A DNA stretch of 64,000 nucleotides from contig NC_087076.1 of the NCBI RefSeq assembly GCF_026151205.1, positions 11,322,902 through 11,386,901 of the forward strand, read 5' to 3'. Position 1 is the stretch's first letter, and the number at the start of each line of letters is the position of its first letter. Under the pieces are notes generated by a model. It was not told where the DNA came from. It made no database searches and saw only the letters and a list, made by a program, of their open reading frames with translations. This DNA comes from Bolinopsis microptera. Its lineage: Eukaryota > Ctenophora > Tentaculata > Lobata > Bolinopsidae. The translations under genes and the position numbers were made by a program. Positions 1 to 64,000 of the stretch are shown piece by piece.

Positions 1-168
1 AAAATCCATAAGATATATTTCATCGCTTGAATATTTGTGCACAGCTGCTACGGAATAGAATAAACACATCAATTTGTGAGCAAAATCACAAGGAGCTTAA
101 TAGGTACAGATATTCATTATATAACATGTCGGGGATGAACTTACTGCTGTCGGTTACATTCATACATC
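1..168. other. No recognised feature
   Basis: AT-rich sequence between the window edge and the 3' end of the adjacent LINE. The short open frame here has no recognisable domain or compositional support. Confidence 0.5.
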
Positions 169-2284
169 TTATGAGAAACGGCTGCACGATTTCCAGGCCC
201 CCCTATTATTAGGGGTCAGATCATACTTACTTACTTGATACTTGATAAGGTCTCCTCGATCATTCGAGTGGCCTGCACCAAGGAATTGCCGCTTATGTCG
301 TATCATCTCTCTCCAGTGCTTGCGATTTCCTGCCAACTCTCGGACCTTATCAAATACAATGTCTGGATCTCCTGTAAATGTTACTGCGTCTTCCAGGACA
401 CAGGTTCGCCAATTCTTTCTTGGCCGCCCACGTGATCTTCGGCCGTGAGCAGGTGTCCAGTCAAGTAGATACTTTGGTAGCCTGGTGTCCGGCATTCTAG
501 AAACATGTCCAAACCAGCGAAGACGGTTGGCACTGATGTTGGTTATAACCGGGTTTATTCTTGCCCGCTCCAACACTTGAACATTGCTCATCCGGTGGAA
601 CCATTTAATTCGAAGGATTCTCCACAAACAGTTTTGATGGAAAACTTCGAAGCGATGTAGTTGCTTTGAAGTAGTGTTCCAGACTTCGCTTCCATAAAGT
701 AATATTGTTAGAACCGCTGCAACATATATCCGTATTTTGGTGTTAGTTTGGATATTGCGATTCTTCCAAATATTACCGAGCTGATTGAATGCTCCTGAGG
801 CTTTCTGGATCCGTGCAGACAAGTCCCGGTCAATAGTCCCATCACTTGATATAATCGACCCAAGGTAAGTGAAGTTGCTGACTTGCTGGATAGCCGTGTC
901 TCCCACTGTAATGTCCACCGTTGATGCTTCAGTATACGGCCTCTGTGATGTATTCTTGCCGATGGCCATAACCTCTGATTTCTTCGCATTGATTCTGAGG
1001 CCAGCCTGAGCCGCATACTTGCATAAAAGATCAGTCGTCTCCTGGAGACCGTCCTTGGTGTTGTCCATGATAGCCAAATCATCTGCATAGTCAGTATCCA
1101 AGACGACTGTATCCTGACCAAAGGGCAAAGCTGGTGGTAGCTCTCTGCAGCACTGCCCCGTGTGACAACACTTTGTTATTCTCAGCCCGCTGCGCAGGCA
1201 GGTTGATGCAAACATTAAAGATAGGTGGACCCTGAATATCCCCCTGCCCAGAACCAGATGTAACGTCAAACCAATCTGAGAGCTCACCATTATGTCTGAC
1301 AGAGCTGACGGTGCCGCAAAAGAATGCTTGCATTATGCGAATGTATTTACAAGGCAAGCCATAATGACTGAAAGCTTTCCAGATAAACTCCCGATTAAGT
1401 GAATCGAATGCAGCTTTAAAGTCAACAAAATTTAAGTACAGGGGGAGGTTAAACTCAATGCTGTTGTGAATAATAGTACGGAGCGAATAAATCTGATCAA
1501 TGCAAGACCTTTTTTTCCTGAACCCGCACTGATTCTCTCGGAGCAGTTCTTCAAGCCCCGCATTCATCCGTCGCAACACTATTATCTGATAGAGTTTTGA
1601 TGCCGTGGAGCGTAGGGTTATGCCCCTGTTGTTCGAGCAGAATGATGTATCTACCTTTTTCGGGACAATAACAATGATACCATTAACCCAATCCTCTGGC
1701 ACATTCTCCGTCTCCCAAACACGTGCAAACAGTTTCTCAAGCCTGTCTAAAAGACCAGGAGCCCCATACTTCAGCTGTTCGTTGGAAATTTCATCAATTC
1801 CAGAGCTCTTGTGATTCTTCAGACTCTTTAAAGCCTCAGAGATCTCTGTTCTGCTAGGGGGTAAATCACTATCACTCAGATACGGAAAACATGGTGCGAC
1901 CTCTAGACTGTCTAGGTCTGAAAGGTCCACGTCTCCTATCTGCGGGTTTAGTAGTTCAGCGAAGTGCTCACCCCATCGTTTTCGTTGAGCAGCGGGGTCA
2001 GAAATCAACTTCTCGGTTTTATCTCTGACAGCAGTTGACTTCCGACTCTTCTTGCCTGACAAGGACTTGATCATCTGCCAGACCTCCCTCTGCTGACCGT
2101 GTGAAGAAGCTGTTTCCAGATCGGCTGCAACCCGTAAAGCCCAGTTCTCATCGTCCTTCTTACAGCTCTTCTTAACACGCTTATTAGCAAGAGAATACTC
2201 AGATCTATAATTGAATCCATCACATGGGCATTTCTGCTTGACCTTACTCCGCTCCAAGATGAGATCCTTTGTCTCTTGTGACAA
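169..2284 (-). mobile_element. LINE (RTE/CR1-like) reverse transcriptase, frameshifted and 5'-truncated
   Basis: A non-LTR reverse transcriptase is readable on the minus strand in two frames. Positions 2284-1091 encode the linker and the RT fingers/palm: a 'NRGIT' motif, 'QCGFRKKRSC' and 'FVDFKAAFDSLNR', which carries the first catalytic Asp. Positions 1290-169 encode the rest: 'YADDLAIM' (catalytic YADD), the thumb, and a C-terminal tail with 'RLRWFGHVSRMPD' and 'GRPRKNW', typical of this LINE group. The frames part company near 1100-1290, so the copy is dead. No endonuclease domain is seen upstream of 2284, which fits the usual 5' truncation. Just past the coding 3' end (about 215-245) there is a short GTAA-type tandem repeat, as at the tails of RTE/CR1-like elements. 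Clade assignment is from memory of motifs and is uncertain. Confidence 0.85.
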
Positions 2285-3076
2285 GTGCTGCTTGTCAGAT
2301 CATTATATGACGTATAATTAGTGATGTGCCGTATAATTAGTGATGTGATCCACCAGCTACGATTTACAGAACATGTGAACTCTACCCTATATATCTAGCC
2401 CAGTTTTACCCCTTAGTTTTGATTTAAATTAACAAGTACACACACAATACTAAAAGAACAGATATCGTGGAGTTGGGTATGGTAATTCCTTCGCCTCTTA
2501 GCGGGTGTCTTGCCAACACTCAACCTGTCGATGTGAAAGTCGGTAATGACTTGCTGATCTTTGATAGCTCGCACATACTCTTGAACAGAGGGCTTTGGGC
2601 GATGAACTCGGGATTTAAATCCTCTGTGAAAGCCAGGCAGACTTGAGGGCTGAATCCTTTACTTGTCCTTCTTCCGGGAGTAGATGTATCCATCAGAGTC
2701 GAGTAGCTGTTGACATCCTGTCCGACCAGAGATGAATTTGGAGAAGGTAGGCATGTTGATAGAATGCGATACTATTGTCTATCATCTTCCAGTATATAAT
2801 ATACCTAAGAACACTTGATCAGCTCACTCCCGTTGCATGCCTTTGGCACGCACGTCTCACATCCCTAGATACAAGAACCCCTCTTTAGCAAGAGCTCCTG
2901 TCCCTTATGTGATATAGTTATACGAGTCGAGCGGTCAAATCTTAAAGATCATGTTTACTTCTTAATGCACAGCTATGATGTACATGTGAACTCTACCATT
3001 TCTAGGTTAGTTAAATTCTACTGATGGATCACATTACTAATTATACGTCACTAATTAGTGACATGATCTGATCTCC
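2285..3076. repeat. Inverted-repeat (MITE-like) element
   Basis: The left end (about 2295-2385) and the right end (about 2970-3070) are imperfect inverted copies. Both contain a stretch reading GACGTATAATTAGTGATGTG or close to it, followed by ATGTGAACTCTACC nearer the centre. The left arm carries the 20-bp motif twice. The interior (about 2400-2960) shows no coding sequence I recognise. The structure fits a non-autonomous DNA transposon of about 0.8 kb. The LINE next to it ends at its left edge, so their relative age is unclear. No target-site duplication could be defined by eye. Confidence 0.55.
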
Positions 3077-5007
3077 CTGGGCCCCCTAGTAATGAGGGGG
3101 CTGGAAGTCGGCCTCTCGACCAGTCAGTGAGTGGAATAGGGAGTGAAGCCTGTTACCATTCCTCCACTCTTTAGAGTTTAGGAAAATAGAGCCAGCAACG
3201 AAGATCGATAATCGCCTGCTAGTTCCTGTAGCAACTAAATCGCCTGAGGATGGTTACCGGATTTTCGTCTGTTCAAAAGAAGAACATCCAACAGCAAGGA
3301 ATGTGAAATATATCAATGCCATGCCGTGCCAACAGCAGACGGATAACTTCTCGTGTGGACCTCTATGCTTTGGGTTTCTCTGGGCATTTAGTGGTGGAAA
3401 CGACCCCCAACAGATTCTGGTTCAACTCTACGGATATTAGGAAGACCATACTTAAAATCGCCGAGGACGTCAATAATCGCGATACACATCTTGGGAGAGA
3501 AGTGAAAAAAATAAATCCAACGGGAGCGTCAAAATCTCTGGTAACTGTTTCCTGTCAGGCTGTCTGAATCCTTAACAACAAATTACTCTCCAAACCCTGG
3601 CAACTTCTCTCCTAGCTCCAACTACAACCGAAATACTGTAATATAAGCCCATCACCCTTTTCATCAGTCTCTGGAAAGCCCCTTGAAGTACCTACAGGTG
3701 TATCTATACTAGTATACTCATTCCACTAGCATGTAACATGTTCACGTAATCATTATAATGAGCTTTCCTCACTTCTTCACTTATCACTCAACCCAGCCTC
3801 TCTTCCAGTGCTCTGGATTTGGAGGACTTAATTAATGATACACTCAATTAATATACTTGTTAATTGATCTTTGATGTAATTTCTATTCGGTCTATTATTT
3901 TAATTTTGTTAGTGCATGGAGTGAGTCATGTGTATTAAATTTCGTAATGAAGACTGCTTTCAATTCCCAATTGAATTTGTTTTAGTTCTTAGTACAATAT
4001 TTTAAGAGATTAAGAGAAAAGGAAGTTTTGATACTATGGTTTCGTACACGCTGCTTTGCTTTTAATAACTTCCTGGGTTGATGTTATACAGGTGGGCTGT
4101 GTAGAATAATTTTAAATTTGGGATAGACGTTGCGAAACTATGATCGACCGCCAAGCTTTTGTTATATTTGAAATAATAACAATAATAAATTAAATTATAA
4201 ACACTGCTTTTAAGTTGTAAAACTTTTACTCAGCAGTTTGAGAACAACTACAAAAGAACAAACTGATATAAGTGCCACAATAACTCTATCCTAAATTAAC
4301 AGCCTTCCCAGCAATACACGATATATTAATATAACTCAGTAAATAGTACACACTACACAGTATTATGTACTATGCAGTAGTACACAGGCACTTTCAATCA
4401 TTTAGTAACCTGAAATGTTTAGCCAGTAAATTATTTTAATGTTATTTTTTACACACTGTTCCTCATGAGTATTATATTAAAGCTTTATTACCGGGACTAC
4501 TGTATTTCTTTTACTTGTTAATCCGACCGACTGCTTTAAACTTTTTTTAAAGTGTGTTATCTTCAAATTAATTCTGAGACCCACTCAATCAATACGATGC
4601 TGCATTCCATGTTTACATTGTTCCTAATTACATTGTTATCTTCATCCATGATCGCTAATAAGCTTAATGACATTGTTTGTAATTTAGTACTTCTTTTTCA
4701 CTTGTTTACAAAAGAAATATGACTCAAAATTTTTCAGCTCCAGTACCTTGGTCGAGTGAAATCGTTTCTGCTCAGATGTCTGCTGGAGTACTTCCTCCGC
4801 TGGAGTACTTCGTCCGCTGGAGTACTTCGTAATGTTGTTCTAAGGATGAACAAAGGTAGTACAAAATTTAAGATTGTAAATCTTTAGAATCATACTGTCT
4901 AGCGCCTAATCGTTCAAAATCTGGCGAGTAACTGAGATAATTAAAACCTGATTGAGATTTGAAAAGTTACTTACCATTGTACAGTCAAAAATTATATTTT
5001 TAATTTC
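3077..5007. other. Intergenic, no gene recognised
   Basis: AT-rich intergenic DNA. An 83-codon open frame at 3316-3567 has no recognisable motif. The slightly GC-richer start (3080-3560) could be the remnant of another repeat, but I cannot identify it. A short tandem repeat sits at 4782-4832. Confidence 0.4.
4782..4832. repeat. 17-bp tandem repeat, three copies
   Basis: Three head-to-tail copies of GCTGGAGTACTTC plus four variable bases (CTCC, GTCC, GTAA). It lies in otherwise unannotated intergenic sequence. Confidence 0.85.
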
Positions 5008-5807
5008 AGCATAGTGATGTACACGTCTACATAGCTGGGAAAGATGAGGTCATAGATGATGGTAAACCCCTTAGAATGAATGAAGAATGGTGCAGTAGCA
5101 AGTTGTTGGGTTCTCTGCTAGAAAGTAGGAAAGATGTCACCAGAAGAATCATGTTAGCCAATGTAGCATTCCAGAACTTCAAGAAGGTCTGGTGCCAGAG
5201 TAAGATCCCCCTACAGAAGAAGCTGAAGGTCTATGAGGCCCAAGTAGTATCTATCCTCATGTATAACTCTAGTTGCTGGGGAATGCCTAAATCGTACTGG
5301 GACAAACTAGATGCATGTCACCGTAACCACCTCAGAAAGATCATGAATGTCAGCTGGCCACGCAGTATGATGTCCAAAGATACCCTCTACAAACAGAGTA
5401 ACTCTATCCCTATGTCTGAGCGTGCTGAGTTATCTAGGTGGAAGATGCTAGGACACATACTGAGGAGCGATGAAAGATCACCAGCTCAAGCTGCGCTGTG
5501 TTTTGCTGTCGAGATGTGTAGTGAAGTTGGTAGACTCGGGGCTCACATACGTAACCTCCTGCACCACCTGAAGGTTGACCTCTGGAAGCGCTTCATCTTG
5601 CTGGAGTCGTATGATGATATTCTCCATTTGAGAGAACTTGCTAGTGACCGTGGTTATTGGAGTAAATTGTTTAACTTTATACTTGAGTACAAGTCAATTT
5701 GATTATTGGGACATATAATTTTACAAAGGATCACGTTTCGGTTCTAAATTATTTTAGGATTGTTGACATTTGTAAGATTGACATGTTTGATAATAAGCAT
5801 AGTGATG
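5008..5807 (+). mobile_element. 5'-truncated LINE insertion, copy 1, with 12-bp target-site duplication
   Basis: An open frame (5076-5702) encodes about 208 residues of the C-terminal (thumb and tail) part of a LINE reverse transcriptase, including 'SILMYNSSCW' and 'RWKMLGHILRSDERSPAQ'. No RT palm or endonuclease is present. The 12-bp sequence AGCATAGTGATG occurs at both 5008-5019 and 5796-5807, bounding the insert exactly. The 3' end before the second copy is GATAATA, a short relic of the element's tail. The insert of about 0.78 kb is therefore a 5'-truncated retrotransposition product. A shorter copy of the same element lies at 53054-53457 in the opposite orientation. The reading frame has no stops, so the insertion looks fairly recent, but it cannot be autonomous. 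Confidence 0.88.
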
Positions 5808-6722
5808 AGAGAGGGCTATTAATGTGTGGGATTTCTGCTGCTTTGTTACAGTCATCTGACTTTTTCATTTTTACTCGGTGACTTTCTGAGGAAAGAGTTC
5901 TGCTAAAAAAGATAAAAAAGATATGCACGCGAGAGATGTTTCCTCTGAGATTATGCTGATGCCGGATGCATCACAAGCACATATTATTCGAACTGCAAAT
6001 CGGAGAATTTTTTTATAATCCTGAACTTAATTTAAAATCCTTACTTAAAATCAGTTCTCATCCAATACTTTACAGATATTGCATCTAAGAGAGTAACAGG
6101 ACGCTCGCAATATCTTGTATATACATATTTTCTTGTGTTTGAAGTCATTATATCTCAAGTTTGGCACATATAAATTCTCCCAAACTCTCACACATTATCC
6201 GTCATATAGCCTTGTAACTATCTGGAAAGTTTAAAGAAAATCTATCAGTCAGACCTTGATAAAATCAAAAATATATTCTAAGTTATTCACTAAAACACTC
6301 TATTTTCGAACTTTTTAACTTTTTATTTTAAACAGATTTATCGTTCTGGTACCGAAATGCTTTACCATAATAAACGTACGGCGCGAGAACATTTCCTCGT
6401 CCAAAGTCTGACAGTTAACAACATGCGTAGGATTCCCTCAAGAGGTGAAAACGTAATCGCCACCATCCGAAGCACATTTGTCTTTGACATTGCATTACAA
6501 TGCGCGTAATTTGGGGAGTATATTTGCCATACGTTGTGGGTCCGCCGCGCACGAGTGCCCTGATACTGGGGCCACTAAGTGAAACGACAATGGGGGTCAC
6601 GACTCACGACATGTGACATGATACAAGAGTAATAGAGTGCAATGCATATAATAGTGTCGTGTTCACATATTACACGAATCACTTTGGTCAATTTTTGCGT
6701 CCCCTTTCCTGCCTCCGTATTC
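5808..6722. other. Intergenic, no gene recognised
   Basis: AT-rich DNA with no open frame carrying a recognisable motif and no repeat structure visible by eye. Confidence 0.4.
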
Positions 6723-7107
6723 CTTAAGGGACCATCTTGCATCTACTTAGGACGTCCGCCAAAGTTGCAGATTTTCAGATGCAGACCACCTCCGGGTGTG
6801 TCCGGATTTTCAAACCACCCCCTTCCCCGGACGTCCGGATTTCCAGCTACTTTTAAGAGTACGAATAAAACTTGGCTCTCATGAGCTGCTCTGGCGATCG
6901 ACTTCTCGTTCAAAATACAGGGATCTAAACTTACAAAGTAATTAGTGTCGAAGAGTTGAAATAAATGGGACTTTTTCGTTAATTCTGCCAAAATTTCCTG
7001 ACGTCCAGATTTTCAGAAACCACCCCCCTCCCCCTGTCCGGATTTGTCCGAAATTCCAAAACCACCCCCTCCCTATTTGCCGGACGTCCTAAGTAATGGC
7101 CCCTAAT
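6723..7107. repeat. Inverted-repeat element with GGACGTCC-rich interior
   Basis: The left end reads TTAAGGGACCAT, then TACTTAGGACGTCCG. The right end is its inverse, CGGACGTCCTAAGTA, then ATGGCCCCTAA. Inside, the same C-rich motif (CCACCCCC, then CGGACGTCCGGATTT or close variants) recurs several times on both sides. This is the structure of a non-autonomous DNA transposon of about 385 bp with sub-terminal repeats. No transposase is present, and the target-site duplication is ambiguous (TTA/TAA). Confidence 0.65.
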
Positions 7108-8032
7108 TGGTTACCCATTACCACTGCCAGTCTGTTCATGTGTCAACATTACACTAGCGTAATAATTTATGGTGCGAAAATACAACGTTTACATATCAGC
7201 TGGTGGGTTATGTCCAATTTCTAGGTTTAAAGCTGAGATTTCGGGGTTTGAAATTAGTTCCACCAGTGATTTCGTAGAGAAGTTATACACCACTTTTACT
7301 TTTGTGTTGTAATTACCATGATCAATAATGATCAAAACAATTAGCACGTTGTGTTATAATGGTACAGTATTATAGTTATACCAACTCAACTATTAACCAA
7401 TTCAACATTCAACTGTTAAAATACATATTATCCAGTACCAGTACCATGTCGCAACAATTCAATAACTGCGTGGTTGATAGCGCGATACAAATCTATTTTC
7501 GATAAGATTATCTAAACAACACTATTTAAAGTGACACCAAACAATTAAAGTGCGATCAATATTCAAGCTAGACCCAACTAAACAGTTTAAGTTAAAACTA
7601 GATCGAACGTATAGTAGTACTAGTCAGTAGTGACTATGATTTTGCGAAAAATATTAAAAAATAAATCTTCTAGAAAATAAGAAAATAAGAAAATTCCTTT
7701 CATTCTAATATGCTATGAAAAAACGATTACCACGTAACACAATTTTCATAAAAAGTCGTATGAAGATATTGACTGCCCGTTTTTATTACAGAAACGAATA
7801 ACTTGATCAAAGTATTTGCATTAAAAAATTCTATAAAAATGTTTCCACCATGTTCATTGTTCGTTGCACAAACACTGCAAAAACAAGAATGATTAAAAAC
7901 GATCAATGTGACCATTACGTGATTATCACATATTGGATTAAAAGTGAATCATTAAAAGCGTAAAATTTTACAAAAAAAAACAAACAATATCAGGGCTCTC
8001 ACGTCCCAATGTCCCGGTGCTTCTAATTTTTC
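7108..8032. other. 3' flank of the RNF213-like gene; possible polyadenylation signal
   Basis: No open frame of note. On the minus strand, about 245 nt beyond the stop codon at 8033, an AATAAA hexamer falls at 7782-7787 (read as TTTATT on the plus strand). It is a plausible polyadenylation signal, but in such AT-rich DNA a chance match is likely. Confidence 0.3.
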
Positions 8033-11000
8033 TTAAACTTTAAGGCAAGATTCCTTTAAAGCCAACCAGAAAGCTACCGAGTGCTCGTAGTTCAAACACT
8101 CAGGTAGATCGGGTAACTCTGGTTCCTCGTTCTCAGATCTCGCTAACAGAGTCCTCTCTTTGAAGAAGTCCAGACATTCCATTAGCTCCATACCTTCATA
8201 ACTAACACTACCTTCCGTATCCTCTGAGGGTTTCAGGACCATCCAATCTATCAGGAATCGGTGTAACTCCATCTGCAAATAAATTCATTGTTATTCATGA
8301 TTTTGGATTTAATAGCATTACTCCTTCCCGATATTATACATCAGAGTTCCGACCACTGTGAATTGTAAATTATAACAATGTTAATCCAGGAGCATATATG
8401 ATGTAACAGATCATATAACAAATGATTTGAAATCTTACCAGCCATATCTTGATGATCTTATGATTCTTGCCAGTGAACCACTCGTGAGACTCAGGAGGTG
8501 GTGTAGTGACCATATTAATGCTATCAAACGGATCGTAAGTGCTGCGGTAAGACTTGTAGAAGTAGGCCAGGTACCAAGCATCCAACACGTGACACTTCTT
8601 TAGGGTATCTGGTATTGAGTAGTTGGAATGTTCTTTGAAGGACCCAATACGCTCCATAAATCTGATCAAACTCTCGTTAGGGGATCCACTTCCAAGACCT
8701 GCAATTATGATTCCTCTGAATTATCAACAACTATTGCTTAAAATATTTGATACACCACCCATCGAGTGTTTTAATAAAATCAAAATAGAACAGATGTCAA
8801 AGAGTTTAACTGTTTAAATAGCATACATATTACATACTACACATATTAAAAACCCATTATTTCACAATCCAAACTCCAAAATTCGTACCAGCTCTGATGT
8901 AGCCGATAGCAGTAGCCAGTGCCTTCTTAGCTTCATTAGCAGCTCTAATATCTCCAAACTCTATCTTGATAGTATCCGGTATCCTGTGCTGAGGTTCCCT
9001 AGCGTGGAGCTTGTTGCACAGCTCCAACCACGTGACATCCTCACGGTACGTCATCTTGAAGGTGTCGTGATCTGTGAACTGCTTGATGGAGTCTAATATG
9101 GGGTGTACCCCGCCCAGTACCTCGTCCTTTAGGTATCTCTCAAATACTCCGTAAGAGAATCTTACCTCCCTGTGTTTACCTGGCAAGTCAGTTTAGTTAA
9201 TTAATTAATTAAATACAGCAGGTTTAATTAGTTAATACAGCAGGTTTAATTCAGCAAAACAGTGAAACAGTACGCTGGAATGTTCATAATGTAGTATACA
9301 GTATTTTCGCCTCTTACAGATTTGTTAGCTTCAAAATATAATTGAATAACATAAATTGAAGTGAATATTACTGACCGACGAGTCTGACAGAATGAGAATA
9401 TAACAAGAACATGGTAGGTTCTCTCCGGGTCGTAGTCTACGCTGAGAAATCTATCTGACAGTTTGACATTCTTGCGTTTCGTATGTCTAACAAGCTTATT
9501 GTGTAACGCAATCAGGGTCTGAAAAACAAAACCATGTACTAAAAATGAGGATATGCAATGTATTAATCTTTACAAAAACTGTTCTTTGACAGTTTTACAA
9601 TTGGTAAGAAGTCGGCAATGTGAAGTGGGGATGAAAGAGGAGAACAAAGCAACTAACATCAAGCAGATGGAGACAACATATCCCTTCTCTAGCAACAGGT
9701 TCAGGTAGGAAGAGAGACAGTGGCTCATTATCTCTGATATCCTTCTTATTTTTGTACGCTTCTGGGATCGCAAACTTGGTGCTCTCTACATTAATCTCCT
9801 TCCACGCCTGTGAAAACAAAGTAGTTATAATTTCCATTTATGATTCTAAAATGTGCACTGGTTGCTGATACAGCTGAAATGCTATACACAGTACACAAAA
9901 TTAAATGTAGCTATCATTTCAGTTGCTACTGTTAAGATTCTTAATCGGGGTTTTAGTAAATAATACAGTGATTAATATAAAAATTCCGCACCTGAGCCCA
10001 CGCAGCAAATCCTTCTTCCAAGATGGGGTCATCCTTGATAACATCTCTTATTGGAGTATTTCTTGCTTCCTCCAAACTGCTTTTATATGAGTATCGAGAC
10101 AGAAGACGTCTGAAGAAGTCCAATATCTTCGGTAACAGCTGAGGGTGGAGGGGTTCAGACGAAGTAGTTTGATTACCTCGAGTTATAGATGTGGATACTG
10201 GTGGGGAGGTGAAACACATTTGTTTACTTTAATAGTGAGCACATGTTCGGCGAGTTGAGGAGGTGAAACACATTTGTTTACATTTTTAGGGTAAGCACAT
10301 GTTCGGCGGGTTGAAGAGGTGATACACATTTTGTATTATAGAAGGCTTGTAACACTTGTAACGCTTTCTTGTTACCCCCCTTTGAAGGCCCCGAATTATT
10401 TTCTGAACGAAAGCTCAAAAATAACCGAGAAATCGACCTTCTTATTAACTCATTTTGATGACTATTTCTGACCTAAAATTGCACGAAAAATCGATTTAGC
10501 TAGGTTTCAGAACCTATAAACACTTCCTTATCCCTAAAAATTGATGTTTTATAGCTAATACGAGCAACAAGCAACATATGTTTTGATCCTTCGGTTCTAC
10601 TCATGACCTAGGCAGTTAAGCTGAAACCGACAGATCGAGGCAATCCTCACCTTAACTGATAAAACTGGTACTAACACACTTTTCAGATATAAATGTTCTT
10701 TGCGATATACGTTTATTGCAGCTTTGCAACTTGAGTGAAGACCAGAGTACGAAAACACACAGCAGGTAAGCAACTCACTTTTTGTGACTGTTCATCACGA
10801 ACATTCTGATCCTGCAACATATGAACAAGGATATCGTCTCCTTAACAAATCGAACAGGTACTATCACAATTTCCAGAGCACAGCATGATAACAAATTCAA
10901 AAGAAACACAATGAAGGTAGGTTACCAACACCACAATATAACAATCATACTAACAACTGAATTAAGTTTATTCTGACGACGGGCAGCCCTGATGTGCTCC

Positions 11001-14000
11001 GTGATCCTCAACGAGCGACCACTTGTAATAGAGGTGGTATGTCACGTGACACCGAGCCGTCCAATCACAAACAGGAAGAGTGACCAGATCGATATCGTGT
11101 GTTTACTTTCCTTATCTTTATTTGACCCTCTGTTCAAATTGTTATCTCTATCACATCTCGGCTCGGCAAGGTCCGCGTGCAATATCTGCACCGCGGTAAA
11201 CACGCCATGATTGTTGTACTTATATAACCGTGCCCATTGCTCACCATTGCCCACCTACAATACAAACTGTTGGGGGGGGGGGGGGGGGAGGGGGGGGGGG
11301 TTGAAGATAAACAACCGATCTTGATAGTGTGTTGGTCGCTCCTCCAACTGACTGTGATGCTAACTGTTCAATCATGAACGGAACATTAACATATATCCAT
11401 GAGTGCTCCTTTGCTTAACTTAGACAGTAAGTGTTTGAAAACGGAATATAGGACACGACTTCACTGACAAGAACTGTATGTTCCAGGAGGAGGCACTTGC
11501 AGTGTACAGGAGGACAAGCATGGTTATACATGACAGATTTGAAGTACTAGTTCAACATGGTGCAGTTCATTTTTACCAGGTTAGACACTCAAAATTTCAA
11601 TTTGTGCTGTGTAATCAGTCATTGCCGTTTTAAATATGTAAACTTGGAATCATTCTCACAATTGTAATAAGAGTTTGTGTAACTTTAAATGTTGCACTTG
11701 CCCTCAAAGTCAATGGAATTCATTTTGTGTGCGGGGTGTTTATTTTAGATGAGATACGGAAGTATTGATAAAATCGATAACGGGTAATGGGTGCGCTGTT
11801 GAAATGGTTCAGTGGACCTGTGGACCCCTCTTTAGTTCGTTTACCAGCTGCATTTTATTTCGGATCATGGGTAAGAGCTTTGCTGTATATACTTGTACTG
11901 ACAGATATTTTAGCTGGTACCGTACATACATATTCGTATCGTATTTTTGGCCACATTGACGGTCCTTTACATTTAGGCCCGCAAACTGAAAACGTACTCC
12001 ATCGTTAACTGATGCTACTGCAAATAACACTGTTTGTCTGTTTAAATCCATGCTACCACATGATTACTGTGTTCGTGCTTAAAAATTAACTGTGCATGTA
12101 GCGACGTGAATTTAATTTCCTCTTAGTCTTAGAATCTAAATATGCCGTTTTGGTGCACGTAACGTGCGTAATCCGCGTCCGGTTCGTTCAGTGGACCCGT
12201 CTTTAGATCGTTTACCAGCTGCATTTTATTTCGGATCATGGGTTAGAGCTTTGCTGTACACTATTCAAATTTCTATTTAAAATCCTGCATGCAGTAAGCA
12301 GTTACTCAGAGCCAGCTAGAGAACGTGTTGTAACGTCACGTAATAGTTGAGTGTAGAGTGATTATTCATCGTCCGGTTAGTTAAGAATAAGCGGAATAAA
12401 AAGCGAATTAAATTTCAGGAGTTACACTTAACATCCCAGAGGTGATGTGGAGCAAGACTCAGTTCACGCCGGAAGAAGTAGCTGCCAGCAGAAAAGTAAG
12501 CATCGCCCGCATTCACGTGGAACGCTCCATTGGCTATCTGAAGCGGTACAAGATTTTGGGAAACAAAGTTGTGGCGAAGATATTGCCTTATCTGAGCGAC
12601 ATCGCATTCGTGTGTGCCCATTCGTGTGTGCCCAACTTGTCAACCCTGTTTTTTTAAGGGAGGTGGACAGTGATTTTTTTTAAATGACCAGGTCTACCTA
12701 AACTTGTCGAGCTTGCTGAATAGGAGGAGCGACCGACACACTATCAAGATCGGTTGTTTATCTTCAACCCCCCCCCCCCAACAGTTTGTATTGTACGTGG
12801 GCAATGGGTACGGTTATATAAGTACAACAATCACACTATTTCAAGTTCATGACGTTATCATGGCGTGTTTACCGCAGTGCAGATATTGCACGCGGACCTT
12901 ACCGAGCCGAGATGTGATAGAGATAACAATTTGAACAGAGGGTCAAATAAAGATAAGGAAAGTAAACACACGATATCGATCTGGTCACTCTTCCTGTTTG
13001 TGATTGGACGGATCGGTGTCACGTGACATACCACCTCTATTACAAGTGGTCGCTCGTTGAGGATCACGGAGCACATCAGGGCTGCCCGTCGTCAGAATAA
13101 ACTTAATTCAATTTTTAGTATGATTGTTATATTGTGGTGTTGGTAACCTACCTTCATTGTGTTTCTTTTGACTTTGTTATCATGCTGTGCTCTAGAAATT
13201 TTGATAGTACCTGTTCGATTTGTTAAGGAGACGATATCCTTGTTTATATATGTTGCAGGATCAGAATGTTCGTGAGGAACAGTCACCAAAAGTGAGTTGC
13301 TAACCTGCTGTGTGTTTTCGTACTCTGGTCTTCACTCAAGTTGCAAAGCTGCAATAAACGTATCGCAAAGAACATTTATATCTGAGAAGTGTGTTAGTAC
13401 TAGTTTGATCAGTTAAGGTGAGGATTGCCTCGATCTGTCGGGTTCAGCTTTACTGCCTAGGTCATGAGTAGAACCGAAGGATCAAAACATATGTTGCTTG
13501 TTGCTCGTATTAGCTATAAAACATCAATTTTTAGGGATAAGGAAGTGTTTATAGGTTCTGAAACCTAGCTAAATCGATTTTTCGTGCAATTTTAGGTCAG
13601 AAACAGTCATCAAAATGAGTTAATAAGAAGGTCGATTTCTCGGTTATTTTTGAGCTTTCGTTCAGAAAATAATTCGGGGCCTTCAAAGGGGGGTAACAAG
13701 AAAGCGTTACAAGTGTTACAAGCCTTCTATAATACAAAATGTGTATCACCTCTTCAACCCGCCGAACATGTGCTTACCCTAAAAATGTAAACAAATGTGT
13801 TTCACCTCCTCAACCCGCCGAACATGTGCTCACTATTAAAGTAAACAAATGTGTTTCACCTCCCCACCAGTATCCACATCTATTAATTCTATTTATTATT
13901 ATTAATTATTAGTTATCAACTCTATAAATTGAAGAAGGTTTTGACTGGAACTAGCCAACATTTTCACCATCAAATTTGAAAGGCCAATCACTGATCAAAT

Positions 14001-15438
14001 AACAGTAAGAATTGCTACAAATCATAACGATAAGGAATGTTACGAACCCCAAGGAGATGGACTTGTTCCCTAATATCAACAAAAGTCTTAACAGTAGGGT
14101 ATCTGTCTTGTTCGTGTGCTGCAACAGAGTTAGTGAAGCTGTTGCAGAACAGAGTAAGGTTGAGCGGTTGAGAGTTCCTCCAAAGTTCAGGTCGACAATG
14201 GTAGTCACTGCTGGTTAGTTGGACCGGTGGGTCGTCAAACTCGTACAACTGCCAAAAGGTGGTTATTACAAACACAAATGTAAACTTGAGATTAGCTGAA
14301 ACCCGAACCAAGCAAAAACCAAGGTACAATAATACCCCCATTCACCGCGGAGTTTGGGAGAAAGGCTAAAGTCGCGGTAAATCGGGATTTGCAGTAAATC
14401 GGGGTATTACTGTAGTATGTGGGAGCCTTTCGTGAATATTTGGAAAAATAACGTTCTTTGCGAATTGACACATGATAGCTTTGCGACAGACATGTTTACA
14501 CATAACACAACGAACAACATTAACAGCGACGAGCCTACACGGTTGACAAAATATGGCTTATATTCTGAAAATGCAGAGAGAAAAGTAGCTCCTTGAGGAA
14601 TAAGCTCAGGAAGATAGAAATCGATAATTGTCAGAGAGGCTATGTAATGCTGATAGTGCAATGATCATATATTATGAATTCCATTTCAAGAATTCCCTAA
14701 ATTATCGAATTTATTAGAGAGGCTATGCTGAAAGTGATCGTATTCGTATGAATTGCTTGGCTGTTTAGAATTCCATTTCATGAATTCCTTGAATAATCGA
14801 ATGTAAAAGGTAATCTGAGTGATCAATGTATTGCAGATTCCTAATAGAAGAATTAAAAACCCATGCTATTATTAGGTTTTTATGATCAGTTTTGATGATT
14901 AAAAATGCTGTCAGCGTTGTAAAAAAAACCCGGTATAACAGTGAAGGAACCAGAGCAAATCAACCATCTTGAAATTCTGAAATCTGTATTTTCACATTTG
15001 TCACATGCTTGTCAATCATGTGGAATTTGCTGCAATTAACATTCAATATTTACAGGCACATTATTTCAAATTACATACACATTCTCGGTTGTCGTTTTTT
15101 AAAGTTTGAAAAAAGTAGAATGAGACGACTTTGCAGGCGCCTTTCAAATTTATGGTCGAGGAAACAAACAAACGGGCGAACTAAAAGTTGTCGACTGTCG
15201 AAAAAAACGTCGAGGACGAACTAAAAATCGAGTGTTAAAACATGGTCGAGGTGGACGTTTCAGATTTGCATACCTCATCACCTTTGGTTAGACTTCACCG
15301 CTATATACCTGTTTGACCAGAGGGTCTGTAGCTACATTCACGTCGTGTACAATCAGTACCTGAGCATCTCTAATCACACCCGTTGGGTTTTCTAGAAGCG
15401 GCTGTGCTGCGGCGACTATCGACGCTTCCACGTTGTTT
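8033..15438 (-). CDS. RNF213-like: RNF213-like C-terminal domain exons, with stop codon
   Basis: Exons in transcript order: 15360-15438, 9992-10138, 9653-9808, 9375-9518, 8866-9179, 8439-8698 and 8033-8272. The stop TAA is at 8033-8035. All have AG acceptors and GT donors in compatible phase. Exons 9992-10138 and 9653-9808 are phase 0 at both ends. Recognisable family segments include 'LIALHNKLVRHTKR' (9375-9518) and 'NYEHSVAFWLAL' near the end. The intron between 15360 and 10138 is about 5.2 kb because it holds the Harbinger-like element at 10184-13883. The acceptor used for exon 9992-10138 follows a pyrimidine-rich tract at 10139-10180, which the insertion leaves intact. This domain forms the C-terminal bundle packed on the E3 module in vertebrate RNF213. 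Confidence 0.85.
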
Positions 15439-18400
15439 CTGATGGAATGGGTGGAATTTGTGTGTAGCTGTATTGATCAATAATCATGTACTTGTACTGA
15501 AACTTTCACTACATATTTAAATTGTGGTTTATTTCGTCAGCACCACCTAGTGTTGAAGCTACAGCTCTCTGGATGAGAGCTATTAAGCTCAATAAAATGC
15601 CCCAGTATATGTTTATAAATTCTAAGTATATGTCAGCTGGTACTCAGTATGAAACAAACCTATCTGGCTTCGAACTGCAGATGTAGTTACGACTTTCAGC
15701 GGACACGGTCAGAGATATGATCGTTTTCACCAAGAATAGCACGCACTCATCAGGTCCAGCATTGAGATGCAGTCTCATTCCTAAAGAGAGGAGTATTGGA
15801 TCAGCAATCATCATCAAAGTAGAAGATGGGGAACATTTTCTTATTGACGGAATTGAGAAATTTATGGCGAATTGCTACTGATTCACTATATCACGCACTA
15901 AAGAACCTATACCTTCCAGATCGCGCTGCATATTCTCCAGCAGGAAGGTGGATAGATTTTGGTTTCCCAGCTTGAATATTCTGTCTTTATACTGATCAGC
16001 TGTTTCCGATAAGAGATATGATGCGTGTATGAACCATCTGATAATATTAAGAAGTAGAGGAGGTATACTTCGTTCCGTGTCAGTTAATAACCGGACACCA
16101 GGGGGCAGCAGGTTGTATCCCTGAGGGAGGGAGAACTTAGTTTTGGGAGTATTCTGTGTTTCTGCAGAGAAATAAGGGTTCAGTGATCATGATGGAATGG
16201 GCTGGAAATTGGAATATGGGTCATACAATGATCTTATAAGTGTCATTTAAAACTGGGAATTCAGATTAATCTGTTTGCAATATTGAGTACCATCACATCG
16301 TGTTATAACAATTAACCTTTTCTTCCAATCCGATATTGTTGGCATCAGTAACCTCCATGGTATTGGTATTGTTTACAAACTGATGGTTGTCTCCACCAAT
16401 CTCCGCTCCACACGCACATCTCCCTCGCTGCATAGGACGACCACATTTGTTGATGGCGTACGCGTGACCGTTAGTACAACGATACCATTTCCATTTTTGG
16501 GAGCTGGTGATTTTAAATCTCTTTTTAATTACAGAAATACCACTGAATCTTGCATTGGTTACTAAGATAAAAGAAACCCCCAATTACTTAAATTATTGGC
16601 TTGAATGAAAGGTCTACACTTGTAATGAATATTAAACTTACCCTTCCGCGAGATTGCCAATAAAGTCAGAAAGGATATTATCTCTCATACCGGGAAGGAA
16701 TTTGTTCTCACTTTGTTCTGGGTACATTCTTATACTCTGAAATATTCAAATGTTTAAGACCTTCACCATATTATAATACTTAAGTAATTGTAACAGTAAC
16801 GAGGGTATGACTATGATCAGCTAGCACTGGAGCAGATAACGGTTGTTAAGATGAACACTCCATGAACAGTACACTGCAGCATTATTCTGAAGGTCCTTAC
16901 CTCGAGCAGTCTAAGGAAGGGATGTTTGCAGCGTATCTGCAGAGTCAGATAGAGCAGAGTAAGAGGTCCTCTGAACGGATCAACTCTCCTCAGATCCACT
17001 CCGGACAGGGTGTTAGGATCCGGGTCACCGGTACAAAGAGCTGTAAAACAGTTCTTCTCGCTGTCTTGCCTTAGTGTACCGCGCACCTGGGGTTCAAATA
17101 GAATCAGTGTCAAAACATGAAAACATGTGAACTGTAAAGTGAAAACACCCGGTAATAGTGCTACTTATAATAATTTGCCGTAGTCCAATGTTTAGGATCA
17201 CTGATCAGTCGGTCTAAAAAATGAAGTAAACTATTCTTTATGTCCACAAAAAAGAAGTTGAATAAGCGTTACCAATTCTTTGATGTTGTTGGGAATGGGA
17301 CTGTTCCTGAGAACGTAGTAAGTAGCTGCAATTGAATGTAGAGTGGTACACTCCTCAGCCTCCATCTTCTCCACTACATCATCAGCGTTGTTCGTACCAT
17401 TACTCACGGCCAACTCATTCCTAACACACGATAGACAGTAACAAAAAGCGCGCAGTTTCTCTTAAGTAATTTTACTATAATATGTTGAACTGCTATTTTT
17501 TAATCTAGGGATTTAGTACTTGATTTCATGTACCTTGAATTATGCACTAGCTTATAGTTATCATTCTGATCTGGTTTCCTAAACCGATTTCAATAATTAA
17601 AATCACTAGCAGTATCTTGGCTTTGCTCAACCATAAGGTATAAACTAAAACTTTAAAGGATATGAACTGAATTCTGATACCTTAAGGAAGTGTATCCCGC
17701 CCCGAGAAGAGTGAACAGGTCGTTCTCCTGAGTCTCCGCATCTTCAACAGGTGATATCCAACTCAAATTATCATCCTTCATAACCTTGGAGATCACTGAC
17801 ACTCCTGAAGTTGACGGTGATAATAGAACATTTAATGACAGAATTAAACCCCTGTTTTGGCATTTAAATAAGTCTCTGATACCAAAAAATAAATACTTAC
17901 TTTAGTCAAACTTTAAGAGATCTAAGCCGAACAAAAGTACCTCTATCAACGAAGAGTTGCTTGAGGAAGAATAGTTTAAGAGTGTAGACTTGTCTGGGAG
18001 GCATGGTGGAGAGACTAGCCCTCAACTCTTGCAGGTACACAGATAAGGGTGTGGCAGGCCTATCCAACACTTCACTTACTTCTTTTACTAGGATCGTCAG
18101 CCTGGATATTTGTTGTTGTTAATATTAAGAGAGAAAATCAACCCGCAATAAATAGTCTTTCAGATACACTCAGTTCGTTATATAAAAACGGTTCACTTTG
18201 GCGAAGGCTTCAGCGTCTTTAATTATTTTCATTTAAAGGTTTGTCTTTATAAAGCGCGTCTTTATTAAACAAACTGAGTGTACTCATTTAAACTGGGAAC
18301 ACTTGATTATCAACATTAAATCATCACAAAGACTTAAAATTACAGTGCAAAATTAGGGGGATTGTGATGAATAATTTCAAGTTTTCTTCATCATGAAACT

Positions 18401-21400
18401 GTATATTTTGTCGTAAAAATAAGTTGTCTCCGTAGCATAAATTATTCAGTACTCGGACTCACACTCTGCGGATACCAGAAACAGATTGTACAGTGCGCTG
18501 TATGTATTCCACTCCTTCATATTCAACTAAGTCATTGTACATGTTGATCAGTTGGGGAATATCTAGTCTGGTATTCACCACATCCTGGAGGAAAGGGTTG
18601 GGAAAGGGTTATATTATATATTATATATTAGGAATGTAGGATTCTTAGAAGTTATTTTAAATTATCGTTACAGACGCGCTTTGTGGTCTACACTACATGC
18701 CTCATGTTCATTCAAATGAAAGACAGGTCATATGTGTGAGAGCAGAACATTAAAATCTTCACCTGAGTGATGGTGACGAACTTTGCGAGCGTTGTAACGT
18801 TAACAGTCTGGTCTTGTAAGTGACAAGATTGGGATATGAACTCACTGTAGTCACTGCAGGGGTAATAGTTGGTTATATCCGATCATGAGAAATTAATTTA
18901 AAACCATAATCTCAGCTTACTACAGGACTGGAAAAGTAGATTTCAGCCATTTGAAACGTTATTTGGTAACGTTCGCAGATCTGACATAGAGCACGTCTTA
19001 CAGAACGTGGAATAGATTATAAAACCGTAAATGTTTAAATACTCACTCGCGATATGTGAGTTGATTCTTGACGAACATGGTGAAAATGAGGGTTTGTAGG
19101 GCTTCTAGCTTATCATTCGCTACTGACCTTAACAATCTGTTCTCACGCACTCTACCCTTTCCTGGGAGATATCATATATTTAGTCGACAAATTCACCAAG
19201 AACACCTGAGAGCCAGAGTCTGACAGGTCTTCCAAATCATTTACTTCGACATCTGCGGTTATATAACCCAAGATAAATGATAACTTATAACAAATTAGTT
19301 CAAATCTCACCGAGGGTTGCAAGAGTTTCCAAAATTCTGGGGTCAAGTCTCTGTTCACTCAGGAATGTTACAATTATTTGAGATAGGAAACTAACGGCCT
19401 CCCCGCAGCAATTGCTCACCAAAGCCACCAGGTCCCTGTGGATAATTTGTAGGCTTGTAAAACGTATGATACCGAGGTAAATGTCACTAGGTGATAATGT
19501 TCCGATTTGGTTGTTTTCTACTTTTCAATAAGATAAGTTACAAAAGTTGGTGCAATTTATTGAACTAACTCTAGATCAGCTGGGATGGGAGGAGAGTCTT
19601 CAAAAATAGGATCCCCGCATCTTGAGCATCTGAGAAGTTAGCATTATGGTAATTAACTGCGAAATAATTACACTTATCAATTTGATAAGACAGGGGTATA
19701 ATGGTAAAGATATAGAAAGTAAATCATTTGACTTAGTTGTGCGTTTCTTTCAAAGCCCCTTGCGGACAAATGTAAAGAATAAATTAGGGTTAAATAGTTA
19801 AATTAAGCAGAACTCACTGCATATTCTGGTTCTCAAAACAGGGTCTACAGAACACGTGTCTACACGCTGTAACGACCTGATCGTGAGTCAAATCACCGCA
19901 CACAGTACACACCCACATTATATTCCTGAAAATTTGCAGAGTTGAAGTTAAAACTTTAACAGCCATGTTAAATAGTGGTATGTAATAAGGAACAGAAATG
20001 AACTTTGTATGACACGAGTGTTGTAAGATGTGATATCAAGCTCACATCATATCAGTGTCCATAGCAAGGTCCTCCACTGCTAGTTGTATCATGTCGTGTA
20101 GTTGCGTAATAATTCCCTCAAGAGACTCCTGGACCGTGAGGGCCTCCAACTCCTGAATAGTCATCGAGTAGTTTTAATAATCCACAAATATGTTAGTTTT
20201 AATGTATTATTGTATCATTAATAATGATATAATTGAGTTTTACAATTTAGTGATTTCATTCCTGTTATATTCTCGCAAGATGCTTCTAATCCACGGACAA
20301 AGAAACATGACTCACGTGTTCTACTTTGACATAATAAATATCAGTTTGAACTTTAGGCACTCCGAGGCTGTTCATTTTACCAACAAATTTTCTGTTCAGG
20401 TCCTTGAATCTAACTCGGTTCCAACCATTCCTGGGAGTATTGGTTAACGTCATATATCATAATATCAAGGTCAGCCTAATTGTCTACACCCTCTGCAGTA
20501 TCTCAAAGGCTCTCAAATATTTCAAATCGGGGGCCTTCAGTAACAGGCTTCATTAGCTCTGATAATAGAGATAGAACAAACATGTGACTAACATGAGCCT
20601 GGCGTACGCGGTAGGGTGTCCGCCGTAAAGTCCGATGATAATCTTTATGGGCATGGTAAAGTTGTTGGTCCTCATGACGTTGTCAATAGAGCTCTCAATT
20701 TCAGTTAAGAGGATCTCACAAAGGGTGAAGAGAGGTTGTTCTGACCGTGAAGCGTTTTCAAAACAACTGATATCTTTATTGATCTCCTGCAGAAGAATAA
20801 AATGGTTAAAAATATACAAAGACATTATACACGAGGAGCAGCTTCCATCTCCGATCCTATTCAATCTGAATATCCAGTCCACTCCCACATTTGTTCCATA
20901 CAAGTATCAATTAAAAACTGTAAGATTTACCTGCACGAAAACAGTAAGAGTTTTCCGTAGAGCCTCTAGCTGGATCTGTCCACCAAGTCTCAGGTGGTAT
21001 ATCTGTATCAGAACAGCACACTCGGCAACATGTTTCTCCCGCCAACCTTCAGGAAGCTGCACTTCAAAGATCCTGTAAGCAATCTGCAGAAAAGGTTACC
21101 ATGAGAAGTGAAAATTTATTTAATATATCCTAGAAATACTGGCGAAAGACTGTACAAATTATAATTATGAACTTGAGATTGCGCAATGCGCATATCATGC
21201 AATTTTCGATACTTTGAATACAACATAGTTCTACGGTGTATGAACTACGTTGGGTAAGGTTGTATAATTGTATTTTCATGACAAACCTGGAATTCTAAGT
21301 CGGATTGAGCGGCGTAAACCATGTTCAAATAGTCCGAAAGATAACGTTCATTCAAATCCTGTCTTAACTGAGGGTCCTGACTCGCTCCACTCAACAATTC

Positions 21401-24400
21401 ATACAATTTACACTTGTTGAACTCCAACACGAAATTGTCTGACATGTCCTCCAGCAAATCGTCTGAGTAAGTAATCAATTGTAGCTTTGTAGTTAAACGA
21501 AACGACAAGGTGTGGAATATTCTCACAAATGGAATGACTGCGTGGAGCCGCGAGGCTGCTCATCAGTAACTTCGTACATTGATTTACAACGAACCTTCTT
21601 CATTAAGTCTGAATACACCAGTGCTCATCTCGTCCAATCTATCTTTGACGAGCCAGGAAAAAGGGAACCGACATGGCACATCTCTAGTGTCAGAGCAGAG
21701 GAAATTATGCTGTATTTTACACAAGCTATGGTCACTGACATGAATATCACTCCAACTGGGCATCATACTGTAAAAAAGGAATGTTAACTACATCCCCTCT
21801 CGCTACAACTTGCCAGGCATCACGAGCAAGACTGAAGACTGCCTAAATTCTCAATATAACGCCAGCCAGCAGCCTGTATAATTTAACGGTGCAAAATTGC
21901 GATTGTAACGATTACTCTGCACAATTGAGTATGACTTACGTAAGCATTTGCTCCCAGAAGACGGTAAGAGATGTTTCACTTCTGAGGGCTGCGTTACCAT
22001 CACGGTCTATATCTGATATGATACTAGCTGCTACATTCGTCAAGGAGTCTGACACCTGTTAATGTGTGTTCAGATCTTCAAGTTCTATCTCCTACAATTG
22101 GTTCAAACCAGAACGCAAACATTTGTGATCACTGAATTCTTATAATTCATATGTGGGATATGTTTTATGATCAAAGATCGGTACTATCTTTGCTAGCGAC
22201 TTTCCGGATTTGTCAAAGATAGTAAATGTAATGACGGAAAATGTAATGACGGAAAATACAATTTTACCAAATCGTCATCTCCAAATGATGATTCCACGAG
22301 CTATACGCTTTCAATAAAAAGGTCAATAACTAACCTTGAGCATCAGAACGTTCTGGAATGAAGTGCTTTCTGATAATCTTGCTTTGTCAAGAGCGGCTTT
22401 CTGAATCCAGTTTAACTTCGGTGAGTCGCTTGTTGTTTTCAGAGATTGTGTCAGAGCGGAAGTGATCCTAGTTTGCAGGTACGCCGATGTCATACAGTCC
22501 TGATCACAATATTTCAGTACAAAATCAGGAGATAGTGAATGAGGAACAACTGTTTATCTAATCTCTTCGTGAACGGGCGGAAACTTTGGCGGTTAAGGGC
22601 ATGGATTTTCAGATGGCTTACCTTTAATACAGGACCCAAATCCTCACGTGGGAATGGGTTAGCTATGTTGCACACAACTTGCTCCTTGTAGGTATTCAGC
22701 ACCTCGTTCATGTCCAGGATGTCATCTGCGGAATGCAATTTATTTGGTGGTTAAGACTTAAGATCTGATCCAAATTACGAAATGAACTCATCGAGGGCTA
22801 ATAGCGGGGTCCGGACTCTAGGGCGGGTTAGGGTTAGAGTCTTACGCCGTTTAGTCCCGGACCCCTAATAGCCGGTCGTCTTTGTACCTATTTGCCTCGT
22901 GGGGGTTTCAGAGACTCGGTTAAATAATTTTTCAATCATAAAAACAAACCATCGAACAGTCTCGGGATATCTCTGCTCCACAGATTTCTCAAATTTGACA
23001 TCTCCGAAATAGACTTCATTCTTCCAGTCTTGGGGTTCAAGTCCTCAATGTGCACGTTATTCCATACCTCGCTGTGGAACAGAGCCGGTCTGTTCTCCTG
23101 GAAAATTTAATTATTAAAGAAAAGACAGAAACTGTCAAATATAGCTTGAGACAAGGTGATTACAGACAAAAACTCAAAACAAAATTATTCGTTAGAAAAA
23201 CTTACAGAGTTTCGGAGCAGCTGAGTGATTATTATCACATGTTTTATTAATTTCGTATCCCTGCTGAAAGACTGCAATTGGAATCTCATGTAGCTAAGAA
23301 GCTTGTGCCACTTTGGCGGCACCAATATCACCAGCCACTTCGACTCATCTTGGAAGAATGGCTGAACAGCTGATTCAAATGTGCTCTGTGATCCAAATTC
23401 CTCGACATTGAACTTGTATGCAGACTCCTCCTGGAATAACAATATAATCATAAATATTTTACTGAGTACCACCACTGCACTTTACAGTATAGGTTTGTCA
23501 TTTGGGTGTATTATATCGGATTGTAGTTCAAAGTATTAGGAAGTGGAAACCAAAGTGACAGCCAAACGAAGGCTTTCATATAACGAACGAACAGATCATG
23601 TATAATAAGCCGCGCAAATGGAAAACACGCGCTCGGGTTAATGTCACGAGAGTGTACAAAATTTCAGTTAGGCGCTGGCGCGTTACATTCAAAATAGTAT
23701 TGCGCCGCGCAATAATTGAGCGTTTCATTTTTTTAAAGTAGCAGCGAATTGCCAAAAGCAAAAGTGACATTTTAGTTTAAGTAACCTTTGGAAGTGGAAT
23801 GTTTTTCTTCGCTGGAAGGTGGGAGTAGGTGGAAACTACAAAGAAGGATGGTTTAGTCTCCTTCCCCTGGTATTTTACGAATGAAGCCAAGTCTTTGATA
23901 ATTGGAAATACTTTACCCCCTCGGTCGTAGTACTCGTCCCATACTTCCTAAACAGAGAGGGCGTGTATTGATTAGTAACTTGAAAAACAACGTATAACTT
24001 AATTCTTAGTCTTCTCTTTTTCTAGGATATATCATTTACCATTCGATTCACTCACCTCCACTTTTTCCTCATCTGACAAAGAGAATCGAACGAGCCCATC
24101 GTATGAAACTGTTCTCAGTAGCCTATTTTTGCATTCCTTCAGCAGATGATCCAAGTACACTGGTACTTGATCTAATGGCCTTGTTTCATTTCTTTTGTCC
24201 TGAATTCTCTTCCACTCCGTTTTGACGTATGATGCTGTCGTATCTTGATGGTATCCGATAAACGTTTCGTTTGTCTGGAAGTTATCCAGGATGCCTGCCG
24301 GATTGGTAATAATTAGAATAAACTAGAATCAATTCAATATAGAAATAATTTCATTTTTAGCAATGGTATTGAGAGGCTCCAATTTAAGAATATTTATCAC

Positions 24401-27400
24401 AGAAATTCACAGAAATTCACAGAAATTCACCTGAGTTAGATTTGGTAAGACTCTCTACCCAGTTTTCAAGTTTTCTAACAACGGTACCTAGTTTCTGTCA
24501 ATGTCATACTATCCCTCAGTGTAAAGTAGTGTTTCTCCATCCGGTTGAGAAGAGGAATAGGAAACTTGACAGCCTGGTCGGAAAGTATTACTGACTACTG
24601 AGTTAGACCACATTCATACTAAAGTAAGACCATATTACTGACTACTGACCATATTACTGACTACTGACCATGTTACTGACTACTGAGTTAGACTGATACT
24701 AAAGTCAGACCATTTTTATATTAGGTGTAATGAAGGGCTCTGAGACACGCACCTGGTCAGGACGAGCGAGTAAGATGATCTTAGTCTCGTCATGTACCCT
24801 GCAGTTGACTCTGTGTGACTCCAGTGCGATCTCAACATACCTGGGGTTTTAATTTGTAATGTTTCTGTCAAAACCTCTAAACTCTATTTAATACTGTACA
24901 CTGTAAATGAGTATACAATGAGTATACACTACACACTTACGTAAATATTAAAGGAGGATATTATATAAGTGAATTCGATATGTATTTCCCAATCATAACC
25001 AGAAATTTGGTTGCTGCAACTAATAATGATTTTCATATTCAGTTGAAAAACTGGAAAAATAGAAATTAATACCACGTAAAAGTACGTAAGAATCAAGGCG
25101 AATATTTTGAAAGAATTATTTTAAAATTACTTGTTCCCCTGCCACTCCTTGTAATACTGATTAAGAACGTCGTACAAACTCTCGTAAATCATCTCCATGT
25201 CAATAAGCATAATATCATCACCACGTTCTATAGAGTTCTTCACGTCGTTTATTATCTTACATCTCTGAAATGAGGCACGTGGATCATAGCACCAACATTC
25301 TAACATAATGTGTGTAATGTATGATGAGGACAGCGTTCACAATACCTACCTAAGCTTTATTCAAGTTACATTCGAATGTAACACATTCAAACACAGTCGA
25401 CGAGTAGTAAGTATAATATGATAGTATGAATAATATGTTAAGATCATTGTCCTTTATATTACTCGATAGTGTACACTGTACAGACGTAAATAAATAGTTA
25501 AGTTATTGTCGTTCACTTTACGATTGTAATCTAGTTCACATCATATTTCACCCCACTCATTATTCAGCGCACGATTTGAGGTCAATACACTGCTTTCCCG
25601 TTGTAAAATAAAATATACAATTTTGCTTTGGGATCAAACAAACCTTAGTGTAGTCGGCATCATCTGGAAAGTCACTGTTGAACTTGATTTGTGGAGTTCG
25701 TCTGAAACAAATTAAACTATAAAAAATGGGTGAAAAATCCCAGCTCAGTGAGTTACCACTTTGAACTTTCCAGTATTCGGCGAGCAACTTTCACTCTAAT
25801 TCATTTCTATTGTTATCTCAAGCATTCAGCACTCAGCAGGTATGATATTATGTTGACAACAAGCTTACCCATGGATGTCATCTTTTTTGTATCTGTTTCT
25901 CAGCTCCTGATCAACTGTATCTATAGTAGTCTCCAGATTCGGGGTTACTATCAGAAGATACCGGCTTCCACTGAGGTAAACTCAATGTTAAAAAGTCAAT
26001 TATTGTCTCTAAAAAATAAAAAAACAAACACTGTAATTTAGTCTTCAGGTAAAGGAACAACATGTTTATTCATGCCAGGGCCAACTGAAACTAAAATCTC
26101 AAAATTGAAGTGTTTCAGCATTAGAGTCCGACTTAAAATTAAGAACAAATAAACCTCTCCAGTTTCTTAGAGTGTAGATTCTCTCTGATCATTGAAATAG
26201 TCTTAGGCTTCATTTCGTTCTGCACAATAAATCGTTTTTCAAACGCCTTCATGACCTTGGAGTTGGCATCACGACAAATTCCTCCAAAGTTTCTGTACAC
26301 TCCATTTAGGATGTCTCCCGAAGTTAAGAAACTATCCTTCTCCTCGGCCTTCCTACACAGATGTTTAACCTGCAATTTTAAAGATTAACTGTGGTGAAGA
26401 CTAAAAGTAGCATTAGAAAAATATCCCGTGTCTAGCTTTTATAATCAGTGGTAGGACTAAAATATATAACACCATTTATTTATTCACCAGCAGTATCATT
26501 TTTTAATTAAAAAACAAAAAAAACAAATTTCACAAACCAAGCAGTAAAAGTCCCGCAGACCAATGTAAGACTTAGTATCGTTTTTACTAAAGTCTTCATA
26601 GATCTCCATGTAGACTTCGGCGACTTTTCCCAACTGGTCCTTAAGCTAAAATATTATGAACATACGTTAATCATGAACTAAGAAATAGATTAAAATTTAG
26701 TTAGATAATAAAGTCAACAAAAACTGTAGCAAAATGTCCGAACAATAAATGCAAATTGCAAGACCATATAATATTATCATAACAGAGGATTGGTCTCAGG
26801 GACGATACATCTTATCAACTAATTAAAAGTTCTGAAATATACATTACCTTATCTCTCATGGATGTTTTGCATATTTCTATAGCTGTCGACTTCAGTTCTT
26901 CTAAATCGGGTAATTGTCTAGTCACGTAGAGCCCTCTGTTCATCTTAGCTGGGTCTAGGGACCAGTTCGATATTCCTGCAGAAAGTGTTATCCAGAATAC
27001 ACCAATATTTATTTCATGATCCATATCATACATAATTATAAATACTTTATATACACATAATAATATTACACTATATTAAAACTAACAGCTGTAATTTGTT
27101 ATCTTGTCATTGGTATTGTATATTTTACTCAGTCGGCCTATATACGATGTATAAACCAACTAAGTAAAATAGGCATAATTATTATAACAAGCATAGATAA
27201 AAGTTCTATGAAAATACTTTAAACTTTAAACTATGTATTATATCTCAATGTCTTAATAAATATAATTATTGTTTATGAATACTTAATTAAGCAACTTATG
27301 CTGCACCCACAGCAGCATACGAGTATTTTAACCTAGACTTTAACAATATTAAAGGAATTGATTTAATGTAGTTGGAGGAGTCCTAACTCTCCTCACGTCC

Positions 27401-30400
27401 GAAAATGGCCTTTCTCTTGTATCAAATATGTATTAAGAAACTTACCAATGAATCCTATTTTGGTCTGATCGGAGGAGCCACTGTTTTCTAGCAGGGAGTG
27501 TAAGGCTTTTAAAGGCATTTTCTTGGAATCCTCCGCAAGACCTATCTCATCCAGCACCACAACTGGCATTAACCTGGCCAGATAGAATACTTAATATACT
27601 GAATTTGTAAGAAATAAATAATATTTCTGATGAAAAAACAAAACTTAAGCAAGAAGAGAGTAGAGTACAGTAGAGTACAGTAGAGTACTGTAGAGTACAG
27701 TAGAGTACTGTACAGTAGAGTACAGTAGAGTACAGTAGAGTACAGTAGAGTACAGTAGAGTACTGTAGAGTACAGTACAGCACTGTAGAGTACAGTACAG
27801 TACAGTACAGTACAGTACAGTACAGTACAGTACAGTACAGTACTGTAGAGTACAGTACAGTACTGTAGAGTACAGTATTTCAACTTTACCTGCGGTTCTG
27901 AGTGTTATTTTCATCTGAGATAAACTTCTTCGCCGACTCAAACGTCCTTTCGATACCTTCAGCTTCTGATTGCGGCGAGCACTGAAAATAGGAGATCGTA
28001 TTACACAAATATTCCAAACTTTGTAGCAAACTTGTTATCTGACGCCACGTGGAATTATCCATTCTAATTGTAATCTAACAAAATATTGCTGAGAAAATAT
28101 TACATCACAAGACTAAGTTATCAGCATAATATTGAAATGAAAGTAGAGTAAAACATGTAATAACATTAGTAATGTGTGATGTAGCCGTCAGTTTGTGATA
28201 GTAAGTACCACTGGTTAGATGTGTAATGTGTATAAAATGTGTAACTTAATACAAATAACAGCCGTTCTTCAGAATAATGACAGTGTTTACGCGTGATAAA
28301 TGTACAAATATGCTCGTGAGCAGGAACACAGTGTATTCTACTAACATTTTACAAAAACGTTAGGAATATGTTGGGTATCTTATTAAACACTGTTTCATTA
28401 GACACTGTTTCATATTACATGTAAAAATCGGTATCACTGTCAGAAACTGACAGTAAAAATCAGCGATCCAAGAAAAAGTACGCTCTTAAATAGCCTGACT
28501 TCAGTTAGACTGGCGCTAAGAGAGCTTGTGACGAAGAGTAAAACGTAGCAAAAAAACTTACTTGGAACGAGGTCATGTGAATCTGACAGAGATGTTCGAG
28601 AAGTTGAGAGTTAGAGCTCAGTCCGGACATACAACCCTTGACGATAAGTTTAGCAAGACTCTTACTGCTGCCTGGGTGTCCCACTATAAACAGAGGAATG
28701 TTCAGCTCAATACACACCACCTGTAGAGATTGGAGTATTAGCGACTATTAAACTGATAAAGTAATCTTGATATTGTCACTTCTATCATTATAGCAAATCA
28801 GATGCTCTTAAAGCTCACCATCATAAAGATGTTTTCTCTAAGAGCCTCATTCTCAGCAACATCCTCCTGAAACCCAACACCAGAGTTGTGGAGCATCTCG
28901 TGTAGTAGGACTCGCTGGGTCCGGGTGATGGTATTTAGTAACTGGTGTCCTCTTACGTTAGGAAACGGGTTCCTGAGGCGAGCAGATGTTTTAATAAGTG
29001 TTTGTATGGTATTTTAAGGATGAAATAGACTATCCAAAAAGTAATGGTATTACTAGATTCACTGTTTGGAGTAGATAGGAAAAAAATTCGAACCGGAACA
29101 TCAAATTTCTAAAGTTCTAACGAGGATACAGCTTCCAGCTCATTTCACTTTGAAAAAGGAGACAAACCTAAAGTACGGAGCAACAAGATCAAGGTACTCC
29201 ACCCTCGCACTTATTCTGACATAGTAGCACACTCCAATAGCATTGATAGCTGATATAACTACCAGTGGGAAGTCAGATAAGTTATAGTTATCAGCCGTTC
29301 CAGCTTTGGCCGCTTGATCTTTAGCTAACTCAGCAAATATGGGGGTCATTTTCATGAACCATTTGAAAACCTGAGAAAATAAAGGATAATTATTAATTGG
29401 AATGTCTTCAAAGCTTCAAGCAACGCTGTAACACTCTTAATTGTAACTGAAGTAACAAATTCAGTAACTATGGTGACAATGGTAACGTAGAACATTCAGA
29501 AGTCATCATTAAACCTTAGAACTACCAATAACTTTTTACAGAATGAAGTTTAGACAAATGGATTAAAAGGTATCCAAAAAGTACATGTCTTGCAAGACTT
29601 TTGAAACACCCTGTACTATTCAGTTATTTCAGATCAGGCACCTCTATAAATCTGTTGACATCTCTGAGAGACACGAAGCTGCACTGATCGGTCCGAGTTC
29701 TGAGAACATCTTGACAACCGGAAATAATGTCAACCAGTCCCCAGCAGGAAGCTCTCGTTAATAGATTCCTCAGATAAACTAGACTTTATTATCAGTGTGA
29801 TGTACTGTTTTTCTGAAATAATACGAGTATTTAGTCCACAGACGAGGGTACCGAAATACAAACTCTAACCGTTTTTAGGTTTTTATGGGGTGATGGTAAG
29901 CGCAGCGCAATTAGCGAACTTCATTGTAAAGTTGTAATTATAGCGGAATTATATTACTATGGAGTTTTGAATCACAAGTGACCAAATAGGCAAATAAAAC
30001 AGTTGCAATACCAGTAGTGTTATCCATGGAACCAAAGTCCCAAATGAGGGGTTTCAAGGAGGGAGGGAGAGGGTGAACTCTGTAGACAAGTTCTCGGAGA
30101 GGGATGTCTCCGATACGATCTACCACATCTGCTTCTCCAGTTCTATAACCTAACCCTGCTTTCTTCAGCAGCTCAATCATGTCCTGGTAAATAAAACAAT
30201 TGAAATTGACCCGAATGTTTCTGGTATTTTAGGGAAATTCCAGAAGCAAAAATTGAAATTGACGATTCTTCATTCTTCCATATACCGCAAGTTTGAAAGG
30301 TCAAACATTAAAATTGTAGTTGACTGGCCAACTTTATGAAATAATAATAAGAAAGATTCTGGACTAACCGGTGTGTGTTTTCTGTATGGATTGACAGCTG

Positions 30401-33400
30401 CGATGAATCGAATGGATGAGTTGATTCTGCGGCCATTGATGGTGTGGTTACACATGATCTCTCTGATCAGATCAATCTCTGATGTAGCATTGGCTTCGTC
30501 AAAGAAGACAATGGTTTCGAACTTTTCATCAATACCCTTGTTGAACAAAGCCTGTTCCTCTGCCTCTGCTATTTTAGCACTTATCATTGCTGATGTTATG
30601 CCGCCGTGCACTCTCAATGTTATAAGATTATTGACATTCTCCGGAACATTTTCCTCTTCATACTTGCTCAAAACACTCTGTTTAATGATGTCGCACATGA
30701 AGGCAATCAGTCTGGTTTTACCACATCCCGTCTCCCCCATGATCACCACCGGAATGTTTGATCTCATTCTCATATGTATCGCTAGAATCTTGATCGTGTT
30801 ATCCAATGTTAGTTGGTAATCAACAGCTGCTTTAACTTTACCATATCTCAGATCAAGGACAGATTCCAGTTTGTTCATCAACAACTCTGGAGTGTAAGCG
30901 CTGTAATCATCTTTAAATGTTACCCTCTGACCTCGGAGTCTACCCAACAAATCCTGGTTCATAAAGTCTTTAACTCTGATCTCATCGGTGACCACGTCTA
31001 CAAGGTCACCAGGAGCTTGGATCTTGAAGCCGATGAAGGTGAAACTCATTCCGTCGTTGTTAAAGAAGAGGTAAGGATGGAATGTTTTGTCCCATAGTTT
31101 CTCCAGAGCGTGTTCCTCCAGGACGTCAGCTCCTTCGCTGATATTAAGAGATCTTGTTGCAAACTCTTCGCTCATCGTGATCATGAACTTCACTACGAAA
31201 GCGTTGAACTGAGCCCCGAGCTCTGGAGCTAGGATTGTGTTAGTAAAACTGCAGTTCTCGTAGCAGAGCAGCTGTGTGTTGAGGAAGCAGACGAAGTTAT
31301 CAAGTTCTCGCCATGATGGGTCCTTTATCTTTACAAATCTCAAGAAGAGATCAACACATCCTTCTTCGTGTTCAGTTCCGATCAGTGGCTGTGGGGATTT
31401 TATATATTTAATAGAGTAAAAGGTTAACGTAAGCTAAGGGTATATTGCTATACAAAACGTTCAATGATTATGATAGGTTCTGACGTAGAGAATACAATAA
31501 CTATTAAATGGAAGATCTTAATACGGAACACCCAAACAAAAATGTAAAATAGTAATCATGTAATAAAAGTAATTTTAAAGTATTAAATGCAATAAACAAT
31601 TTCTTATTCAACTTCTTTATCAATCACGAAACTGAACTAACATTGGCAAAGGAGAAGGTAAAGTTAGCCATGGTGCCTTCAGTAAGGCGGTACTGCAGCA
31701 AGTATTGATAGACCCTTTGCCACTTTTCTGATTTGAACTGTTTTGCCTGACAAATTTTAAATATTATTTTAGATAGGGTAATGCAACTATTCAAGGTTTA
31801 ATAAATAAAAAGTGCTAAATTTACAAGATATATCAACATGATTTAAAAATAAATAATTCGTATTAAATCATACCTCCAGAAGCGTCTGATTATGTTGTGT
31901 TGTCTGTTTAGTTCTGTAAATATCCAGCGATTGTTGGGGACTCAGACAGTCGTAGACAGGCAAGAAGTTTGTGAAGTCTATGGGGAAGTTGCGGATAAAG
32001 GGTCCAGAGGAGAAGAGGCCCTCAATAAGGACGTAGTCACCATTGAATGGTCTAAAAACTCTGCCCGCACTGTCTGTTATCTTCTTTAGAATCAGCAACT
32101 GCAAAAATATTGCAACATATTGTACATTGTTTTGATAAGTGGTTTTCATGCTTAAAACTTACAAATCCTATTACAAAACTGATTTTAATGTTTCAAGACA
32201 AGAGCAAAATCCTAATAATCATGGGAAAATAATATGTTAAAAATAAATACCTCGAAAATAAAAACGTCAGCCCCCTCTCGAACAGAAGGTGATACATCAA
32301 CCAAGTACATGGTATTCCTGACAGGATCTCTTTTGTGGCTCAGAAACTCTTTAACGATGATATTCCGATCACAATCCCGCTTGTGTATGGGAACACAGCA
32401 TAAGGTGTACTGCTTGGCAAACTCGTCCAGAATTAGGTTTGCTTTTCTTGTTTTTCCGTTTCCGGACCCTTCGGACTGAATAAGTCTTCCAGACAGTCTG
32501 TTTGGATCGCATCTGCATTGATCATTCTGTAGGATTGTCTTTTCTGTGAACTCTTTTATTCTCCTGATGTCTCCAAGTGGTACCTGTTTGTGGCGGGACA
32601 CGTAAGAAGACGCTATCTCACTTGGAACGTTCTCCACAGTAATCACCAGTAAGAGGTAGTTGAGCCGTGCTGATGTGCTGTTTTTAGACAACCTCTCGTA
32701 CTCGTCCACAAAGTGTTTGTTCAGCTGATAGGACAGCTTCTCAGGGCTGACTAGACAGTTTATTTGTCTGAAGTTGTTTGAAAATATGGCTCGTCGGAGG
32801 AAGACGCTAATTTGTTCTTCTGTAGTGTCCTGTGTGCAACAGAGGACCTCCTCCGCAGTGGGTACTCGGTTAGCGTGCATAAACAGAGACAGAACACATC
32901 TGAACATGTCTCGAGCAGGAACTTTCAGCAGAGTTATCATTCCACGTCCAAGATCGTAATCTTTTAGAACCCCCTTGTCTTCTTTTCTTTTTTGCATTAG
33001 TGTTGTCAGTATTTTCCCCAGTTGGTCTATGCTCAGCCTGAAAAATTAGGGTTTAACGTTTCTTAATTCTTACACAAATAGTTTTTGTTTTGACCGTTGA
33101 ATTTGTTGAAATGAAAATTGTCCCTCTAGGCTCTAACTTGACAACCTGGATTTTATGTCAAAAAAATGTTTTAAAATATATCATGTTATCCTTAAATTGC
33201 AGTAATTCTAGATATTATGTCATGGTTCTGAATATAATATTGTGTCAATAAAAGCGCTTCTTAAGAAAATGAAGTCATATTATCTGCGTCACTCTCTGTC
33301 AGTCTTATAAACTTACAAATCTCTTTCGTGAGTGCTTTCAAATTCTTCTTGGATAATGTATATCTGCCTCTTCACATCTTCCATTACGACCTGCAGATAT

Positions 33401-36400
33401 AACATTGTTACTGCAACTGTATCGAGGTGATATGAGACTTTTCCAGATTTCAATTAACATCTAGAATGACATTTTTTTGTTGAAAATGTGGAATTTTTAA
33501 GATTATCATCAATAGAAAATGAATTATTCGAAAAAGTTGACAAAATGTGAAGTACATATTCCATAAAAGATGATACTCATTATTCTTTCGGACATATACC
33601 TGAGGGCTAATAGCCTGTAGAAGGATCAGGGTCTCATGGTAATAAGAGGGTGGCTCGTCCTCCTTGAACACACTGAGCTTGTTTCTTAGATACAGCAGCT
33701 GGAGTCTAGTAAAATTTGTAAGAGCTGCATATTCTCGGATCTTATCCTCTATTTTGTTCTTTTCTTCTTCCAACTGAACAATAAAACGTTGGTAATGGTA
33801 ATTAATTGGGGCAGAGTTAAGATATCCATAATTGTAATCTAAAAACGTAGTTTATAAAGAGCAAAATAAACTATTTAATGTACAGCAGGGTGTCATAATT
33901 ATTGGCGCGTAGACAATTTTGCGTGAAATTTTAGCTTACCCAAGCTTTTAGAAACGATTATTACTTGACTTCTAAGGGTCAGTTTCCTATGCAGTTTTGA
34001 TCATTGGAGAGATAATCCTTTATACTACAGTTCAGTCTAAAAACGAAGTTCGAAAGAAGTTATTGTAAGCACCTGATGAAGCATATCTTTGTGCAGTTTG
34101 TTGACATCTTCCCAAGCTTGGGCTGGTTCCTTGAAATCTCGCTCGTACACCCATTTCTGATAGTTAGCATGTCCACACTCATTAAGCTCCTTGTACACAT
34201 CACAGATCTGTGTCAACTTACCAAACACCTGACAATTGTGAATAAGTAAATTATTTGTTCCATCAGGGGTGTCTAAGATGGCTCGGGTAGCGGGGACATT
34301 TTAGCTACGTAGTCTTTAAAGTTACCGTTTTGGGTGTTCTATAAACTTGACACCGAAAAAGACAATTCTTATGAGCCAAATATTTATGTGCAATAATTGG
34401 ACAATATAAAGAAGTGAGCTTTAGAGTGAAGCTCACAGCCCTATTATAGTTAAAAAGAAGGCCACAAAAGGAGGCTACTATTTAACTATCTTAAATCATT
34501 AATGTTGAGTATAATAGAATAAATTGTACATTATCTTTTGACATCTTGAATTTAAAATCTATGGGAATCCATATATCATATAGATTTAAGTATACATGTA
34601 CAGTATACTTTAATCTATATATATGGATGCCCATATGTATGTATACTAATATTCAGTTTTATACAGGCCTTTGCCACATTAGCTACCGCAGATAATACAA
34701 AGTGGCCTACAAAACTTCAGAATATCAGTGAATTTTGGCTGGCATGCCATACGATTAAACTGTGCATCTATAACTAAGCTGACAAAGGGGGAAATGGATG
34801 ATGGGGGAACTGCCAAGATACCTGGGTGAAGCTGAGGACTTTCTCGTGATAATTCTGCTGTCCGCTAATCAGCACCAATTTATCGTTTAGTTCCTTCAGA
34901 TCTTTGTACTTCAAGTGTTTTGTATCCCCACTTTCGTACACTATCTCAGCTTTCATCAAGTCGTCGATCTTACGCTGTAAATTGTAGACGTGAGGGGTTG
35001 GATACAGAATGACATTGACTTTATTTAACACTTTTGTTGTGTGCTAACTGGCTGTAACAGAGATTTAAATCGTCCAAAAATCTATAAGTTCAAGTAACCT
35101 CTTCAAAAAAGTCAGAGAGTCCTGTTCGTTTCTGATTGCACCCAACAATGAAGCGTCCATATGCCTTCATGTTTTCAACTTGAGATATTGAACTCTTAGT
35201 CGTGTCAGTCTGTAAATCTTGCATTTCTTTAAACCACTTCAGATTTTCTGTCACATCAATCTGGAAAAGTTATAATTGTTAAACACAACAATTTTGAGAG
35301 CCGTAAAGGTTGCCCCATAAATTATGATGTCTAAATAGATTTATAATCATCAAAAGCGTTCAAATATAATATTTATCAATCATTGATCTTGGCGAGGAAA
35401 AAACGAACCAGCCTATCTGTGATCTGAGTATCTCCCTCGACAAACTTGTACATCTTATCAAACGCTCTCTGAAAGTCGGAGAACTGGCCGTCAGATCTGA
35501 CATCAAACACCAGAGGACGGATAGCGAGTATGATACGATGCAGACCCGACAGTCTGTCAGATGTGGCAGCGTCCTCCAGGGTATTTGCCAGATCAATGAA
35601 TGTCCCGATGTCCTTCTCATCTGGGATTGTAGACATGATTGCAATTGTAATATTACACTTACAGATACTGTCCAGGTAACAATCAATGTGGGGAACACAA
35701 ATGAAGATTGAAAAAATCTTCATTAAGAAGTGTTAACAGTATCATAAGTCCTGATCAAACCTTTAGCTATCTCCTTGATCCAAGTAATAAGCTCCTGACT
35801 CTTTGCAAAGCCGTTCACCAGTTCCCGAGTATCTCGTAGCTTGTAGAAGAACCTCAGGTCTAAATGCGCGTCCACAACAGAGAGTGCCTCCTCAAACTGC
35901 TCTTTGCAAACCTGAGGTTTTTAGTTGTGAAGATTTGCGGAATTACTTATTTTCACAAAAATTGCTGCATAAATTTTGAAATTAATCATGAAGAAATGTT
36001 TAATATTACCGTTTTGCGGAGTTTTTCGACATCCTTCCAGACTGTTGTTATATTGAGCGTCTTCTTGATCAAGTCAAGACTCTCAAAAGAACTTTTCAGA
36101 TCAGATAAAATAATCTCCAGCTTTTTAAAAGTGTTGTCTGATATTCTCTCTGGGTACAAGTCTGAGACAGCGTGGCAAATGTGCAACAAATCTTTCCTAA
36201 CTTCCCCATATGTGCCATACACTGTGTGATTAAAGATCTTCTTGATCTCAGATTGTAGGATTTGTTCGGATCCGATATTCTCAATAATTCCGCGGAGTTT
36301 AGAAAATGCTGGCTCATAAGCCTGTAAATGGTTAGTCGATAGATAACTTTGTACAGAACGTTTAAGTACTCAGTAAGCATGTAATATTTCAATAATTCCG

Positions 36401-39400
36401 TTTTGCTGTATTATATTGACACTGGCAATTCTATGATGGCTAGTAGTTTATCGCGTCAAAACTAAAAAACAACATGAATTAAATAAACAATTAACTTTAC
36501 CTTGATCACGAGGTCAGTAAGAAGATCGTCTCTATTACACTGTTCAGGTTCGGTCTCATTGAATTGCCTTGTTATCAATATCCCATAAAGCCTGCAATCC
36601 GCAACCATCTTCACATACCGTAAAGTTAAAATTTGAGCGTCCGATAAATTGCTAAAACATCCTCGCCTCAGTACTTTAAATCTCCTACTGTCTGTTCGGG
36701 TCCAGAGGTCTTTGATCTTCATTTTAGAGAAATGCTCGAGCGCAGGAATTGTATTTCTCACGTCAATGCCTGGAAGTGGATTAGAGGGTGAAACGTACGG
36801 CGTATCCCTATTTCCTAGAGAGAAATTCACTGCTAGTTAGTAGTTAGTACTAACTACGGTCATAGCTCAGACAAGGCTGGTCGGTCGGAGGTCGGTCGGG
36901 CGCCGGTCGGCGGTAGGTGAACGCCGGTCGGAGGTCGGTCGGAGGTTGGACCGGCGTTCACCTACCGCCGACCGGCGCCCGACCGACCTCCGACCGACCA
37001 GCCTTGTCTGAGCTATGACCCTAATATATACTATACCTCTATACTATAAGGGAACAGTACTAAGAGTTCTGCAAAAATTCATCAAACTGCTAAAAACGTA
37101 AGCCTGGGCATATCGTCCTATTAACTTGGCTACGGATGGCCATTTCTGAATTAAGGGAGGACAATCAGGCAATCAATGTATTCAATTTTAGATTTTATTC
37201 GGGTGTAACGTCTCAGTTCTATGACTCAAGAAATGTTTGACCCGCATAAGCAGAAAAGGATGATGATAATGTATGTTAACTCTTGTTTTCATTCATATCC
37301 ATTACACGACACATCCCTCCGTCGTCGTGTGCTTCGACTATTCAACAGGCCTAAAGTCATTTCATTTAGGAAATTCAGCTTTAATCACTTCATAACGTGA
37401 ATGTTTCAATTGCAAAAAAGAACGGAACCTTACTTTTGTTCTTCCCGAAGGATTCAATCAGTAAATGACAATTGCGAAGAATCATCTGAAATTCCCCAAA
37501 TTCTGTTGCCACCTCAGTAAACACCGCCTGAAACATTTTATAGATATCGAATGATGTTTACGTTGTGATGGAAAATGGACATAACTCGGCAAACAACTTA
37601 TTGTTCGTTTGAAGTGGGACTTCAAAAAGTGTGCATAAAATCCAATGTTATCTTGTTTTAACTTTCATGAGTACCATTAGCTAGATATAACGCTAAGTTG
37701 CATGTTTACCAAATATAAAATAATATTGATAAATTCTTCAAATACGACTTATGATTTCTAAGTCTATCAGAGTAAAAATAGGAATAACCCGAATTCCCAG
37801 AGACTACTTAATTAGAGAAAAACCTTGATATCAGTCGCAGGAACTTTAACAACTTTCGTAACCAAGAATTGAAATCGATTGTTAATTTGGCTATTCTCGT
37901 CAATCAACTTTTCTAGAATCTGTAAAGTCATATCTCTGGAACGGATATCTTCGTAACTATCTTTAAGTGTCTCTTTAGCGTCTTTAACGACATCGTTATT
38001 TTTGAACTCTGACAGCTCAAAAATCATCTCCCATGGAAAGTAGTTAGTTGAGTTAGTATCAGATACTAAAAGGTGGCTGTAATTCACCCCAGTAGGAAAC
38101 TTTCGCAAGAGGATTTCTCTCAACGCCTTAATAAAACCCTTTGATGAGTTATAGAACCTTTGGTTATCTTTCAAATATATTATGATGAAGGATTGTAAGG
38201 TGTCTATCATCACATTGATCATTTTTTGAGGAACTTTCACTTCGTCTAGGAATGAATCATCTTCGATTAGCTTCTTTTTATCTTCGTCCTGTGTGAGAAA
38301 TAGTTTAAGATTACCGTAAATAATGGATTACCTTAGGTTAAGTCTTAAGAACACTTATCACTTGTCATTTAACCTATAAAGTAAGAAGTAAGTCTACTCT
38401 TCAAGTTTTAACTTTTTAATGAGGTCTGGCCACGAAAATCTACATTTAGTTCTAAAGCAAAACAAAACTTAGCAAGACATCCGCGACATGAATATTATCG
38501 ATGTGGATTCTGGTGGGAGGTGAGGCATATTCGTTGACACGTGAGAGCAATTAACCAATCAGTTTCCATTATTGACCAATCAAAACCAAGAATCACTGGA
38601 CACTGTCACATTATAAAGTATGCCTCACCTCCCCACCAGAATAGGATTGGAAAATTCACAGAAAATGAGAAGATATTATTTATTTGGTATTGCTCACATC
38701 TTTGTTGTTCATGAAAATTCTGAATCTTTCCAGAATGAATTTCTCAGCTTCAGCTTGATAATTATCGTCATAGAGCTCATCTTTATTTTCCGATAAAGGC
38801 GTAGTTTTGAGGACTCCCTCGAATAGAGTCGTCCACCAAGTGAGCTGTAGAATGTGATTGTAAAATTCTAAAAACTAAAAAACATTAACATAATATAAAT
38901 TATAATTTCCCTCGATCATTAAAACGAGTTTGCAGATATTTGTGATCATAAAAGGAAATGATAGAGAAAAGGAAATGATAGAGACGTTAATAAAGTTAGG
39001 ATAAGACTAACTGGCAGGGAGTTTAAGAGCGCAGAATGAACGTCTTTGATGGGGCTCTTCCACTTGATTGTAGAGATGATGTAACATTGCCAGAAACCCG
39101 AGAAAATGCTTGCTGCAATTCTAAACCAGCTCTCATCTTTAGCAGTCCCTCCAAAAATCGCACTGTATGCAATTGAGCTCCTAGTTTCTCTTTTACTAAC
39201 GTTTCTTCTCATTGTATACTCATGAAGCCTTCTACCCCATCGGTCAAGAATCTGCTCTAGATTTTCTGTCACATTTATACTGTCTCTGGAATGTGATATC
39301 AATAAGAAAATTGAGAATTTACTGTTCAGTTTGTATAATCGGAACCTTCTATTATATGTATTTGTGTGGTCTCTACAAATATACAGAGAAAAATCGAATA

Positions 39401-41063
39401 TGGCACCTAAGTGTTTTTAACTTACAGGTTATAAAGAACATGTTTAGATATCAGCTTTGCAGCAGCTTTAATGCTCTTTTCCTGCGAATAACATAATTAC
39501 AACGAACAACGAAGGACTTCCCATACAAGTTGGGATCATCGCCATCAACCTTTTAGTTAATGACGATAATCGTCCATCGCCTTACAAATAAGCTCGTTTT
39601 ATAGCATTTTAACTCATTTTTCATCAAATCTCCTACTTCCATAATAATAATTTCCTGAAGATGTAATTTACTTATTTACCGTCATCATGGATGAGCTCAC
39701 AAATGATTCTATGTCCCAGTTTCTGACGCAACTGACGATCAGGTCCACAGAAACATCTTTTGGATAGGTTTGCACAAGATATGTTAGCCCGCTAAGATCT
39801 GCCGACCTAGCACAGAACTTCAGCAGACCAGACACCTTTTTCAAATACTCTTTGCTTTCAACAAAGAAATCTCTGTCACTGAAGAGTGATTGGATAAAAT
39901 ACAGAAAAGTTGATCAATTTGATATGTAATCCATAGGTCATACAGACAGATTCAGTATGACGATATCGATACGTCATGTAATATATAAAGTTACAAGGTG
40001 CTGCTGAAATATGATTCTTAAACAACTTATAATTTGATACAAAACTAACAGTGGGAATCTGGCATCATCAAAGTGATCGTTAAAGCGATGTCCCATCATA
40101 TAGTCATCTTCATCCTCCATGATTCCGGATTCTTTTACTTTGTTCCTCATCACATACAGCGGTATCACAAGCTGTGGGCAGTCTTCTTGATGAATAGTTA
40201 ATAACCTTTCCAGCTTCTTTAAAGCAGCCGCGCTGAGAAAAAAAGTCATATTTATCTATTCTTAGAAGAATTTTCCAAGACGATTGAAACATGCTATCTA
40301 AAAAGTTATAACACAACTTTCTTTAAATTATATGATGTTCTAAGAACTCTATAGAACTATAAAATAGTTCACAGTACCGTAGAGAAGCACAATGAAAACA
40401 AAATTACCATATTGGAGGTTCTAAACCATCTTCTACCAGGGGAATGAGCATTTTAGTGCATTCCTTAACAGTTGACACATCCAAAGTGTCTTTCCTATGT
40501 TGTCCTTTAACTCTTCTTGAGAAATTAGGTAGGAGCCAAAGTAACATTAGACGAGATTTCACGTTGCTATGTTTAAATATGGTTCTCGTGAGCCCTTGGA
40601 AGTTCTGAAACGATGAAACTAGCTAATTTCCTCTTTTTATCTTAAGTCGGCATCAACTTTTTTCCACATAATTGATCTATTTTTAACAATAAAATATAAT
40701 CTATTACTTGAAGCATTGTCAGTTTATGCAATATGACCTGAAATGAGCAATTTTAACCAAAATTAACAATGAGCATTATTAGTCTAGGTCAATCTTACTT
40801 CTTTGAACAGATGTTTGACTTCAGGAATGACTACAAGTGTTTCATATACAAAGGAGTCCAACTGGATACATATGTCCAAATTGGAGTGGTTCTGACTTTG
40901 AATAACTTGAAGGAGAGCTAGATACTGATGAAAAAGCTGCGATTCGCTAACATAAGAGAATCTCACAGCCACGTACACTGTCTTGCTTTCTGACAAAATA
41001 AATTGCTGCTAATAAGAGTTGTGTCTGAGTTTAAGAATAGCGGTAATCGTATATTAATCGGTA

Positions 41064-41110
<47 letters not shown>

Positions 41111-44100
41111 TAATATATATCTCTTACAAAGTAACAAGGCAGTAGCAACTACTAACCCGAGAGAAGACGGACATATACACTTCGGCTTATTTGATAGGAG
41201 ATGTTTTGGTTGGCAGCCTTTTTACTACCTGGGGGGTGTCCAACCCCAAAAAACCCAACCCCAAAATGAAAATTGTTTTTTTTGTTATTTTTGGATTTTT
41301 ATTAGAAAAAATGTTAGAATTGATATTATTTACACCTACATTCATTTGAGACCAAGTTATACAGGGTGGCCCAAAAGTGACTACCCACACGCAACCTCTT
41401 AATAACTAACGTAATTCGTCTCCAAATTGCACCAAAATTTCAGAGATTATAGATATGGGTCAAACTTAGATTTCCTGAAAGTTTCGTAAGCCACGCTCAA
41501 TTACAGTGGGCGTGGCGTGACACTCCTTCTTTTTCACTATTGTCTTCATAAAATGGGAACGCTTTGAGCTAAGAACTCTAAATTTTTTGCACACATTTGG
41601 CTTGATAATTTAAAACCTTTCCCAAAGTTTCAAGTTCATTGTTCAAAATTTGGCTGAGTTATGACCATTTAAAAATTCATCGGATACGTGATCCGGGCAC
41701 TCAGTCAGTGATCTCTGCACTCAATCAGTGATCTCGTCACCCAATCTGATCAAGAGTAAGGCGTTAGCGTGTATTAATGAGGTTCATTAGACTTTACCAA
41801 ACATACTGAGGAGATGACGACCTGATCATGATTGATTGGATACCGATAATGACTTTGCTAGACAGGAAAACACCAAATTCTTCGTAAAAGTAAGGTCCTA
41901 GGATTCCACGAGAACTGATGGCGCACCAGATCGTGACCTTTTCAGGAAAATCAGGAATCACGGTCTAAAAGTTGGTGTTTCTTTGTGATCCGATAGGCCC
42001 TGGTTAGAAAGATCTCGCTTTAGGATTCGTTGAAGGGATGTTCTGCTGAGGTCTAAGGTAGGAGCTCGTTTTCGGGTGCCAATTTTAGGTATCCATCACG
42101 TCACAAACAACCATGGTGATGTTTTCTTCAGTCCTCGCAGTTCGTCTTTTGCAGAAAAAGTGAACTTGATCTTGTGATGCATATCAAAGCAGCTTTTCCG
42201 GCAAGGGGATGGTCGGTTGAATTTCATTTGAAATTGTCGTTTAAGCTGAGGGCAGAACTCCCCATTCTCTTTGTTCAGGTAGACAAACAATCGTTGTTCC
42301 GCAGTATAGGGAGGATAGTGAACCATTTTCGATGATTCAATGGATAGTTCATTCCTTTTTATCGATTGTAAGGAACGAACCTGTGACTAGCAGGGCTAAC
42401 AAGCCCTGCAACCAATCAAGCGGTGCATGTGAGCCAAACAGGCCATTAACCAAGTGCAGAGATCACTGACTGAGTGCTCGGATCTCGTATCCGATGAATT
42501 TTGAGATGGTCATAACTCAGCCAAATTTCAAACAATGAACTTGAAACTTTGGGAAAGGTTTTAAATTATCAAGCCAAATGTGTGCAAAAAATGTGGAGTT
42601 CTTAGCTTAAAGCGTTCTCATTTTATGAAGGCAATAGTGAAAAAGAGGCAGTGTCACGCCACGCCCACTGTAATTGGGCGTGGCTTACAAAACTTTCAGG
42701 AAATCTAAGTTTGACCCATATCTATAATCTCTGAAATTTTGGTGCAATTTGAAGACGAATTACGTGAGTTATTAAAAGGTTGCGTGTGGGAAGTCACTTT
42801 TGGGCCACCCTGAATTATATGTTATCCTCCATCATATCATCCTCATTATCAATTATTTAAATGTGTTTCCAGGGGTCGACCGGGATTTTTCTGGGATGAC
42901 TAGTTCAAACACTGCTGAGTATAACTTTTATCTTAAAAGCGGTGTTATTAAATTTCAATTTATTATTATTAACTCCAAAATGAGAATTTGAGGTTTAAAA
43001 AAAAAAAAAAAAATTTGGTAGCTTAAACACAAACTCTAAGCCCAGTGGATAAACCACAAAACTTATGCTCTATTGTGTGAAACAAAGATACTAGATCAAG
43101 ATAACTATCAAGGAGTGTATGCATAGGACATAAAAAGTTTTGGAACGAAGATGACATGCTTATGAAGCGAGCTATCAGTCTAATTGCTAATAAGTTCAAA
43201 AAGATCATGACATTAGGTTGCATCCTAAATAAAACAGTTTAAGCAAATAACATAAAGTTATACTGTCAATTAATCGCTCATGCCATAACTTTTCTTAAAC
43301 AAGCCCACATCCAGAAACACGCCATTTTGCCAGACATTCTGGGAGGACATTTTTTTTGGGAGGAAAAAACGGGAGGAAAAAGAGGAAATTTTTGAAGAAA
43401 TTTTTCGATTGTATAAAAATCAAAGAGGAACATCCTGTCAGTTTTGGAACACAGTGAAACATTTTGAAATTTATCCATTTACAAGACTTGGTTTCTGCCT
43501 TGTGCTCAATATCAACATTGGGGCTGGCCTTCCCCGACTTGAAGGCCATTTCATTACATACATGATATTTGTGTGATCACTGTAACGATTATATATTACA
43601 TTCGATACAAAATTGTTCGTTCAAAATCAAAATCATAGGAAATAGCGTTTCAAATAGACCTCTATAACCAAATTGCTTCCATGGCTTTTATGCCTTTACA
43701 AAATTCAAAATTTTTCGCCTTGCTCCAGTGTTCAAAATTTGCGAGCGAAACGAGCGGGCCACAGAAAAAAGGCAAACTTGCGAGCAAAGCGAGTGGGCCA
43801 CAGAATTTAGAAAAAAACGCATCTGGGAGGAAATATAAAACTTTCTGGATTTGGGTAAACAGGTGAGTTTTTAATAATGTTTTGAACAGATCAACATCAG
43901 AACAAGTCTTAATTTCAATTGGTAGTTGGTTCCAGATTTTCGGAGCAACAGTCTGAAACGCTCTTGGGTGCGATCTTGTAGACCCAACAGGTAGGTGTAA
44001 GGAGGAAGTTCTTCTGCTACTCGAACTAACAAATGTTACTAGATCACACAGATATGCAGGAGCAACACCATTGACTGCTTTGAAAATCAGTAAACATAAC

Positions 44101-47100
44101 TTAAACTCAATCCTCTCCTTCACCTTGAGCCAATGAAGGGATTAAAATGGGTGCTGCTCTTGAGAACGAAAAGGAGATGGAATAGTTTCGTTCAAGTTTT
44201 GGTCTGGAATCTTAAGTTGGTCAACATAATGATATAATATGAGCGTTAAATTTTACAAATCGATTCGGAAAATCGATACTAGGGAAATCGATTAGGGACT
44301 CCTAAGTAAAATTGCTAGGTTATTCCTCAAAATCTGTGTTCTATTTCAAACACAGCTTTCTAATTTGAATAATCAATATTCAGTGACCCCCCTCATTCCG
44401 CCGTCTCAATGCTAATCCGACTTAGGGGCCGGGTCTCCATCAAAATTATCTCGAAATTGACTTAATAAGTGTTTCGGGTAGAGGGGAGTGATATCTATCA
44501 GCTGCTTTTAGTCCCATGGAAGATATTGTTCCTAGCCGAAATTATCGCCGGTCAAAGGTCAGCGCTTATGTGTAATTGTATTGTGTGAGCGATTTTCAAA
44601 TCGAGTCTAAAAATCTACCTTCTCCTACATTTTTTGAGCAATCGCCCTCAAACTTTCAGGATATGTTCTTAGGATCAGTTAAAAGAGAACTATATAGCCA
44701 GAATTTTGAGATAGGTATGTTTTTTCCATGGGACCAAAAGCAGTTGATAGATAACACCTATTTCAAGAGAAGTCAATTTCGAGAGAATTTTGATGAAGAC
44801 CCCACTTAACTTAACAGAGTTATTAGGGGCGTTTTTGGAATACTGACTAACCAATATAAATATTGTTGATCTAAAATTACATATTATATATATATAATAT
44901 GATAATATTAATAACAATTCAAAACCTCTTCTCAATATAAACGCTTACCGTTTTCGATAACAACAAGTCTATTTGCATGCTGGTGAGCATCCGTATGGAA
45001 TTGATTGCGATCTAGATACTCCCACTCGTTTTGCACATTATTAGCGTATAAATATGAGACTGAGTATTTGAGGAACTTGTACAATATTCGAGAATCCTCA
45101 GGAACGTCTTCGATGATGGCTTTAAAGACCTTAGCGTCACTTCCTGGTTTTCCGAGAAATTCTTTGCACCTGATAATATGATTTCTTGATTCATATAATC
45201 TACACTAATAGTATACAACTATATAAAGAACACTTTCATGAATTATTTAATTATTGTCTACCATTTTGGGAAAATACAAATTTCCGGTGTAAAGAGCCAA
45301 AGGGTTATGGCATGAGTTTGGGAATTGGGATATGGTGAGAATGAAGGATTGAAGAACAAGGTTTCTGAGTAATTAAGCATTCTCAACGTTAAGGAGAAAA
45401 TCAATATCATGTTGCATCATGCCCAAAACAGAGCGAAATATGGATTATATTATACTTACTCCACTTGCTTCCAACTTGCGCTTACACTGCCAATAGCATA
45501 AGCTAGAGCTAAGTATTTTTGTGCAACTTTAGCATGGACGATGAAATTAACGTTGATCTTTTTGCTTGTTATTTTGTCCCTGAATTTTGGTTAAGGTTAC
45601 AAGAATAATTCTACTAATTCTACTCTTTTTAATAAACTTTCTGCTAATAATTTGTTAAACTCACGATTTTTATACCAGCCTAACTGACAACATTTAAAAG
45701 ATCAAACCCAATTCTCAAAGAGTAAAATAAGGATTTGTGCAAGTAATTTCTCGATAAAAATTAAAAATAAACATTTACGTTATGGCTTGATATCCTTGTT
45801 TGAATGTGTCTACAATAGTCCCAGTTAATCCTTTTCGTTTTGGCTTAGGTTGTCCACTCAGAGCATCACGATAGCTTATCATTCCAGGAGCTGGTGTACG
45901 TCTGTAAGTTATGATTTCAGTACTGGAGCCTCCAGTAGACTTTTTGGTACTGTACCTGAAATTAAAAACAGTTGAATTAGTTAATAATTATTTGCCTTAA
46001 TTAAAGGCTGCACTGCCTACCAGTATTGATAAGCGGTCATGGTTGTGAAGTTAAGAATGTAAACGCACACGGTATCATCAACCTAATAAGCATAGACAAG
46101 GCGACGGGTAGCAGGAAATATTTCTGGCGAAAAAGATATTAAAGGACCAGTTAACTGAAAAATTTGTAGTCTCCAATTTGGCTAAGATTTAAATCAGCTG
46201 TGACAAACTGGTAAAGAATCGTATCGCCGAAAGAACCAACTCTCTAGCGTACGTGTAACGCGTGTTATTGCAATAATAAGCTGTGGCCTCGTGACGTCAC
46301 GAAGTCCCTCAGTGCGCGCTGGCACAGCGTAATACGTTGCAAATGTTTATCGTTGTCATTAAAACACGTGTAACTCACTCAAATTTTAGAATTATGACTA
46401 TTACCCTAGTTCTCCAAAATCCTTATAGTTTTGGCTATCATCCTAACTAAAGGAATAGCTGATTAGATGTACAGTGCTCACGTCATGATTTTAAACAGTG
46501 ATATAGGTTCTTGAACAGTGGCGGGTGAATGTACGGTTAGAAAGTTTCTGATATTACAGTTCTTATGTCATATGTGATAATTTTGGATTGTTTTCATTGC
46601 TTAATTACACAAGCAGGGAGACTGTACCGATTATTTTTCCCCAGTCCATGAAACTCTAACGAATTTAGAAAGGATCTAGATAAGTAGGAGTTTGTTCAAT
46701 TCCGAGAGCAATTATATTTATAGCATAGCGAAATTTCTAACTTTAAATCGTATGTGTCAGCCAGTACAGGAGACAAGAAGTCTGGCTACTTTACGGCCGT
46801 TCCTCTGGGACCATTAGTAGAAGTAGCTTCTATCAGAACAGTGCCGTGGGAACAGAATTCCCGCCAAAATATCCGGTCTACCAAATAGTAATAGTGATGG
46901 GAGTGTACGGTGTGCGATGTGTTTTGAATTAGACTTACGGCTTACCTAGTTGTTATCCTAATTGCATTATCATCGGTACATAACATAAATAAACTACTGG
47001 TTAGTTTAAATACCAAGTGCAAACGTGTTCAGTCAATCGACCTACTGAACAACTATAGAATTTCCAAGACCCTATTATTCTTTGGCCACATATTACGGCA

Positions 47101-50013
47101 CGATCGATTGTTAGATGGTTAAACGACCAACGTTAATCTATACAATTCTAAAACTATGAGCTAGCACTTTAATCTAAAAATACACTTTTTATATTACTCC
47201 TGATTTTTACATTTCACGTAAAACATTGTCGCCACAGGTTTATCATGGACACTAACAGCTTAATTTGAGATAAATGACTTATGAGTTTCTCTAAAGTTAA
47301 CTCTAAAGTTGTGTAGTCCAGTCATTTATGGACATTTATGGAAATGAACCTGCAAATGTTCAGATACTCACGAAACTTTGCACAGACCTTCCCGAAGGTA
47401 TGAATAAACGATTTTCGTTTGGAGACATTTTTTTGACAGTGGAGAAAACCCAGGAGGGCCACGCCCATATTGACCCAATAACGTAATCGACCCCTTGTTT
47501 CTGAAGGTCGTAGAGACTTCAAAATAGGCTTAAACGAAGCCGCATATGCATGTTTATATAGGAGTTATCGAGCAACACATGGCCTAAAATCCTTACTTTT
47601 CGAGAAATTCGCCAAAAACCATTGTGGGCGTGGTGCTGAGCCCATTTTCGATAGGATCGTGATAGAGTCTTTAGACAGGGTGCAAAAGAACCGGAATTAG
47701 CATATTAATATATGACTTACGAACAAACATATGCCTTAAAGTGCTTACTTTTTCAGTTATTGGCGAAAAATTGATTTTCGGTTCCAGAAATCATGCAAAA
47801 TTATGGGTATCTGGTAAATTGGGCTATGAAGGCCCTAAAGGTTTTTGAATGTGTGCAAATTGTGCAGAATAGCCATGTTTATATACAACTTATATGAAGC
47901 AACATGTACCCTAAATTACTTACTTTTCGAGTTATTCGGGGAAAAACATTGTATTATGTCCATTTTCTACCTGTAAAATACAGTCTCACGAGCTCTTCTG
48001 CGCGCGCAAGGGACTTCGTGACGTCATCGCCAAAATAATACAAACGCTATTTACACGCGTTAGAGAGCAGTTAGAGATTTAGGAATTTCGACTCGTTGCT
48101 TAGTTTGCTATTTGTCACAATCTGTCAAAATATGAGGATAACTTTTTTTTCAGTTAACTGGTCCTTTAACTGCCCCCTACATACAGTATTTATGGCTTGG
48201 CTAATGGCTCGTGGAAAATTTAAGATGAGCAACTTACGTGATATTATTGCTCAGGTTTGGATCGTCGGTTTCCGAACTTTCTTGTGGGGATGATAGGTTC
48301 AAGCTCTGCGTAATATACATACTCAACCTGAAACGTGACATTCGTCATTGATTCAGCCACTTAAATAGTTAAATTGGCTGACCTGAATAAACGCTATTTC
48401 AAATCTCGTAATAATCACTTCATTATTAATTATATTATTATTATTCCTAAAAAACAATGAATTGTCACGTAAATTGGAATGTAGGGCTCACCCCCTCCCC
48501 AACCGCAATTAAAACTCACATTTGCTGTCTTTCTTCTGTACTTATTTCTCTTTCTACAACAGGCGGAGAAGGCTTGTTGTCATCGGCAGGAAACTTATCA
48601 GTTGCAGCTTTCGAGACCTCTTCAGTTGAAGGTTTTGAAACAGCATCATTAGTAGGTTTTGAAACATCTTCAGTTGAAGGGGTTGAATCAGCATTAGGTG
48701 AAGGTCTTACAACTTCTTCAGTTACAACTTTTGAAACCTCTTCTTTAGAAAATAACTGACCGGACTGTGTAACACTTGGGATTTCAGAAGGAGGATTCTT
48801 CTTTGTTTCAATATCTGACATAGAATCTGCTGTATCGCCAGGAGTAGCTGTGTTAGGAGTAGCTGTGTTAGGAGTTGTCTCTGATTTTGGTCCATCTGTT
48901 TCAACGCCCTCTGGAGGAGCATCAGCAACTTTCTGTCGTTTGCTGGCATTTTCATCCTTATCATTCTCCTCAATTGTCTTGGAATTATTTACATTGGGCT
49001 CTGGTACTGCAGGTCCATCGACTTCTTCAGAGCTCTCTCTATCCCGGACATGTACGATATCTGTGTCTTTCGGCACACTGTTATCTTTAGGAGGCACTAC
49101 TTCTTCACTTTCTCCTTTGTTCAATTGATCCTCGCCCGCGTCACTTCCCGGGATTTCTTCATAAATTAACTCCTCTTTTAAAGTGTCAAGGTCAGAGTCC
49201 TTCAAAGTCACTTTCACTTCCTCAGTTGAAAGGTAAGGGACGCTGTTGATATCACTAATAGTATCGTCGCTTGTCAAAGTCACAGTCTTATCGGGACTAT
49301 AGGGTTGAACTTGATGGGGCTCGGTTGAAACAATATCTGAAATTAATTATTTGAAAATACCATAACATTTAACAAGGACGGTGCTGTTGCATGATCCGTA
49401 GGTTCATTCGTAATTGATTTAACTAATGTCGATGAAATGGGGGAAACAATGAAACGAACCAGCATCTGCAGCAAAAAACGATTGATAAATATTTAAAGAT
49501 AACAGAGTTTTGCCGAAGCATCATAACACTTACCAGTTGTTTCAGATTGTAAACATTCTCCACCATCTCTGTTGAATTGACTAGATGGGGCTTCTAGTAT
49601 AACGATACTCTCATCAACTTCTCCTGATTTTGTATCCCTCTCATCCACCATTTGTACACTCTCATCCACTTCCATCAATTGTACACTGAAAGACATCTAT
49701 AATATTAATTGTTTTATAATTTTTAAAAGTTTCTTTTGCCGAAACAATAAGTTAAAATAAAGTGCAATACATGACCTAAGAATTCAAGATGACCACGTTG
49801 GACGAACCAGACCTGGCTAGTGCTAAAAAACTCACTCATGAGGTCGATCAATAACAACAAAAACATCGCTGCCACTTGAATCTAGTGTTCGGTCTATGTC
49901 AGATTGTGGGATGGCACTCGATCCTCCATCTTTCCCATCCAAGTCCCGTAGAAAGTCATTTGCAGAAACTTCTGGGCTGGTTTCTTGGGACGAATTTGGC
50001 TTCTGAACTGTTT
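8033..50013 (-). CDS. RNF213-like: RNF213-like giant AAA+ / RING / RZ-finger E3 ubiquitin ligase (multi-exon)
   Basis: Family knowledge: RNF213 is a very large cytosolic E3 with a dynein-like AAA+ core. It oligomerises with ATP, coats intracellular microbes, and transfers ubiquitin to proteins and to bacterial LPS through an RZ finger. Seen here: more than 50 minus-strand exons in the family's domain order. These are an acidic N-terminus, a helical arm, AAA2 P-loop, AAA3 (GETGCGKT), AAA4 (GHPGSSKS), a C3HC4 RING, an RZ finger and a C-terminal domain. I followed reading phase across splice sites at 50.0-44.9, 28.7-26.8, 19.9-19.6 and 16.7-8.0 kb and found no break. Junctions elsewhere were recognised only roughly. 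Exons run about 50-1020 nt and most introns are 100-400 nt; four larger introns (about 10.1-15.4, 26.98-27.45, 41-44.9 and 45.96-48.24 kb) hold most of the repeats. The 5' start is unresolved. The protein ends soon after a motif matching 'YEHSVAFWLAL', apparently earlier than vertebrate proteins. Confidence 0.93.
10184..11345. repeat. Left terminal inverted repeat of the foldback element
   Basis: Inverted copy of 12724-13883. It includes a long G homopolymer (about 11271-11300) that corresponds to the C run at 12770-12779. The two runs differ in length, as expected for slippage. Short open frames in the two arms mirror each other and are not genes. Confidence 0.9.
12415..12657 (+). pseudogene. 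C-terminal fragment of a DDE (Harbinger/IS-type) transposase
   Basis: The frame reads 'LNIPEVMWSKTQFTPEEVAA', then 'SIARIHVERSIGYLKRYKIL', 'GNKVVAKILPYLSDIAFVCA' and a stop. The 'RIHVER-x-I-x-x-K' block ending in 'VCA' is the C-terminal signature of the DDE_Tnp_4 family, which serves Harbinger and related elements; the Glu of HVER is the final catalytic acid in that family. The N-terminal two-thirds, with the first two Asp residues, is missing, so the element cannot move itself. Confidence 0.7.
12724..13883. repeat. Right terminal inverted repeat of the foldback element
   Basis: Inverted copy of 10184-11345, ending ACCAGTATCCACATCTAT at 13883. Mismatches to the left arm are few, so the element is young or the arms are kept alike by gene conversion. 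Confidence 0.9.
13884..15359. other. Intron sequence, remainder of the 5.2-kb intron
   Basis: No exon was found between the foldback element and exon 15360-15438. Short dispersed duplications occur: GAATTCCATTTCA is repeated near 14678 and 14771. A TCGAGG/GTCGAC-rich stretch lies at about 15150-15250. No coding sequence is recognised. Confidence 0.45.
15660..16153 (-). CDS. RNF213-like: RNF213-like exons between RZ finger and C-terminal domain
   Basis: Two exons: 15913-16153 ('NTPKTKFSLPQGYNLLPPGV' onwards) and 15660-15780 ('MRLHLNAGPDECVLFLVKTI' onwards). The first ends in phase 1 at a GTATAG donor. The second starts with GA after a TTTAG acceptor, so the junction codon is Gly and the frame stays open. 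The acceptor of the first exon is taken at AAACACAG/AAT because using the upstream CTGCAG runs into a stop. Confidence 0.75.
16317..16503 (-). CDS. RNF213-like: RZ-type zinc finger exon of the RNF213-like ligase
   Basis: This exon encodes 'SQKWKWYRCTNGHAY', then 'INKCGRPMQRGRCACG' and 'AEIGGDNH'. That is the RZ-finger signature shared by RNF213 and ZNFX1 (WY-x-C-x-NGH, then a CGRP(M) turn, then Cys residues before IGG). In vertebrate RNF213 this finger is the element needed for transfer of ubiquitin to LPS. The visible ligands are Cys and His of CTNGH, Cys of KCGRP, and the pair in RCAC. The pair is spaced C-x-C here; I remember the vertebrate proteins as C-x2-C. The exon is placed by phase: the upstream exon (about 16640-16735) ends in GG at a GTAAG donor, and C/TCC completes Gly. 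Confidence 0.88.
16900..19500 (-). CDS. RNF213-like: RNF213-like E3-shell exons between RING and RZ finger
   Basis: A run of short exons that I place at 16900-17086, 17273-17420, about 17682-17803, about 17932-18105, about 18465-18592, about 18765-18860, about 19045-19140 and about 19185-19440. Each has an open frame with splice-like ends. The exon at 17932-18105 reads 'PATPLSVYLQELRASLSTMP' and continues 'TLKLFFLKQLFVDRG', which matches the conserved helical shell that surrounds the RING in RNF213. The others are helical in composition and have no catalytic motif. Boundaries marked 'about' were not fully phase-checked. Confidence 0.65.
19570..19925 (-). CDS. RNF213-like: C3HC4 RING finger, split over two exons
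   Basis: Exon 19818-19925 encodes 'WVCTVCGDLTHDQVV', then 'TACRHVFCRPCFENQNM'. Exon 19570-19629 encodes 'CSRCGDPIFEDSPP'. Spliced with phase checked (CA/A = Gln), the ligands are C-x2-C-x11-C-x-H-x2-C-x2-C-x7-C-x2-C, a complete C3HC4 RING. The RING follows the AAA core and precedes the RZ finger, as in RNF213. In vertebrate work the RING is not needed for all of the ligase activity, so its full conservation here is notable. Confidence 0.92.
20046..26375 (-). CDS. RNF213-like: RNF213-like AAA5/AAA6 and hinge exons
   Basis: About 18 short exons separated by 100-400-nt introns. Examples: about 26139-26350, 25580-25700, 25130-25265, 24431-24499 ('KLGTVVRKLENWVESL'), 23190-23430 and 21285-21520. 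The residues are mostly helical and match the region after AAA4 of RNF213 in character, for example 'FPDDADYTKVC' near 25.6 kb. No intact Walker motifs are visible, which fits the degenerate AAA5 and AAA6 units of this family. Exon ends in this stretch are approximate. The donor of exon 24431-24499 lies inside a 10-bp tandem repeat. Confidence 0.6.
22795..22875. repeat. Small inverted repeat (intronic) with TTAGGG-like core
   Basis: The left arm GGGCTAATAGCGGGGTCCGG is matched by the inverse of AGTCCCGGACCCCTAATAGC at 22853-22872, with one or two mismatches. The core contains GGGTTAGGGTTAG. It is GC-rich compared with its surroundings and lies in an intron. It may be a tiny foldback element. 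Confidence 0.6.
24398..24430. repeat. 10-bp tandem repeat overlapping a splice donor
   Basis: Three copies of AGAAATTCAC. On the minus strand each unit reads GTGAATTTCT, so each offers a GTGAAT donor-like site. The first one abuts exon 24431-24499 of the RNF213-like gene. Confidence 0.75.
24587..24713. repeat. Intronic minisatellite based on TTACTGACTACTGA
   Basis: Four copies of TTACTGACTACTGA. Three are spaced at about 19 bp and separated by CCAT; two are linked to AGTTAGAC and ACTAAAGT blocks, giving a higher-order repeat. It lies in an intron of the RNF213-like gene. Confidence 0.8.
26848..28720 (-). CDS. RNF213-like: AAA4 ATPase unit of the RNF213-like ligase
   Basis: Four exons with phase-checked joins. 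Exon 28562-28720 carries Walker A in 'IPLFIVGHPGSSKSLAK'. Exon 27890-27981 reads 'CSPQSEAEGIERTFESAKK'. Exon 27446-27573 carries Walker B in 'MPVVVLDEIGLAEDSKKMPL'. Exon 26848-26975 carries 'GISNWSLDPAKMNRG', the sensor segment characteristic of RNF213 AAA4. Lys and Ser of GSSKS and Asp-Glu of Walker B are present, so nucleotide binding and hydrolysis residues look intact. The 27574-27889 intron contains the TACTGTAC-type microsatellite. Confidence 0.93.
27655..27877. repeat. Microsatellite of AGTAC / AGTAG units in the AAA4 intron
   Basis: About 220 bp built from TACAG, TAGAG and TACTG five-base units. The purest part is a CAGTA run near 27785-27842. Because the five-base unit lacks stops in several frames, long tyrosine/leucine-rich open frames appear; these are artefacts. 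The intron boundaries (27574-27889) are intact on both sides. Confidence 0.95.
28820..29770 (-). CDS. RNF213-like: RNF213-like exons linking AAA3 and AAA4
   Basis: Exons at about 28820-28975, 29160-29370 and 29645-29765. The second contains 'INAIGVCYYVRISARVEYLD', which resembles the conserved 'AIGVCYHASLE' helix between AAA3 and AAA4 of RNF213 (as remembered). The first has 'NPFPNVRGHQLLNTI'-type sequence just upstream of the AAA4 Walker A exon. Splice ends were located by eye and are approximate. Confidence 0.7.
30012..31388 (-). CDS. RNF213-like: AAA3 ATPase unit of the RNF213-like ligase
   Basis: The exon at 30369-31388 (340 codons, phase 0 at both ends) is the largest in the gene. It begins with the segment 'SWRELDNFVCFLNTQL' and continues to 'HPYLFFNNDGMSFTFIGF'. 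Walker A follows in 'VVIMGETGCGKTRLIAFMC' (near 30714-30740), then Walker B in 'FETIVFFDEANAT', and the sensor in 'RFIAAVNPYRKH'. Exon 30012-30183 continues with 'LVYRVHPLPPSLKPLIWDFG'. All are hallmarks of RNF213 AAA3. Catalytic Lys-Thr, Asp-Glu and sensor Asn are all kept. Confidence 0.95.
32251..33037 (-). CDS. RNF213-like: AAA2 unit of the RNF213-like ligase
   Basis: A single 787-nt exon. It contains 'VPTAEEVLCCTQDTTEEQIS', matching the segment before AAA2 in vertebrate RNF213, and then a P-loop, 'SEGSGNGKTRKANLIL' (about 32447-32480). A later stretch, 'YLVDVSPSVREGADVFIFEV', corresponds to the strand after the degenerate Walker B. The P-loop (G-x-G-x-G-K-T) is complete, so nucleotide binding is possible; I see no clear Walker B Asp-Glu. 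Confidence 0.85.
33300..41000 (-). CDS. RNF213-like: RNF213-like N-arm (helical) exons
   Basis: About 20 exons, among them 33595-33775, 34070-34230, 34820-35000, 35360-35640, 36010-36320, 36500-36775, 37825-38290, 39010-39295, 40050-40240 and 40785-41000. All encode Lys/Glu/Leu-rich helical protein with no catalytic motif, as expected for the stalk-like N-arm of RNF213. Assignment rests on position between the N-terminal conserved segment and AAA2, strand, open frames and splice-like ends, rather than on distinct motifs. Boundaries are approximate. The introns hold a hairpin (34.6 kb), a GC palindrome (36.9 kb) and a MITE (38.5 kb). Confidence 0.6.
34560..34635. repeat. AT-rich hairpin (intronic inverted repeat)
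   Basis: Arms of about 33-36 nt: ATGGGAATCCATATATCATA and following, up to TAAGTATAC. They are inverted in GTATACTTTAATCTATATAT and following, ending in ATGGATGCCCAT. The loop is 7 nt. A few mismatches and one bulge remain. It could be a small foldback element or a hairpin RNA source. Confidence 0.7.
36858..37020. repeat. 163-bp perfect GC-rich palindrome (intronic)
   Basis: The left arm 36858-36929 (72 bp) and the right arm 36949-37020 are exact reverse complements by my reading, with a 19-nt spacer. The arms begin GGTCATAGCTCAGACAAGGC and consist inside of GGTCGGTCGG-type short repeats. GC content is far above the surrounding intron. No clear target-site duplication is seen. Such perfect arms imply recent origin or ongoing repair from one arm to the other. 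Confidence 0.95.
38507..38643. mobile_element. MITE with ends related to the 10.2-13.9 kb element
   Basis: The left end TTCTGGTGGGAGGTGAGGCA and the right end TGCCTCACCTCCCCACCAGA are inverted copies, giving a unit of about 136 bp with no coding capacity. The left flank and end, GATGTGGATTCTGGTGGG, differ by one base from the GATGTGGATACTGGTGGG end of the Harbinger-like element. The two therefore appear to share a transposase family. It sits in another intron of the same gene. Confidence 0.8.
41066..41120. repeat. (AT)n microsatellite
   Basis: About 27 AT dinucleotides with two interruptions, in the intron upstream of the exon ending near 41000. Confidence 0.95.
41362..42812. mobile_element. 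Mariner-like DNA transposon remnant with about 350-bp inverted repeats
   Basis: The ends CAGGGTGGCCCAAAAGTGAC (41362) and GTCACTTTTGGGCCACCCTG (42812) are exact inverses. Similarity continues inward for about 350 bp on each side. Between them, on the minus strand, is a degraded transposase. 42326-42096 encodes an N-terminal helix-turn-helix-like segment, 'VHYPPYTAEQRLFVYLNKEN'. About 41944-41800 encodes 'VTIWCAISSRGILGPYFYEE', typical of the DDE region of mariner-like transposases. The frame is broken between them. The flanking bases do not form an obvious TA duplication. Confidence 0.8.
41800..42326 (-). pseudogene. Broken mariner-like transposase
   Basis: Two separated coding relics, an HTH-type N-terminus and part of the DDE core, with stops and frame changes between them. 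Most of the catalytic core is absent or unreadable. It lies inside the inverted-repeat element. Confidence 0.7.
42813..43661. other. Intron sequence without recognised feature
   Basis: AT-rich intron with an A17 run near 43000. Several minus-strand open frames of 60-85 codons are low-complexity and show no family motif. Confidence 0.4.
43662..44150 (-). mobile_element. CR1/L2-type LINE 3' fragment (C-terminal tail of ORF2)
   Basis: The minus frame reads 'LHWLKVKERIEFKLCLLIFK', 'VNGVAPAYLCDLV', 'RAFQTVAPKIWNQLP' and 'FKTLLKTHLF'. This is the C-terminal tail found after the RT in CR1/L2-like LINEs ('LHWLPV..RI.FK', then 'AP.YL', then 'AP..WN.LP', then 'FK..LKT.LF'). No RT core is present, as expected for a 5'-truncated copy. 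It lies antisense-neutral in an intron of the RNF213-like gene, in the same orientation. Confidence 0.8.
44151..44948. other. Intron sequence without recognised feature
   Basis: No coding or repeat structure is recognised between the LINE fragment and exon 44949-45169. Confidence 0.4.
44949..45955 (-). CDS. RNF213-like: RNF213-like exons, N-terminal conserved segment
   Basis: Three exons with clean, phase-matched joins: 45779-45955 ('EIITYRRTPAPGMISYRDAL'), 45460-45579 ('NFIVHAKVAQKYLALAYAIG') and 44949-45169 ('CKEFLGKPGSDAKVFKAIIE', then 'SRILYKFLKYSVSYLYANN'). They form one continuous frame with the acidic N-terminal exons upstream. The last segment resembles a short conserved block found near the N-terminus of invertebrate RNF213-like proteins (as remembered). 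Confidence 0.75.
46143..48165. mobile_element. 2.0-kb non-autonomous DNA transposon flanked by TTAA
   Basis: The left end AGGACCAGTTAACTGAAAAA and the right end TTTTTCAGTTAACTGGTCCT are inverse, and each is directly flanked by TTAA (46139-46142 and 48166-48169). The terminal 200 bp or so are degenerate inverted repeats (for example GTGACGTCACGAAGTCCCT on the left against GGGACTTCGTGACGTCA on the right). The inside shows about three diverged copies of a 150-190-bp block containing CTTACTTTTCGAG (near 47.6, 47.75 and 47.93 kb). No transposase was found. TTAA duplications are typical of piggyBac-type insertion, but the end sequence is not a textbook piggyBac end. Confidence 0.75.
48238..50013 (-). 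CDS. RNF213-like: RNF213-like N-terminal acidic, disordered exons
   Basis: Exons 49836-50013, 49534-49685, 48520-49336 and 48238-48327 join in frame across GT/AG introns (I checked each junction codon). The encoded protein is rich in Glu, Asp, Ser, Thr and Pro. Repeating short motifs of the kind 'STEEVSKAATDK' and 'KPSTEEVSK' occur near the end of the 817-nt exon. No domain is recognised, and it is probably disordered. Vertebrate RNF213 also begins with a long, poorly conserved, low-complexity region. The true first exon is not resolved: exon 49836-50013 needs one upstream nucleotide in its first codon. Confidence 0.75.
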
Positions 50014-50267
50014 CTGTCCTAAGGATTATGAATTATGATAGGTTTAAAAGGAGGAGAATAATATCTAAAGTTACAAAATATTAACAAACATTGCATCACT
50101 AGTTCGAGAACACTGGTCAATGGAAATGTTTACAATGTTTATCATAATTAGATCCAAGACCTGACCTAAACTGTTATAATATAACCACACAAATAACCCA
50201 CAATTTTTTGAATTCAATTAGACAGATTTTAATTTATTATAGATTGTGTCCAACTAAGTTTAGATAT

Positions 50268-51140
50268 TCAAATCACAAACTTAGGTTGCTTTTGTGTGCT
50301 TTGTCCAGGATAGGATTTCTGTCGCTTCCGTGGTTGGCTGGTGCCAGGGCTTGAAGTACGGGAACTCCTGTTCAATTTCTCATCTGTATCAGAATCAGTA
50401 GCTGTAGCACCATGAGCTAACCACGAGGACACCTTACTGCAAATATTAAGCTTCATAAGTGGTCATCAAAGTCAAAAGTTCATTCTACAGTAAACCAAAC
50501 CTTTCAAAATACAAGATTAATTCATGATAATCCCAGGTTTTTACAAATTCAATGCAAATTTTCAAACCTGTTACTTTGTTGTAGAGTAGTACCAACAAAG
50601 AATGACCTATCTTCAAACTCTGAAAAAATCATTTGCTTAACTAAAACCTGTCTTGTTTAAAGGTGCTGCTATCTTTGAATAATAACTACAAAGAAGCAAA
50701 AAATCAGAAAAAGACATCATGTGTATCAATAAGATTCGACTGCACACAAAAAATCAAGAAATCCAAATTAGGAATAATGAATCATATTTCGTAAAATATT
50801 CCTGGTTTTATAATCATATTTTCTGCTTACCATCTGTGTTTATGATAACACGTACTCCTTTTCCGGATGGATATTCATCCAGCATTCCCTCCAAATCATC
50901 ACATTCTCCTAATTCTGTATCATCTCCTTCTAACTCATCTTCCGGTTTGTACACCATTACAAGTTCAGGAGCTTCATCAGGTGATTTGAGATGTTGATTT
51001 AAAAGATTTCTACATGTATCTGTAAGAACCTCAAAAGCTTTTTCATAATCACCATCATCAAATGGGATTTTTACCTTTTTCTTTTTGGCCAAGTTACTTG
51101 AAAGACTAACTTGTAGCCATAGTGTCTTTTTGGCAGCCAT
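50268..51140 (-). CDS. Short multi-exon candidate gene, or 5' exons of the RNF213-like gene
   Basis: ATG at 51138-51140 opens 'MAAKKTLWLQVSLSSNLAKK'. Exon 1 runs to a GTAAG donor after 50831. A small exon near 50570-50620 ('EFEDRSFFVGTTLQQSN') and an exon at about 50268-50437 ('KVSSWLAHGATATDSDTDEK', then 'SQPRKRQKSYPGQ') follow in phase and end in a stop. The product would be about 175 residues, with an acidic middle and a basic tail; no domain is recognised. The stop lies only about 250 nt from the first RNF213-like exon I can join. Either this is a separate small gene, or it is the true 5' end with a donor I cannot identify. A weak GTACTT donor inside the last exon would restore phase. Confidence 0.45.
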
Positions 51141-51519
51141 TCAAACTACATGGTACCTAGATATTATTATTTAAGTCCTGATGGTAACAATTCATGTTAA
51201 TGAATTAAATCTTGCTGTATACAAATTTTAGATCGTCAAGCAAAGCCGTTTAAAACTCAATCAACACTATAAAATAACGGCTTAAATACTGTCTTGTTGA
51301 CAGAAATCTGGTGTCATACGACAGTGTGTATAGATATAATAATATACCTATTTTCCTAGATTTATAGGTTGTGTGTGTTGTAATATAATAACAAGGAATA
51401 GAAGTTAAATCTTGATTATTTTTCCTTTAAAAAAAGGCAACCTCCCTGAGACACCTCACAGCAAGTAGACCAAAGTGGCTCTTGCTTGTGAACAGTGCAT
51501 CAACTAACCGCCGGAGCGG

Positions 51520-51945
51520 TGGGTTGGGATTCCCCCCTGGGATAATTTCGTCCGTAAAATTGTATACATCATAAAATAGTACATTAAAATAGTACAGTTA
51601 AAAAGTAGATTAAGATTATGTTTTTTGTCATTTAATCGTAAATAAAGGATAGAATTTAAAACATGTTTCACTAAAAATACATCTGGAGGTATGGGACCAC
51701 TCTACACTTTCTTCGTAGATCGTATCTCGTATCGCTGACCGCAATAAAGAAGCTAGGAGCCAGGTCAAACATCACATCAGAACACGATTCAGGTTTGATC
51801 TGCTACGAAGCACACTCATAGCACTCAGGGGAATCAGAGGAGTCTCTTAATTTGGTTTATGTAAATTTTATAGATAATTTATTGTAGCTTAATTATATTG
51901 TGTAAAATGTTACGGACGATATGATCCCGGGGGGACTCCAGAGCC
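51520..51945. repeat. Inverted-repeat element of about 0.42 kb
   Basis: The left end GGGATTCCCCCCTGGGATAA, continuing TTTCGTCCGTAAAATTGTA, is matched by the inverse of TGTAAAATGTTACGGACGAT, continuing ATGATCCCGGGGGGACTCC, at the right. The arms are about 40 bp with a few mismatches. No coding sequence lies inside. It is in the 5' flank of the 51.14-kb candidate gene. Confidence 0.6.
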
Positions 51946-52149
51946 GGACAAAGTACATGTAATCAGGAACTTTAGGGTCATTAGCTCGAAGAAGGAGCCT
52001 TGAGAAAAGACAATTTTTTTGAGAAAAGACAATTTTATTATTTATCACCAATTCAATACATAATCAATAAATATATATCCAAAAAAATTTGATTTAAAAT
52101 TTAATGATACAAGTATGCTAGCAGCTAGCGCGCTTGTATTTAATCAATA

Positions 52150-52290
52150 TAAATGCTGTTAAAGTGTGAAATGGGTCTGACCGCACCGCCACTCACATTA
52201 GCACAGTTGGTGAAAGGACCCAGGAGCTGTTAAGCTTTTATGAGCCCTGGTTTGACTGCTGAGAGTGGCGACGGGTCTGACATTAATTTT
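52150..52290 (+). repeat. Possible tRNA-derived SINE
   Basis: TTAGCACAGTTGG (about 52198-52210) fits an internal A box. GGTTTGACTGC, about 40 nt further on, fits a weakened B box. The stretch between shows no clear tRNA fold, and a direct repeat of GGGTCTGAC flanks the unit. It is suggestive only. Confidence 0.3.
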
Positions 52291-52299
52291 GTATTAGTT

Positions 52300-53053
52300 T
52301 TCTTCATATTCCTTACCTCTAGAAACCCCAGAACTCATGAAGCCTAGTCTGAATTCAAAACTAGTTGACCAGCTACGTACAGTTTCCTGGACAACTGGAA
52401 CCTTTTGGGCCATGCACAAGCCAATAGCATGTATGGTCCTGCAGTGGGGTTTTCTTGTCCTTGGATCTGTGTTTTGATCCGTCTTTTCTTAAAATTTTCC
52501 ATTTGTGTCACTTAGAATCACCTTTTAAATGTTAATTGACACCACTGGTCCTAATTAAATTTAGCCATGGCACGACTACTCGAACGTAACAGTTAAATAG
52601 GTGTGACATACTATTATATTCTTATAATTATATCATATGAATTGATTGCACTGCTAATAAATAAAATACTTTGTTTTACTAAAATACTTTGTTTTACTCC
52701 AGTAAAATTTAAGTTTTGAGTTATATAATTTTCATGCGACATTTAAGTCACAGCTGCTCGCAATACATAATTGCCTAAAAATTGTTAAACATGCTCGTTA
52801 TACACTTGAATTTTAGATATGGCATGTATTATATGTACATCTTAGCTCATAATACCAAATAACAATAATAATTGAAGTAAAAGCATGAAGAGGTCCAAAA
52901 CCAACTCAAGCATGACACTAGATTAGAACCAACATTGAACACATTGTCATCGGAAGCTGCAAGCTTATTATCGTTTGATTCCACGTTGATCCGTTATTAT
53001 GCAGTCATCTTGATCAGGCGGTGTCGACCGATCATGTGCAAATGGTTTTGACA
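52300..53053. other. Intergenic, no gene recognised
   Basis: AT-rich sequence with no recognisable coding or repeat structure. Confidence 0.4.
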
Positions 53054-53457
53054 GGCTGTGCCCTTTATTATTATTATCGAACATGTCAATCTTACAAATG
53101 TCAACAATCCTAAAATAATTTAGAACCGAAACGTGATCCTTTGTAAAATTATATGTCCCAAAAGTCAAATTGACTTGTACTCAAGTATAAAATTGAACAA
53201 TTTACTCCAATAACCACGGTCACTAGCAAGTTCTCTCAAATGGAGAATATCATCATACGACTCCAGCAAGATGAAACGCTTCCAGAGGTCAACCTTCAGG
53301 TGGTGTAGGAGGTTACGTCTGTGAGCCCCGAGTCTACCAACTTCACTACACATCTCGACAGCAAAACACAGCGCAGCTTGAGCTGGTGATCTTTCATCGC
53401 TCCTCAGTATGTGTCCTAGCATCTTCCACCTAGATAACTCAGCACGGCTGTGCCCTT
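53054..53457 (-). mobile_element. 5'-truncated LINE insertion, copy 2, with 12-bp target-site duplication
   Basis: The minus strand encodes 'MLGHILRSDERSPAQAALCF', continuing to 'GYWSKLFNFILEYKSI', nearly identical to the C-terminal part of copy 1 at 5076-5702 and its 3' untranslated stretch. GGCTGTGCCCTT is present at both 53054-53065 and 53446-53457. The element ends in (ATA)n against the first copy of the duplication, and begins abruptly at 'LSRWKML', so it is a 5'-truncated insertion of about 380 bp. Confidence 0.9.
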
Positions 53458-53806
53458 AACATAATTAAACTGAACTATTGCCTGATACGATGTAAATATG
53501 AGTAATGAGTGTTGGATAAGTGAGCTGCGCAAGCGCTCATGCGCGCATTTGTGTCGATCTGGCTAGTAGCGCTTGAATAATTTAGCTACCAAGACGTAAA
53601 TCGCGCGTTACGTAAAGTATCATTTTTCCCTTCAGATAAAGTGAACGGTACACCCGCGTGTAACCTGCTTCAATGGTTTGTGTGCATGTGTGGTGGAGTA
53701 AGTGTAGAATGTAATGATTGACTGAATCTGTTTCTTTTGTGGTGTATATATGATGTGAGTGACAGGTGTAAAATGAAAAAGATATAAATATAAATATGGG
53801 TCTTTT

Positions 53807-54170
53807 CATAGGAAAGTGTTGAAGTTTACGTCCTGCCAGTTAATATTGTCAGGTTGGTGTTGAGCTGTCATGATAGAATGCTTCAATAGGGATATAATTG
53901 AGCCTAGTGAACCTATTTTACCACGTGCATTTGACTGCTCAAGAAACGTATTCCATAGATTTGCCCCGTTATATGCGAAATTGTGAGATGAGTGTGGTGT
54001 CACAAATCTGTCATCTCTGAGCTCAGACTTCTTAAAGAGAGAATACATGGATATGGGCTGATGACTCTTCACTATCTTCATTGTTTCAGTAATGGATCGG
54101 TATCTATATATATTATGTACTGTCATTAGTTCCTTAGATTGGAAATCGGTTTTGTTGATTCTCTAGAGTG
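53807..54170 (-). mobile_element. LINE C-terminal relic
   Basis: The minus frame 54126-53807 reads 'MYSLFKKSELRDDRFVTPHS', 'NFAYNGANLWNTFLEQ' and 'SLLKHSIM'. The 'GA-x-LWN' block followed by a short helix resembles the C-terminal tail of CR1-like LINE ORF2 proteins. There is no RT core. Low to moderate confidence. Confidence 0.5.
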
Positions 54171-54394
54171 GAATTCTGCCCCAAGTATTTAGCAGCGATG
54201 TGGCCTTGTCTATCACCAGTCTTCCTCAAGCTGATAAATGTAGAACACGGTTTAATGTGGGGTATAGTTGATTCATTGGATATTTGACCTTTCTTGCCCT
54301 GAGAGTTTTATATTTTCTATAAATACAATATTATACCTTTGAATTCATTGATGAATTGGTTTTTTGTTAGGCAAAGCCCAATGTTATTGCGGGT

Positions 54395-54469
54395 CACAGG
54401 AGGACTATAGTGCAAAGAAACTGCTGGTAACTGCTGCTCACAGTTTCTTTGCACTATAGTCCTCCTGTG
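54395..54469. repeat. Perfect 29-bp hairpin (pre-miRNA-like or foldback)
   Basis: CACAGGAGGACTATAGTGCA, continuing AAGAAACTG (54395-54423), and its exact reverse complement (54441-54469) are separated by 17 nt. The length and loop are those of a small-RNA precursor. However, the full complementarity is more like a hairpin siRNA source or tiny foldback element than an animal miRNA, which usually has bulges. Confidence 0.8.
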
Positions 54470-55385
54470 GGCTGCGTTATTCAATACTGCACACTTCCAT
54501 GTTTTTGTGACCAGTCTTTCAATGCATAATTTTGGTTTCGATATATTGGGCTATTGGATATTTGGGCTATATTGGTTTCTCTTCTTTTATATTTGGGTTT
54601 ATTTAGAAGCATTTAATTTTGTATAATTATGTATTACTTTTATTATTCTTTTATTCAAAATTCTGATTGTAAAATCCGGATTGGAGTATTATTTATGAGT
54701 CGCATTGTTGTAATGTATTCTGGGTAAAAATTATCTTTATCCCGGTTGTTGCGACAAGTAAAAATGCTCTTATTAGGGAAAGGAGATTACTCGACGTTTC
54801 AATGTAACTACATCGTATTCATGATCTAAAAACAAGTGTTAAAAATTCAAAACGTAAAAAACATATATCTGAGGCAAAATTTGTGTACATTAATTTATTT
54901 TTAATCAATCAACTTTATCCAAAAATTCGATACAAAAAAGTCATAACAAAATTCATAACAAAATTAGTTTATACGACGACAAACTTTTATAGTAAATACT
55001 GTACACTCCTAAAACTACTACTAAATATACTACACATGATACAGAAGCATGGAGTGCTACAACGGTGAACAGGTGCATGATGTGAAGTGTGTAGGTATGT
55101 ATCTAGTGTGGAGTGAAAATGGCGGGAATCGTACTGACCAATGAGAAGTGTGAAACGTGGGAGCCTAATATGGTTTGATTGATGTTATAAGGGTTAGTGT
55201 ATTGAATAGGAGGCGGAAGTGTGCGTGTGTGAGATGTGGTCCCTGTACTCAGAAAGTAAACAAAACCTATAAATATCACTAAATATCACTACATATGTGT
55301 AGACAATCCCCTGATCCCTTTTTCTTTTGGAGCTCTCACAGCCTTCACTCACACCTGAGCATATAGGGTTTTAGAAGTTCAGGGT

Positions 55386-56477
55386 GTGTACTTCAAGGTC
55401 GGGCCCTTAATACCGATCATTAGCACCCGTTTTACCTTTACCTTATTAGCGGCATATCATTACTGTCGCGGAAGTAAAACAAACATCTTTCTACGATTCG
55501 CAGAAAGTGTTAAAACTCTCACTAATACACTTGGACTACAACACCGGATTACCAGTGGAGGAGGCAGGACTGAGCTGGCCTCGTGTGGGATTGGCACACT
55601 TGCGCAGGCTTCACAGCCTTGCTGCGATGGTGCTGGTTCCTATCGGGGCTGTGCTCGTTCAGCAACCACCAAGGAATCCACCACTACTACACCTACACTA
55701 CAACACCGGATTACCAGTGGAGGAGGCGGGACTGAGCCGGCCTCGTGTGGGATTGGCACACTTGCGCAGGCTTCACAGCCTTGCTGCGATGGTGCTGGTT
55801 CCTATCGGGGCTGTGCTCGTTCAGCAACCACCAAGGAATCCACCACTACTACACCTACACTACAACACCGGATTACCAGTGGAGGAGGCGGGACTGAGCC
55901 GGCCTCGTGTGGGATTGGCACTCTTGCACAGGCTTCACAGCCTTGTTGCGAGGGTGCTGGTTTCAGTCGGGGCTATGCTCGTTCAGCAACCACCAAGGAA
56001 TCCACCACTATTACCCCTATACTACAACTCCGGATTTACAAAACAATCATGACTGATAGCGGTAATGAGATGTTTCAACTGTGTAACACAGATGAGACAT
56101 TGATTTTCGCAGAGCGGATCAGGTTTCCTGATTTACGCTTAACATCAGACATTATTGTGATTAAAGGACCTATTTCAACAACATTGCGCGGGAACGCGCA
56201 CATAATCTCCCATATACACAATAACTCATTATCTATCAATCCTACCCCACCGTGGAATAGGATACAGATCACCAACATCTGGGAGGCAGTGGCTGTGCAG
56301 CTACATGAAGGTGGGGGCCCGTCGACGGAGTTTAAACAGAGGCAGCGGATCTGGGTGGATGTCTCACCTTCGGGTGAGACATTCTTAGAGAAACACAGTT
56401 TTCTCCCGGAGACGCTGGTTGCTGCTATTCGACTTCGACCAGCCCCCCGACACAGTGCCCAATCCAAAAGGTCCTAG
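55386..56477 (+). CDS. LINE ORF1 candidate with 54-residue tandem repeats
   Basis: A 363-codon frame. Residues about 50-213 are three tandem 54-residue units (162 bp each), beginning 'LQHRITSGGG' and ending 'TTKESTTTTPT'. The rest, from the inner ATG at 56049 ('MTDSGNEMFQ'), is a 142-residue non-repetitive protein ending at 56477. I cannot tell whether translation starts at 55386 or at 56049; if the latter, the repeats are 5' untranslated sequence. No CCHC knuckles are present, unlike many ORF1 proteins of the I/Jockey group. The last 59 nt overlap the start of ORF2 in another frame. Confidence 0.55.
   Translation: MYFKVGPLIPIISTRFTFTLLAAYHYCRGSKTNIFLRFAESVKTLTNTLGLQHRITSGGGRTELASCGIGTLAQASQPCCDGAGSYRGCARSATTKESTTTTPTLQHRITSGGGGTEPASCGIGTLAQASQPCCDGAGSYRGCARSATTKESTTTTPTLQHRITSGGGGTEPASCGIGTLAQASQPCCEGAGFSRGYARSATTKESTTITPILQLRIYKTIMTDSGNEMFQLCNTDETLIFAERIRFPDLRLTSDIIVIKGPISTTLRGNAHIISHIHNNSLSINPTPPWNRIQITNIWEAVAVQLHEGGGPSTEFKQRQRIWVDVSPSGETFLEKHSFLPETLVAAIRLRPAPRHSAQSKRS
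55530..56020 (+). repeat. Three tandem 162-bp units in the 5' region of the LINE
   Basis: Unit starts (CTACAACACCGGATTACCAG) occur near 55538, 55700 and 55862. Units 1 and 2 are almost identical; unit 3 differs more. Two different frames are open through all three copies, since 162 is a multiple of 3. LINE 5' regions often contain such repeats that carry promoter activity. Confidence 0.9.
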
Positions 56478-59400
56478 TACCCGTCCGGTGAGGGTAACTG
56501 CAGGTGCTGCACGCCACGTCCCCAATACCAAAAAAACAGGTAAAACTCATCATGAATATTACTCTGTTACTCAAATCAACCTTAAACGCAAGTACAACGC
56601 TTGGAAAACCCTGCTGGTGAACACTCATGGCAGGAAAAATCCTATTGTACTAGCGACTGAACCATACACTAATAACAAACACCTAATTCCACCAATAAGC
56701 AAAGAACTAACCGAGTATTATTACAAAGTTGGGGACATTAGGCCCCGTGCCGCCATAGTAATACACAAAAACCTAGCTGAAAAAAGTTGGGAACTATCGC
56801 AATTCACAACCCCGGATCAAGTTGCTATTAAGATTCAACTTAGCTCGACAGAAGTAATTCTGGCAGCTTCGTACATGGATATTAATGGACCAGCTCCATC
56901 CCACGAAACCACACCTCTAGCCAAATACGCTATAGACAACAATTTACCACTCATAATAGGCTCTGACACCAACTCCCAACACACTCTTTGGGGTAACAAG
57001 TTGTGCAATAGAAGAGGAGAGGAACTACTTGATTTCCTCTCGTCGCTAGGGCTCTCCTGTTCCAACAAAGGTTCAACTCCAACATTCCTCAACTCACGAG
57101 GTCATAATTCCATCATTGACCTCACTATTACCAACCAACTGGGGGCTGAACTGATCAGTAACTGGCACGTTAGTGATCTTTACTCAAACTCCGATCACAG
57201 ATATATCATGTTCGACATTACTTCTGGTCCCAAAAAAGAACCAAGACAAATACGCCTAGTCAAGAACACTGACTGGGCGAAATTTGACGAGATTCTTTAC
57301 AACAACAATGATCTCCACAACACCTGCGTTAACACACCACACGACATTGATCACAAAGTTAACACCATTAATACTGCTCTCCGAGCTGCCTTTGAGGAGG
57401 CATGTCCCATTACTTACATCTCCAGCGCTGTCAGAAAACCACCCTGGCTAACTCGAGAAGTTGAGGAAGCACAGAGGGGTATAAGACGCAAACTCATCAC
57501 AGCTCGTCGAATCAAAACTGATGCTTCGTGGCTCGCTCTTAGAGAAAGCAACAAGCAATACAACAAGATCCTGTCCAACTCCCAGCGCAATGCGTGGCGG
57601 AAATTCTGCGCAGACACAGAATCGGTTAAGGAATCTGGAAGGATGAACAAGATTCTGAAAACCTGTACTGACACCAATAACAAACTTGAAGCCGTTTATA
57701 AACCAAATGGCGAACTCACCAAAAACGCAGAGGAGACACTGGAGGTCATGACACAAACCCACTTCAAGGAGAGTGTTACTGATCCGCCAGTTCCGCCTCT
57801 CTGCCCCTTACCGATCTCCACAGACTTACTAGACAAAATCTACAGCCCTGAAAGAATCGAAAAGGCTCTCCTATCCTTCGATCCCTTGAAGGCTGCAGGA
57901 CCTGACACTCTAAAACCTATCATATTCCAGAAAGCCTGGGCTCATATCAAAGACATAACAAAAAACATTATGACAAAAAACCATGAAACGCAACACATCC
58001 CAACTTTGTGGAGGGACTCTCTTGGAATCTTTCTCCCTAAGCCTGGAAAAACCGACTACAACAAAGCTAAGTCATTTCGAACGATCACTCTTTCGCCCGT
58101 GATGTTAAAGTTGCAGGAGAAAGTGATCTTATGGCATATGCAACATGACCTCAACATAGCTAATGATATCAACAAACGACAATTCGGCTTTAAAAAGGGC
58201 TGCTCCACAGAAGCGGCACTTCATAAAGTTACTCACACCATTGAGCGCAGAATAGCCAAGAAAGGATATGTCCTAGGTGTCTTTCTAGATATAGAGGGCG
58301 CCTTCGACAATGTCTCGTTCAAGGCTATCTCTGAAGCAGTCAAGGCTACGAAAGTGGACTTGGCTACTGCACAGTGGATCATCAACATGGTAACCAATCG
58401 ATTCATCACACTAAATCATAAGGATAAGTCGAGAAGGGTACGGATCAGGCGAGGTTGCCCCCAAGGAGGCATTCTCTCTCCTTTTCTCTGGAATCTGGTA
58501 GTCGACGATCTCCTTTCCTTTACCGCAAAAGACATCCCGGGTTACCTGCAAGCCTTTGCGGATGATCTGTTGTCTCTAGCGGAAGGGGATGATTTAGACA
58601 TCATCTGGGACCGAACATGCAAAACTATTAAAACGATAGAAAATTGGTGCAGAACCAAAGAGCTATCTATTAGCGCCCTTAAAACTCAGATAGTCATGTT
58701 TACCTGGAATAGTAAGTGGACTCTAAGACCTATAACAGTTGGCAACAACATTATAGGTCTTTCCAAGTCTGCTAAATTTCTAGGAGTCACCTTGGACAGC
58801 AAACTCAATTTCAATGAACATATCATCAACACCACCAAAAAAGCCACGGCATCCCTCATGCAATGTCGAAGAGCTGTCGGCCCCACATGGGGTATGAGCC
58901 CTAAAACATGCAAATGGATGTACACGGCTGTCATCCGTCCAATCCTATCCTACTGCTGTAGTATATGGATCAGGGCCACTCAAACGGACTATAACGCGAA
59001 GAAACTCAAACGTGTGCAGGCATTGGCACTCAGAATGATGTCTGGTGCCATGCCAAGCACACCTTTTATCGCATTGAATCACCTCACCGAAACTTCTGAC
59101 ATCATACTGTTCCTGCAAGGCGAAGCAGCAAAGGGTGCGGCCAGGCTACAAGCTTATGGCAGCCTCACTCTTGAAACTATCGCCTTCAGGAAGGGAACTA
59201 TCAAAAATCATACCACTATCAACAAACAATTCATGGCAGACCTCATTATCCCACCTAGAGCAACGAGAGACCTAACAACACCAACCATGATGCTGGGACG
59301 GCACTTCACCGTCACAACTCCTGGAGCCGATAACACTGAATATAGAAATTCACTTCAAAACACCATTGACAACATTACCAGTGAAACGATCACCTGCTAC

Positions 59401-60264
59401 ACTGACGGGTCACTCACAGACTCAGGATGCGGGGCTGGCTATATCATCACAACTGACAACAATAACACCACCCTTGAAGAAAGATCATTCAAGCTCCCTG
59501 ATTATTGCACTGTTTACCAAACAGAGCTCACCGCCATCATTGAAGCTTGCAAATATCTCTCTACCTATACCAACACACACATCATCATATGGTCTGACAG
59601 TCTCTCATCTATACAAGCTATCTCTGCGCTTTCAACGCGGAGTAGAACTACAAGAGACTGTTACGACTCTCTTAATGCACTCGGATCCAACAACACGCTA
59701 GAGATACGATGGATTGCAGCACACATCGGATTGTGGGGGAACGAAAAAGCAGATGAGCTGGCCAAGCTTGGTACAATCAGTGAATCCACTTTGAAGTGTC
59801 CAATTCCTCAATCCTACATCAAGCGTCAAATCGACAACAAAGTCAACAGACTGAATCAGGAAACTTGGTTAACTGACGGTCCCAGACACACCAAACTGAC
59901 ACTCGGCCACAAGCATACCAAAATCATCAAAAACCTCAACACTACACTCAGCAAAAACAGACAAGATTACAGAACTGCAGTTCACCTCATCACGGGTCAC
60001 TGCGGCTTAAACAAACACCTTCACACCATTTGCAAATCAAACACCAGTGCTTGTCCTATGTGCGGCGACGGAGAGGAAACTGTCTCACACTTTCTTGGAC
60101 AGTGTCCGGCTATTGCCCAAATTAGAGGTCAATATTTCCAGGACTACTACCTCTCTGTCAATGACATATTCGACAACCAACACATCACCACAATTGTCAA
60201 TTTCGCAAACCGCACCAAACGCTTAATTGTGCCGGAGGAGCTGGATCAGACCGGGGTGACTTAA
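56419..60264 (+). CDS. LINE ORF2: endonuclease, reverse transcriptase, RNase H
   Basis: 1281 codons without a stop. Residues about 50-270 form the APE-like endonuclease: 'LATEPY' near 77, 'GSDTNSQHTLWG' near 181, 'SDHRYIMFD' near 258. RT spans about 490-760: 'FLDIEGAFDNVS' near 622, 'RRGCPQGGILSPFLWN' near 680, 'AFADDLLSL' near 711. RNase H is at about 990-1120: 'CYTDGSLTDSG', 'YQTELTAI', 'WSDSLSSIQ', 'HIGLWGNEKADELAK', so D, E, D and D are all kept. The C-terminal 'CPMCGDGEETVSHFLGQCP' is a Cys/His motif. All catalytic residues that I can name are present. The first ATG (56419) lies in the end of ORF1, so coupled or frameshifted translation is likely. Confidence 0.95.
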   Translation: MLLFDFDQPPDTVPNPKGPSTRPVRVTAGAARHVPNTKKTGKTHHEYYSVTQINLKRKYNAWKTLLVNTHGRKNPIVLATEPYTNNKHLIPPISKELTEYYYKVGDIRPRAAIVIHKNLAEKSWELSQFTTPDQVAIKIQLSSTEVILAASYMDINGPAPSHETTPLAKYAIDNNLPLIIGSDTNSQHTLWGNKLCNRRGEELLDFLSSLGLSCSNKGSTPTFLNSRGHNSIIDLTITNQLGAELISNWHVSDLYSNSDHRYIMFDITSGPKKEPRQIRLVKNTDWAKFDEILYNNNDLHNTCVNTPHDIDHKVNTINTALRAAFEEACPITYISSAVRKPPWLTREVEEAQRGIRRKLITARRIKTDASWLALRESNKQYNKILSNSQRNAWRKFCADTESVKESGRMNKILKTCTDTNNKLEAVYKPNGELTKNAEETLEVMTQTHFKESVTDPPVPPLCPLPISTDLLDKIYSPERIEKALLSFDPLKAAGPDTLKPIIFQKAWAHIKDITKNIMTKNHETQHIPTLWRDSLGIFLPKPGKTDYNKAKSFRTITLSPVMLKLQEKVILWHMQHDLNIANDINKRQFGFKKGCSTEAALHKVTHTIERRIAKKGYVLGVFLDIEGAFDNVSFKAISEAVKATKVDLATAQWIINMVTNRFITLNHKDKSRRVRIRRGCPQGGILSPFLWNLVVDDLLSFTAKDIPGYLQAFADDLLSLAEGDDLDIIWDRTCKTIKTIENWCRTKELSISALKTQIVMFTWNSKWTLRPITVGNNIIGLSKSAKFLGVTLDSKLNFNEHIINTTKKATASLMQCRRAVGPTWGMSPKTCKWMYTAVIRPILSYCCSIWIRATQTDYNAKKLKRVQALALRMMSGAMPSTPFIALNHLTETSDIILFLQGEAAKGAARLQAYGSLTLETIAFRKGTIKNHTTINKQFMADLIIPPRATRDLTTPTMMLGRHFTVTTPGADNTEYRNSLQNTIDNITSETITCYTDGSLTDSGCGAGYIITTDNNNTTLEERSFKLPDYCTVYQTELTAIIEACKYLSTYTNTHIIIWSDSLSSIQAISALSTRSRTTRDCYDSLNALGSNNTLEIRWIAAHIGLWGNEKADELAKLGTISESTLKCPIPQSYIKRQIDNKVNRLNQETWLTDGPRHTKLTLGHKHTKIIKNLNTTLSKNRQDYRTAVHLITGHCGLNKHLHTICKSNTSACPMCGDGEETVSHFLGQCPAIAQIRGQYFQDYYLSVNDIFDNQHITTIVNFANRTKRLIVPEELDQTGVT

Positions 60265-60480
60265 AGTATTATTTCATATGCTGTCTCGTCTCGTTTTACT
60301 TTTCCAAACCCAGCTGGCATTAAGCGTATCATTTTGACTCATTTAATAACATCTTACACCATCCTCCACCAATCACTCTGATTTCACCGGCAACCTTCCC
60401 CAAGGTTGCCACACCCCAGAGGTAGGCAGAGCATCTCAATGCTATCCTCTCGTGGGCTATCTTGGCCCAGCCTCTCTTAA
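60265..60480 (+). other. LINE 3' untranslated region
   Basis: A 216-nt stretch between the ORF2 stop and the A24 tail. The terminal part (CCCCAGAGGTAGGCAGAGCA onwards to CCCAGCCTCTC) can form an imperfect stem, a possible reverse transcriptase recognition structure. No AATAAA is present. Confidence 0.6.
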
Positions 60481-60545
60481 AAAAAAAAAAAAAAAAAAAA
60501 AAAATCCCCTGTCTGTAAAGTATAAAATATGTTACACCCTGTTTA

Positions 60546-61340
60546 TTATGTACTTGTTACTAAAAAACGCTTGATGGTTTCTAACTCATCTCTCTTGTTA
60601 ATGTTAGGTTTGAACTTCAAAATAAGCATTGCTTCTGCAATCTTTCTTCTAGCTGTGTTGCTTTCTGTTTTTAAAATCTCAAATTCTAAATTGGGTTCTG
60701 ACCCCCTATGTAAACTGTAGTAATGAATAGCAAAAGCTTGACTTGTGTTAGAAGGAGTTAAAGGCAATTTAGCATATCTTAGGTGCTCTCCGAGCCTATC
60801 ATGTGCCCTCCTGCACGTCTCACCAATATAAATATTATTACAGATTTTACAGGTAATCTTATACACAACGTTCTTCACCTCACAATCTTTATTTTCAGTT
60901 ATTAATAAAGGACAAATTTTACAGGAGTTAATAATACAGGTTCTCTTATCATACGGTCTGTTATTGCACACAATATTTCTTAGTTTTCTAGCTGGGGAAA
61001 ATATAACTTTGATAGGTAAATTGTTCTGTTTAATATGATTCCTAATTCTGTTACTGATACTGTCTGAGATAAAATCTAACTTAAGCACTGTTCTGTTATC
61101 CTCCCTATTTCTATTACTAATACTACTACGACGTCTGTTGGAATAATTTCTGGGTGTTTGATACCCGTTTCTAGTCATGAGACGGTCTAAAATGCTGTAT
61201 GAATGTTCTCTCTCCTGAGGTCCTGACGAGATCTTGTCCGCTTCTTTATACAGGTTGATCACGGTGTTCGTCTTCACAGATTCTGGGTGACATGAATTCT
61301 TGTGAAGTGTGATGTCTTTCTGCTGTGGCTTACGGTACAA
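60546..61340 (-). pseudogene. Penelope-like polyprotein C-terminus: end of RT and GIY-YIG endonuclease
   Basis: The frame starts inside the protein at 'LYRKPQQKDITLHKNSCHP', the conserved block just after the RT of Penelope-like elements; the first codon of the open frame is TTG, not a real start. Further on come 'KICPLL' and 'VVYKITCKICNNIYIGETCR', then 'AHDRLGEHL' and a catalytic-type Glu in 'EAMLILKFKPNINKRD'. This is the GIY-YIG nuclease: paired tyrosines of VYK and YIG, Arg in the helix, and Asn near the end. The frame is intact over 264 codons, but the RT is absent. On the family: GIY-YIG nicks the target for priming. Confidence 0.88.
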
Positions 61341-61400
61341 GCGACAAAAGGATCCTACGCCATTGTGCTTTTTATGAAGAAATACGTCAGTAAATAATTC

Positions 61401-61860
61401 ATCTCAATTCATGAAGTTTGAAAGAAGTTACAGTAATGCGCACAATTTGGGGAGTGTGCTTTTGGCGGAGATATAAACTGCACTTATTCTGAAATAGTAT
61501 TAATTCGATTATGTATTGCTTAAAAAGATTTTAAAAAAGCTACTTCGCAGCTTTTTGCATCGGTTAAGTAATATATTTCGGAAAAATACTTTTACTGGAT
61601 ATGATGGTGCTCAGTTGTTACCAATCCAAAGCTAACCTTGAATGTTGTCATACGTTGTATGCGAGCCCTAAAAACTTTTTGAAATCGTGTTTTGATATAA
61701 TAGCCTGATACGCGCAGCCCATAAACAATAAAATGGTGTTTTGTTTTATGTTTATTTGATGGACGATGCCCACCGTGATTGACGTTGTCTTACGTTTTAA
61801 TACTTTCAACACTACTATATAACAAATAATTTGAGGTATGACAATGGAAAGTCCGCTACG
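61401..61860. other. Spacer / 5' region before the PHD-RT frame
   Basis: AT-rich with no recognised coding. Short upstream ATGs (61838, 61843) lead to a stop overlapping the main start at 61861, so they would form a minimal upstream frame if transcribed. Confidence 0.4.
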
Positions 61861-64000
61861 ATGATAACAAACAGCGGTGAAGACAAGACAGCAGAAACAG
61901 AGAGTGTACAGCTACCAGACACCTGTGATCCGGAGACATCTCAACACCTGTCTTCTGAAGGTATTGCTTATGTTACACCTGTTGTTTCTCTGTTATGTGG
62001 AATCTGTCCCAAAGATCTTATATCAGAACCTTGTAGCATTCAATGTGATTCCTGTAAGACATTTTTCCATCCTAAATGTCTTGGCAAGTCTGCACCAGTG
62101 GACAGTGAACGGTGGGTTTGTCAGAAATGTAGGGATAATGTAGAGAACCAGCAGATCATTGATGCTCCTGACGAGGAAAATGATATCTGTTATAACTGTC
62201 CCGTATGTAGGAGTGTTGTGGGGGATTCGGATAAGGCATTGGGTTGTGATGGCTGTGAAGAATGGTTCCATGCACCTTGTTTGTTTATCAGTGAAACCGA
62301 GTACGCTGAGATGGATAATGAAGAGATATGGTTTTGTGATACTTGTCAAGCAGTGAAAGCAAACAAAATTAATTGGGGCTCAATGGTTGGTGAAGAGTTG
62401 ATAGCTGAGAAAGTCCAAGCTGTTTATCAAGAGATGGTGACATGGAGAAAGAATCTTTTCCTAGTTCCCAGAGGTAAATCAGGTAGCGACTTTATAAAAG
62501 AACTGACTCGGCTCATCCTCTTATTTGCAGATGCTACCAAGTGGGAAAGGCTATCGTTCGCACTGGTTCATATCTTTTTGCCAATCATGTTGCAAAAACC
62601 GTCAAGCAAGTCAAAAGCAAGAGACCATGTAACATATCTCACCAAGCGTTTGGTTAAATGGAAAAATGGAGAACTTGACGATCTAATGATGGAGTGCAGG
62701 AGTATTCAGAAAGCCTTGGTGCAGCAACAAAAAATCAGCGAGGAATCCAGGAAGAAGAGTTTCTGCCGACTAATGCTCCTTGGGAAAGTTAAACAAGCCA
62801 CCAAATATGTTGACAGTTCCAATGACACCTTAGGAGTTCACAGCCTAACAGCAAACATTAAACAGGTCCTTGGGGAGAAACACCCTCCAGCTGTTAAAGC
62901 AGATCCAGTTGTTCTGCACCCTCACAGTACTCCTCCACCTCAGGAAGTGATATTTGAGAGGATTGACGCAGAGACTGTCAAGAGGGCTTGTTTATATTTG
63001 GATGGATCAGGCGGCCCAACACTAACGGACTCAGATTTGTGGAAGCATATCATCTGCAGCAAATCATTTGGCAAAGCATCAGTGACACTTGCTGAGTCTA
63101 TAGCAATTGTTGCAAGGCGCCTTTGTAGAGAAGATATCCATCATAGCTGTCTGAAAGAGTTCACTGCATGCAGATTAATCCCTCTTGATAAAGGCCAGGA
63201 TAAGAACGGGAAACCTGGTGTAAGACCAATTGGAATCGGCGAGATATTGCGCAGAATCATTGGAAAAGCAGTTATAATGTCTTTCAAAACTGATATACAA
63301 TATGCTGCTGGCCCACTGCAGACATGTGCAGGGCTCAAATCAGGAATAGAGGCTTCCATTCATGCAATGAGACAGATCTGGGAAGACAGTGACACTGAAG
63401 CAATACTACAGGTTGACGCTGATAATGCGTTCAATCGTCTTAATAGAGAAGCAGCCCTTCACAATGTTCATGAGATCTGTCCTCCGCTCTATCAGTATCT
63501 AAAGAACCACTACCAAAAGCCAGCAGACCTGATCATTAATACTACCGAGGACCACTACCAACTTAAGTCTGAGGAAGGTTCAACTCAGGGAGATGTAGCA
63601 GCAATGGCATTCTATGCGTTAGGGATCAAGCCTCTAGTAGATGACCTTGCCACAGCCTCCAAGCCCAGTGTTTGCAAACAGTCTTGGTATGCAGATGACA
63701 GTAGTGTTGGTGGAAAGATTGAAGGTATTAAGATATGGTGGGATACGCTGCTGGAGCAAGGACCAAAGTATGGATATTACCCAAAAGCCAGTAAGACCGT
63801 CCTGATTGTGAAGAATAGCGAGGACCTAGATCTTGCGCAGAAAGTATTCTCAGGCACTGGTATTAAAATCGAGTCTGAAGGAGAACGCCATTTGGGTGCA
63901 GCAATTGGCAGCGAAGTTTTTAAGAACAAATATGTCTCAGATAAAGTCCATAAATGGTGTCAGGACATCAAGCTGTTGTCATCAATTGCTATTGAGGAGC
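61861..64000 (+). CDS. Tandem-PHD-finger reverse transcriptase (retroelement ORF), incomplete at window edge
   Basis: The frame is open for 713 codons from ATG 61861 to the window end. PHD1 ligands are C46, C49, C62, C65, H70, C73, C87 and C90. PHD2 ligands are C113, C116, C129, C132, H137, C140, C159 and C162: two complete C4HC3 fingers. A helical linker leads to an RT: 'VRPIGIGEILRRIIGK' (454-469), 'QVDADNAFNRLNR' with D519, 'EEGSTQGDVAAMAFYALG', 'WYADDSSVGG' with D612 and D613, and 'GYYPKASKTVLIV'. All three catalytic Asp residues are present. No endonuclease is visible before the edge. Many cnidarian genomes have RTs with this 'VRPIG-GE-LRR' and 'D-NAFN-LNR' pattern (from memory), but I cannot name the clade. 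PHD fingers usually read histone H3 tails. Confidence 0.85.
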   Translation, partial: MITNSGEDKTAETESVQLPDTCDPETSQHLSSEGIAYVTPVVSLLCGICPKDLISEPCSIQCDSCKTFFHPKCLGKSAPVDSERWVCQKCRDNVENQQIIDAPDEENDICYNCPVCRSVVGDSDKALGCDGCEEWFHAPCLFISETEYAEMDNEEIWFCDTCQAVKANKINWGSMVGEELIAEKVQAVYQEMVTWRKNLFLVPRGKSGSDFIKELTRLILLFADATKWERLSFALVHIFLPIMLQKPSSKSKARDHVTYLTKRLVKWKNGELDDLMMECRSIQKALVQQQKISEESRKKSFCRLMLLGKVKQATKYVDSSNDTLGVHSLTANIKQVLGEKHPPAVKADPVVLHPHSTPPPQEVIFERIDAETVKRACLYLDGSGGPTLTDSDLWKHIICSKSFGKASVTLAESIAIVARRLCREDIHHSCLKEFTACRLIPLDKGQDKNGKPGVRPIGIGEILRRIIGKAVIMSFKTDIQYAAGPLQTCAGLKSGIEASIHAMRQIWEDSDTEAILQVDADNAFNRLNREAALHNVHEICPPLYQYLKNHYQKPADLIINTTEDHYQLKSEEGSTQGDVAAMAFYALGIKPLVDDLATASKPSVCKQSWYADDSSVGGKIEGIKIWWDTLLEQGPKYGYYPKASKTVLIVKNSEDLDLAQKVFSGTGIKIESEGERHLGAAIGSEVFKNKYVSDKVHKWCQDIKLLSSIAIEE

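Follow-up and report, generated by a model that had tools for sequence, protein, structure and literature searches.

Which kind of element joins two PHD fingers to a reverse transcriptase (RT) in one protein, and what could the fingers do there? The question is raised by a stretch of 64,000 nucleotides from the ctenophore Bolinopsis microptera (contig NC_087076.1), hereafter the window, in which an open reading frame (ORF) on the plus strand encodes PHD finger 1, PHD finger 2, a linker and an RT. The ORF extends from 61834 to 63999 with the first Met at 61861 and is cut by the window end. All 722 codons from 61834 onwards are open and no frame break occurs inside the window; at the base composition of positions 60001-64000 an open frame of this length has a chance probability of about 4e-21. 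In Pfam the encoded protein (window protein) matches PHD in two stretches (7.7e-13) and RVT_1 at 1e-7, scoring 32.4 bits where the cut-off is 29.6, and NCBIfam gave nothing useful. The fusion of PHD fingers with an RT, which a first-pass annotation had read from the letters of the DNA, is real: both parts lie in one open frame, each finger has eight zinc ligands, and the three catalytic aspartates of the RT (D528, D621 and D622) are present.

All features of this protein are encoded on the plus strand. The first finger (61996..62130) has the ligands C55, C58, C71, C74, H79, C82, C96 and C99, the second (62197..62346) the ligands C122, C125, C138, C141, H146, C149, C168 and C171. They are followed by an N-terminal extension or linker (62359..62973) and by the RT core (63202..63810; RVT_1, residues 457-659), which is supported by Pfam and by profile comparison. 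Motif A (VDADNAFN, with D528) is located at 63412..63435, motif B (TQGD) at 63583..63594 and motif C (YADD, with D621 and D622) at 63688..63699. The motif VRPIGIGEILRR, formerly described as unusual, proved to be RT motif 2, for which R2 has the similar RPITIGSILLR. In the alignment motif 2 (RPIGIGEILRRIIGK, 63223..63267) stands opposite 'RPITIGSILLRL' of R2, and it was also aligned against RPITIGSILLRLFSR and RPLTIGSIVLRLFSR of two R2 proteins (PDB 9nl3 and 9nl2).

A degenerate DNA pattern for motif 2 matches the window once and none of 100 shuffles; in the viral contigs it had no match, and in the genome contigs two, at the loci L001 and L002. No relative was found among the viral contigs scanned, where 1 and 51 pattern-matching stretches in two scans encoded none, nor among phages and plasmids searched with the window protein or the L001 protein (1e-5; 1e-2). 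Both loci from the scan of genome contigs were compared with the window protein: L001 is a true relative, and L002 (Sinomonas) reached 26 bits and was taken for a chance match. L001 is the only relative found. In invertebrate genomes, members of the family are commonly present as entries without a name.

L001 is an ORF of 1076 amino acids on a 3592-base contig of a Candidatus Poribacteria MAG ('unfiltered'). Across 557 aligned positions, which cover linker and RT, it is 40% identical to the window protein (E 5e-124). The linker is conserved between the two (WRKNxFxVP, LQKPSxxSKxxDH, and WKxGxL) and has no Pfam match. The RVT_1 score of L001 (27.1) is below the Pfam cut-off of 29.6, and in NCBIfam it matched a group II RT at 0.033. 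In place of PHD fingers, the N-terminal stretch at L001:2-226 is rich in cysteine (CMACCSCARRCVCKRCAC..., with many CxC and CxxC); no Pfam match and no PHD fingers were found in the visible part of this N-terminus, and the N-terminal module may therefore be exchangeable. The contig begins inside the ORF, so that a finger further upstream is possible.

Despite the name of its record, L001 is probably sponge DNA and not bacterial, an assignment based on its occurrence and on the contigs that accompany it. Of 84 genomes of its phylum just one was positive, that with L001 itself, and LINE-like contigs are present in the same bin as well as in other bins. The base composition is uninformative on the origin: the GC content of L001 is 0.44, and two further contigs from its bin have 0.41 and 0.43. 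A further search gave at least ten loci, of which those resembling LINEs, on G001, G034 and G059, were looked at more closely. Five contigs (L012 in the same bin as L001; L026, L028, L029 and L030 in other bins of the phylum) are LINE-like with two ORFs, and ORF1 has a Pfam PHD match in L026, L028 and L029. A contamination of public genome records with sponge DNA is the probable source of the LINE-like contigs in these genomes.

About 400 residues of L001 lie beyond the part that is matched to the window protein, and they bear on the earlier remark that no endonuclease is in view. For the window this is true, as Pfam matched no nuclease in the window protein; but the visible part stops about 100 residues past YADD, and the remark may thus reflect the window edge only. 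In the window copy, a part that cuts DNA may follow shortly after that edge. LINEs with a restriction-like endonuclease (RLE) have, behind the RT, a linker, a CCHC knuckle (CX2-3CX7-8HX4C) and then the endonuclease, a PD-(D/E)XK variant that has RH at the first helix and its catalytic Lys within KX2KY, the second Lys of which is variable (PMC5678591). After its RT L001 shows, in this order, CACGTSFSVNHALSC (from residue 863), RH (886), RLD (D933), a second D in FLDVRI and KRRTY. This order matches the published layout, and L001 appears to carry an RLE-like series of residues. The details differ: LD stands for PD, and the knuckle spacing, testable in L001 only, is CX1CX7HX3C, which fails the published pattern, and the strict regular expression for the knuckle had no match in L001; behind KRRTY no GXW was seen by eye. 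A relaxed expression for the whole order was found in 0 of 20000 shuffles, a count that overstates the case because the expression was relaxed and written after the L001 sequence had been seen; taken singly, the relaxed knuckle was reached in 154 of 20000 and the nuclease part in 65. The C-terminus of L001 had no Pfam match, including recombinase and GIY-YIG, and against PDB sequences one chance-level match (0.37); the whole L001 protein likewise gave one such PDB match (0.12). Two structure predictions of the protein had a mean pLDDT of 30.8 and 32.5, which is too low, and were kept out of the fold search.

For the placement of the RT, a profile of the window protein and L001 was scored against other RTs. 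It reached 76 (E 5e-10) with a LINE set composed of R2 stretches and other LINE RTs, three of each, 55.7 with R2 alone, 51.7 with APE LINEs alone and 36 with group II RTs, and 20 column shuffles reached at most 20 (LINE set), 25 (R2) and 22 (group II); in all comparisons R2 was represented by its RT stretches only. The group II profile contains one sequence (L005) for which the wrong stretch had been picked and which was left out of both trees; a further group II locus (L011) was unused, and the N-masked L027 was used neither for the trees nor for comparing fingers. When the PDB was searched with the two-sequence profile, PHD fingers and chance-level matches came up, and no RT. With hhalign, the two-sequence alignment gave a weak result against the neighbouring LINE alone (probability 3.5%). 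In trees of 14 and 18 RTs the window protein and L001 are paired with an ultrafast bootstrap of 100%; the pair stands beside R2 at 69% and 77%, respectively, and its branch is longer than 3 substitutions per site. Mainly the profile scores indicate that the RT is of LINE type, closer to LINE than to group II RTs, and within the LINEs it leans to the R2 side. Because the reference RTs of the trees came from R2, other LINEs and group II and not from NeSL, HERO, R4, CRE or Utopia, no clade name is given.

Taken together, the visible ORF is best explained as roughly the first two thirds of a LINE-like (non-LTR) retroelement protein of the RLE type, which in its complete form would consist of an N-terminal zinc module, the conserved linker, the RT, a zinc knuckle and an RLE, with PHD fingers replacing the zinc finger and Myb of R2. 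We hold this explanation to be reasonably probable. With R2 and the other RLE LINEs (R4, NeSL, HERO, CRE, Utopia) the protein shares a LINE-like RT, the motif 2 RPI.IG.IL.R as in R2 and, in L001, a knuckle and an RLE-like residue order after the RT. A separate ORF1 was not seen either, because the plus strand from 60265 to 61830 contains no other ORF of at least 80 amino acids. The protein differs from these elements in the two PHD fingers, in a linker of its own and in the long branch, and L001 additionally in the atypical knuckle spacing and in LD for PD. It was not filed in the R2 group because zinc finger and Myb were tested and are absent (neither Myb nor a C2H2 finger was matched in the Pfam search of the window protein) and because the RLE fold is unconfirmed.

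An origin from another class of retroelements, with a tyrosine recombinase (DIRS-like), Penelope-like or derived from group II, is improbable. The very long RT branch would fit such an origin, and in the topology test the tree with group II as sister is not rejected (AU 0.41), and neither is that with R2 as sister (AU 0.55). The profile score for LINEs is far above that for group II, though, and neither a recombinase nor GIY-YIG follows the RT of L001 in Pfam. A GIY-YIG ORF does lie about 0.5 kb upstream of the PHD-RT ORF; it is encoded on the opposite strand and therefore belongs to a separate element. As a nuclease of the PHD-RT element it is ruled out by this minus-strand location.

Equally improbable is a host gene that arose by domestication, or an isolated chimera, in which an RT-derived sequence would have been joined to PHD exons and would now be immobile. 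It agrees with the single copy seen, as a second copy of the PHD-RT ORF is absent from the 64-kb window. The frame of 722 codons without introns, the adjoining retroelements (56419-60264 and 60546-61340) and the retention of a complete RT and an RLE-like end in L001 argue against it.

The best match of PHD2 is Pygopus (1.5e-9), followed by TAF3 (1.1e-6). By pairwise score it reaches z 18-19 with Pygopus, 16.5 with TAF3 and 6.6-13.3 with the four ORF1 fingers of LINE-like contigs. Pfam matches PHD in three of these four ORF1s, where L026 alone exceeds the curated cut-off, and not in the fourth (L030). PHD2 has kept W144 (CEEWFH), two residues ahead of the zinc-binding His, which we take to be part of the methyl-lysine cage of Pygopus and TAF3 fingers. 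The resemblance seen concerns the sequence and this Trp, and Pygopus and TAF3 are host chromatin proteins, unlike the retroelement ORF described here; neither of them is known to contain an RT. Histone reading by the fingers is suggested by the Pygopus/TAF3-like PHD2. For PHD1, a role as histone reader is doubtful because the presumed position of the cage Trp is occupied by Phe (CKTFFH) and the closest fingers are TAF3 by pairwise score (z 11.1) and the RIM2 finger by phmmer (4e-5).

PHD fingers coupled to a LINE RT are also a feature of CR1/L2 elements of the APE type, where PHD is found in ORF1 or in a single ORF (PMC4120745). Forcing the pair into a CR1-like set, our own label for five LINE RTs (L012, L026, L028, L029 and L030), was rejected by the AU test (p=0.023) and not by KH (0.058) or SH (0.072). 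A placement in a described PHD-bearing LINE clade, which the first-pass annotation had named as speaking against its reading, is hence disfavoured by AU and left standing by the other two tests. The RT is probably outside the PHD-bearing CR1/L2 LINEs. That the window protein is a CR1/L2-type LINE whose APE was lost or has escaped recognition is the least likely of the readings considered: the published PHD elements and the Pfam PHD matches in ORF1 of L026, L028 and L029 (only the first over the cut-off) speak for it, whereas the AU test, the closer likeness of PHD2 to Pygopus/TAF3 than to the four ORF1 fingers, and the lack of an Exo_endo_phos (APE) match before the RT in Pfam, where ORF2 of L026 matches Exo_endo_phos_2 at 1.3e-10, speak against it. 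The window protein also differs from the PHD-bearing CR1/L2 LINEs in having two fingers within the RT ORF itself.

Under the preferred explanation as an RLE-type LINE, one protein would carry out RLE-driven target-primed reverse transcription (TPRT). R2 proteins find their target by means of N-terminal zinc fingers, Myb and RLE (PMC12503042). In place of this DNA-recognition end the PHD fingers might dock the complex on H3 tails, which is the simplest guess; alternatively, they might interact with a partner protein or contribute to the assembly of the RNA-protein particle. Chromatin-guided integration by way of the fingers, as had been proposed for this locus, is a fair hypothesis. More tentative, and rather doubtful at present, is the view that in a lineage of R2-type LINEs a tandem histone reader has taken over from the sequence-specific module for DNA binding, whereby an RLE-driven TPRT would be aimed by nucleosome marks such as H3K4 methylation near promoters. 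Should the fingers really aim this element, it would represent a natural RLE retrotransposon guided by chromatin and not by sequence. It would then also offer a further example of the exchange of N-terminal modules in the RLE LINE group, and the idea of PHD targeting in LINEs (PMC4120745) would become directly testable in an R2-like architecture, which is reported to be already in use for gene insertion.

PHD domains in LINEs are already published, and an R2-like PHD fusion is not claimed here as unpublished. For the CR1/L2 elements a targeting role was suggested, with no functional study known to the authors of the article (PMC4120745). An article on Utopia (PMC4640811) does not contain the word PHD, and PMC11331408 has PHD together with RT and RLE, where PHD may be a degree. 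The term 'PHD finger' is absent from the best 25 of 101 publications on related terms, and in the wider literature, among the matches listed, titles and abstract openings show no such fusion. A literature search joining PHD finger with RT, restriction-like endonuclease and non-LTR retrotransposon, with most subscription journals and Repbase outside its scope, found none, and no publication carrying the motif strings of the window protein was found.

Several further elements are present in the window. The GIY-YIG ORF beside the PHD-RT ORF (60546-61340, minus strand, with an open tail to about 61404; Pfam 1.5e-5) is presumably a 5'-truncated Penelope-like element; the 21 open residues ahead of it look to us like the end of an RT, with no library match. 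At 56419-60264 on the plus strand lies a LINE ORF2 that appears intact, with Pfam matches to APE, RT and RNase H. It is preceded by an ORF (55386-56477) that contains about three tandem copies of a 162-base unit (55520-56036) and in which Pfam recognised nothing. Further LINE ORFs have left remains at 169-2284 on the minus strand, as two overlapping frames with RVT_1 matches of which 169-1290 matches DUF6451, and at 5076-5702 on the plus strand with a weak DUF6451 match under the cut-off. Weak MCM/AAA ATPase matches, likewise under the cut-offs, at 30270-31343 (minus strand) may belong to an exon of some large gene of the host. A tandem unit of 56 bases is found at 10206-10331 and at 13737-13863, about 3.5 kb apart and by eye in opposite orientation, possibly as the arms of one DNA element, and a 10-base tandem repeat (AGTAGAGTAC) extends over about 22 copies at 27659-27877.
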